IMG/VR virus record: IMGVR_UViG_3300036945_000752
Span: 1-33,571 of that record
Source: a virus
Reading direction: 5' to 3' (one strand)
DNA length: 33,571 bases
Within the stretch, counting starts at the first letter, position 1. Each line of letters opens with the position of its first letter. Shown in pieces: positions 1-33,571 of this stretch. The notes under the pieces were generated by a model. That model did no database searches, was not told the DNA's origin, and worked only from the letters and a program-made list of their open reading frames with translations. Made by a program: the position numbers and the translations under genes.

Positions 1-1425
1 AAACAAATCTTCCCTAAAACTAGTATAAGAAGTAACTCCATTTTGTCCGTTGCGAGTAACTGGCATCCACCACGCTTCCCAGATTGTTTTTAGTTTATCT
101 AATACAACTGTAGCGTTTTTTGTAGTTAAATCATAGGCTTGAAGTGTGATAGTACTATACCAAGATTGACTATCTGTATTGTCAGCAGTTCTAGCAATAT
201 ACAATGTTCTCTTGCCGTTGTTAACAACGTATGTAAAGTCTAAGATAGTGCCTCGACCAGCAACCGCAGGAATAACTTCTTTAGTACTGCCAAACGTACC
301 ATTTGACGCTCCATATAAGATAACCGCATTTGCATTATTTTTGTCGTCACCACCAGCAAGCAAGTCCATAATACCGTCATTGTTAATATCAACTAATTCG
401 ACGCTCCAATAGCCCATCCATGGTACAATGCCTGTTATCCGAGTACTATCTGATACAAATGTACCGTTCTTTTGATTAATCAAGAAGTGTACATTATTGC
501 CATTTGCACCTGGCTGTGATTGATTAAAGATATTTGCTACAACAATGTCAGGGTATCCGTCACCATTAACATCTGCACTGGCGGCACCATGATAAAATCC
601 AACATCTGCTACATCAGTAACTGTAAAGCCACCTGCGCCATTGTTAATTAACAAACTATTCTTTTCGCCTAGAAAGCGACCGTTTACTAAACCATCATAA
701 CCATGACATGCAACGAATACATCAGGATGACCGTCTTTGTTAAAATCATCAACAATAGCTTTGCGAGGATGTAAACAACCTTTATAAGTTAACAGCAAAG
801 TCAGATTACCTGAACTATCTTTACGCCAAAATTGTAAATCACTTTTATATTTTTCTTCTGTTAAAACTTTATCTGCAGGAAACTTACTAGTGTCCATTGT
901 ATAGTTTTGTTTGGCTGTAAAAATATCTATTGTTCCTTTCTTAAAGAAGTCTGCCGCAGTCCAGCCCAGTGGTTGGTCCGGAGAATATTCTCTTAGACTA
1001 TCAGGAAAATTAATTCTAGATAAGCCAACATTTTTCATATTTAAATACGATGACTTTTGTAATGCAATGGCAGGCTTAACAACTGGTTCGCTAGATTTAA
1101 CCGACAATACAGTTTCAACATTGACGACAACATCATAGTAAACATTGCCATAGGCATTCACGTTTGGTATTGTAAGTTGATTCTTATAAGGATCATATGA
1201 GTCCATAGTTGTACTAGGTTTAGGTACATACTTGGAATCTAAGTTAGATCCACCTACAGTTAATATTGGGCCAACTGTAATGACTACGTCACGATAAATC
1301 GTTTCTCCCAACACTACTGCTGGAATAGTCAGTTGATTGTTTACATGATTATATGTGTCTGTGGCGTAAACGTTTGGCGCAATAAAAGCCAATAACGATA
1401 AAAACAATTCATTAATATACTTCAT
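1..1425 (-). CDS. Secreted FG-GAP/VCBS-repeat protein, 3' end outside window
   Basis: An open frame runs from an ATG at 1425 to the left edge without a stop, giving 475 residues. The start is preceded by GGAGG. The N-terminus (MKYINELFLSLLAFIAPNVYA) reads as a Sec signal peptide with an Ala-x-Ala-like end. Two copies of an 'NQLTIP-V..G..Y.DVVV.V...L.V' unit follow in the first ~100 residues. The rest carries calcium-binding FG-GAP/VCBS loops: DFNKDGHPD, DVNGDGYPD and DINNDGIMD, the Dx[DN]xDG pattern of integrin-like beta-propellers. Such proteins are exported surface or adhesion proteins in bacteria. It follows the small lipoprotein gene with one base between stop and start, so it is probably co-transcribed from the promoter near 2830. 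It does not look like a virion component; export to the host surface is inferred. The N-terminal repeat type resembles betaproteobacterial proteins (from memory), which suggests host origin. Confidence 0.8.
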   Translation of the reverse strand, partial: MKYINELFLSLLAFIAPNVYATDTYNHVNNQLTIPAVVLGETIYRDVVITVGPILTVGGSNLDSKYVPKPSTTMDSYDPYKNQLTIPNVNAYGNVYYDVVVNVETVLSVKSSEPVVKPAIALQKSSYLNMKNVGLSRINFPDSLREYSPDQPLGWTAADFFKKGTIDIFTAKQNYTMDTSKFPADKVLTEEKYKSDLQFWRKDSSGNLTLLLTYKGCLHPRKAIVDDFNKDGHPDVFVACHGYDGLVNGRFLGEKNSLLINNGAGGFTVTDVADVGFYHGAASADVNGDGYPDIVVANIFNQSQPGANGNNVHFLINQKNGTFVSDSTRITGIVPWMGYWSVELVDINNDGIMDLLAGGDDKNNANAVILYGASNGTFGSTKEVIPAVAGRGTILDFTYVVNNGKRTLYIARTADNTDSQSWYSTITLQAYDLTTKNATVVLDKLKTIWEAWWMPVTRNGQNGVTSYTSFREDLF

Positions 1426-1426
1426 A

Positions 1427-1600
1427 TTAACCTCCGTTCTTTTTTAAGACAGGCGCAAACGGATCTGTTGGCGCAGGAGCATTTGGTTGTTCGGGTACCG
1501 ATTTACCTAGTGCTTGTTCAAAAGGATTGGCTTGTGGAGTAGATGAACTGCCTCCACAGGCTGTTAGTGATAGTGCTAAAATTAAAATTAAGTGTTTCAT
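1427..1600 (-). CDS. Small proline-rich lipoprotein (57 aa)
   Basis: The start ATG at 1600 overlaps the TGA stop of the upstream gene (ATGA), and the TAA stop lies one base before the next ATG, so three genes are tightly coupled. The product begins MKHLILILALSLTAC, a lysine followed by a hydrophobic stretch and a clear lipobox (LTAC), with the lipidated Cys at residue 15. The mature part is about 43 residues, rich in Pro, Ser, Ala and Gln. Asp is absent at +2 (Gly follows Cys), so outer-membrane sorting is expected. Size, lipobox and proline content recall outer-membrane spanins (Rz1 type), but no inner-membrane partner is visible next to it; it may instead serve the adjacent exported FG-GAP protein. 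Function is not established. Confidence 0.75.
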   Translation of the reverse strand: MKHLILILALSLTACGGSSSTPQANPFEQALGKSVPEQPNAPAPTDPFAPVLKKNGG

Positions 1601-2793
1601 TTGTAGACCTTTAATAAAATTACATCAGTATTTACACGACCATTGAGTTTAATCTCTGTGCTTTTAATTCCTTTAAACCATTTCTTAGCGGCAGGCTTTC
1701 CATTAGCTGTAAACTCTTTAAGTTGTTCTTTGGGCTTACGCAATGTTTTTTGCACACTTGCGTTGGCATCAAATCCCATAATAGAACTGTTCTTAACTGT
1801 TAATGCACCTGCATATTGGTCTGCAATGTAGATACCCAACTTGCGTGTCTTTGTATTGAACACCCAAAGCTCTTGTGCTGTAAGAATTGTAGTTGGATCC
1901 ACACTTTTAAGATTGAGCTCTTTAAACTCTTTTTGGTACTTCAACTTGGCTACTACCTTTTCTGGCAGTACTGCTTTCTTCTTACGTGGAGCCTTGCTGG
2001 CTTTCTTAACTACATTGTAACTGTTAGCGTCTGTTAGTGCCTGCGTCCACCATTTGATCATCGCTGTAATTTGACGCTTGCCCAAATGCTTGTATGCTTC
2101 CAATACCTGCGGATCTTTGCTGGCATTGATATCCTCATACTCTGCAATCTTTTTGTTGATGAACTCTTGTACTGTTTTAACTTGTACTGCTGGCACGTTC
2201 ATTGTAGTCATCAACTCTACCAGTTTGGGCTCACCTTTGAGCTCTGCTGTAAAGTCATCAAAACGACCTTCCAGCTCACCTAAGAACTCTGCTGTCTTTT
2301 CTGCCATACGTTCTTGGATGTTGAACTTGGGCTTGTCGTCTTTGACTTCTTCCACAACGACATTGCTAGTATCAATGCCAACGTCTGCTTGTTTAAGTTG
2401 TCGAACAAGAGTGCGTAGTGTGCCAAAACGTAGTGCCAGACCAACACGACCTGCTCTCAGTGCAAAGCCCACAGTAGGACCTGGCCAAATGTCACCACGC
2501 TTAACGCTGTCTGCTAATTTTTGACGCCGTGGGTTACGTGCGAGGAACTGGGCTAGCCATTCTGCACTTTTCTTTTTGTCTTGTGTATGAGCATACCAAT
2601 TAAGTGTACGCATTACCTGTGTCTTGTACTCGCTGTCAGTCCAGGCTTGCTGTTCTTCTACGCTAGGGTAAGTGGGTTCTTCGCCAACATACTTGGAATC
2701 TACTTCTCTATAGACAACTGTTTTGGCTGGAGGCTCGTAGCGCCATGCCAATTTATCTGTACTTACTTGTTTAACGGGTTTCTTTGTAGCCAT
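1597..2793 (-). CDS. Conserved T4-like phage protein of unknown function (398 aa)
   Basis: The start ATG at 2793 has AGGAG seven bases upstream. A perfect sigma70-type promoter lies just before it (2818-2846). The product is soluble and strongly basic in the C-terminal half, with a Lys/Arg cluster around residues 265-275 (KASKAPRKKKAVLPEK). The N-terminal third includes a Trp-rich stretch (WTDSEY, NWYAH) and a glycine/arginine segment (WPGPTVGFALRAGRVGLALRFG). I recognise no catalytic motif, signal peptide or membrane segment. Charge and length would suit a nucleic-acid or virion-interior role, but that is only a guess. It is the first gene of an apparent operon with the 57-aa lipoprotein and the FG-GAP protein. 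Confidence 0.8.
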   Translation of the reverse strand: MATKKPVKQVSTDKLAWRYEPPAKTVVYREVDSKYVGEEPTYPSVEEQQAWTDSEYKTQVMRTLNWYAHTQDKKKSAEWLAQFLARNPRRQKLADSVKRGDIWPGPTVGFALRAGRVGLALRFGTLRTLVRQLKQADVGIDTSNVVVEEVKDDKPKFNIQERMAEKTAEFLGELEGRFDDFTAELKGEPKLVELMTTMNVPAVQVKTVQEFINKKIAEYEDINASKDPQVLEAYKHLGKRQITAMIKWWTQALTDANSYNVVKKASKAPRKKKAVLPEKVVAKLKYQKEFKELNLKSVDPTTILTAQELWVFNTKTRKLGIYIADQYAGALTVKNSSIMGFDANASVQKTLRKPKEQLKEFTANGKPAAKKWFKGIKSTEIKLNGRVNTDVILLKVYK

Positions 2794-2817
2794 TGTTTAC
2801 TCCTAGGTAAAAATGTA

Positions 2818-2846
2818 ATTATACACTAACTTCTATTTTATGTCAA
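2818..2846 (-). promoter_or_regulatory. Sigma70-type promoter, perfect consensus
   Basis: On the minus strand TTGACA (2841-2846) is followed after exactly 17 bases by TATAAT (2818-2823). The -35 box lies inside the last codons of the upstream metallopeptidase gene. Transcription would begin near 2811 and give a short leader with AGGAG before the ATG at 2793. Confidence 0.85.
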
Positions 2847-3273
2847 TTTCAATTGCACGACGCAAGAGCAACTCTTGTTTAGAGAAAGCGTCAATCTCCC
2901 AAGGCATATCCAAATACTTTGTTTTTTTGCTGTAGCGTTTACCCTTCCAAATCCTTGCTTCATTTGGTAGGAATTTCATTTGGCCTTTTGCCAATTGCTT
3001 GACATGTACCATTTCGTGTGCTAAGGTGCCAGCCAGATCAAACAAACTATTTGGAGTAAGACGCTTTGGCGGTTTGAGCAAGACCATCATACAGTCTGCC
3101 GCTTCGATATTCATCGTAGCACCTTGGAAATCTTCTTCCAAGTCTTTAGTAACTTTAACTAGGACTGCTCGTTTGCTGTTAACTAATCCCAACTGTTCAA
3201 TAAATGATGGCATCAAACTAGCCAAAAACTTTTTAATTTTTGGATTATCTGCGTCCACATCATATTCCATCAT
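2833..3273 (-). CDS. SprT-like HExxH zinc metallopeptidase
   Basis: The central motif LAHEMVHVKQ contains HEMVH (HExxH zinc-protease signature), followed by a region with conserved-looking WEIDAF, where the Glu may be the third metal ligand. The open frame extends up to 3300, but the ATG there coincides with the end of the -10 box of a consensus promoter and would precede the transcription start. The ATG at 3273 (or the adjacent one at 3270), with AAGGGG upstream, is therefore the better start and gives 146 residues. Small HExxH proteins of this size are common in T4-like phages of aquatic bacteria; their substrates are unknown. There is no signal peptide, so it acts in the cytoplasm. Family assignment is good; function is inferred. 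Confidence 0.75.
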   Translation of the reverse strand: MMEYDVDADNPKIKKFLASLMPSFIEQLGLVNSKRAVLVKVTKDLEEDFQGATMNIEAADCMMVLLKPPKRLTPNSLFDLAGTLAHEMVHVKQLAKGQMKFLPNEARIWKGKRYSKKTKYLDMPWEIDAFSKQELLLRRAIEIDIK

Positions 3274-3300
3274 ACCCGCCCCTTTTTGTGTGTATAACAT

Positions 3301-3329
3301 ATTATACTGTAGAAGTCATTTTGTGTCAA
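3301..3329 (-). promoter_or_regulatory. Sigma70-type promoter, perfect consensus
   Basis: Minus-strand TTGACA (3324-3329), 17-base spacer, TATAAT (3301-3306). The -35 hexamer begins immediately at the T-tract of the preceding terminator. The promoter decides the start codon of the metallopeptidase gene. Confidence 0.88.
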
Positions 3330-3353
3330 TAAAAAACCCGCCGAAGCGGGTTT
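3329..3353 (-). terminator. Rho-independent terminator with UUCG loop
   Basis: An 8-bp stem (3334-3341 with 3346-3353) closes loop CGAA (UUCG in the minus-strand RNA), followed on the minus strand by TTTTTTATT. It ends the 216-aa structural gene (stop at 3372). The same stem-loop recurs at 4074-4093. Confidence 0.9.
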
Positions 3354-3371
3354 GATTTAAATTGGATTAAA

Positions 3372-4022
3372 TTAATCGTTGTTCCATAATAATTCACCGC
3401 CAACAATACTAGCATTGTAAACAGTAACATTATTTAGACCCCAAGCATTAATGTTAATTTGTAAGTTGGCACCATTGGAATCTTGTCCTGCGGCAACTTG
3501 AACTCTACTAAACCCGGCAGCATTTGTATTAGCAGGTAAATTAGCACTATCTTTCCAGATACCACCATTTACAATTGATACACCTGTTGCTACACCTGCG
3601 TTAGATGCTGTAACACGAACTCTTAGCGGAGTTGCAAAATTTGCGTGACGGAATTCAAATTCGTCGCCTACGTCATTGGCTGTGCCACCATTAAGAATAG
3701 AAATGTTTGTTACTGTTTCTTCACTGACAAATTCAGTAATATCAGTACCCAAACTAGGAATTGTACCATATGTTGCTCCTGGGACTGCGCCTGGAACACT
3801 TGATGCTTTAGCCGCAAATGTAAAGATGTTACCATTTGGTTGGCTTACCATATATAAATCTGTTTTTAGTTGAAGTGCTTGAACTGCCTGTGAATACAAG
3901 CTGTTGCTGTCATCGTAATTTGTTTCGATATCTTCTTCCATATCAACTACGAAGTATGCTAATTCTGGAGTTCCCATAGAAGTAACTGGGAGAATGCGTT
4001 TATAGTTATCTGTAATAGCCAT
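3372..4022 (-). CDS. Probable virion structural protein (216 aa)
   Basis: The ATG at 4022 is preceded by AAAGGA, and a late-promoter-like GATAAATA lies 30-37 bases upstream. The protein has an N-terminal ~75 residues with acidic helix-like sequence (VVDMEEDIETNYDDSNSLYSQAVQALQ) and a Gly/Asn/Val-rich C-terminal part with beta-strand character (ISILNGGTANDVGDEFEF and a related VSIVNGGIWKD segment), typical of phage decoration, fibre or neck-associated proteins. No family is recognised. A T4-type late promoter and terminators on both sides make it a single-gene late unit, which supports a virion role. Confidence 0.7.
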   Translation of the reverse strand: MAITDNYKRILPVTSMGTPELAYFVVDMEEDIETNYDDSNSLYSQAVQALQLKTDLYMVSQPNGNIFTFAAKASSVPGAVPGATYGTIPSLGTDITEFVSEETVTNISILNGGTANDVGDEFEFRHANFATPLRVRVTASNAGVATGVSIVNGGIWKDSANLPANTNAAGFSRVQVAAGQDSNGANLQININAWGLNNVTVYNASIVGGELLWNND

Positions 4023-4051
4023 AATAAAAATCCTTTAAAGTGTATTGTAAT

Positions 4052-4059
4052 TATTTATC
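4052..4059 (-). promoter_or_regulatory. T4-type late promoter (GATAAATA)
   Basis: Minus-strand GATAAATA, one base from the T4 late consensus TATAAATA. The predicted start is near 4046, leaving a 24-base leader containing AAAGGA before the ATG at 4022. Confidence 0.6.
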
Positions 4060-4073
4060 ATTTAGTCAAAGAG

Positions 4074-4093
4074 AAACCCGCCGAAGCGGGTTT
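4074..4093 (-). terminator. Hairpin terminator with UUCG loop
   Basis: The stem-loop is identical in sequence to that at 3334-3353 (8-bp stem, CGAA loop on plus). The following T-tract is weak on both strands (GTTTCTCTTT on minus). It lies between the porin stop and the late promoter of the next gene, so it probably ends porin transcripts. Confidence 0.75.
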
Positions 4094-4114
4094 GTATTGA
4101 TCAATTCTTATTGA

Positions 4115-5023
4115 TTAAAAGTTCATTTCCATACCAACTGCAACACGACGTAAATCTTTAGTATTTACAACATTGTCTTCTTTGATATAGCGAGCTTGTA
4201 AACTTGTGTGTTTGCTCAAAGCATAGTTAACACCAACGTTAGTTGCTGTAACTAATTCGTTTGTACCGTAACTAGCTAAAACAGTAACTGGAGATTTACC
4301 AACCGGTTGTGCTACGCCTACTGATTTACCAGTAGTTTTTACACCGACAACATTATTAGTAGATCTGATTGCAGATACTGTAGTTCTTGTCGGAGCAACT
4401 GTATACTTGGCAGCTACTAAGTTTGATGTGCTAGTTGTTTGATTGTCATAGGTAGCAAATGTTGCTTGAACACCTGCAAAGCTAACGTCAACACTTGCGG
4501 CTGTAGCACTAGGAGTGCCAACAACTTCGCTTTCGCCTCGTTGATAGCTTACACTCAGACCTTTAACAATGTTAGCAGTAACCATAGTAGCATTACTCAA
4601 ACGTTGACCTTGCCCAGCATTAACAACTGTTGTGCTAGAAAAAGCGGCATTGCCGAAAACATCATAGTTATCTAAACTACGACCAATAGCATGTTTTGCG
4701 CGACCTACATCGACGCTGCCTAGACCAACATGGCTAATACCAACTGTACTTTGTCTGTTACCAAGTTGCGTGGCAGCACCAGTATTTGGTGCATCGGCTA
4801 CGACACTAGTCTCGATAACAGCATTGGCTTTCAAGCCGTTGCCTAGATTTTCAACAGCTTTAAATCCAATACGACTATCACTGTCAGTTAATTGTGTAAC
4901 TGAGTTAGCTGTGCCTAACTTGTATGATTCTTCAAATGCACGTAGTTTACCGTAGGCGGTAACGTCAGCGAAAGAAGTACTAGCGGCTAAAGCTAGAACA
5001 GACATAATTGCAATTTTTTTCAT
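4115..5023 (-). CDS. Outer-membrane porin (general bacterial porin type)
   Basis: This is a complete 302-residue porin. It has an N-terminal signal peptide (MKKIAIMSVLALAASTSFA, cleavage before DVTAYGKL) and a porin-like first strand (VTAYGKLRAFEES). The block 'SRIGFKAVENLGNGLKANAVIETS' to 'GNRQSTVGISHVGLGSVDVGRAKHAIG' closely matches betaproteobacterial porins in pattern (SRFG..G.EDLG.GLKA..Q.E.. then NRQ..VGL...G.V..GR). Alternating strands run to a terminal aromatic residue (VAVGMEMNF), the C-terminal Phe signal for BAM-mediated assembly. It is shorter than typical ~350-residue host porins, so external loops may be trimmed. AAAGGA precedes the ATG, and a sigma70 promoter lies at 5089-5117. 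Nothing is broken. Roles to consider are nutrient uptake during infection, replacement of the phage receptor to block superinfection, or envelope change before lysis; which applies is unknown. Confidence 0.9.
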   Translation of the reverse strand: MKKIAIMSVLALAASTSFADVTAYGKLRAFEESYKLGTANSVTQLTDSDSRIGFKAVENLGNGLKANAVIETSVVADAPNTGAATQLGNRQSTVGISHVGLGSVDVGRAKHAIGRSLDNYDVFGNAAFSSTTVVNAGQGQRLSNATMVTANIVKGLSVSYQRGESEVVGTPSATAASVDVSFAGVQATFATYDNQTTSTSNLVAAKYTVAPTRTTVSAIRSTNNVVGVKTTGKSVGVAQPVGKSPVTVLASYGTNELVTATNVGVNYALSKHTSLQARYIKEDNVVNTKDLRRVAVGMEMNF

Positions 5024-5041
5024 AATAAATTTCCTTTTGTT

Positions 5042-5064
5042 TAGTAAATTAAAATAATTTACTA
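5042..5064. promoter_or_regulatory. Palindrome in the porin leader
   Basis: A perfect 10-bp inverted repeat (5042-5051 and 5055-5064, spacer AAA) lies between the porin promoter and its ribosome-binding site. A second, partly overlapping inverted repeat, TACCTT/AAGGTA, spans 5063-5083. Either could be an operator or an RNA-stability hairpin. Confidence 0.4.
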
Positions 5065-5088
5065 CCTTTATATATTCAAGGTATTCTG

Positions 5089-5117
5089 ATTATACGGAGA
5101 AATAGGGCAGAAATCAA
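5089..5117 (-). promoter_or_regulatory. Sigma70-type promoter of the porin gene
   Basis: Minus-strand TTGATT (5112-5117), 17-base spacer, perfect TATAAT (5089-5094). It gives a leader of about 60 bases. A weaker overlapping alternative, TTGAAT-17-TATTTT, lies nearer the gene. Confidence 0.72.
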
Positions 5118-5153
5118 AGATTTTCTTGATTTTTGGATAGATTGCCATTTAAA

Positions 5154-5176
5154 AGTAATAGGTAAATAGTATTACT
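5154..5176 (+). promoter_or_regulatory. Hairpin abutting the gp14 start, late-promoter-like loop
   Basis: AGTAATA and TATTACT form a 7-bp stem ending directly at the ATG at 5177. The loop holds GGTAAATA, similar to the late consensus. The only Shine-Dalgarno-like bases (AGGT) are in the loop. This may limit translation of read-through transcripts. Confidence 0.35.
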
Positions 5177-6223
5177 ATGCCAAGACTAAGCCTGTGGAAA
5201 CCCGAAAAAACAAACGACTATCGTTTCATGGATAGACTTATCCGCGAACAATTTATGGTAGGCGGAACTGGCGTGTTAGTACACAAATATTTACAACCAG
5301 CAGATCAAGGTGCCAGCACTGATCCAACTAAGCCTAACTACAAGGCCGATGACATACTCAACGAAACTAAGATACAGGATTTGCTGTTCTTAGAAAATCG
5401 TGATAGGATTTATGATCCTGATATCTACGAACTCAGAGGAGTTTATAACGTAGGCGATCAAGACTTTGACTTAACCCAATTTGGATTATTTCTAAGTGCC
5501 GATACTATCTATATTACATTCCATACCAATGACATGGTTGACCGTATGGGACGTAAACTAATGGCCGGTGATGTCATCGAATTACCACACATCAGAGACG
5601 ACTTATTATTAGACGAAACTAAACCAGCTATTAATAAGTTTTATGTTATTCAAGATGCTAGTCGTGCCGCAGAAGGTTTTAGTCAAACTTGGTATCCACA
5701 TATTTGGCGCATCAAAGCTAGCCCAATGACTGATGCTCAAGAGTACCGAGATATCCTACAACAAACTGCTGATAACGGAGTCGATACATTAAAAGATGCT
5801 CTTAGCACTTATCAGAAAGAATTAGAAATTTCTAATGCTATTATTAAACGCGGTGAACAACTTGCTCCTACTATCTTAGATGACGGCAGTAATATATTGC
5901 AGGATACAACAAAGCCCTATCAAGCAGATGCTAATCCTGTATATGATCATGGCGAACAAGTCGAGTCCGGATTAAGTTTCCCTTTGACTCCGCATCAAGG
6001 AGATTTCTTCTTACGCACAGATTATCAGCCTCCGGCTTTATTTGCTTATCGAGGAACAAGATGGCAACGTATGACAACTGCTAACGGTCCGATTGACTTA
6101 AGAGATAAAGTTCTCAATGCCGCAGGATTCATTAATAATGATGCTACTACTGTTGTCGGTAATAAGGAATTCCCAGAACGTCAAGCATTGAGTCAAGTAG
6201 TCCTACCTAAATCAGATTTTTAA
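5177..6223 (+). CDS. 14: gp14-like neck protein
   Basis: The 348-aa product matches the pattern of T4-like neck protein gp14 as I know it from cyanophages. The N-terminal helix (DRLIREQFMVGGTGVLVHKYLQP) corresponds to 'LI.EQ...G...YY.PR', a middle part holds the ENRDRIYD element, and the strand region 'DLTQFGLFLSADTIYITF' is followed by the 'AGDVIELPH' and 'NKFYVIQDA' turns. In T4, gp14 with gp13 forms the neck collar that seals filled heads and connects them to the tail. The next gene starts two bases after its stop and looks like gp15, the sheath-end protein, the right neighbour for a neck/tail-completion module. The C-terminal ~100 residues (after IIKRGEQLAP) exceed T4 gp14 (256 aa) and are unassigned. 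The ribosome-binding site is weak. Confidence 0.72.
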   Translation: MPRLSLWKPEKTNDYRFMDRLIREQFMVGGTGVLVHKYLQPADQGASTDPTKPNYKADDILNETKIQDLLFLENRDRIYDPDIYELRGVYNVGDQDFDLTQFGLFLSADTIYITFHTNDMVDRMGRKLMAGDVIELPHIRDDLLLDETKPAINKFYVIQDASRAAEGFSQTWYPHIWRIKASPMTDAQEYRDILQQTADNGVDTLKDALSTYQKELEISNAIIKRGEQLAPTILDDGSNILQDTTKPYQADANPVYDHGEQVESGLSFPLTPHQGDFFLRTDYQPPALFAYRGTRWQRMTTANGPIDLRDKVLNAAGFINNDATTVVGNKEFPERQALSQVVLPKSDF

Positions 6224-6225
6224 TT

Positions 6226-7581
6226 ATGCAACAATATTTTTACGACGAACAAATAAGAAAATACTTAACCCAATTTATGCGTATATTGGGCGGATTTAGT
6301 GTAAAAACTGGCAAGGATAGAGACGGTAACGAGTCATATATCCAAGTGCCAGTGCGCTACGGTGACATTAATCGTATGGCTGCTCACATATTAAAAAATC
6401 AAAGTGAGAACATGATGAATACTGTTCCATTTATTAGTTGCTATGTAACTGATTTACAGATCAGTGCAGAGCGCAGAAGTAATCCCACTCACGTTAGCAA
6501 AGTCCAAGTCTACGAAAAGAAAGTCGATCCAGAGACTGGAGATTATATCGAAGGCGAAGTAGGTAATACTTATACAGTAGAACGTTATATGCCTGTTCCT
6601 TATGATTTAACTGTTCAAGTAGATATATGGACAAGTAACACAGATCAAAAGCTACAACTAATAGAACAACTATTGGTATTGTTTAATCCCAGTATTAACT
6701 TAAAGTCAAATAGCAATCCATTTGACTGGTCGAATCTAACGTATACAGAATTAGTCAATGTAATATGGAGTGTACGTCAAGTTCCTCAGGGCACTGATGA
6801 TATCATCGACGTGGCGGCTCTAAACTTTACTATACCTATTTTAATTAATCCTCCTGCAAAAGTAAAACGTCAAACTCTTATACATACTATCTTAAATGAA
6901 ATTAAAAAACTCAAAGATGAAGAACAACTAGATTGGGTAGAAGACAATCCAGTACCTAACAAGCAATGGGTAGTTGTTACTTTTGAAAATCTAAAACTAC
7001 AAGTAAGAATTGAAGGAGACAGGGCAACTGTATTAAATCGGTCAGGTGGTAATACAGATGATCAAGGCAATCCATTAGATTGGAAATCTTTGTTACAACC
7101 TTTTGGAGATCTAAGATTAGGCATTAGCAATTTAAGATTACGCAGAGGTAGTGATCCCACTGATCCTAACAATGACATCGTTGCTGTTATAACTGAAATT
7201 GACGAAGACTATCCCAACGTTGCTGTTATAGATGTTGACCAAGATAGTTTACCTAATGCTAGTTTAGCTGCCATTAATGCTATCATTAATCCTAGCAGAG
7301 TTGCTCCAGGAAAAAATTTAGCCGCGGCTAGTACAGGTCAACGTTATCTAGTTCTAGAAGACGTTCCTAATAATAATTACTGGGGCGTTACTGATGCTCG
7401 AGCTAACGATATTATACAATATAATGGCAGTCATTGGATTGTTAGTTTCAATTCCTCTGCTAATACTGATGCCATAGTATTAAATACAACTACTGGTATA
7501 CTATACGAATGGCGAGCAGAACAGTGGATTAGTGTCTTCGAAGGTACATATCAAAATGGATGGTGGAGAATTTATTTGTGA
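6226..7581 (+). CDS. 15: gp15-like tail completion / sheath stabiliser protein
   Basis: The first ~260 residues have the gp15 architecture: YFYDEQIRKYLTQFMRILGGF at the N-terminus, then VPVRYGD, a 'VPFISCYVTDLQISAERR' strand region, 'PVPYDLTVQVDIWTSN' and 'LQLIEQLLVLFNPSI'. T4 gp15 (272 aa) caps the contracted-sheath end of the tail and joins it to the neck. Here the protein has 451 residues. The extra ~190 residues include an acidic stretch and a C-terminal Trp-rich segment (NNYWGVTDARANDIIQYNG, WISVFEGTYQNGWWRIYL) like small phage binding domains. It is translated directly after the gp14-like gene. The family call rests on motif memory; a baseplate protein with a similar N-terminal motif is the alternative. 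Confidence 0.62.
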   Translation: MQQYFYDEQIRKYLTQFMRILGGFSVKTGKDRDGNESYIQVPVRYGDINRMAAHILKNQSENMMNTVPFISCYVTDLQISAERRSNPTHVSKVQVYEKKVDPETGDYIEGEVGNTYTVERYMPVPYDLTVQVDIWTSNTDQKLQLIEQLLVLFNPSINLKSNSNPFDWSNLTYTELVNVIWSVRQVPQGTDDIIDVAALNFTIPILINPPAKVKRQTLIHTILNEIKKLKDEEQLDWVEDNPVPNKQWVVVTFENLKLQVRIEGDRATVLNRSGGNTDDQGNPLDWKSLLQPFGDLRLGISNLRLRRGSDPTDPNNDIVAVITEIDEDYPNVAVIDVDQDSLPNASLAAINAIINPSRVAPGKNLAAASTGQRYLVLEDVPNNNYWGVTDARANDIIQYNGSHWIVSFNSSANTDAIVLNTTTGILYEWRAEQWISVFEGTYQNGWWRIYL

Positions 7582-8060
7582 AGCAGTTTAGAGGCGCAGG
7601 CGCTATTATAGTCAGCGAACAGTCAGGTCGAGTAATGACAGTTCTTCGTAGCTCTCGAGAAAGTCATCCTAACACTTGGTCTTTTGCAGGTGGCAAGGTC
7701 GAAGTCGGAGAAACAGAAATAGACGGACTGCGACGAGAGTTAGAAGAAGAATTGAAGCTAACTAAAATTAAAAAAATAATACCTTTACATAGATATCAAA
7801 GCCGTAGCAAAGATTTTGTCTACGATACATTTGTTGTATTAGTAAACAAAGAATTTGTACCAGAACTCAACTGGGAAAATGAAGGATATGCATGGACAAG
7901 TATTGATAGTTTGCCAAGTCCGTTACATCCAAAGGCTCGTCAAATGATTAGTTCAAGTAGACTAATTAAAAAATTCAAAGACTTCTATAGTTGGATTGAT
8001 AAGAAGAATGTCAGCAGAGATAATACAATTTCCAAAGAAGACAAAATTACGCAAATTTAA
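7578..8060 (+). CDS. Nudix hydrolase
   Basis: The Nudix box is present as GKVEVGETEIDGLRRELEEELKL: G-x5-E-x7-RE-U-x-EE, with the usual Gly near the end replaced by Lys. The metal-binding REL-EE core is intact, so hydrolysis of a nucleoside-diphosphate-X substrate is expected; the substrate cannot be told from sequence. I prefer the GTG at 7578, which overlaps the previous stop (GTGA) and has GGAGA eight bases upstream. An ATG at 7560 in the same frame is possible and adds six residues. Placement inside a neck gene cluster is unusual and suggests an inserted metabolic or RNA-decapping-type accessory gene. The protein has 160 residues with a Lys-rich tail that overlaps the next gene. Confidence 0.88.
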   Translation: MKQFRGAGAIIVSEQSGRVMTVLRSSRESHPNTWSFAGGKVEVGETEIDGLRRELEEELKLTKIKKIIPLHRYQSRSKDFVYDTFVVLVNKEFVPELNWENEGYAWTSIDSLPSPLHPKARQMISSSRLIKKFKDFYSWIDKKNVSRDNTISKEDKITQI

Positions 8061-8403
8061 AAGCGTTGATTTGTATTATTGTTGGGATCGTCGATTAGAC
8101 AATCCTTTATTAAACAGTCTATTCAAGCAAGAAGTAAGTTATGTAGAAAGATGGTATTTACAGACTGTGCATCTTCTTAATATGGAATTAACAGATCATC
8201 CATTATTAGTATCATTGTTATCCCCGGATGATACTACATTAGATTTATTAATAGATTTAATCGAAAAAGATTTAATCATACAAAAACAACTAACAAATGA
8301 CGATACTACACTAACCACTGATTATAATCTAATCAGACTTAATAAATGGTTAGTTAAGTTTCGAGGTCTACAACAATATCGTCGTCGACTTTATAGTTTT
8401 TAA
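8008..8403 (+). CDS. Unknown small protein (131 aa)
   Basis: An ATG at 8008 preceded by AAGAAGA gives MSAEIIQFPKK...; an upstream in-frame TTG (7996) is a poorer start. The gene overlaps the Nudix 3' end by 53 bases and the convergent glycosyltransferase gene by 50 bases. The sequence is helical and leucine-rich (HLLNMELTDHPLLVSLL, TLDLLIDLIEKDL) with no recognised motif and ends basic (YRRRLYSF). Codon use resembles its neighbours. It may be a small virion-assembly factor of the plus-strand neck cluster, but no function can be assigned. Confidence 0.65.
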   Translation: MSAEIIQFPKKTKLRKFKSVDLYYCWDRRLDNPLLNSLFKQEVSYVERWYLQTVHLLNMELTDHPLLVSLLSPDDTTLDLLIDLIEKDLIIQKQLTNDDTTLTTDYNLIRLNKWLVKFRGLQQYRRRLYSF

Positions 8404-9007
8404 TTCCCACATGTCCTAGTTCGCAGGTAGTAGCTACGTCTAGCCATATATCTATTTCATAGTCATTGCATTTTCTAAAAAATTCAATGTCTTCTCCTGT
8501 ATACTGACCATCATAAAATCCTAATTGAAACCAAGGCAAGTTAAGTTGTTCAAATACTTCCATCTTGATAAGACAAAAGCCTAGAGCCATTGCTTCTACT
8601 TTAATATGACTTTCAGTTTGTTTTGTAGGATCTACCCAAGAATCCCAGTTATCAATTTCTGTCCATGCTGTTACTATAAGTGGTTCGACTCTTTTACTGT
8701 ATGCGGCTCCTACTATAAGTTCGTCAAAATCCAATAAACGTAAAACATGTAAAGGATCAAAGGTCATGTCGCTGTCGATGAACATAACATGAGTTGCACC
8801 CCAATCTTGAGAACTTCTTACTAATTCGTGGCGTTGATTGGCTATCAACGTTCCTGGACTAATAAACAATGTACTAGCAACGCCTACATTTTTTAAATAA
8901 GCACAAAGATTCCATAGTGCAAACGTAGTTGCTGTATGCATCATATCCCTAGCAGGGATACAAATTGCCAATTTAACATTGGCATATTTTTCATAGGTAA
9001 AATTCAT
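8354..9007 (-). CDS. GT-A-fold glycosyltransferase
   Basis: The 217-aa protein has the layout of a short GT-A glycosyltransferase: an N-terminal strand LAICIPARDMMH (nucleotide-sugar binding), a helix carrying the NQRHELV motif, then the metal-binding DxD as VMFIDSDMTF, and a late acidic motif GEDIEFFRKC followed by CELGHVG, whose His may complete the metal site. It would transfer a sugar from an activated donor to an unknown acceptor: virion fibre, DNA or host surface. The start overlaps the preceding gene (ATGA at 9004-9007), so the two are translationally coupled. Its 3' end lies 50 bases inside a gene on the other strand. Similar proteins are frequent in aquatic T4-like phages. Confidence 0.8.
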   Translation of the reverse strand: MNFTYEKYANVKLAICIPARDMMHTATTFALWNLCAYLKNVGVASTLFISPGTLIANQRHELVRSSQDWGATHVMFIDSDMTFDPLHVLRLLDFDELIVGAAYSKRVEPLIVTAWTEIDNWDSWVDPTKQTESHIKVEAMALGFCLIKMEVFEQLNLPWFQLGFYDGQYTGEDIEFFRKCNDYEIDIWLDVATTCELGHVGIKNYKVDDDIVVDLET

Positions 9008-9567
9008 TTAACTTTTTTAAGTGCTAATTTCCGTGGACCTTTATCCACTTCAGGAGCATAACCCAATTCTGTTTCAGCTCGTTCAGTTGCTGATTTAATT
9101 GCGTTTGCTAATCTCACACAAGTCTGTGTAGATTTAATATACAAGTCTTCTGGTAGCTTGACCATTTTATTCATAGTCTCGTATGAAGGTTTGCCTATGG
9201 TTAAAATTTCAACTGCGGCTTGTTTACCTAATGCATTAGACCAATATTCTTTTTCTACAAATTCCCAATTAGTAATTGCAGATTCTAATTGCTTTTGATC
9301 CTCGCCTTCTAAGAAGGCTTGTAACTTTTCTTTTTCAGCAAGTAGACATTTTTTTTCAAATGTTCTTGTTTCTGTTTCCAAATCGCTGTCAATCTTTCGA
9401 AGTCTATTAATTGTTTCAATAATGTATCTAGCGTATGCTGTGCCAGTTTGGTTTTGAAAATTTTGTCTTTCAAAATCACTGAAAGTAGGATATGGACATA
9501 TATCAAATAATCCTTGTAACGGATTAGTTTCAGTTACTACTGTTTTGTTTGTCTTTTTTGTGGTCAT
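9004..9567 (-). CDS. Unknown helical protein (187 aa)
   Basis: The ATG at 9567 directly follows the T-tract of a terminator-like hairpin; its ribosome-binding site (AAGG) is inside that hairpin's 3' arm. The product starts with a Lys/Thr-rich tail (MTTKKTNKT), then mostly helical, charged sequence with a Glu/Lys-rich middle (residues ~60-105) and an aromatic segment WEFVEKEYWSNALG. No family is recognised and no signal peptide or membrane span is seen. It is coupled to the glycosyltransferase by a 4-base overlap and may serve as its partner or as a virion protein. Control by the embedded late promoter makes late expression likely. Confidence 0.72.
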   Translation of the reverse strand: MTTKKTNKTVVTETNPLQGLFDICPYPTFSDFERQNFQNQTGTAYARYIIETINRLRKIDSDLETETRTFEKKCLLAEKEKLQAFLEGEDQKQLESAITNWEFVEKEYWSNALGKQAAVEILTIGKPSYETMNKMVKLPEDLYIKSTQTCVRLANAIKSATERAETELGYAPEVDKGPRKLALKKVK

Positions 9568-9571
9568 AAAA

Positions 9572-9599
9572 AAATACCTTGAAGTTGTTCAAGGTATTT
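9572..9599 (-). terminator. Terminator hairpin that sequesters the next ribosome-binding site
   Basis: A perfect 12-bp stem (9572-9583 with 9588-9599, loop GTTG on plus) is followed on the minus strand by a T-tract running into ATG 9567. It would end transcripts of the 64-aa gene. In any read-through RNA the AAGG needed by the next gene is paired. Confidence 0.85.
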
Positions 9600-9602
9600 A
9601 TA
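9595..9602 (-). promoter_or_regulatory. T4-type late promoter inside the hairpin (perfect TATAAATA)
   Basis: Minus-strand TATAAATA overlaps the 5' arm of the 9572-9599 hairpin. The predicted start near 9589 removes almost all of the 5' arm, freeing the AAGG before ATG 9567. T4 genes such as e, soc and 49 are known to use this arrangement. Confidence 0.75.
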
Positions 9603-9617
9603 TAAGCTATTCTTAGT

Positions 9618-9812
9618 TTAATATGCGTAAGGTGTAGTACGCCCACCAAATCTAGAACTTAGTGTAATTTGAGTTCCAGAACTTTGTCCGACAAATGCAC
9701 CCAATGTTCCACTAAGTGAAATATTTTGGCCTGCGGCTGGGGCTACGTTATTATATGCTTTTCTAACCCGACCCATTACAATTTCTGTGCCCGTTGCTGG
9801 TAAAACTGCCAT
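9618..9812 (-). CDS. Small virion-associated protein (64 aa)
   Basis: The ATG at 9812 has AGGAG eight bases upstream and a GATAAATA late-type promoter just before it. The sequence opens MAVLPATGTEIVMGRVRKAY and continues through a Ser/Gly-rich part (SLSGTLGAFVGQSSGTQITLSS) to FGGRTTPYAY. This is the pattern of the small 'LP.TG.I....' proteins often found beside tail fibres in aquatic phages, presumably surface or fibre accessory proteins. It is a single-gene unit bounded by hairpins on both sides. The exact role is unknown. Confidence 0.75.
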   Translation of the reverse strand: MAVLPATGTEIVMGRVRKAYNNVAPAAGQNISLSGTLGAFVGQSSGTQITLSSRFGGRTTPYAY

Positions 9813-9831
9813 TTGTTATCTCCTGTTGAAT

Positions 9832-9839
9832 TATTTATC
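9832..9839 (-). promoter_or_regulatory. T4-type late promoter (GATAAATA)
   Basis: Minus-strand GATAAATA. The predicted start is near 9826, giving a 13-base leader that contains AGGAG before ATG 9812. Confidence 0.6.
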
Positions 9840-9857
9840 TTAAATAATTAAATCGAT

Positions 9858-9883
9858 GAAACGGAGAATTTCTTCTCCGTTTC
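9858..9883 (-). terminator. Hairpin after the S74 fibre gene
   Basis: A perfect 11-bp stem (9858-9868 with 9873-9883) with a 4-base loop starts 16 bases after the fibre stop. The T-tract is poor, so termination may be partial or the hairpin may protect the mRNA end. Confidence 0.7.
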
Positions 9884-9898
9884 CAATTTAGCTAACTA

Positions 9899-12800
9899 TT
9901 ATAGTTCGCCTGAATTGCCGATTTGTGCTTCAAGAGTCTTAACTTTAGCACTTAGTTCCTTAACCGCTTCGATTAACAATGCTGTTAGCTTGTCATAACG
10001 AACTGTCTTGTAACCAGCAAAAGCAGAATCACATACCAATTCAGGAGCAACTGCTTCAATTTCTTGAGCAATAACACCCATCTGGTGACGATTATCGATA
10101 CCTAATGCTAGAGCAGCTTCGTTTGGATCGAATGTAACACCGTTGATTGCTTCTACTTTTTCCAAAGCGTCTGCAATAGGAACAATGTTTGTCTTCAAAC
10201 GTAAGTCAGAGAAGTAAGCTGTAATTTCACCAGTAGCAGTAATAGCACCAGATACAGTTAAAGCACCTGTACTCAATGCCGCTGTAGTTGTTGCGCCACG
10301 AGCAGTAACGTTTGCCAATGTACTTGTTTCTGTGTAGCCTGTAATAAAGCCAGCACCGTTAGTCAATTGGTTAGTGTTAGTAGGAATAGTAATTACACCA
10401 GTTGAACTGTTGTAAGCACCAGAACCAGCTGTGAAGCTATGTGCGGAACGAGCTAATGCATCAGTGTACTGAGTAATTGTGTTAGTTAAAGTAATACTAC
10501 CACCTAAACTTACAGCACCACCGCCACTTAAACCTGTACCAGCTGTAACTGTTACTGCGCTGTTAGCTAAACTTGCATTTGGAACGCTAGCCAAGCTAAT
10601 TAGCATACTGTCGCCGTGTGTAGCATCATCGCTAGCCACTGCAACTGTTACACCATTAGAACCACGGAACTTGAATGTGTCGTTGTTGCTGTCGGCTGCG
10701 GCAGTTGTTGTACCATCTGTAAAATTCTTAAAGATGTTTTGGCTGCTACCTAAATCAGTGTTAGTAACTGTAGCTGTACTACCTTCGCCTTGTGTATGGC
10801 TTACGCTGATACCTGTACCAGCTGTAACGTTTACCATGTAGTTACCAGTTGTGTCAGTACCTAAAGCAACGTTGTTTGCTGATACTGTAGCAGATAATGT
10901 TACGTCTGCACTACCATCAATGCTAACGCTACCAGACAAGTCACCACCTAAAGTGATTGTACGAGCTGTTGCCCATTTTGTTGCTGTTGCGGCATTACCG
11001 GTTGTTGAACCAGAACTACCAGTTACGTTACCAGTTACGTTACCAGTCAATGCGGCTGTAATTGTACCAGCTGTAAAGTTACCGCTTGCATCACGTGCAA
11101 CGATAGCACTTGCTGTATTAGCACTTGCGGCTGTTGTAGCAGAATTGCTTACTTTACCAGCTGTACTGATTGTTGCTAATGCGCTATCAGGAACGCTAAC
11201 TAAACGTGCGTTTGGTAATGTACCAGAACTAATGTTAGCGGCATTTGTTGTATCAGTTGTTGCTGATGTAGCTAAACCAGTGATCTTGCTAGTAGCAATT
11301 GAACCCGCCAACATTGCATTTGTAACTGTACCAGTATCACCAGTTGTGATAATTGTACCATTTACGTCCGGTGCTGTCAATGTACGAGTTGTACCTGTTG
11401 AAATACTGCTTGCTTGGAATTGTAACTTCTTAGTAGCATCAGTTTCGTCAATGATAAATGTTGTACTGTCGCTTAATGACTTGTTTGTCAATGTTTGAGC
11501 AGTTGTTTTATCGATTGATGATGCTGTATCTAAACTAATTGTAACTGCGGCACCTTCACCAGAACCAGAAACAGTAATACCTGTACCAGCTGTAACGCTA
11601 GCAACATAGTTACCAGTTGTATCTGTACCTAGTGCAACTGCATCGCTTGTTACTGTAGCATTCAATGTAACGTTTGCGCTACCGTCAATGCTTACACTAC
11701 CAGATAAATCACCACCTAAAGTGATTGTACGAGCTGTTGTCCACTTACCAGCTGTTGTAGCTGTATCAGCATTACCTGTTAAAGCACCAACGAATGCTGT
11801 AGATGTAACGCTTGTTAAACCAGCCAATGTAGTAGAACTTGCACCTAAGCTAATATCAGTTGTACCTACTGTTACTTTGCTATTTGACAAACTTGCGTTT
11901 GGAATAGCACTTGTTGTAATGGCACCAGTTGTGCTGTTATAAGAAATACCTGTACCAGCACTTACACTAGCGCGAGCACGGGCTGTTGTAAAGTATTGGT
12001 TAGTAGTACCTTCACTAATTGCGTCGCTGTCTAAAGTACGTGTACCACCTAATGCAACTGATGTGCCGTTGATTGTAACACTACTGTTAGCCAATGAACT
12101 ATTTGGAATACTACCTAAGCTGAATACACCAGTTGAGCTGTTATAGCTTACACCTGTTGCGCTTGTTGAACTTAATGCACTACGAGCACGAGCCGCTGTG
12201 TGATATAAGTTTGTTGAACCTTCTGTTAATACGTCTGTGCTTGTAGCAATTGGATGATAAACAGCACCGTCGTTTGTAAATGTCCAAGTGTCAGAACCTT
12301 CGTTCCAACGAATTTGTGTGTTTGCATCATCACCACGTTCAACTTCGATGCCAGCATTTTGTGTTGGTGTACCTGTTGCGTCACTGTTCAATGTAATAAT
12401 GTTATCAGCTAAACTGATTGTGTTAGAGTTAACAACTGTTTGTGTACCGCTAACTGTAAAGTTACCAGCAACTGTAACACCTGTACCATCAACTGTCAAT
12501 GCTGTTGAACCATCAACTGTAACTGTTACTGTACCAGAACCGCTGTCAACAACGGCAATGTTAGTGTTACCTTGAGCAATACTTGATGTGCTGATTGAAC
12601 TAACTGAATCATCAACATATTTCTTTGTTGCCGCATCTGTGTTAGCACTTGGTGCGCCAAGACCGATAACTTTGTTACCGTTCATTTCAATGTTGTCACC
12701 AAAGTTAACTTTGATACCTGCGCTGTCAGTAATGTTCTTACCGGCTGCGATCTGCAATGTACCGTCAACGTTAACGTTCGTTGTGCTAGAACCTAATTGT

Positions 12801-13381
12801 AAAATGCCTGCGCCAACTGCGTTGATTCGGATATTTTGGTCTACGTCAGCAGTAAATGTAATTGTACCAGAATCGTCTTCTAGAACCTTACTACCGTTAA
12901 CATACAAAGAACCTGGACCAACGTAAACGTCTTTCCATTGCTTAGTTGGACTACCTAAGTCATATGTAATGTCTGCACTAGGAATAATGCTACCAGAGAT
13001 ACTAGGAATACCACCTGTTAATGTTAAGTTAACAAATGTTGGACTACCTGCTGTAGTCAATGTCTGTGTTGTGCTGATTGCACCAGTACTGCTGTTATAG
13101 CTGATACCAGAACCTGCACTGATAGACGCACGAGCTCTTGCTTGTGTAAAATATAAATTACCGTTTTCAGCAACATCAGTTGTATCTAATGTTACTGCAC
13201 CTGTTTCACCGTTGACGCTTGTTACGCCACCGATTTGGACCACGCTAGGTGTTCCGTCATCTTTTTTAATATAAATCAAGCCGTCATACGTATTGATTGC
13301 TATTTCGCCTAGTGACAATTGACTGGTTGTTGGCACTTTACCAGGTGTTGCACTACGCTTTAAAACTATTGTATTTGCCAT
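9899..13381 (-). CDS. Tail fibre with C-terminal S74 intramolecular chaperone
   Basis: The 1160-aa fibre has an N-terminal virion-attachment type (MANTIVLKRSATPGKVP, LGEIAINTYDGLIYIKKDDG). The long beta-structured shaft has three 'EG.TN.YFT.ARARAS(I/V)S' units and two copies of a 'KW.TARTITLGGDLSGSVSIDGSA' block. The C-terminus is an S74 chaperone: SDLRLK begins at Ser1058 with Lys1063 five residues on (the Ser/Lys autocleavage pair of the family), then GVIAQEIEAVAPELV and a trimeric helix ending LEAQIGNSGEL. The family trimerises the fibre and then cuts itself off; the mature fibre should lack the last ~103 residues. It probably contacts the host receptor. It has its own late-type promoter and a terminal hairpin. 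The repeat blocks are also found in the 1860-aa fibre. Confidence 0.92.
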   Translation of the reverse strand: MANTIVLKRSATPGKVPTTSQLSLGEIAINTYDGLIYIKKDDGTPSVVQIGGVTSVNGETGAVTLDTTDVAENGNLYFTQARARASISAGSGISYNSSTGAISTTQTLTTAGSPTFVNLTLTGGIPSISGSIIPSADITYDLGSPTKQWKDVYVGPGSLYVNGSKVLEDDSGTITFTADVDQNIRINAVGAGILQLGSSTTNVNVDGTLQIAAGKNITDSAGIKVNFGDNIEMNGNKVIGLGAPSANTDAATKKYVDDSVSSISTSSIAQGNTNIAVVDSGSGTVTVTVDGSTALTVDGTGVTVAGNFTVSGTQTVVNSNTISLADNIITLNSDATGTPTQNAGIEVERGDDANTQIRWNEGSDTWTFTNDGAVYHPIATSTDVLTEGSTNLYHTAARARSALSSTSATGVSYNSSTGVFSLGSIPNSSLANSSVTINGTSVALGGTRTLDSDAISEGTTNQYFTTARARASVSAGTGISYNSTTGAITTSAIPNASLSNSKVTVGTTDISLGASSTTLAGLTSVTSTAFVGALTGNADTATTAGKWTTARTITLGGDLSGSVSIDGSANVTLNATVTSDAVALGTDTTGNYVASVTAGTGITVSGSGEGAAVTISLDTASSIDKTTAQTLTNKSLSDSTTFIIDETDATKKLQFQASSISTGTTRTLTAPDVNGTIITTGDTGTVTNAMLAGSIATSKITGLATSATTDTTNAANISSGTLPNARLVSVPDSALATISTAGKVSNSATTAASANTASAIVARDASGNFTAGTITAALTGNVTGNVTGSSGSTTGNAATATKWATARTITLGGDLSGSVSIDGSADVTLSATVSANNVALGTDTTGNYMVNVTAGTGISVSHTQGEGSTATVTNTDLGSSQNIFKNFTDGTTTAAADSNNDTFKFRGSNGVTVAVASDDATHGDSMLISLASVPNASLANSAVTVTAGTGLSGGGAVSLGGSITLTNTITQYTDALARSAHSFTAGSGAYNSSTGVITIPTNTNQLTNGAGFITGYTETSTLANVTARGATTTAALSTGALTVSGAITATGEITAYFSDLRLKTNIVPIADALEKVEAINGVTFDPNEAALALGIDNRHQMGVIAQEIEAVAPELVCDSAFAGYKTVRYDKLTALLIEAVKELSAKVKTLEAQIGNSGEL

Positions 13382-13440
13382 TTGAGTATATACCCCTTTA
13401 GTTCGAACTAGTGGAATGAATCGATTTCCACGCTCGATAG

Positions 13441-13448
13441 TATTTAGC
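13441..13448 (-). promoter_or_regulatory. Late-promoter-like element (GCTAAATA)
   Basis: Minus-strand GCTAAATA followed by CT, one mismatch to NATAAATA, 60 bases before the fibre ATG. AAAGGGG lies further down, 11 bases before the ATG. Confidence 0.45.
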
Positions 13449-13485
13449 CAAAATCAGCTATAGCACTAACTATACAGTGATTATT

Positions 13486-13986
13486 TTAGAATTCGCCGCC
13501 GTCGACACTGATGTCAACTTCGGAAATTGAATTAATTTCTCCAGTTTCATCCAGTGCCAGGATGACTGTTTTGCCAGCAGAACCATATGTTCCGCTTACA
13601 TCTGTAGTATTGATTCTACTTTCTTTAGAAAATACTATGGCAGATGTGCCAGGAGTAATTACACCTTGTGTAATTAATGTCCAAGAACTTTTACCCTGTG
13701 TATTACCTTCTTCTACATAAACTTTATTACCGGCACTGAGTTCAAAAATGCTGTCGGCGTCTAAGGCTCTTGTTAATTTACTTGTAGAAACAGACCAGTA
13801 ATATATGCCATTTTGACTTTGATTGGATTGGCCTGCCAGTAAAACTCTATCTTTATCTGTTAAAGTAATTCCATCAATAGAAATTACAGTTGCAGCCAAA
13901 TTTAAATTAGATCGTAATGCGACACGCACACTGTCTTTGTAGTCAGACATTGCGCTAACAAAATTTTTACCTCTAAAAATTGGCAT
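13486..13986 (-). CDS. Fibre-associated module protein (166 aa)
   Basis: The sequence follows a module common in phage tail proteins: 'SVRVALRSNLNL..TVISIDG.TLTDKDRVLLAGQSNQSQNGIYYWS...LTRALDADS..EL..G..VYVEEG' and then a strand pair with WTLIT and TSAIVFS. These domains are beta-rich and usually sit on fibres or baseplates. The C-terminus VDISVDGGEF resembles the DGGTY end of the 1860-aa fibre. A late promoter (14025-14032) and upstream terminator make it a separate late unit. The ribosome-binding site is weak (GGGA 11 bases from ATG 13986). It is probably a fibre tip or connector. Confidence 0.78.
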   Translation of the reverse strand: MPIFRGKNFVSAMSDYKDSVRVALRSNLNLAATVISIDGITLTDKDRVLLAGQSNQSQNGIYYWSVSTSKLTRALDADSIFELSAGNKVYVEEGNTQGKSSWTLITQGVITPGTSAIVFSKESRINTTDVSGTYGSAGKTVILALDETGEINSISEVDISVDGGEF

Positions 13987-14024
13987 CTAAATATATCCCG
14001 AAAATCTCTACGATTATTATCTAT

Positions 14025-14032
14025 TATTTATA
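14025..14032 (-). promoter_or_regulatory. T4-type late promoter (perfect TATAAATA)
   Basis: Minus-strand TATAAATA followed by AT. The predicted start is near 14019, giving a 32-base leader to ATG 13986. It lies directly after the terminator at 14048-14073. Confidence 0.72.
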
Positions 14033-14047
14033 CTCATTTACAAAACA

Positions 14048-14073
14048 GAAAAGGTGCCCGAAGGCACCTTTTC
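14048..14073. terminator. Strong bidirectional terminator with UUCG loop
   Basis: An 11-bp perfect stem (14048-14058 with 14063-14073), loop CGAA on plus (UUCG on minus), with T-rich flanks on both strands. It ends the 1860-aa fibre gene (stop at 14098). Confidence 0.9.
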
Positions 14074-14097
14074 ATAGTTTACTAATAATATTAAGTA

Positions 14098-17000
14098 TTA
14101 GTATGTACCACCGTCGATGTTACTTGATTCGTTTAGAACACCACCAGCAGTCAATGTGCTAGTAGAACTTACACGAACGAAGATGTAATCGTTGGCTTCC
14201 GGGGCTGTGTCAAACACAATACTTGATATTTCATTAGTCGTAGACAATGTATAAGAGTATGTAGGTGCTTGAATCAAACCGTTGATATACACTTGAGTGT
14301 TATCAATACTTGTAACGTTAACACCAGTACTGAAACTAGTTGCTGAACCGTCACCAGTAAAGTTCAATGTAGTAGCTGTTACAGCGATGTTCTGTGGAAC
14401 AAACTCGCCTAAAGCACTAGACCAAACTAGTGTATAACCGTCTTGTAAAGCTTCTGTCTTATTGACATCACTTAAATCACGGATGCTTGCAGCCGCAATA
14501 CGATCATCTGCACGAGTGTCAGTGTAGTAAAGATTTACTAGACCTTCATCGATTGCATCAGTCGTTGGCGTTACGAATGTCAATGTACCTGTAGCATAAC
14601 TTAAGATGTTTGCATCATCAGTTACTAATGTCAATGCGTTTTGAGCACGAGCATTTGTAAAGTACAAGTTTGTTGAACCTTCACTGACATCATCTGTGTC
14701 TAGTACAACATCATGAGTCTGACCGTTAACGCTCCAAACAGCCGCTTGTGTGCTGATTGTACCGCTAGTTGCATCATAATCAATGTTTGCACCGTTGTTT
14801 ACACTTGCGCGAGCGCGAGCTGTTGTAAAGTACAATCTGTTCTGACCTTCAGCAATTTCATCTGTATCAACAGTTGCTAATGTGAAGCTAAATGTACCAG
14901 TTGTATTATCATAGCTTAATGCATCTGTGTTATCAGTTGTTAAGCTGATAGCTTGACGAGCACGGCTATTCAAGAAGTACAAGTTTGTACCTTCTGTTAC
15001 ATCACTTGTGCTTGGAGCAGAGATATTGATAATACCAGTAGCATCATCATAGCTTAGGTTACTCCAACCAGTTGCGCTGATACTTTGACGAGCGCGAGCT
15101 TGTGTAAAGTACATTGTACCGGATGTTACTGTTGCATTTGGATCTTCTGTAACTTCGCTGGTATCTAAACCAGTTAAGCTGAATGTAAATTCACCAGTTG
15201 TGCTGTTGTAATCTAATACTGTGCTGTCGCTTGTTGTCAAGCTGATTGCACTACGAGCACGACCTTCTGTGAAGTACATTGTACCACTTGTAGTAGTTGC
15301 ACTTGGATCTTCAGAAACACTTTCTGTACCAAAGCTACCACTAGCACCCAAAGCAACATTTGTACCGTTAATTGTAACGCTGTTGTTTGTCAAGCTAGTA
15401 TTTGGAATACTTGCTAAAGCAAATACACCAGTTGCGCTAGTATATGTAATACCAGTGTTGCTTGTAGCACTGAAGTGAGCACGAGTATCGGCTGCGCTTG
15501 GACCAGTATAAGAAATAACGCCAGTTGAATCATCATAAGAGATTGTACCGTCGCCGCTTACTTTAGTTGCGCTAATCGCCAAACGATAATCAGCATTGTC
15601 AGGACCTGTGTAGCTGAATACACCAGTTGGTTCATCATAGCTGAAGTTGCCATCGCCACTTACTTTAGTAGCACTTACTTGAGCACGAACATCGGCTGAA
15701 GTAACTTTGGCATAAGTGAATACACCTGTTGAACTACTATAGCTTAGACCACCAAAACCTGTTCCGCTTGTGCTAGCACCAAAGTGAGCACGAGTTTCGC
15801 TGGCGCTTGGGCCTGTGTATGTGAATACACCAGTTGCGCTATCGTAGCTGAATGAACCATCACCGCCTGCATCAGTAGCACTTAAGGCTGCTTGAGCACG
15901 AGCGTTTGTAAAGTACATTGTACCGCTACTTGTTGTTGCTGCCGGATCTTCAGTTACTTCGCTAGTATCTAAACCAGATAAGCTGAATGTAAATTCACCA
16001 GTTGAACTGTTATAATCTAAAACAGAACTATCACTTGTTGTCAAGCTGATTGCACTACGAGCACGACTGTCTAAGTAATACTTGTTGCCTTCTTCAGTAA
16101 CGCTGTCAGTACCAAAACTACCAGTACCACCTAAACTTACTGTTGTTCCGTTAATAGTTACATCGCTGTTTGTCAAGCTACTATTTGGAATAGCACTTAG
16201 AGCAATAACACCAGTACTTGCTGTATATGTTACACCAGTTGCGCTTGTAGCACTTACGCTGTTACGAGCACGAGTTGTTGTAAAGTATAAGTTTGTACCT
16301 TCAGCTAAACCAGTAGTTGAGTGATTGCTGATATCGCTAACTTGACCAGTTACATTACCAGTTAAGTTACCAGTTACGTCGCCGGTTACATTACCAGTTA
16401 AGTTACCAGTTACATTACCAGTTAAGTTACCACTGAAACCAGTGTTAGCTGTAATTGTTGTACCAGTTACTGCGGCAGGAGTCACACCACCAATAGCTGT
16501 ACCATCGATGTTACCACCATTGATATCAACTGTAGCAAATGTACTTGTACCTGTGCTTGTTACATCACCTGTTACATTACCTGTAACGTTACCAGTTAAG
16601 TCACCTGTTACATCACCTGTTACATCACCAGTTAAGTCACCAGTAAATGTAGGAGCTGTTAGGTCAGCTGTTAGTGTTAAACCACCAGTAATACTAACGT
16701 CTTTGTTTAAGTTCCAGCTATCTGTACCACTTGCATAAGTGATTGTAGCATTAGAACCGTCAACTGTTAAACCAGCACCATTGGAGGCAGCGGCATTTGC
16801 GGCACCTTTAGCCAATGTCAAGTTCAAGTCAGCAATTTCAACTGTGTTTGATTGAATAGATGTCAATGTACCCAATACTGTTAAGTCACCGCTGACTGTT
16901 AAGTCATTGAATGTAACGTCGCTAGTTGTACTAACATCTTGACCGATTGCAATTTCACCAGTAGAACTTGTGTAAGTTACACCAGTACCACCTGACAATG

Positions 17001-19680
17001 TTGCGCGAGCGCGACTTTGTGTGAAGTACATTGTACCAGAAGTTACTGTTGCACTTGGATCTTCAGCTAAATCAGCAGTATCTTTGGCAGCAAATGCGCT
17101 GTCGAAACGTGCTTGAGTGTAGTATAGGTTAGAACCTTCTGCTAAATCATCAGTGTCTTTGGCAGCCAATGCTGTATCAAAACGAGCTTGTGTATAATAC
17201 AAGTTAGTTTCTTCAGTAACGCTGTCGGTACCAAAACTTGTTGTACCACCTAAACTTACAGTTGCACCGTTAACAGTTACACTGCTGTTTGCCAAGCTAG
17301 AGTTTGGAATACTTGCTAAAGCAATAACACCAGTACCTGCTGTATATGTTACACCAGTGTTTGATGTAGCACTTAGGTGAGCACGAACTTCACTGGCACT
17401 TGGACCTGTGTAAGTAAATGCACCAGTTGCACTATCATAACTGAATGAACCGTCACCACCTGCGTCAACTGCACTAACGTCAGCGCGAGTACGTGCTGTT
17501 GTGTAGTATAAGTTGTTTGCGCCTTCTGCAACGTCGTCAGTTGTCTGATTAGACAAGTTAAATGTAAACGCACCAGTTGTGCTGTTATAATCTAAAACAC
17601 TTGCCTTGTTAGTTGTCAAGCTGATTGCACTACGAGCACGACCATCTTCAAAATACAAGTTTTGTGTACCTTCGCCGATGTCGTCAGTGTCTAAAGTCTG
17701 ACTACCGCCCAAGGAGATATCATAACCGTTGACTGTAACTTTGCTGTTTGTCAAGCTAGCATTTGGAATACCGCTTAAAGCGATTATACCAGTTGCGCTG
17801 TCATATGTTACACCTGTATTAGTAGTAGCACTTAGGTGAGCACGAACTTCACTAGCACTTGGACCAGTATATTCAAATACACCAGTTGAGCTATTATAGC
17901 TTAAACTACCGTCACCGCCTAGATCACTAACACTTAGGTGAGCACGAGTTTCGCTGGCACTTGGACCTGTGTAAGTGAATACACCAGTTGAGCTATTGTA
18001 ATCAAAACTACCATCACCGCCCGCATCAACTGCGCTTACAGCACCTCGATAGTTAGTGTTTGTAGGACCTGTGTATGTGAATACACCAGTTGAGCTACTA
18101 TACTCTAAATTACCGTGACCGCTAGCGTGGTTAGCACTAACTGCTTGACGATATTCTGTGCTTGTTGGACCAACATAATCAAATACACCAGTAGTGTTAT
18201 CATATGTTAAATCACCGTCGCCGGCACTATGAATTGCGCTAACGCTGTTACGAGCGCGAGTGTCAGTATAATATAAGTTTGTACCTTCTGTTACATCGCT
18301 TGTGCTTGGAGCACTAATAGAAATAACACCAGTACCGTTGTTGTAGCTTAAATTGCTCCAACCGCTTGTACTAATAGATTGACGAGCACGACTGTCTAAG
18401 AAGTACAAGTTTTGTGTACCTTCAGCAACGTCGTCTGTAGTCTGGTTTCCTAGTGCGAATGTAAACAAACCAGTTGTATTGTCATAGCTTAAAACGCTTG
18501 GCTTATCGCTAGTTAAACTTACAGCATTACGAACACGAGTGTCTGTATAATACTTGTTAGTAGAACCTTCATTTACACCATCAGTTGTTGGCGTTGAATA
18601 GCTAAAGTTACCAGTAGCTGAATTGTAACTAATGTCACCACTAGCACTAACTGCGCCATGAACGCGAGCATCAGTATAATATAAATTTACACTACCTTCA
18701 TCAACACTATCTGTACTTGGTGTTACGAATGTAAAACGTCCTGTACCAGTGTTATAACTCAAGATGTTAGTGTCGTCAGTTGTTAAACTAACTGCACCAG
18801 CGGCACGAGCGTTTGTAAAGTACAAGTTTGTACTACCTTCACCGATGTCATCTGTATCTAATACTACGTCATGAGTTTGAGTATTGACACTCCAAACAGC
18901 AGCCTGTGTACTGAAAATACCTGTCGATGAGTCATAATCAATGTTTGCACCACTACTTACTGAATTACGAGCACGACTTGTTAAGAAGTATTGGTTAGTT
19001 TGACCTTCAACAATCTTGTCAGTGTCGGGTGTTGTGAATGTAAATTCACCAGTTTGACTACTATAAGAAAGAATCTGACCGTCATCACTGTTTAAACTAA
19101 CGCTGTTACGAGCACGACCTTGTGTAAAATACAAGTTTGTTGTACCTTCTAATACACCATCACTTGTTGGATGACGATATCTAAATTGACCGCTTGTACT
19201 ATCATAGGTTAAAACAGTAGTATTGTCACTGTCTAAACTAATCGTGCTTTTTACACGAGCTGCTGTATAATACAAGTTAGTTTGACCTTCAGCAACATCA
19301 TCTGTACTGTAGATCATCTGACTGTCAACTAAATCATCAACATACAATTTAGTTACAGCATGTAAGTTTAATGTTGGAGCACCTGACAAAGTCAACGGAC
19401 CTGTCATTGCTTCACTACCATCTTTTGGTAGTTTTGTAGCGATACTATTTGCAACGGAAACGGAGAATGCTTCGTCGTTGTTAATGGCCGCTGCTAATTC
19501 AGCTAATGTATCTAGCAATGCTGGACTAGCATCAACTAAGTCTGCAATCGCTGTTCTAACATAAGACGTACTAGCAAGTTGGTTAGTATTAACCGTTTGC
19601 TGAGCCGTTTCCGCCGTTGGTTGACCACGTAGGTCAACGCTGTCCATAATGGAACTTGACCTGGCTTTAATTAATGGCAT
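14098..19680 (-). CDS. Giant repeat-containing tail fibre (1860 aa)
   Basis: Residues 1-120 form an attachment domain (MPLIKARSSSIMDSVDLRGQ..., DASPALLDTLAELAAAINND, then a 'GPLTLSGAPT...AVTKLYVDD' module). The shaft contains 22 copies that I count of a ~45-residue unit built on 'EG..NLYYT.ARAR..(V/I)S' followed by a 'G...Y.S.TG.F.Y' strand pair; four copies carry an insert ending SGTMYFT. Two stretches are pure GNVT/GDVT tetrapeptide repeats. The C-terminal module (NFTGDG...YINGLIQAPTYSY...IVFDTAPEANDYIFVRVSS) also occurs in the 380-aa neighbour. The end is NIDGGTY; no S74 chaperone is present, so folding may need help in trans. AAGGA precedes ATG 19680. It is most likely a long tail fibre in which repeat number sets length. 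Confidence 0.9.
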   Translation of the reverse strand: MPLIKARSSSIMDSVDLRGQPTAETAQQTVNTNQLASTSYVRTAIADLVDASPALLDTLAELAAAINNDEAFSVSVANSIATKLPKDGSEAMTGPLTLSGAPTLNLHAVTKLYVDDLVDSQMIYSTDDVAEGQTNLYYTAARVKSTISLDSDNTTVLTYDSTSGQFRYRHPTSDGVLEGTTNLYFTQGRARNSVSLNSDDGQILSYSSQTGEFTFTTPDTDKIVEGQTNQYFLTSRARNSVSSGANIDYDSSTGIFSTQAAVWSVNTQTHDVVLDTDDIGEGSTNLYFTNARAAGAVSLTTDDTNILSYNTGTGRFTFVTPSTDSVDEGSVNLYYTDARVHGAVSASGDISYNSATGNFSYSTPTTDGVNEGSTNKYYTDTRVRNAVSLTSDKPSVLSYDNTTGLFTFALGNQTTDDVAEGTQNLYFLDSRARQSISTSGWSNLSYNNGTGVISISAPSTSDVTEGTNLYYTDTRARNSVSAIHSAGDGDLTYDNTTGVFDYVGPTSTEYRQAVSANHASGHGNLEYSSSTGVFTYTGPTNTNYRGAVSAVDAGGDGSFDYNSSTGVFTYTGPSASETRAHLSVSDLGGDGSLSYNSSTGVFEYTGPSASEVRAHLSATTNTGVTYDSATGIIALSGIPNASLTNSKVTVNGYDISLGGSQTLDTDDIGEGTQNLYFEDGRARSAISLTTNKASVLDYNSTTGAFTFNLSNQTTDDVAEGANNLYYTTARTRADVSAVDAGGDGSFSYDSATGAFTYTGPSASEVRAHLSATSNTGVTYTAGTGVIALASIPNSSLANSSVTVNGATVSLGGTTSFGTDSVTEETNLYYTQARFDTALAAKDTDDLAEGSNLYYTQARFDSAFAAKDTADLAEDPSATVTSGTMYFTQSRARATLSGGTGVTYTSSTGEIAIGQDVSTTSDVTFNDLTVSGDLTVLGTLTSIQSNTVEIADLNLTLAKGAANAAASNGAGLTVDGSNATITYASGTDSWNLNKDVSITGGLTLTADLTAPTFTGDLTGDVTGDVTGDLTGNVTGNVTGDVTSTGTSTFATVDINGGNIDGTAIGGVTPAAVTGTTITANTGFSGNLTGNVTGNLTGNVTGDVTGNLTGNVTGQVSDISNHSTTGLAEGTNLYFTTTRARNSVSATSATGVTYTASTGVIALSAIPNSSLTNSDVTINGTTVSLGGTGSFGTDSVTEEGNKYYLDSRARSAISLTTSDSSVLDYNSSTGEFTFSLSGLDTSEVTEDPAATTSSGTMYFTNARAQAALSATDAGGDGSFSYDSATGVFTYTGPSASETRAHFGASTSGTGFGGLSYSSSTGVFTYAKVTSADVRAQVSATKVSGDGNFSYDEPTGVFSYTGPDNADYRLAISATKVSGDGTISYDDSTGVISYTGPSAADTRAHFSATSNTGITYTSATGVFALASIPNTSLTNNSVTINGTNVALGASGSFGTESVSEDPSATTTSGTMYFTEGRARSAISLTTSDSTVLDYNSTTGEFTFSLTGLDTSEVTEDPNATVTSGTMYFTQARARQSISATGWSNLSYDDATGIINISAPSTSDVTEGTNLYFLNSRARQAISLTTDNTDALSYDNTTGTFSFTLATVDTDEIAEGQNRLYFTTARARASVNNGANIDYDATSGTISTQAAVWSVNGQTHDVVLDTDDVSEGSTNLYFTNARAQNALTLVTDDANILSYATGTLTFVTPTTDAIDEGLVNLYYTDTRADDRIAAASIRDLSDVNKTEALQDGYTLVWSSALGEFVPQNIAVTATTLNFTGDGSATSFSTGVNVTSIDNTQVYINGLIQAPTYSYTLSTTNEISSIVFDTAPEANDYIFVRVSSTSTLTAGGVLNESSNIDGGTY
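16345..16432 (-). repeat. 12-bp tandem repeats coding G-N/D-V/L-T
   Basis: About seven 12-bp units close to ACCAGTTACATT in tandem, in frame, encode the tetrapeptide ladder LTGNVTGNLTGNVTGDVTG in the 1860-aa fibre. Confidence 0.85.
16558..16645 (-). repeat. Second 12-bp tandem repeat block in the fibre
   Basis: About seven 12-bp units (close to ACCTGTTACATC) in frame encode DLTGDVTGDVTGDLTGNVTG. It is related to the block at 16345-16432 and would allow slippage without loss of frame. Confidence 0.82.
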
Positions 19681-19698
19681 TTTTTTATCCTTAAAATC

Positions 19699-19716
19699 GG
19701 ATTTCTATTGAAATCC
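19699..19716 (-). terminator. Short hairpin after the 68-aa gene
   Basis: GGATTTC/GAAATCC, a 7-bp stem with a 4-base loop, lies directly after the TGA stop and is followed on minus by GATTTT. It is a weak terminator or RNA-end structure before the 1860-aa fibre ribosome-binding site. Confidence 0.5.
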
Positions 19717-19717
19717 A

Positions 19718-19924
19718 TCAGGCTTGATTTGTGTCTGTGCCCAAAGACTTTGCTAACTCCGCAAGAGTATTAAGTAACTCTTGTGAGGAGCCAACTAAAT
19801 TACTAACTTCTTGAGTCACTAATCTTGTTGTCGCTATTTCGGAAAATTGATCAGATGCAGTTGGTTGTCCACGTAAATTTACGCTATCGGTTATAGAACT
19901 AGATTTCAACTTTATTAAAGGCAT
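19718..19924 (-). CDS. Short paralogue of the giant fibre's N-terminal domain (68 aa)
   Basis: The product begins MPLIKLKSSSITDSVNLRGQPTA, nearly the same as the start of the 1860-aa fibre encoded next (MPLIKARSSSIMDSVDLRGQPTA). It continues with SSQELLNTLAELAKSLGTD, matching ASPALLDTLAELAAAINND, then stops at the point where the shaft would begin. It has a good ribosome-binding site (AAGGAG) and a proper stop, so it appears to be expressed. It may occupy fibre-attachment sites without a fibre, act in attachment-site assembly, or be the remnant of a larger fibre lost by recombination. The sequence shows a genuine duplication; the role is inferred. Confidence 0.75.
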   Translation of the reverse strand: MPLIKLKSSSITDSVNLRGQPTASDQFSEIATTRLVTQEVSNLVGSSQELLNTLAELAKSLGTDTNQA

Positions 19925-19979
19925 CTTATCATCTCCTTGGCATGTTTAAGTTTGGTGCCGCCAACTAGAGGAAAAAGCT

Positions 19980-21122
19980 TCATATGACTAGTAGCCAATA
20001 GTTCTTTGTTATTTCAACAAGACCATCACTGGCTACTACTGTGATTTCGTATCGACTAGGATTGCTGTTATTAGGAGCTGTTCCTACGATACTTGTTCCG
20101 CTTACTGACAACCAGCTAATTGCGGATTCACCTGCATTAGCAGGTTGTATAGTTATACTTGTAGTATTATTTACTTCAAGTAGAAAATTAATGCTATCTC
20201 CACGTCTAAAACGCCCAATATATGATGTGCTGTCCGTGAATTGCGGCTTACTTTCGCCGTAGTTAATTAAGTTTTTATAAACATATTCATTCCCACTGAC
20301 ATCTATCAGTGTCAAATCTTGCGGTGTTGTCCATAAGGACCCATTTACTTGACTTGTTTCAACCATAAGTTGAAGGATATTTTCACCAGGATAATCTATC
20401 CTAGTAATCGCTTGGCCGCCAATTTTAGCGCCAGTGCCGTATGTAATGTCTAAACATACGACTGAAATCGTTGTGTATTGACCTATTGTACTGTAAGATA
20501 TGTTTGTTATCTTAGGTCTAGGTCTGTCACTGGTTGTATTGCTTCGAAGAATACGTACTTGAATTCTATCACCTGCAGCAGGTGCTTCATCAAAAGCTAA
20601 CGTAGTTCCATCTATTATACTATAGCTATAGTATGGCTCTTGCGTAATACCATTTATAGATACTACTAACAAATTAGGGTTACTTACACTGGTTTGTATA
20701 TCAAATTCTAATGTTGTTCCATCACCCGAAAAGTTTCGTGTAATAGGAGTTAATGTATTTGTTTGACTTCTAAACTGGCCGATTGTTGTATCATAGACTA
20801 ATACTTCGCCGGTTACTGGACTAGTAACCATTACATCAGTTAAATCATTTAATTGTAAATTATTAATTGTAGTTGTAAGATTAGTATCAGTTTGTGTTAT
20901 TTGACTGTCGACATAGTCTTTATTGGTCAGTAAACGCCAATTGCTACCATCAAAGAATTCTGGATTAAACAATTCATTAGAATATCTAATCTGTCCTTCT
21001 GTGCCTTGTGGACGTTGTGAAGTATCGCCTGTGGGTAATTTTAATGCACCTTGTGCATTAATTTCCAATATTCCACTCTCGGGTGTTAATGTTTCGTTTG
21101 GGTGATTTATTTTAATTGCCAT
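19980..21122 (-). CDS. Fibre/adhesin-type virion protein with Ig-like end (380 aa)
   Basis: The ATG at 21122 has AAAGGG upstream. The N-terminus (LTPESGILEINAQGALKLPTGDTSQRPQGTEGQIRYS) followed by 'PEFFDGSNWRLLTNKDYVDSQI' is the usual start of phage fibre-shaft proteins. Residues ~125-195 (NFSGDGTTLEFDIQ...VVSINGITQEPYYSYSI...LAFDEAPAAGDRIQVRILRS) match the C-terminal module of the 1860-aa fibre. The final ~90 residues (GDSINFLLEVNN... WLSVSGTSIVGTAPNNSNPSRYEITVVASDG) resemble a cadherin/Ig-like 'He_PIG' putative sugar-binding fold. It is likely a receptor-contact or connector protein of the fibre complex. It lies upstream of the 68-aa paralogue in the same orientation. Confidence 0.75.
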   Translation of the reverse strand: MAIKINHPNETLTPESGILEINAQGALKLPTGDTSQRPQGTEGQIRYSNELFNPEFFDGSNWRLLTNKDYVDSQITQTDTNLTTTINNLQLNDLTDVMVTSPVTGEVLVYDTTIGQFRSQTNTLTPITRNFSGDGTTLEFDIQTSVSNPNLLVVSINGITQEPYYSYSIIDGTTLAFDEAPAAGDRIQVRILRSNTTSDRPRPKITNISYSTIGQYTTISVVCLDITYGTGAKIGGQAITRIDYPGENILQLMVETSQVNGSLWTTPQDLTLIDVSGNEYVYKNLINYGESKPQFTDSTSYIGRFRRGDSINFLLEVNNTTSITIQPANAGESAISWLSVSGTSIVGTAPNNSNPSRYEITVVASDGLVEITKNYWLLVI

Positions 21123-21130
21123 TTTGCCCT

Positions 21131-21529
21131 TTATATTAAAACAACATCAATAACTGCTGTCCAATTTATTGTATCTGTGCCTACACCTGTACAATTTATT
21201 GTCATTTCACCGTTTTCGTTAAAATTTATTGTTGGTTCTGTAAAGTTATTAGTATCTACAAATGTGTTAGTAACATATCCAGAAATAGTTGTTGTACCTT
21301 GTAAGTAACAACCTTTAATTTCATAAGCGGCTGTGTTTACGCCTTTGCCTACAACATAAGCTGTAAAAAATACTGTAGATTCTGCCGTGTATTTTAATCC
21401 GTCTCTATCTAATAATTCCGTCGATGCTGTATTAGTAGTAGTACCAGACAAAGTTGCTCGTTGATTTTTCAAACCTATATTAAATCTGTCTGTTGTAGTG
21501 CCGTGCAATTTTGTATATATGTCTGTCAT
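21131..21529 (-). CDS. Small beta-rich virion protein (132 aa)
   Basis: The start overlaps the previous stop by one base (TAATG at 21527-21531). The sequence is Thr/Asn-rich with alternating hydrophobic residues and no charged helix, typical of a beta-sandwich capsid-decoration or fibre domain: TTTDRFNIGLKNQRATLSG, STVFFTAYVVGKGVNTAAYEIKG, GEMTINCTGVGTDTINW. It resembles small structural proteins found near gp23 in aquatic T4-like phages. No catalytic motif is seen. It is probably co-translated with the zinc-ribbon gene and sits between the head and fibre blocks. Confidence 0.7.
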   Translation of the reverse strand: MTDIYTKLHGTTTDRFNIGLKNQRATLSGTTTNTASTELLDRDGLKYTAESTVFFTAYVVGKGVNTAAYEIKGCYLQGTTTISGYVTNTFVDTNNFTEPTINFNENGEMTINCTGVGTDTINWTAVIDVVLI

Positions 21530-21759
21530 TATTTGTTCCAGCTATCAAGAATCATTTCCTCTATCTTATTTATTAGATTTTGACCGGGCTCGCTGATTGT
21601 CCATTTATTGTCAGGACAAGTTGAGCTAGCAAATGTAGACTTTGCAGGCATGTAACATCCACATTGTTTACAAGTTTTTATTTTTTTATTAAAACTGTCG
21701 CAGTCGTTGCATATAGATAAACGAAATAATTTAGTTTCTTCACTTACTGTTTTTAGCAT
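21529..21759 (-). CDS. Cys-rich zinc-ribbon-like protein
   Basis: The core 'RLSICNDCDSFNKKIKTCKQCGCYMPAKSTFASSTCPDNKW' has the C-x2-C ... C-x2-C-x-C ... C spacing of a small zinc-binding fold known from phage genomes (DUF6171-like, from memory). The frame opens at a GTG at 21780, but a late-promoter-like AATAAATA (21765-21772) would start RNA at about 21759, exactly the in-frame ATG, which I take as the start (76 aa). Neither start has a good ribosome-binding site. Function is unknown; it lies next to the major capsid gene and overlaps the following virion gene by one base. Confidence 0.72.
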   Translation of the reverse strand: MLKTVSEETKLFRLSICNDCDSFNKKIKTCKQCGCYMPAKSTFASSTCPDNKWTISEPGQNLINKIEEMILDSWNK

Positions 21760-21764
21760 ATTAG

Positions 21765-21772
21765 TATTTATT
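21765..21772 (-). promoter_or_regulatory. T4-type late promoter candidate (AATAAATA)
   Basis: Minus-strand AATAAATA followed by CT, after the terminator at 21787-21812. Standard spacing puts transcription start on the ATG at 21759. Confidence 0.45.
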
Positions 21773-21786
21773 TTAATCACACATTA

Positions 21787-21812
21787 AAAAAGGACTCCGA
21801 AGAGTCCTTTTT
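21787..21812. terminator. Strong terminator after the major capsid gene (UUCG loop)
   Basis: An 11-bp stem (21787-21797 with 21802-21812), UUCG loop in the minus-strand RNA, ending in a run of six T on minus. It separates the gp23 transcript from the zinc-ribbon/fibre operon. Confidence 0.92.
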
Positions 21813-21836
21813 GTAGTAAAAATACCTTGTAACGAA

Positions 21837-23003
21837 TTACATGTACTTAACTGCACCGATAGCAATTTTGCCTAGGTAGTCAGCAGCGTTGCCCAAAGAG
21901 CTTGCTGTGTTTGTCAACTCAACATAACCATAACGTGTCATGAAGCTAACTACTGGTTCCATTGTTGCTGGGTCAAGAACAACACCAGAACTCATCAATG
22001 GAATGTATGGGCAATAGAATGCTGCCGCGTCCATTTCGTTAGGACCTTTGTAACCAACTAGGATCGGAGCGTCTGCGGCTGCGTAGCTGTTTACATAAAC
22101 TTTAACAGAACTGTTCAATGTACCAGCAAACTTTGTGTTTGTTGGAGCTTCGAAAGTACCTTCAGTTGTACGTGCAAATGCACTTGTTGTAGCAGATTGT
22201 AGAACTGTCAATGCTGTTGGAGAAACAACAACGAAGTTACCAGCGCCACGACGTGTGCGTTGAGCAATACGGTTAGCAACATCATTGATTTGGATAGCCA
22301 AAACAGCGTGTTGGTCACCAACGTAAGTAGCAGTACCAGTGAATGAACCACTGTTCTGGTCGAACGTGTGTGTAGCTGTACCAGCCAATGTTGCTAGGCT
22401 AGCTAACAATTCTTGGTCGATTTCAGCAGTGATTTCTTGAGCCAAAGCAGCCATAATTTCTGCTTCAACATCCAAACCGTGCATTGCTTGTGCATCTTGC
22501 GCGGCTTCGAATGTCCAACGAGCAGACATCTTACGTGTTTTAGCTTCAACAGTTTGCTTCAATACTTGAATGCTTAACTTGTTACCTGGTGTACCTTCTA
22601 AAGTACTTGTAGCTTCAGCTTTACCGTTGCTAGCACCAGAATATGCAGTAGCGATGTCAAATGGGCTTAGTGCTTCAGAACCAGCTGTAGCACCGTTAGC
22701 TGTTTGAGCATAACGTACACGCAATGTGTGGATTTGACCAACTGGGCCAGTCATTGGCTGAACACCAACGATTTCGTTAGCGATAACTGTTGGCATAACA
22801 CGACGGATAACAGGCAAAATTACCTTGTTAAGAACCGCAACGTTACCAGATGCAGTAGCACCAGCGGAAGCAGATTCCATAATGTTTTTCTTTGTGTTTT
22901 CTAACACAGTTTCCATAACGGATTTTTTATTTCCTTGCAAGCCTTCTAATAGAACGTCTTTTGTTGCAGTCCAGTTCTGGGCTTCGAAAAGTTTTTCAGA
23001 CAT
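21837..23003 (-). CDS. 23: Major capsid protein gp23
   Basis: The 388-aa protein has the T4 gp23 pattern: N-terminal pro-region rich in Lys/Glu, then 'VLNKVILPVIRRVMPTVIANEIVGVQPMTGPVGQIHTLRVRYA', 'KLSIQVLKQTVEAKTRKMSARWTFEAAQDAQAMHGLDVEAEI', and the C-terminal 'PYIPLMSSGVVLDPATMEPVVSFMTRYGYVELTN'. It forms the HK97-fold hexamers of the head. The frame is open to 23027, but ATG 23003 with GGAG upstream, ten bases after the gp22 stop, is the natural start. A likely gp21 cleavage site is I-M-E43 before SASAG. The terminator follows the gene. It is shorter than T4 gp23 (521 aa), as in many aquatic relatives. Confidence 0.96.
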   Translation of the reverse strand: MSEKLFEAQNWTATKDVLLEGLQGNKKSVMETVLENTKKNIMESASAGATASGNVAVLNKVILPVIRRVMPTVIANEIVGVQPMTGPVGQIHTLRVRYAQTANGATAGSEALSPFDIATAYSGASNGKAEATSTLEGTPGNKLSIQVLKQTVEAKTRKMSARWTFEAAQDAQAMHGLDVEAEIMAALAQEITAEIDQELLASLATLAGTATHTFDQNSGSFTGTATYVGDQHAVLAIQINDVANRIAQRTRRGAGNFVVVSPTALTVLQSATTSAFARTTEGTFEAPTNTKFAGTLNSSVKVYVNSYAAADAPILVGYKGPNEMDAAAFYCPYIPLMSSGVVLDPATMEPVVSFMTRYGYVELTNTASSLGNAADYLGKIAIGAVKYM

Positions 23004-23013
23004 GATAGTCTCC

Positions 23014-24120
23014 TTAAATTTTTCCAATTCCGGCTAACTTACGTAGTGATAGTATGTCTGCACCTGCAGATTCTTCACTAGCAGTTTTATTGCCAGTCAT
23101 CGCAGTCGTCTGCGAATTGACGCTCTCAGCGATTACAGTCTTTGCCTTAGGAGCAACGGCTGTTTCGTTTAGAACGGCCGGTAGATACTTGTTATATGAT
23201 TCACGTAAAGATTCTGTTGATGTTGTTTTTAGCAAATCTTCCATAATACCACGTTTCTCTTTACCAAGAGGTGCTACCAATTCTTGCATAATAGATTGGC
23301 GTTTTACTGCGTCTTCTGCTATGCGAATTTTCTTTTGTGCTTGTGCTAGTTCAGTATCTTTAGCTGTAACAGTTTTAGCTGTTTCGTCTAAACGGCTAGT
23401 TAGTTGAGCAATTTGGTCGCCTAACTTCTTAACCTGTGTACCATCGGCAAAACCGCTGGCCATGAACTCACCTGCAAATGCTTCCATGATCTTACGACCG
23501 AAAGCGTTTTCACGACTAATTTGAATGTCTTCACGTAATTGAGTGATCTCGCTACGTAGACTTTCGCTTAGTAATTTCTCAGCTCTTGTGGCTGCTTCTT
23601 TGATGAATTTAGCTTTAGCTTCAGCGATAACTTTTTTACCCTCTGTTACTAATTGGACTCTAGCTTGTACTAGTTTGTCTTCATCTTCTTTTAGTTCTTT
23701 TAGCTCTGAACTTAACTTACGCAAAGCAAATTCTTCTAATTTCTCGAAGTTTACTTTTTGTGTGTTACGATCTTCTCTGAGTTCTTTGATCTCTTTAGCC
23801 ATCTGTTCCATAACAAACTTGTTTAACATTTGGGCATGTTCACGCATTTGCTTTTTGTATGTAACTTTTGCTTCAACAACTTCACGCTTATCAGCGGCAA
23901 ATTCTTCGATTTCTCTACGAATTGCTTCTGTAATCATTTTGTCAGCGGCTTCAACGATTAGACCCTTGTCAGATTCATATCTCTGACTGAATTCTTCACG
24001 TAGATTAGCTTCAACTTCTTCATGTAGTTGTTTAACTTTAGAGTCCCAAGCTTCTTGTAATTGGCTTGTTACTTCCTCAGATAAAACCTCAGCGCCGAAT
24101 AGTTCTTTTAATGTGCTCAT
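23014..24120 (-). CDS. 22: Prohead scaffold protein gp22
   Basis: A 368-aa, highly charged, almost entirely helical protein. Long Glu/Lys coiled-coil stretches run from residue ~15 to ~280 (EEVEANLREEFSQRYESDKG, ELKELKEDEDKLVQARVQL, a hinge near AFAGEFMASGFADG). A flexible Ala/Ser/Thr tail follows, ending SLRKLAGIGKI. Position between gp21 and gp23 and composition match the T4 scaffold core, which shapes the prohead and is degraded by gp21. The start ATG 24120 has GGGGA upstream and lies ten bases after the gp21 stop. The scaffold is longer than T4 gp22 (269 aa). Confidence 0.93.
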   Translation of the reverse strand: MSTLKELFGAEVLSEEVTSQLQEAWDSKVKQLHEEVEANLREEFSQRYESDKGLIVEAADKMITEAIRREIEEFAADKREVVEAKVTYKKQMREHAQMLNKFVMEQMAKEIKELREDRNTQKVNFEKLEEFALRKLSSELKELKEDEDKLVQARVQLVTEGKKVIAEAKAKFIKEAATRAEKLLSESLRSEITQLREDIQISRENAFGRKIMEAFAGEFMASGFADGTQVKKLGDQIAQLTSRLDETAKTVTAKDTELAQAQKKIRIAEDAVKRQSIMQELVAPLGKEKRGIMEDLLKTTSTESLRESYNKYLPAVLNETAVAPKAKTVIAESVNSQTTAMTGNKTASEESAGADILSLRKLAGIGKI

Positions 24121-24130
24121 CTTGTTCCCC

Positions 24131-24763
24131 TTACTTGTTCAAGTTGGTGATGAACCTAAGAACCTCTTCCTGGAGGTATCTCTGTGCCTTAGCATCATGT
24201 CTTACAGCACTAGCAACGTCCATTAAGGCGCCGCGTCTACGATCGTGCATAACACGTTCATATATTGCTTTTGGATATGCTGCTGGAGCACTAGGTTGTG
24301 CCACGATGTCTACCGTGACAATTTCGAAATCAGTAACGCCACCAGATTCGTTGACGTTACCTGATCCTCTGCTACTTACACCAAGTTTAACACCAGACTC
24401 TAAAAGAGTTTTAACGATGTTACCCATTGGTGTAGGTAAGATTTTTAGTTTACCAATACCGTTGTTTTCATTCATGTACATGTTTGTAATCATGTGACTA
24501 ACACGGTCAAGGTTAACTTGTAGGTCATCTGGGTGATCGGCTTCGCCTAACACACTATAACCACTTTTAATTTTTTCAGCAATGTTACTACATGCTCTAG
24601 CGATTTCATTTACGGGGTAAACTCTTTGGTTTTGATTTTTAACACCGCCTTGAATGAAAATGCCTTCCATGTAGAGGTCCTTGCCGCCAGTCTGGTTTTC
24701 CACAATTTGAGTGCGGATACCAGCTTGGTCGAATGTAAGAGCTTCTACTAATGGTAAGGCCAT
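24131..24763 (-). CDS. 21: Prohead core protein protease gp21
   Basis: The 210-aa product shows the gp21/U9 serine-protease pattern: early strand region DLYMEGIFIQGG, 'NQRVYPVNEI', catalytic His77 in GEADHPDD, catalytic Ser in KLGVSSRGSG (residues 130-131), and 'FEIVTVDIVAQPSAPAAYP' with the conserved Asp152. It cleaves the scaffold, core proteins and gp23 during head maturation. It lies between the acidic core protein and gp22, the T4 order. Its ATG is four bases after the previous stop. The ribosome-binding site is weak, so translation probably depends on coupling. It begins with MALPLVEALTF, without the longer N-terminal region of some relatives. Confidence 0.94.
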   Translation of the reverse strand: MALPLVEALTFDQAGIRTQIVENQTGGKDLYMEGIFIQGGVKNQNQRVYPVNEIARACSNIAEKIKSGYSVLGEADHPDDLQVNLDRVSHMITNMYMNENNGIGKLKILPTPMGNIVKTLLESGVKLGVSSRGSGNVNESGGVTDFEIVTVDIVAQPSAPAAYPKAIYERVMHDRRRGALMDVASAVRHDAKAQRYLQEEVLRFITNLNK

Positions 24764-24767
24764 CTTA

Positions 24768-25580
24768 TTACTTCGCTACAGGACTAGTTTTGTTGGCTGC
24801 TGTGTCGCTGTTCATTTTAGGAACTGCAACTGTCTTTGGAGCTGGTGCTTTAGCATTACCAACTTTGTTTACATTACCAGCATCGTCTTCTTTAGCAGAT
24901 TCTGCTTTGCCACCAGCAGTGTTACCACTGTTAACTTTAACTGCGCTTGCACCATTAGCACTGATTTTAGAACCAGAACTTACTGGGCTACGTGTGTTTT
25001 GTCCATTGTCACCATGTGTTGGAGCCGGAACAGCTTTAGGCATTACACCTTCACCGAAAGCACGGAAGCTTTCTTCTGTTGGTTCTTCAGCAGGCATGTC
25101 ATCCATTGCAGGTTCGTCAGCTGGCATGTCACCACCTTGTGTACCCATAATTTCAGCAAAAATAGCTTTTAATTCGTCGATAGCGTCGTCTGCTTTTTGT
25201 AGCAAATCGCCTTCGGCAGCTGGTTCTTCAGCTGGCATTTCGTCGCCCATTGCCAAGTCAGCAGTTGCTTCTGGCTCTGTTGGCTCTTCAGCAGACATCG
25301 GGTCTTCACCTTCTTCGTCTGCTTCACTGAATAATTTTTCGTCTTCTAGATCAGCTTCGTCAGCAATGATTTCTTCTTCGAAGTCACCGGCAGGTTGTCC
25401 GCCAATACCTTCTTCAAGATCTGCTTCTTCGTCTTCTTCTAGTTGTTCGTCAAAAGAACTTAGTTCTTCATAAATTGACTTGCCCTTTTGAACAAAGAAC
25501 TGATGTAGCAATTCGCTTGCACGGTCATCTTCTTTATTGATTAAGGCTTCTAATACTTGCTCTAATGTATGTTTAGACAT
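24768..25580 (-). CDS. Acidic prohead core (inner scaffold) protein
   Basis: The 270-aa protein begins with a helical domain (MSKHTLEQVLEALINKEDDRASELLHQFFVQKGKSIYEEL), then an extremely acidic segment of ~100 residues with repeated MPAEEP/MPADEP motifs, and a Lys/Asn/Ala-rich low-complexity tail. Position between gp20 and gp21 corresponds to T4 genes 67/68 (core proteins PIP and gp68). Such proteins fill the prohead and are processed by gp21. The frame is open to 25601 from a TTG, but ATG 25580 with AAAAGGAG upstream is clearly the start. A terminator and a late-like element precede it, so it likely begins the core/21/22/23 transcript. Confidence 0.85.
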   Translation of the reverse strand: MSKHTLEQVLEALINKEDDRASELLHQFFVQKGKSIYEELSSFDEQLEEDEEADLEEGIGGQPAGDFEEEIIADEADLEDEKLFSEADEEGEDPMSAEEPTEPEATADLAMGDEMPAEEPAAEGDLLQKADDAIDELKAIFAEIMGTQGGDMPADEPAMDDMPAEEPTEESFRAFGEGVMPKAVPAPTHGDNGQNTRSPVSSGSKISANGASAVKVNSGNTAGGKAESAKEDDAGNVNKVGNAKAPAPKTVAVPKMNSDTAANKTSPVAK

Positions 25581-25619
25581 TGTGTTTCTCCTTTTGGCCA
25601 AAGTAATTTGTCTGTATTA

Positions 25620-25627
25620 TATTTACA
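25620..25627 (-). promoter_or_regulatory. Late-promoter-like element (TGTAAATA)
   Basis: Minus-strand TGTAAATA, followed by TAATACAG, lies 40 bases before the acidic core-protein ATG and after a terminator. The imperfect palindrome CTGTA...TACAG surrounds it. Confidence 0.4.
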
Positions 25628-25660
25628 GAAAGATTACAATAATAGTGCTAAAATAGAGTT

Positions 25661-25688
25661 AAAAACCCAGTTTTCTTTTAGAAAACCG
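25661..25688 (-). terminator. Rho-independent terminator after the gp20 operon
   Basis: An 8-bp stem with one G-U pair (minus CGGTTTTC/GAAAACTG, loop TAAAA), then GGTTTTT on minus. It starts about 18 bases after the stop of the 70-aa gene. Confidence 0.75.
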
Positions 25689-25705
25689 AGTTAAGTATAG
25701 TAAAT

Positions 25706-25918
25706 TTATTCCATTGCTGGAGGTCTTGCGTAAATTTTCTTGTAAAGGTCTTTTCTAGACTCCATTTCAAGTTTACGAATTTCACGCATTTTTCGTAGTT
25801 TTCCCAAGTGCTCTAGTGTTAGTCTAGGACGTCTTGTGTCTAATTTTTGACTCTGTTCTAGTTTGTTTTCTGCAGGATCGATAATACCGTCCTCTAGTTT
25901 TACTTCAAATAATTTCAT
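25706..25918 (-). CDS. Small conserved protein between gp20 and core gene (70 aa)
   Basis: The ATG at 25918 overlaps the gp20 stop (ATGA), with CAGGAG upstream inside gp20. The protein is strongly charged: an acidic N-terminus (MKLFEVKLEDGIIDPAENK) and a basic helical C-terminal half (RLTLEHLGKLRKMREIRKLEMESRKDLYKKIY). A gene of this size at this position is normal in T4-like phages of aquatic bacteria; T4 has gene 67 (80 aa, acidic) here, but the basic helix makes direct equivalence unsure. It is likely part of prohead assembly. Confidence 0.8.
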   Translation of the reverse strand: MKLFEVKLEDGIIDPAENKLEQSQKLDTRRPRLTLEHLGKLRKMREIRKLEMESRKDLYKKIYARPPAME

Positions 25919-27639
25919 CGTACTGCTCCTGGTGCCGGCGGTGCGCCACTTGGTGCTGGTGCTCCGCCTAAGGGACTAGCTTGGGCAGTAGCTTCAGCAC
26001 CTGGCTCAGCTTGTCCTTCTTGTCCCAATTGATCTGCCTGTCCAAAGTCATCTTCAGTTGGACGTTGTACTCCTAATCCAGTTAGGTCGCCAGCAGCCAT
26101 GGCTGCATCTCCTGGAGGTATCAGACCTTCTCCGGCTTCTGGATTTTCTTCTAACCACTTTGCTTCGTTTTCTACAATCTCTTCGTCTGTTAAACCAAGA
26201 TATTTCTTTAATGCAAAGCGTCTACTAATATACTGTACTTCTGCTAATTGTCCAAATACTGCGGCTCTAGCATTGTTAACTTCAATTTCACGATACTCGC
26301 TAAAGCTCTGCGGTGGTAAGAATGTTAGTTTAAATGTACTAGAATCTAGCTCAATACCTTTGTGCTTTAAGAACATCTTAAATTCTTTATCTAAGGGATT
26401 TATTACTAGATTTTGTAAACGTTGGCAATATTTGTTAAAGCGATATTCTTGAATAAATGCTGTTCCTACTCTGCCATCATTGTATGTAGCTGTGCCATCA
26501 TCAGGACCAGTAGGCATATAACTGCTAGGAATACGCATTGCTCGCATTAGCTTGTTGGTGAAGTATTTCAAGTCATCAATTTGACCTAGGTTATCACCGC
26601 CTGGCAATACTTCAACTTTACTACCACGACCTTCTGCTGTTTGAGCAAAGAAGTAGTCTTCTAACATACTTAATGGATTATAACTTGCATCCATAATGCT
26701 AGTGCCACCACCTGTACGACTTGGCATACGGCGTTGATGAATTTCGTTTTTAACACGCTCAACAAAGCTCATAGCCATGTTAGCAGGCATGTTACCTACG
26801 TCGATATAGAATACTCTGCGTTCCGGAGCACGTTGTACACGATAGATAATGATACTGTCTTCTAACAATGACTTCTGTTGGAATACTTTGTATACTGCTT
26901 CTAGGATACTTGTACCAAAAGGATAATTAGTATCCATGCCTTCACTAAGGCTTAGATGTAATACGTGACTGGCATCTACGGCTGTTTCTGTATTATTTGT
27001 ATTGCTATTACTGCCTGTATTAGCACTGGCAAACTGTGTAAAAGCACTCTTATTAAACTGTGTAGGACCATAGTTTTGATCCGCAATTAAAGGATTAGTT
27101 GCTACTTTATCATTGATATTAATGCTTAAATTCTTAATGATATACTGCTCTACTTCGCGACCTTTGCTTTGATTAATAATAATTTTACTAACATCTGCGC
27201 CATCTACATATAGTAATTCATACGTTTCTGGATCACGAATAAAGAAGCCATCACCATACTTAATTGTACTACGCATCATACGCCATACACGTTTGTTCCA
27301 GTCGTTGATCATACACCATTGGCGCAGACTACGAGTTAATACGTTTACTTCGGCTTCTGTTGGTTCGTTAAAATGTTCAATGCTAAAAGGCAAATTGCTT
27401 TCATAATCGAACTGTGTACAGAACTCTGCAACTGTGTCAAGTGCGGCATTAACTTCGCTGTCTTGATCCATAATTTCGTATTGCATATAACGCTCAACAC
27501 GATTTGGTGTACCTGCGTATACGTCTTTTAACCAACTGCTAAACTTACTACTACTGCCGTGATGGTTACCTGTGGCTACTTTTGATTTAGCTATTTCGTT
27601 TGCTGTTTGCGGTATTTGAAAGTGCTTACGCCATGACAT
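25915..27639 (-). CDS. 20: Portal vertex protein gp20
   Basis: The 574-aa product is a clear gp20 portal: N-terminal 'SSWLKDVYAGTPNRVERYMQYEIMDQDSEVNAALDTVAEF', then 'VWRMMRSTIKYGDGFFIRD', the 'HLSLSEGMDTNYPFGTSILE' wing region, 'VYKVFQQKSLLEDSIIIYRVQRAPERRVFYIDVGNMP', 'LPGGDNLGQIDDLKYFTNKLMRAMRIPSSYM' and the C-terminal crown. It forms the dodecameric DNA entry pore and nucleates the prohead. The last ~70 residues are Pro/Gly/Ala/Gln-rich and disordered. It starts at ATG 27639 behind an AATAAATA late promoter; the ribosome-binding site AGGAT is rather distant. Length is close to other gp20 proteins (T4 524 aa). Confidence 0.96.
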   Translation of the reverse strand: MSWRKHFQIPQTANEIAKSKVATGNHHGSSSKFSSWLKDVYAGTPNRVERYMQYEIMDQDSEVNAALDTVAEFCTQFDYESNLPFSIEHFNEPTEAEVNVLTRSLRQWCMINDWNKRVWRMMRSTIKYGDGFFIRDPETYELLYVDGADVSKIIINQSKGREVEQYIIKNLSININDKVATNPLIADQNYGPTQFNKSAFTQFASANTGSNSNTNNTETAVDASHVLHLSLSEGMDTNYPFGTSILEAVYKVFQQKSLLEDSIIIYRVQRAPERRVFYIDVGNMPANMAMSFVERVKNEIHQRRMPSRTGGGTSIMDASYNPLSMLEDYFFAQTAEGRGSKVEVLPGGDNLGQIDDLKYFTNKLMRAMRIPSSYMPTGPDDGTATYNDGRVGTAFIQEYRFNKYCQRLQNLVINPLDKEFKMFLKHKGIELDSSTFKLTFLPPQSFSEYREIEVNNARAAVFGQLAEVQYISRRFALKKYLGLTDEEIVENEAKWLEENPEAGEGLIPPGDAAMAAGDLTGLGVQRPTEDDFGQADQLGQEGQAEPGAEATAQASPLGGAPAPSGAPPAPGAVR

Positions 27640-27662
27640 ATTGTTTATTCATCCTAATGTAG

Positions 27663-27670
27663 TATTTATT
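27663..27670 (-). promoter_or_regulatory. T4-type late promoter of gp20 (AATAAATA)
   Basis: Minus-strand AATAAATACT. The predicted start near 27657 gives a 17-base leader with TAGGAT before ATG 27639. The element lies directly after the tape-measure gene's stop (27678). Confidence 0.62.
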
Positions 27671-27677
27671 ACATATT

Positions 27678-30140
27678 TCACTGAGCACCATACTGCATGT
27701 TAGCTAATTGGCGATTTCCTGTTTCGCTGACAGAAACTTGTCTAGCCGCAATAGCATTACCGTAGCCCATGTCTTCTCGCATTTGACGCAATTCACGGGT
27801 CATAGCTTTTTGTTGTTCTAAACTAGCAGATTGATAGCTATTTGACTGATCTACTGCGGCAGCATCAGCCCCGGCTAAATCATCAGCACTTTCACTCTTT
27901 TGGTACTCGCTGAATGCTGTGGATATTCCTCCGATTAGGGCGCCGCCAATTGCACCAACTGCGGCTCCTCCAGGACCAAATAAACTGCCTAACATAGCAC
28001 CTGTGCTTGCCCCCGATAATGCTCCGCTGGCGGTACTTACTGCCCCTCCGGCAACACCATATCCGTTTTCTTTTAGTGAGTTTGCTCCAGAATCCAATAC
28101 TGCTCCGCCTAACCAAGAACCCATGGTAAATTTGCCGCTTGATGCTATTTGACCAACTTTAGACTCGCCTAACTTACCCACAGCATTGCTTGCAGTACCA
28201 TACAAACCGCCCAACTTATAACCTAAACCATATGATTTACTAGATGTCAATGCGGAATTAGGTGAATTTGGAACGTTCGAAGCTCCGGCTGCTTGTTCTG
28301 CTATTGTTAATCTTCTAAATCCGTCTGCTTGTTTTTCAGATGATGTTGTTGTAGATCTTAATTCTTCTCGTTTTTCTCTTAAAAATTGATCTTGTATTTC
28401 TTTAGGGGTCATCCCTTTAGAACGCATTTCTTCTATTCTCGAACGTTTGGTTTGTGTAGAGCCGCTGCCTGGTCCGCCACCCCCACCTAATCCACCTAAT
28501 CCACCACTTAATGTTCCGCCAGGAGTTGATAGTGTTGTTTGTAATGTTTTAAATATTGTGTTTAACGAAGTTGTAGTTCCAGTTAGATTTTTAAATACAC
28601 CTGTTAAAAGATCATAACCTGCTTTGGCAACTAGCAGAGCAGAAGCAACTCCGCCAACTACTGAAATCAATGATCCTGCTCCAGAACCACCTAAAATAGT
28701 ACCCAACTTAGCAAATGGTGTTAACAAGAATCCCAGTACATCAACAAAAGTAGTTAAAGTTTTAATAAATGTATCCCACGGAATTCCATTTATTAATTTT
28801 AAGAATGGTATAGATAAAGCCATTAAGTTGGCTTTAAATGTATTCATCGCCGCATTAAATTCCTGAGCAGCCTTGTCTTCTTTTCTACGTTGTTCGCCTG
28901 CGGCACTATTATAGAATTCTACTTCCTGTGCCAATGATAAGAACTGTTTAGCACTATCCCCTAAAGGACCGCCTAGTTCTGCCATCATACGGATTTCGCC
29001 ACCGCGAGTTTTCATTTCTTGTTTAATTGTGTCAGATAAACGTTGTCTATCTTCGTCAGTCATTTGCTCGCCAGATTTGGCTTTCTGTGCAAGCCTATTC
29101 ATTTCATTGTACGTGCTTTGGCTTGCTAATGCCATGTTTTTACCAGTGTCATTGATAATCATTGGCAGGCCAGCAAGGGCAGGACCCAGTGTATCTCTGG
29201 CTAACTTATCGCCTTCTTTACCAAACAATGCACTAAAGTTAGCGGCATAGCTGTTCAAAGATTTTGCAACATCTGCACCACCTGTTTTGACGTCTCTAAC
29301 AAAACTGCTTACTAATGGATCCTGTGCTAGTTTAACAGCAGCCTGAGTCATTTCTAAAACGCTCTTACCTGTTTGATTAGCCAGTGTATCTAGTTCTTTG
29401 GCCAATGCTCGAGAATTATTAATAACTACTTCTTGAGCCGCTTTACCTTTGAATCCTTGTGCTGTAGCAACTTTTACCTGTTGAGCAGTAAACATTGCTA
29501 ATTGTTCGTTGCTTAATCCAAGATTACCAACACTAGCAGTTGCTCCTCTAACACTGCCAATTAATGCACCAAAATTCTTAGCACCTTCTGTGGCGCCAGC
29601 ACCCAAACTAGCAAATCCGCCGCCGCTTTCTTCTAATGCTTTTGAAAATGCACCTAAACTAACACCACCTGTTTTGGCAGCAATAGCAAAGTCCATAATA
29701 CCGCCACTGATACCACGTTGTAAGCCTAATTGTAATTGATCAGCATATCCACTAAGTGCACCTATTAACGTACCGACACCAGTGGTTAATAGCGTCATGC
29801 TAGTAGTATATCCATAACCAGCTGATGCTAAATTACCTTTAAAGAATTCTGTAGTTTTAGTTAAATCTCTAAATTTTCTGTCAAGTTCCTGTGAACTTTT
29901 ATATCGTTCTTCTTCTAAATCGATGCCTTTTTCGATTTGTTTATTTTTATCTTTGAGTAAGGCTACTTCTTCTTTTTCTTCTTTACTAGGGCCAGAGGTA
30001 TCTGCACCCATTGTTTTAGCCATTGCCTCAGTTAAGGAAATTAATTTCTTTAGTTGACTATAACTAGCCAGCCCGTCGAGAGAGAACTCGAAGCTCGAGT
30101 CCCCTTGAATTCTTCCGTAACCTTTTTGTGATTCTGCCAT
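27678..30140 (-). CDS. Tape-measure-like tail protein
   Basis: The 820-aa protein has the composition of a tape measure: an N-terminal charged coiled coil (residues ~40-85, SKEEKEEVALLKDKNKQIEKG), several hydrophobic Gly/Ala helices (TSMTLLTTGVGTLIGALSGY; PFLKLINGIPWDTFIKTLTTFVDVLGFLLTPF; LISVVGGVASALLVAKAGYDLL), a Gly-rich linker (GGLGGLGGGGGPGSGS) and a further Gly/Ala membrane-active segment near the end. In long-tailed phages such proteins fix tail length and are ejected with DNA; the T4 counterpart is gp29. The frame extends to a GTG at 30179, but ATG 30140 (MAESQKGYGR) is likelier. Neither has a good ribosome-binding site. The divergent gp26-like gene may encode its chaperone. No lysozyme motif is seen. 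Confidence 0.72.
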   Translation of the reverse strand: MAESQKGYGRIQGDSSFEFSLDGLASYSQLKKLISLTEAMAKTMGADTSGPSKEEKEEVALLKDKNKQIEKGIDLEEERYKSSQELDRKFRDLTKTTEFFKGNLASAGYGYTTSMTLLTTGVGTLIGALSGYADQLQLGLQRGISGGIMDFAIAAKTGGVSLGAFSKALEESGGGFASLGAGATEGAKNFGALIGSVRGATASVGNLGLSNEQLAMFTAQQVKVATAQGFKGKAAQEVVINNSRALAKELDTLANQTGKSVLEMTQAAVKLAQDPLVSSFVRDVKTGGADVAKSLNSYAANFSALFGKEGDKLARDTLGPALAGLPMIINDTGKNMALASQSTYNEMNRLAQKAKSGEQMTDEDRQRLSDTIKQEMKTRGGEIRMMAELGGPLGDSAKQFLSLAQEVEFYNSAAGEQRRKEDKAAQEFNAAMNTFKANLMALSIPFLKLINGIPWDTFIKTLTTFVDVLGFLLTPFAKLGTILGGSGAGSLISVVGGVASALLVAKAGYDLLTGVFKNLTGTTTSLNTIFKTLQTTLSTPGGTLSGGLGGLGGGGGPGSGSTQTKRSRIEEMRSKGMTPKEIQDQFLREKREELRSTTTSSEKQADGFRRLTIAEQAAGASNVPNSPNSALTSSKSYGLGYKLGGLYGTASNAVGKLGESKVGQIASSGKFTMGSWLGGAVLDSGANSLKENGYGVAGGAVSTASGALSGASTGAMLGSLFGPGGAAVGAIGGALIGGISTAFSEYQKSESADDLAGADAAAVDQSNSYQSASLEQQKAMTRELRQMREDMGYGNAIAARQVSVSETGNRQLANMQYGAQ

Positions 30141-30150
30141 TAAATATGTA

Positions 30151-30158
30151 TATAAATA
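30151..30158 (+). promoter_or_regulatory. T4-type late promoter of the gp26-like gene (perfect TATAAATA)
   Basis: Plus-strand TATAAATA followed by AA. The predicted start is near 30164, giving a 34-base leader with GGAG before ATG 30198. Confidence 0.72.
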
Positions 30159-30179
30159 AAGAGTAATTTCCTTATACAC

Positions 30180-30187
30180 TATTTAGT
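30180..30187 (-). promoter_or_regulatory. Possible late promoter of the tape-measure gene (ACTAAATA)
   Basis: Minus-strand ACTAAATA, similar to GCTAAATA before the S74 fibre. The predicted start near 30174 faces the plus-strand promoter at 30151-30158, so the two leaders overlap. Confidence 0.35.
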
Positions 30188-30197
30188 TGGAGAAAAA

Positions 30198-31037
30198 ATG
30201 GAAAATCGTATCAATCCCTTAAAACAATATTTTAGAAAACCCGGAATATGGATTAAGTTGCCTAGCCAAGGAAACTTTTATAAAGACAAGCCAGCCGACT
30301 TAAATGAAATGGGCGAAATTCCAATCTATCCATTGACTGCCAAAGATGAATTAATGTTAAAGAATGCTGATGCATTATTGAATGGTAGTGCAATTACACA
30401 AATGATCAACAGTTGTGCTCCTACTATTGCCGATCCCATGTTAATGCCTGCCATCGACTTAGACGCTGTATTAGTTGCCATCAAACGATGCACATATGGA
30501 GAAACTCAAGACGTTACATGTACTTGCCCTAAATGCGAAACTGCCAACGAAGTATCAATTAACTTAAATCAAATTATTAGCAGTATTAAATCCGTTGAAA
30601 AATTAGAACCTGTTATCTTCGACAATGGTATTAGTGTTTACATTAAACCTGTAACTGTTAACAATTTATTAAGTTTAAATTGGGTTCAATTCGAGCAAGT
30701 TAGAAATATTCAAATTGCAGAACAAAATAACATCGATGAAACTAGTAAGGTTACTTTAATGCAACGTAGTTTTCAAGTATTAACCGAAAAGAACATTGAA
30801 ATAGTCAGCAGTTGTATCGATACTGTATTGTTACCCGATGGTGTTGCAGTAACTGATCAACAAGACATTAAAGATTGGATCAATGATCTAAGCAAACCAG
30901 ACTTTGCTAAAATTGAAGATTCTATTATGGTTACTAGCAATACTGGTATTGATAAAGAATTTGATGTCACTTGTAAAAATTGTAATAATATATTTAAATC
31001 AAGTCTAGACTTAAATCCAACAACTTTTTTCGCGTAA
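30198..31037 (+). CDS. 26: gp26-like baseplate hub / tail-assembly chaperone protein
   Basis: The 279-aa zero-frame product resembles the cyanophage-type gp26: N-terminal 'NPLKQYFRKPGIWIKLPSQGNFY', then 'IPIYPLTAKDELMLKNADALLNGSAITQMINSCAP' and 'AIDLDAVLVAIKRCTYGETQDVTCTCPKC'. Two cysteine pairs form a probable zinc site (CTCPKC near residue 113 and CKNC near residue 260), and the end is LDLNPTTFFA. In T4, gp26 helps assemble the central baseplate hub with gp51, gp28 and gp29. The Shine-Dalgarno GGAG is good. The last codons TTT TTC form a slippery site after which a -1 frame stays open for 81 codons; see the next entries. It is divergent from the tape-measure-like gene. Confidence 0.82.
   Translation: MENRINPLKQYFRKPGIWIKLPSQGNFYKDKPADLNEMGEIPIYPLTAKDELMLKNADALLNGSAITQMINSCAPTIADPMLMPAIDLDAVLVAIKRCTYGETQDVTCTCPKCETANEVSINLNQIISSIKSVEKLEPVIFDNGISVYIKPVTVNNLLSLNWVQFEQVRNIQIAEQNNIDETSKVTLMQRSFQVLTEKNIEIVSSCIDTVLLPDGVAVTDQQDIKDWINDLSKPDFAKIEDSIMVTSNTGIDKEFDVTCKNCNNIFKSSLDLNPTTFFA
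31025..31031 (+). promoter_or_regulatory. Probable -1 ribosomal frameshift site (T TTT TTC)
   Basis: The heptamer fits X XXY YYZ exactly in the gp26 frame, two codons before its stop. A weak AAGG/CCTT hairpin starts five bases downstream (31036-31050), and a GC-rich hairpin GTCCG/CGGAC lies at 31054-31066. Phage P2 uses the related TTTTTTG for its tail chaperone. Confidence 0.72.
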
Positions 31038-31276
31038 GGCTTTTATCCTTAAAGTCCGGGCCGGACATTCTAAAGTACTTAGATAGTTTAGATAAGGAAT
31101 CAAAAGCCATAACAGAAGATATTGTTACTATGGCCGTATACTCAGGACAGAGTTATAATGACTTATGGAATATTAGTTTCGAAGAGAAGAAGATATTCCT
31201 TAAAGTACTCAAAGATAAAATTAGTCTAGATCGAGGCATTAAGCCAAAGACTACATTAACACAAGAAATGATTTAA
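31031..31276 (+). CDS. -1 frame extension of gp26, gp51-like/tail-chaperone domain
   Basis: This frame is open from 30998 to the TAA at 31274-31276 but has no ATG, GTG or TTG start before an ATG at 31130. Read through the slippery site it adds 81 residues: RVRLLSLKSGPDILKYLDSL, then DKESKAITEDIVTMAVYSGQ, SYNDLWNISFEEKKIFLKVL and a Lys/Thr tail. The pattern '(K)ES..I..DI......G.SYND.W.(L/I)S.EE...' matches the small protein that follows gp26 in other T4-like phages, often annotated as hub assembly catalyst gp51 (from memory). A fusion of 359 residues would result, like the G/GT pair of lambda. If no frameshift occurs, only an unattractive 48-residue protein from 31130 could be made. Confidence 0.7.
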   Translation, partial: RVRLLSLKSGPDILKYLDSLDKESKAITEDIVTMAVYSGQSYNDLWNISFEEKKIFLKVLKDKISLDRGIKPKTTLTQEMI

Positions 31277-31292
31277 GTTGTTCGGGAACAAC
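31277..31292 (+). terminator. Hairpin directly after the frameshift ORF stop
   Basis: GTTGTT/AACAAC, a 6-bp perfect stem with loop CGGG, begins on the base after the TAA. It has no T-tract of its own but leads into a second, larger hairpin. Confidence 0.55.
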
Positions 31293-31345
31293 AAGATTTA
31301 CCTTTTACTTTACAGTAAAACACAAATCTTAGGATTCTTTTTATT
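31293..31345 (+). terminator. Long interrupted hairpin followed by a T-run
   Basis: Two 7-bp stems, AAGATTT/AAATCTT (31293-31299, 31324-31330) and TTTTACT/AGTAAAA (31303-31309, 31314-31320), are separated by a 3x3 internal loop. GATTCTTTTTATT follows on plus. It probably ends the gp26 transcript. Confidence 0.6.
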
Positions 31346-31414
31346 AACATTCATCACTATTATTAATAGTACTTCTTAGATAATACTTGTCAAGGTTTTG
31401 CAGTCGTACTTCGC

Positions 31415-31425
31415 CCTGTTAAGGA
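31415..31425 (+). repeat. Direct repeat CCTGTTAAGGA, copy 1
   Basis: An 11-mer with internal dyad (CCT GTTA AGG), here inside a longer hairpin TTCG...CGAA (31410-31429). It recurs 246 bases downstream. Confidence 0.55.
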
Positions 31426-31660
31426 CGAAAAGTAAAAATTGGAAAATCCTGTCGGAGGCCCATTATCGTAATCTACTACTACAACTATTACTAGTAAAGG
31501 CGGTTACGCTGTACCTTTTTATGTAGCTCTTCTTATAACGCAAAATCAAATAGCCAATAGATAAACACATTGATTCTTGTAGGTTGCAATGACTCAGCAG
31601 TGCCTACTCTTTTTGGTCGTACAATACATTTGCCAACACATTTCATACCCTGTGTTGCGT

Positions 31661-31671
31661 CCTGTTAAGGA
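31661..31671 (+). repeat. Direct repeat CCTGTTAAGGA, copy 2
   Basis: A second copy of the 11-mer, here as TCCT GTTA AGGA, preceded like the first by CG plus one base. Both copies are in the gene-free stretch. Confidence 0.55.
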
Positions 31672-31799
31672 TAGTGGCAATCATGTCTCTGCTACTGCTC
31701 AGATGTTCCTTCCCTGCGACACGGAGTCCAGTTATTGGGTACCTAGTTTAACTTGCCGGTACAGGCATTATCAGTAGTGTCTTTGTGGCTAGTGCCGAT

Positions 31800-32228
31800 T
31801 TAAATTCTGTTTATGATATGTGATCCGTGGACGCGAACGGATATTTGGCCATTGTAGTAATCTGTTGTTTCTAAAACTTTTCTATCGAATTGTTCTTTTG
31901 CTTCTAAGTATGAAGTATGTGCCTTGGATGTGCAGTAATGTAAAATCTCACGAGTGAAATTTTCTTTGCCTAGTGTGGTAACGTCTTTAGATAATTCATC
32001 ACTACTCCCGTAGTAATCACGCCAGTCTGAATCGACTTTTGTACGAATTTTCTTTTTCTTTTTGATGCCATTTTTTTGCTTAACAACTTTATAAGATGTC
32101 TTTGCAAACTTTGCCAATTTTTTGCCTATGTATTTGCGGCCTGTGACTGAGTTAGTAATGAGATAAACAAAACCAACACAGTCCTCAGGAAGTTCTTCTA
32201 TTAAATTACCTTGGTAAAGCCATGTCAT
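31800..32228 (-). CDS. GIY-YIG-type endonuclease-like protein
   Basis: The 142-aa product has the GIY-YIG core: GFVYLITN (Tyr22), RKYIGKK (Tyr33, Gly35), then after a Lys-rich insert and DWRDYYGSS the helix FTREIL (Arg93) and the catalytic Glu in YLEAKEQF (Glu109). All four residues expected for metal-dependent strand cleavage are there. Similar stand-alone proteins occur in aquatic T4-like phages, where they may be homing (Seg-like) or repair nucleases. There is no separate DNA-binding domain beyond the basic insert (residues ~46-65). It lies six bases after the histone-like gene, downstream of gp46. There is no clear Shine-Dalgarno; translational coupling is likely. Confidence 0.78.
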   Translation of the reverse strand: MTWLYQGNLIEELPEDCVGFVYLITNSVTGRKYIGKKLAKFAKTSYKVVKQKNGIKKKKKIRTKVDSDWRDYYGSSDELSKDVTTLGKENFTREILHYCTSKAHTSYLEAKEQFDRKVLETTDYYNGQISVRVHGSHIINRI

Positions 32229-32234
32229 CAGTTT

Positions 32235-32444
32235 TTATTTAACTGATAACGCCGCTTTCTCTTCGGTGATTTCTTTACGACGTTGCTTAACAAGTTTGGC
32301 AACTTCTTGCAATGCTTTACGAGCACGGCCAGCGGCTGCTTTAACTTTTTTAGTCGTGAACTTTTCGTTCTCTTCGATATACAATTGAAATTGTCGAACA
32401 AGTTCTTCTTGTGTATTTACCGGAGTTGTGTTTTCTTCTGTCAT
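32235..32444 (-). CDS. Small histone-like basic protein (69 aa)
   Basis: The N-terminal half is acidic and helical (TQEELVRQFQLYIEENEKFTT). The second half holds 'KKVKAAAGRARKALQEVAKLVKQRRKEI', the A-x-x-x-R-A-R-K-A-L pattern of the small Hc1/histone H1-like proteins found in T4-like phages and many bacteria. It probably binds DNA or RNA. GAGG upstream lies in the end of gp46, whose stop is four bases before this ATG, so expression follows gp46. It is one of the few basic small proteins here; a nucleoid or DNA-packing role is inferred. Confidence 0.72.
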   Translation of the reverse strand: MTEENTTPVNTQEELVRQFQLYIEENEKFTTKKVKAAAGRARKALQEVAKLVKQRRKEITEEKAALSVK

Positions 32445-32448
32445 AATT

Positions 32449-33571
32449 TTAAGCCTCTACCATTTCTATATCTGTATTGAATGTTGTAAAGCCATTCTCT
32501 TTTACTACTTGTAGTATGTTATTTACACGCCCGACCAGTTCATCACGGTGGCTGATTAAGAAGATATTCTTCCGATTTTCTCTAGCCATCTTTTTAAGAA
32601 TACCCAAAGAATTATCAACACCGTTGGCGTCCATACCACTGTCAATCATTTCGTCGATAAACAACAAATTGATTGGCCTATTTAAACTTTCATAGACATC
32701 TCTGAATGCCCACGACAAGCCCAAAATAAGTCTATTACGTTCGCCTCGACTCAAGTTATCAAAGTCAAACTCTTGTCCAAGCTGTGTAATATCTACTTCT
32801 AAGTCACTGCGGAATTTAACTTCATGCGGTAAACTTAGCTTTTCAAGATAATGTGCTAGTCTGTGATTTAAGTAACTCAAGTTCTGTTCAATAATACGCT
32901 TACGAATAAAACTATCCTTACTGGTCAACAGTTTAAGCAAAAACTCTTGATGCTCATTTAACTTTGTCAAACCATTAATGATCTCAAAGTTAATTTCTTC
33001 CAAAGCACTGGTTTTCAAATGCTCTGCTTGTTCAACATAAGGATCAATGTCTAATGCTCTACGCTCAAACTGATCCTGTGCTGTTTCTAATGTGCTCTTG
33101 TGATTAACTGCATCATCGATATCACTATAACGAACTGTGGGTGCAGTACCTAACTTACCTAGTGCAACAATATCTGCCTGTACTTTTTCTAAGGCAGTTT
33201 CTTCTTTAACTAAATCTTCTTGTAGACTAGCAACTGCACCGTCAATCTCTGCCATCATTTCTTCTTGCTTGTTATCGTGAATGTCTTGACCACAGGCATG
33301 GCATTGGTGTGCTTCGGCTTTAGTTTTAGCACCTTCCAATTTCAATAAATTATTTTTTAAGATTTTGATAGCACTTTGATGTGCTGCCAAGTCTTTATTA
33401 TGACGCTTGAGCTCTTTCTCGTTGGCCTGCCACAATGCTAGAGCTTTATGATTTTCAAGTTCGATGGCAATATCAATGTTCATTAGTTCATTGATACTGG
33501 CAGCAAGTCGCTCTAAATCGTCCGCTTGTTTCGTCTGCCATAAACGACTACGACGTTCCAAATCTTCGATA
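32449..33571 (-). CDS. 46: Recombination endonuclease subunit gp46 (SbcC/Rad50-like), 5' end outside window
   Basis: The C-terminal 373 residues are visible; the frame stays open to the right edge, and the TTG at 33561 is just Leu inside the gene. Visible parts in order: coiled-coil arm, zinc hook CHACGQD, returning coiled coil, then the ATPase C-lobe with signature LSRGERNRLILGLSWAFRD, Walker B INLLFIDEM, D-loop SGMDANG and the switch His in FLISHRDEL. Together with gp47 nuclease (not in the window) it resects DNA ends for recombination-dependent replication and takes part in host DNA breakdown in T4. The Walker A half lies to the right. Operon order is gp46, histone-like, GIY-YIG. Confidence 0.94.
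   Translation of the reverse strand, partial: IEDLERRSRLWQTKQADDLERLAASINELMNIDIAIELENHKALALWQANEKELKRHNKDLAAHQSAIKILKNNLLKLEGAKTKAEAHQCHACGQDIHDNKQEEMMAEIDGAVASLQEDLVKEETALEKVQADIVALGKLGTAPTVRYSDIDDAVNHKSTLETAQDQFERRALDIDPYVEQAEHLKTSALEEINFEIINGLTKLNEHQEFLLKLLTSKDSFIRKRIIEQNLSYLNHRLAHYLEKLSLPHEVKFRSDLEVDITQLGQEFDFDNLSRGERNRLILGLSWAFRDVYESLNRPINLLFIDEMIDSGMDANGVDNSLGILKKMARENRKNIFLISHRDELVGRVNNILQVVKENGFTTFNTDIEMVEA

Follow-up and report, generated by a model that had tools for sequence, protein, structure and literature searches.

We propose that a T4-superfamily phage carries a gene for a short 16-strand porin of the PorB/Omp32 type, a member of a phage gene family, and that the protein would act as an anion-preferring uptake pore in the infected cell; the probability we attach to this reading is about 0.5. 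The gene lies in what we call the window, the whole stretch of viral DNA analysed here (33,571 nucleotides, IMG/VR record IMGVR_UViG_3300036945_000752), and its features are collected in Table 1. The family and fold of the protein, its residence in phages, the fixed slot with its swapping, the leader stem-loop and the clustering with other genes were all computed here; membrane insertion, trimerisation, anion preference and a benefit to the phage are predicted.

Table 1. Features of the porin cassette and its two flanking genes in the window
Feature	Position	Strand	Basis
Divergent virion structural gene (phrog_11591, "neck gene"), conserved neighbour of the slot	5177..6223	plus	phrog match
TTGATT, -35-like	5112..5117	minus	sequence
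TATAAT, -10-like, 17 bases from the -35	5089..5094	minus	sequence
TATATAAAG, instance of TATATAA(A/T)G, possible true -10	5066..5074	minus	invariance among slot upstreams
Leader stem-loop, 9 pairs, covariation among relatives	5042..5064	minus	pairing and covariation tests
AGGAAA-type Shine-Dalgarno	5030..5036	minus	sequence
Porin coding sequence, 302 aa, 16-strand beta-barrel	4115..5023	minus	sequence, Pfam, PDB match, model
Signal peptide, residues 1-19, predicted cleavage between SFA and D	4967..5023	minus	sequence and family pattern
Constriction loop L3, residues 109-144, with invariant R141 (aligned with Omp32 R133)	4592..4699	minus	model and alignment
UUCG hairpin CCCGC-TTCG-GCGGG, intrinsic terminator	4074..4093	minus	sequence
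216-aa phage gene, weak match to a head-decoration family	3372..4022	minus	far side of slot

The reading frame is intact, runs from an ATG start through 302 codons to a final phenylalanine, and contains the signal peptide (MKKIAIMSVLALAASTSFA, then D) and the porin strand pattern that had been noticed in it beforehand. An alanine followed by Q or D stands at the predicted cleavage place across the porin family, and the mature window porin has 283 aa. The match to Porin_1 (PF00267) scores 39.7 bits against a curated Pfam cut-off of 23.7 (E 5.1e-10), and a sequence search of the PDB returned PorB (4aui, 6.4e-11). While the similarity of the single sequence to known porins is mostly confined to the first third of the protein, a profile of 47 phage porins matched PorB over the full length (2.7e-22) and also Omp32 (2.8e-13). 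Neisserial PorB (PF00267, NF040479) and the phage porins share an N-terminal motif, an SKRTS motif and the C-terminal phenylalanine, the last present in 47 of 47 phage porins. Against the PorB equivalog NF040479 the window porin reached 47.4 bits, below the NCBIfam threshold of 480, and judged by its sequence it is a relative of PorB, not PorB. A PADLOC match to Cas4b (E 3e-4) was taken as a chance match on a barrel segment.

Structure prediction, which had been proposed as a check on the barrel, gave a pLDDT of only 28 when run on the single sequence; the AlphaFold model built on an alignment of 18 phage sequences (pLDDT 76.7, pTM 0.71) has 16 strands and a helix-bearing L3 after strand 5. 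DSSP divides this model into 17 strand segments, of which 39-46 and 51-61 are read by us as one interrupted strand; L3 then takes the external position that it has in known porins. The best structural matches in the PDB (Foldseek) were Omp32 (E 2.6e-14, TM 0.75) and PorB. Apart from L3, the modelled external loops measure 2-10 residues, which together with the length of the mature protein bears out the expectation of trimmed surface loops. The phage porin is predicted to insert into the membrane, where it probably trimerises.

Omp32, the best structural match, is an anion-selective porin of Delftia (Comamonas) acidovorans (PDB 2fgq, 1e54) with the same 16-strand fold, for which a malate complex has been solved. 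It is a host gene without phage linkage, about 18% identical to the phage porin and about 50 residues longer, with longer loops. Its residues R75, R133 and E58 align with phage positions that are invariant or nearly so, namely R90 (45 of 45 phage porins), R141 (45 of 45) and E71 (E or D in all 45), and the position of Omp32 R38 corresponds to R51 of the window porin, an arginine found only there and in a subset of the family. In Omp32 these residues form the constriction, a role reportedly treated in Zeth 2000 and Zachariae 2006. On sequence alignment, a basic constriction as in Omp32 (R38, R75, R133) is thus present, and we infer from the aligned residues that the phage porin may prefer anions. 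The net charge of the mature phage porins ranges from 0 to +8; charges typical of the family are partly absent in the window porin (N67, V133, Q138). Variability, expressed as entropy, is 1.77 in the external loops vs. 1.34 in the strands.

That the carrier is a T4-superfamily phage is supported by window genes of T4-type families, including a gp15-type tail sheath stabiliser (8.6e-27), portal, major head protein and protease; the major head protein is 64-68% identical to those of GAP32, PA5oct and similar jumbo phages. With these virion genes, the Porin_1 match and the 16-strand model, the original prediction of a complete outer-membrane porin in a T4-like phage is upheld. The same window contains two long minus-strand genes (14098-19680 and 9899-13381) for proteins of 1860 and 1160 aa with repeats such as NLYFTxARA and GNVTGNVTG, judged from these sequences to be probably tail-fibre-like structural proteins.

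Scans of viral and bacterial contigs with patterns from the lone window protein found no relative, because the window porin is a divergent member; the adjacent structural gene gave the first access to the family, and a porin alignment the second. The neck gene, used as query on viral contigs, retrieved 78 loci, and a porin occupied exactly the same slot in 18 of the 59 contigs whose upstream DNA exceeded 1.2 kb; on the far side of the slot the 216-aa gene is kept in L074 (a 233-kb contig), L030 and L050. The scan with the porin alignment returned 54 loci, several of them repeat views of the same contigs, and an alignment was made of 47 porins. Beyond the slot, relatives reside in 30-odd further contigs, T4-superfamily genomes of 232-525 kb among them; six records exceed 200 kb, each genome has one porin, and the porin-bearing records of 349, 349, 525, 233 and 232 kb also encode relatives of the major head protein. 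The window porin, which at first had no known counterpart in a T4-like phage, is not alone: T4-superfamily and giant phages contain about 50 relatives.

The bacterial comparison consisted of plasmid-borne porins and two short-pattern scans covering 84,980 species of bacteria and archaea; the scans, with a sensitivity limited by those patterns, found no relative, and tblastn against 50,697 phage records likewise gave none. Among plasmids, 35 records matched the phage porin, all from Burkholderiales, with about 23-30% identity among the matches listed. In a maximum-likelihood tree of 46 phage porins and seven plasmid-borne bacterial porins (the bacterial row L160 was left out), a long branch supported at 100/99 separated 44 of the 46 phage sequences from the sampled Burkholderiales porins. 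Two 339-aa porins, L037 and L043, grouped with the bacterial sequences and are, on this tree, a second acquisition in the same slot. Bacterial sampling is thin, and the label "phage-specific" for the family is provisional.

The slot porins fall in several separate places in the tree, forcing at least six changes. While L005 and L006 are 99% identical in the neck protein and 78% in the porin, L020 and L006 share 86% of the neck protein and 92% of the porin; between the window and its slot relatives the values are 83-93% for the neck protein vs. 32-39% for the porin, and the window porin is the most divergent member. As read from these sequences, phages swap porin alleles while the slot stays fixed. 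Close groups show a dN well below dS, the mark of purifying selection, indicating that the porin gene is kept functional. A further minus-strand gene in the window (1-1425, cut by its left end) encodes an exported protein with a signal peptide and FG-GAP-like repeats, and in related phages its place is taken by secreted FG-GAP or lipoprotein-like proteins of several kinds; by sequence it is a second surface-directed variable gene besides the porin.

The signals around the gene indicate that the porin forms its own promoter-to-terminator cassette, as supported by sequence. The TTGATT-17-TATAAT site of promoter-like, host type that had been pointed out is present exactly, and so is the UUCG hairpin behind the gene; the same hairpin closes the next gene (about 3332-3352) and recurs downstream of nearly all slot relatives. 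Taken alone, the TTGATT/TATAAT site is weak (reached by 6.9% of shuffles); among the upstreams of 47 porins it is found with at most two mismatches in 21 vs. 3.3 expected. Of the 12 slot upstreams, three lack this pair and some have a degraded form of it, whereas all 12 share an unchanged TATATAA(A/T)G just ahead of the leader stem-loop. The best-conserved element is therefore not the one initially named as promoter, and early transcription by the host polymerase is at most conjectural.

Between TATATAA(A/T)G and the Shine-Dalgarno sits the leader stem-loop. Across nine leaders 92.6% of stem cells pair, the pairing or covariation score was reached by 0 of 500 shuffles, and sliding the partner abolished the signal. 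Many giant-phage porins have stem-loops of different sequence at the same leader place, and 38% of porin leaders vs. 12% of controls fold better than 95% of their own shuffles. The ompA mRNA is stabilised by a stem-loop near its 5' end, and by analogy the phage stem-loop may stabilise the porin mRNA. The T4 late sequence TATAAATA precedes the start by 53 bases in three giant-phage porins; as a general rule before porins it stays at chance level (3 exact vs. 1.2 expected), and the window porin is without it, while three other window genes have it. In the window it occurs only three times, at 30151-30158 (+), 9595-9602 (-) and 14025-14032 (-), each copy 35-47 bases upstream of a gene.

Many larger relatives have uptake genes close to the porin. 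When 142 proteins encoded around 27 non-slot porins were scanned with Pfam, TctC was the commonest family (11), accompanied by DctP (4), PBP_like_2 (3) and sodium:dicarboxylate symporter (2). A search for DctP in 40 contigs placed all five genes within about 4 kb of the porin; the symporter lies 1.4 kb from it in a 349-kb record and 4.4 kb in the 525-kb record, and a PstS-like gene lies 1.8 kb away in another 349-kb record. Within records above 85 kb, 12 of 21 uptake genes were within 6 kb of the porin (1.3 expected). Counted by genome, six of eight had an uptake gene near the porin vs. 1.2 expected, with a P of 8e-5 that is optimistic given that the tested genomes share some ancestry. No binding-protein gene stands beside the porin in the window itself or beside the slot porins; G036, the closest large relative, has one TctC, 61 kb from the porin, and G037 has none. 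Of the properties expected of an auxiliary uptake gene, the porin shows purifying selection, and linkage to uptake genes is seen in the relatives only. Such frequent proximity to genes for capture of organic acids and phosphate suggests that the infected cell is helped to keep feeding. In several giant phages a protein of about 380 aa adjoins TctC and the porin (L106:8770-9912, L115:8459-9601, L087:7651-8811), that of L106 being without a Pfam match, and in one phage contig a tryptophan halogenase-like gene lies directly behind the porin (L092:10967-12568).

Superinfection block, altered uptake and mimicry of a host porin had all been offered as functions, and the neighbouring genes favour uptake. 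Together with the Omp32-aligned constriction and the net charge, they favour an anion-preferring uptake pore over the replacement of receptors, in which the phage porin would displace host receptor porins and deny other phages by its trimmed loops. Loop variability and allele swapping also suit an arms race over receptors, and count against the uptake reading; very short modelled external loops, a slot refilled with different porins at least six times, and near-identical backbones bearing different porins (as in L005 and L006) all speak for such a replacement. However, it leaves the solute-binding proteins and dicarboxylate symporters beside the porin unexplained, an added pore does not itself remove existing host porins, and exclusion would need early porin expression; we consider it unlikely, though a serious competitor. 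Upkeep of the outer membrane is a less probable explanation again: with host genes shut off, the porin would merely replace lost host porin and serve no special substrate. The stand-alone cassette and the stabilising-looking leader stem-loop do resemble highly expressed outer-membrane-protein mRNAs, and a PorB-type protein is a general pore, but neither the clustering with carboxylate and phosphate uptake genes nor the conserved basic constriction agrees with this.

A late role, in the virion or at lysis, is conceivable, e.g. if the protein were shed with outer-membrane vesicles and so spared progeny from adsorbing to debris. The slot does lie inside the structural gene region and three giant-phage porins carry TATAAATA, but the chance-level frequency of this sequence over the whole porin set and its absence before the window porin, despite its presence before three other window genes, make us regard a late role as very doubtful. 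Least credible, to the point that we give it next to no weight, is accidental carriage of a host gene or an assembly chimera. Porins are usually host genes and the record is a metagenomic contig, but the recurrence of the same slot in 18 related contigs refutes the chimera that had been considered at about 4.1-5.1 kb, and the presence of porins in six records over 200 kb, the 100/99 separation from sampled bacterial porins, purifying selection and the conserved promoter, leader and terminator argue against accident.

Phage-borne outer-membrane porins are known from temperate coliphages, namely lc of PA-2 and nmpC of the qsr' (DLP12) prophage, and to our knowledge porins had been found on those phages only. 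They are of the enterobacterial OmpC/OmpF type, close to host genes and carried by integrating lambdoid phages, whereas those described here form a family of their own, carried by T4-superfamily phages and with uptake genes nearby. An Lc/NmpC-type identity was rejected, since the nearest matches are porins of Neisseria, Delftia and Burkholderiales and the gene has T4-type virion genes for neighbours. Databases already contain porin folds from uncultured phage contigs: BFVD entries A0A6J5L4P1 and A0A6J5LP82, from uncultured Caudovirales phage, have the automatic annotation "OmpC Outer membrane protein (Porin)" and are 16-19% identical to the window porin in structural alignment. In the open-access literature we found no study of these two entries and no description of porins in giant or freshwater phages. 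Phage-borne porins as such are thus known; the T4-superfamily giant-phage family, its linkage to uptake genes and its exchange at a fixed slot are new.

Among the 47 phage porins, 35 end in K/R-Phe, and this ending, together with the exclusively Burkholderiales plasmid matches, points to a likely beta-proteobacterial outer membrane. Rfam RF01718, the Polynucleobacter-1 RNA, named after a bacterial genus, is found at 31626-31767 on the minus strand (77 bits, cut-off 37), next to a GIY-YIG homing-endonuclease-like gene (31800-32228, minus). It is also present in six related phage records, always 8.4-11.9 kb from the major head protein gene, a recurrence that makes it look like a phage RNA. The Burkholderiales matches, K/R-Phe endings and this RNA would be consistent with a freshwater Burkholderiales host, and the label "freshwater-type" rests on the same hints. 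Comparison of the transport genes near the porins made the host range no narrower.

In the proposed mechanism, the phage porin would be exported during infection and then inserted into the host outer membrane, where a general, anion-preferring pore may admit C4-dicarboxylates, tricarboxylates and phosphate during replication of a very large genome. In many larger relatives it would be coupled to periplasmic TctC, DctP or PstS-like proteins or to an inner-membrane dicarboxylate symporter. With its short external loops, the porin may also be ill suited as a receptor for other phages. More tentatively, at somewhat less than even odds, a giant T4-superfamily lineage has its own nutrient route through the envelope, with porin alleles exchanged at a fixed slot: the anion porin would serve the outer membrane and TctC, DctP or PstS the periplasm, while two of the largest phages add a dicarboxylate symporter for the inner membrane. 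By such a route infected cells would go on importing organic acids and phosphate. Marine cyanophages carry pstS as an auxiliary nutrient-uptake gene. It likewise raises nutrient uptake by the infected cell, and PstS-like genes lie near several phage porins here; cyanophage pstS acts in the periplasm only, whereas the porin family adds an outer-membrane step.

Cumulatively, a porin family apart from the sampled bacterial porins is distributed among T4-superfamily phages as large as 525 kb. Its exchangeable slot is a natural experiment that could show what stays constrained in a porin serving a virus. If the uptake reading is true, these phages would govern, already at the outer membrane, what enters the infected cell, which known auxiliary genes such as pstS do not cover, and may affect the turnover of organic acids and phosphate.
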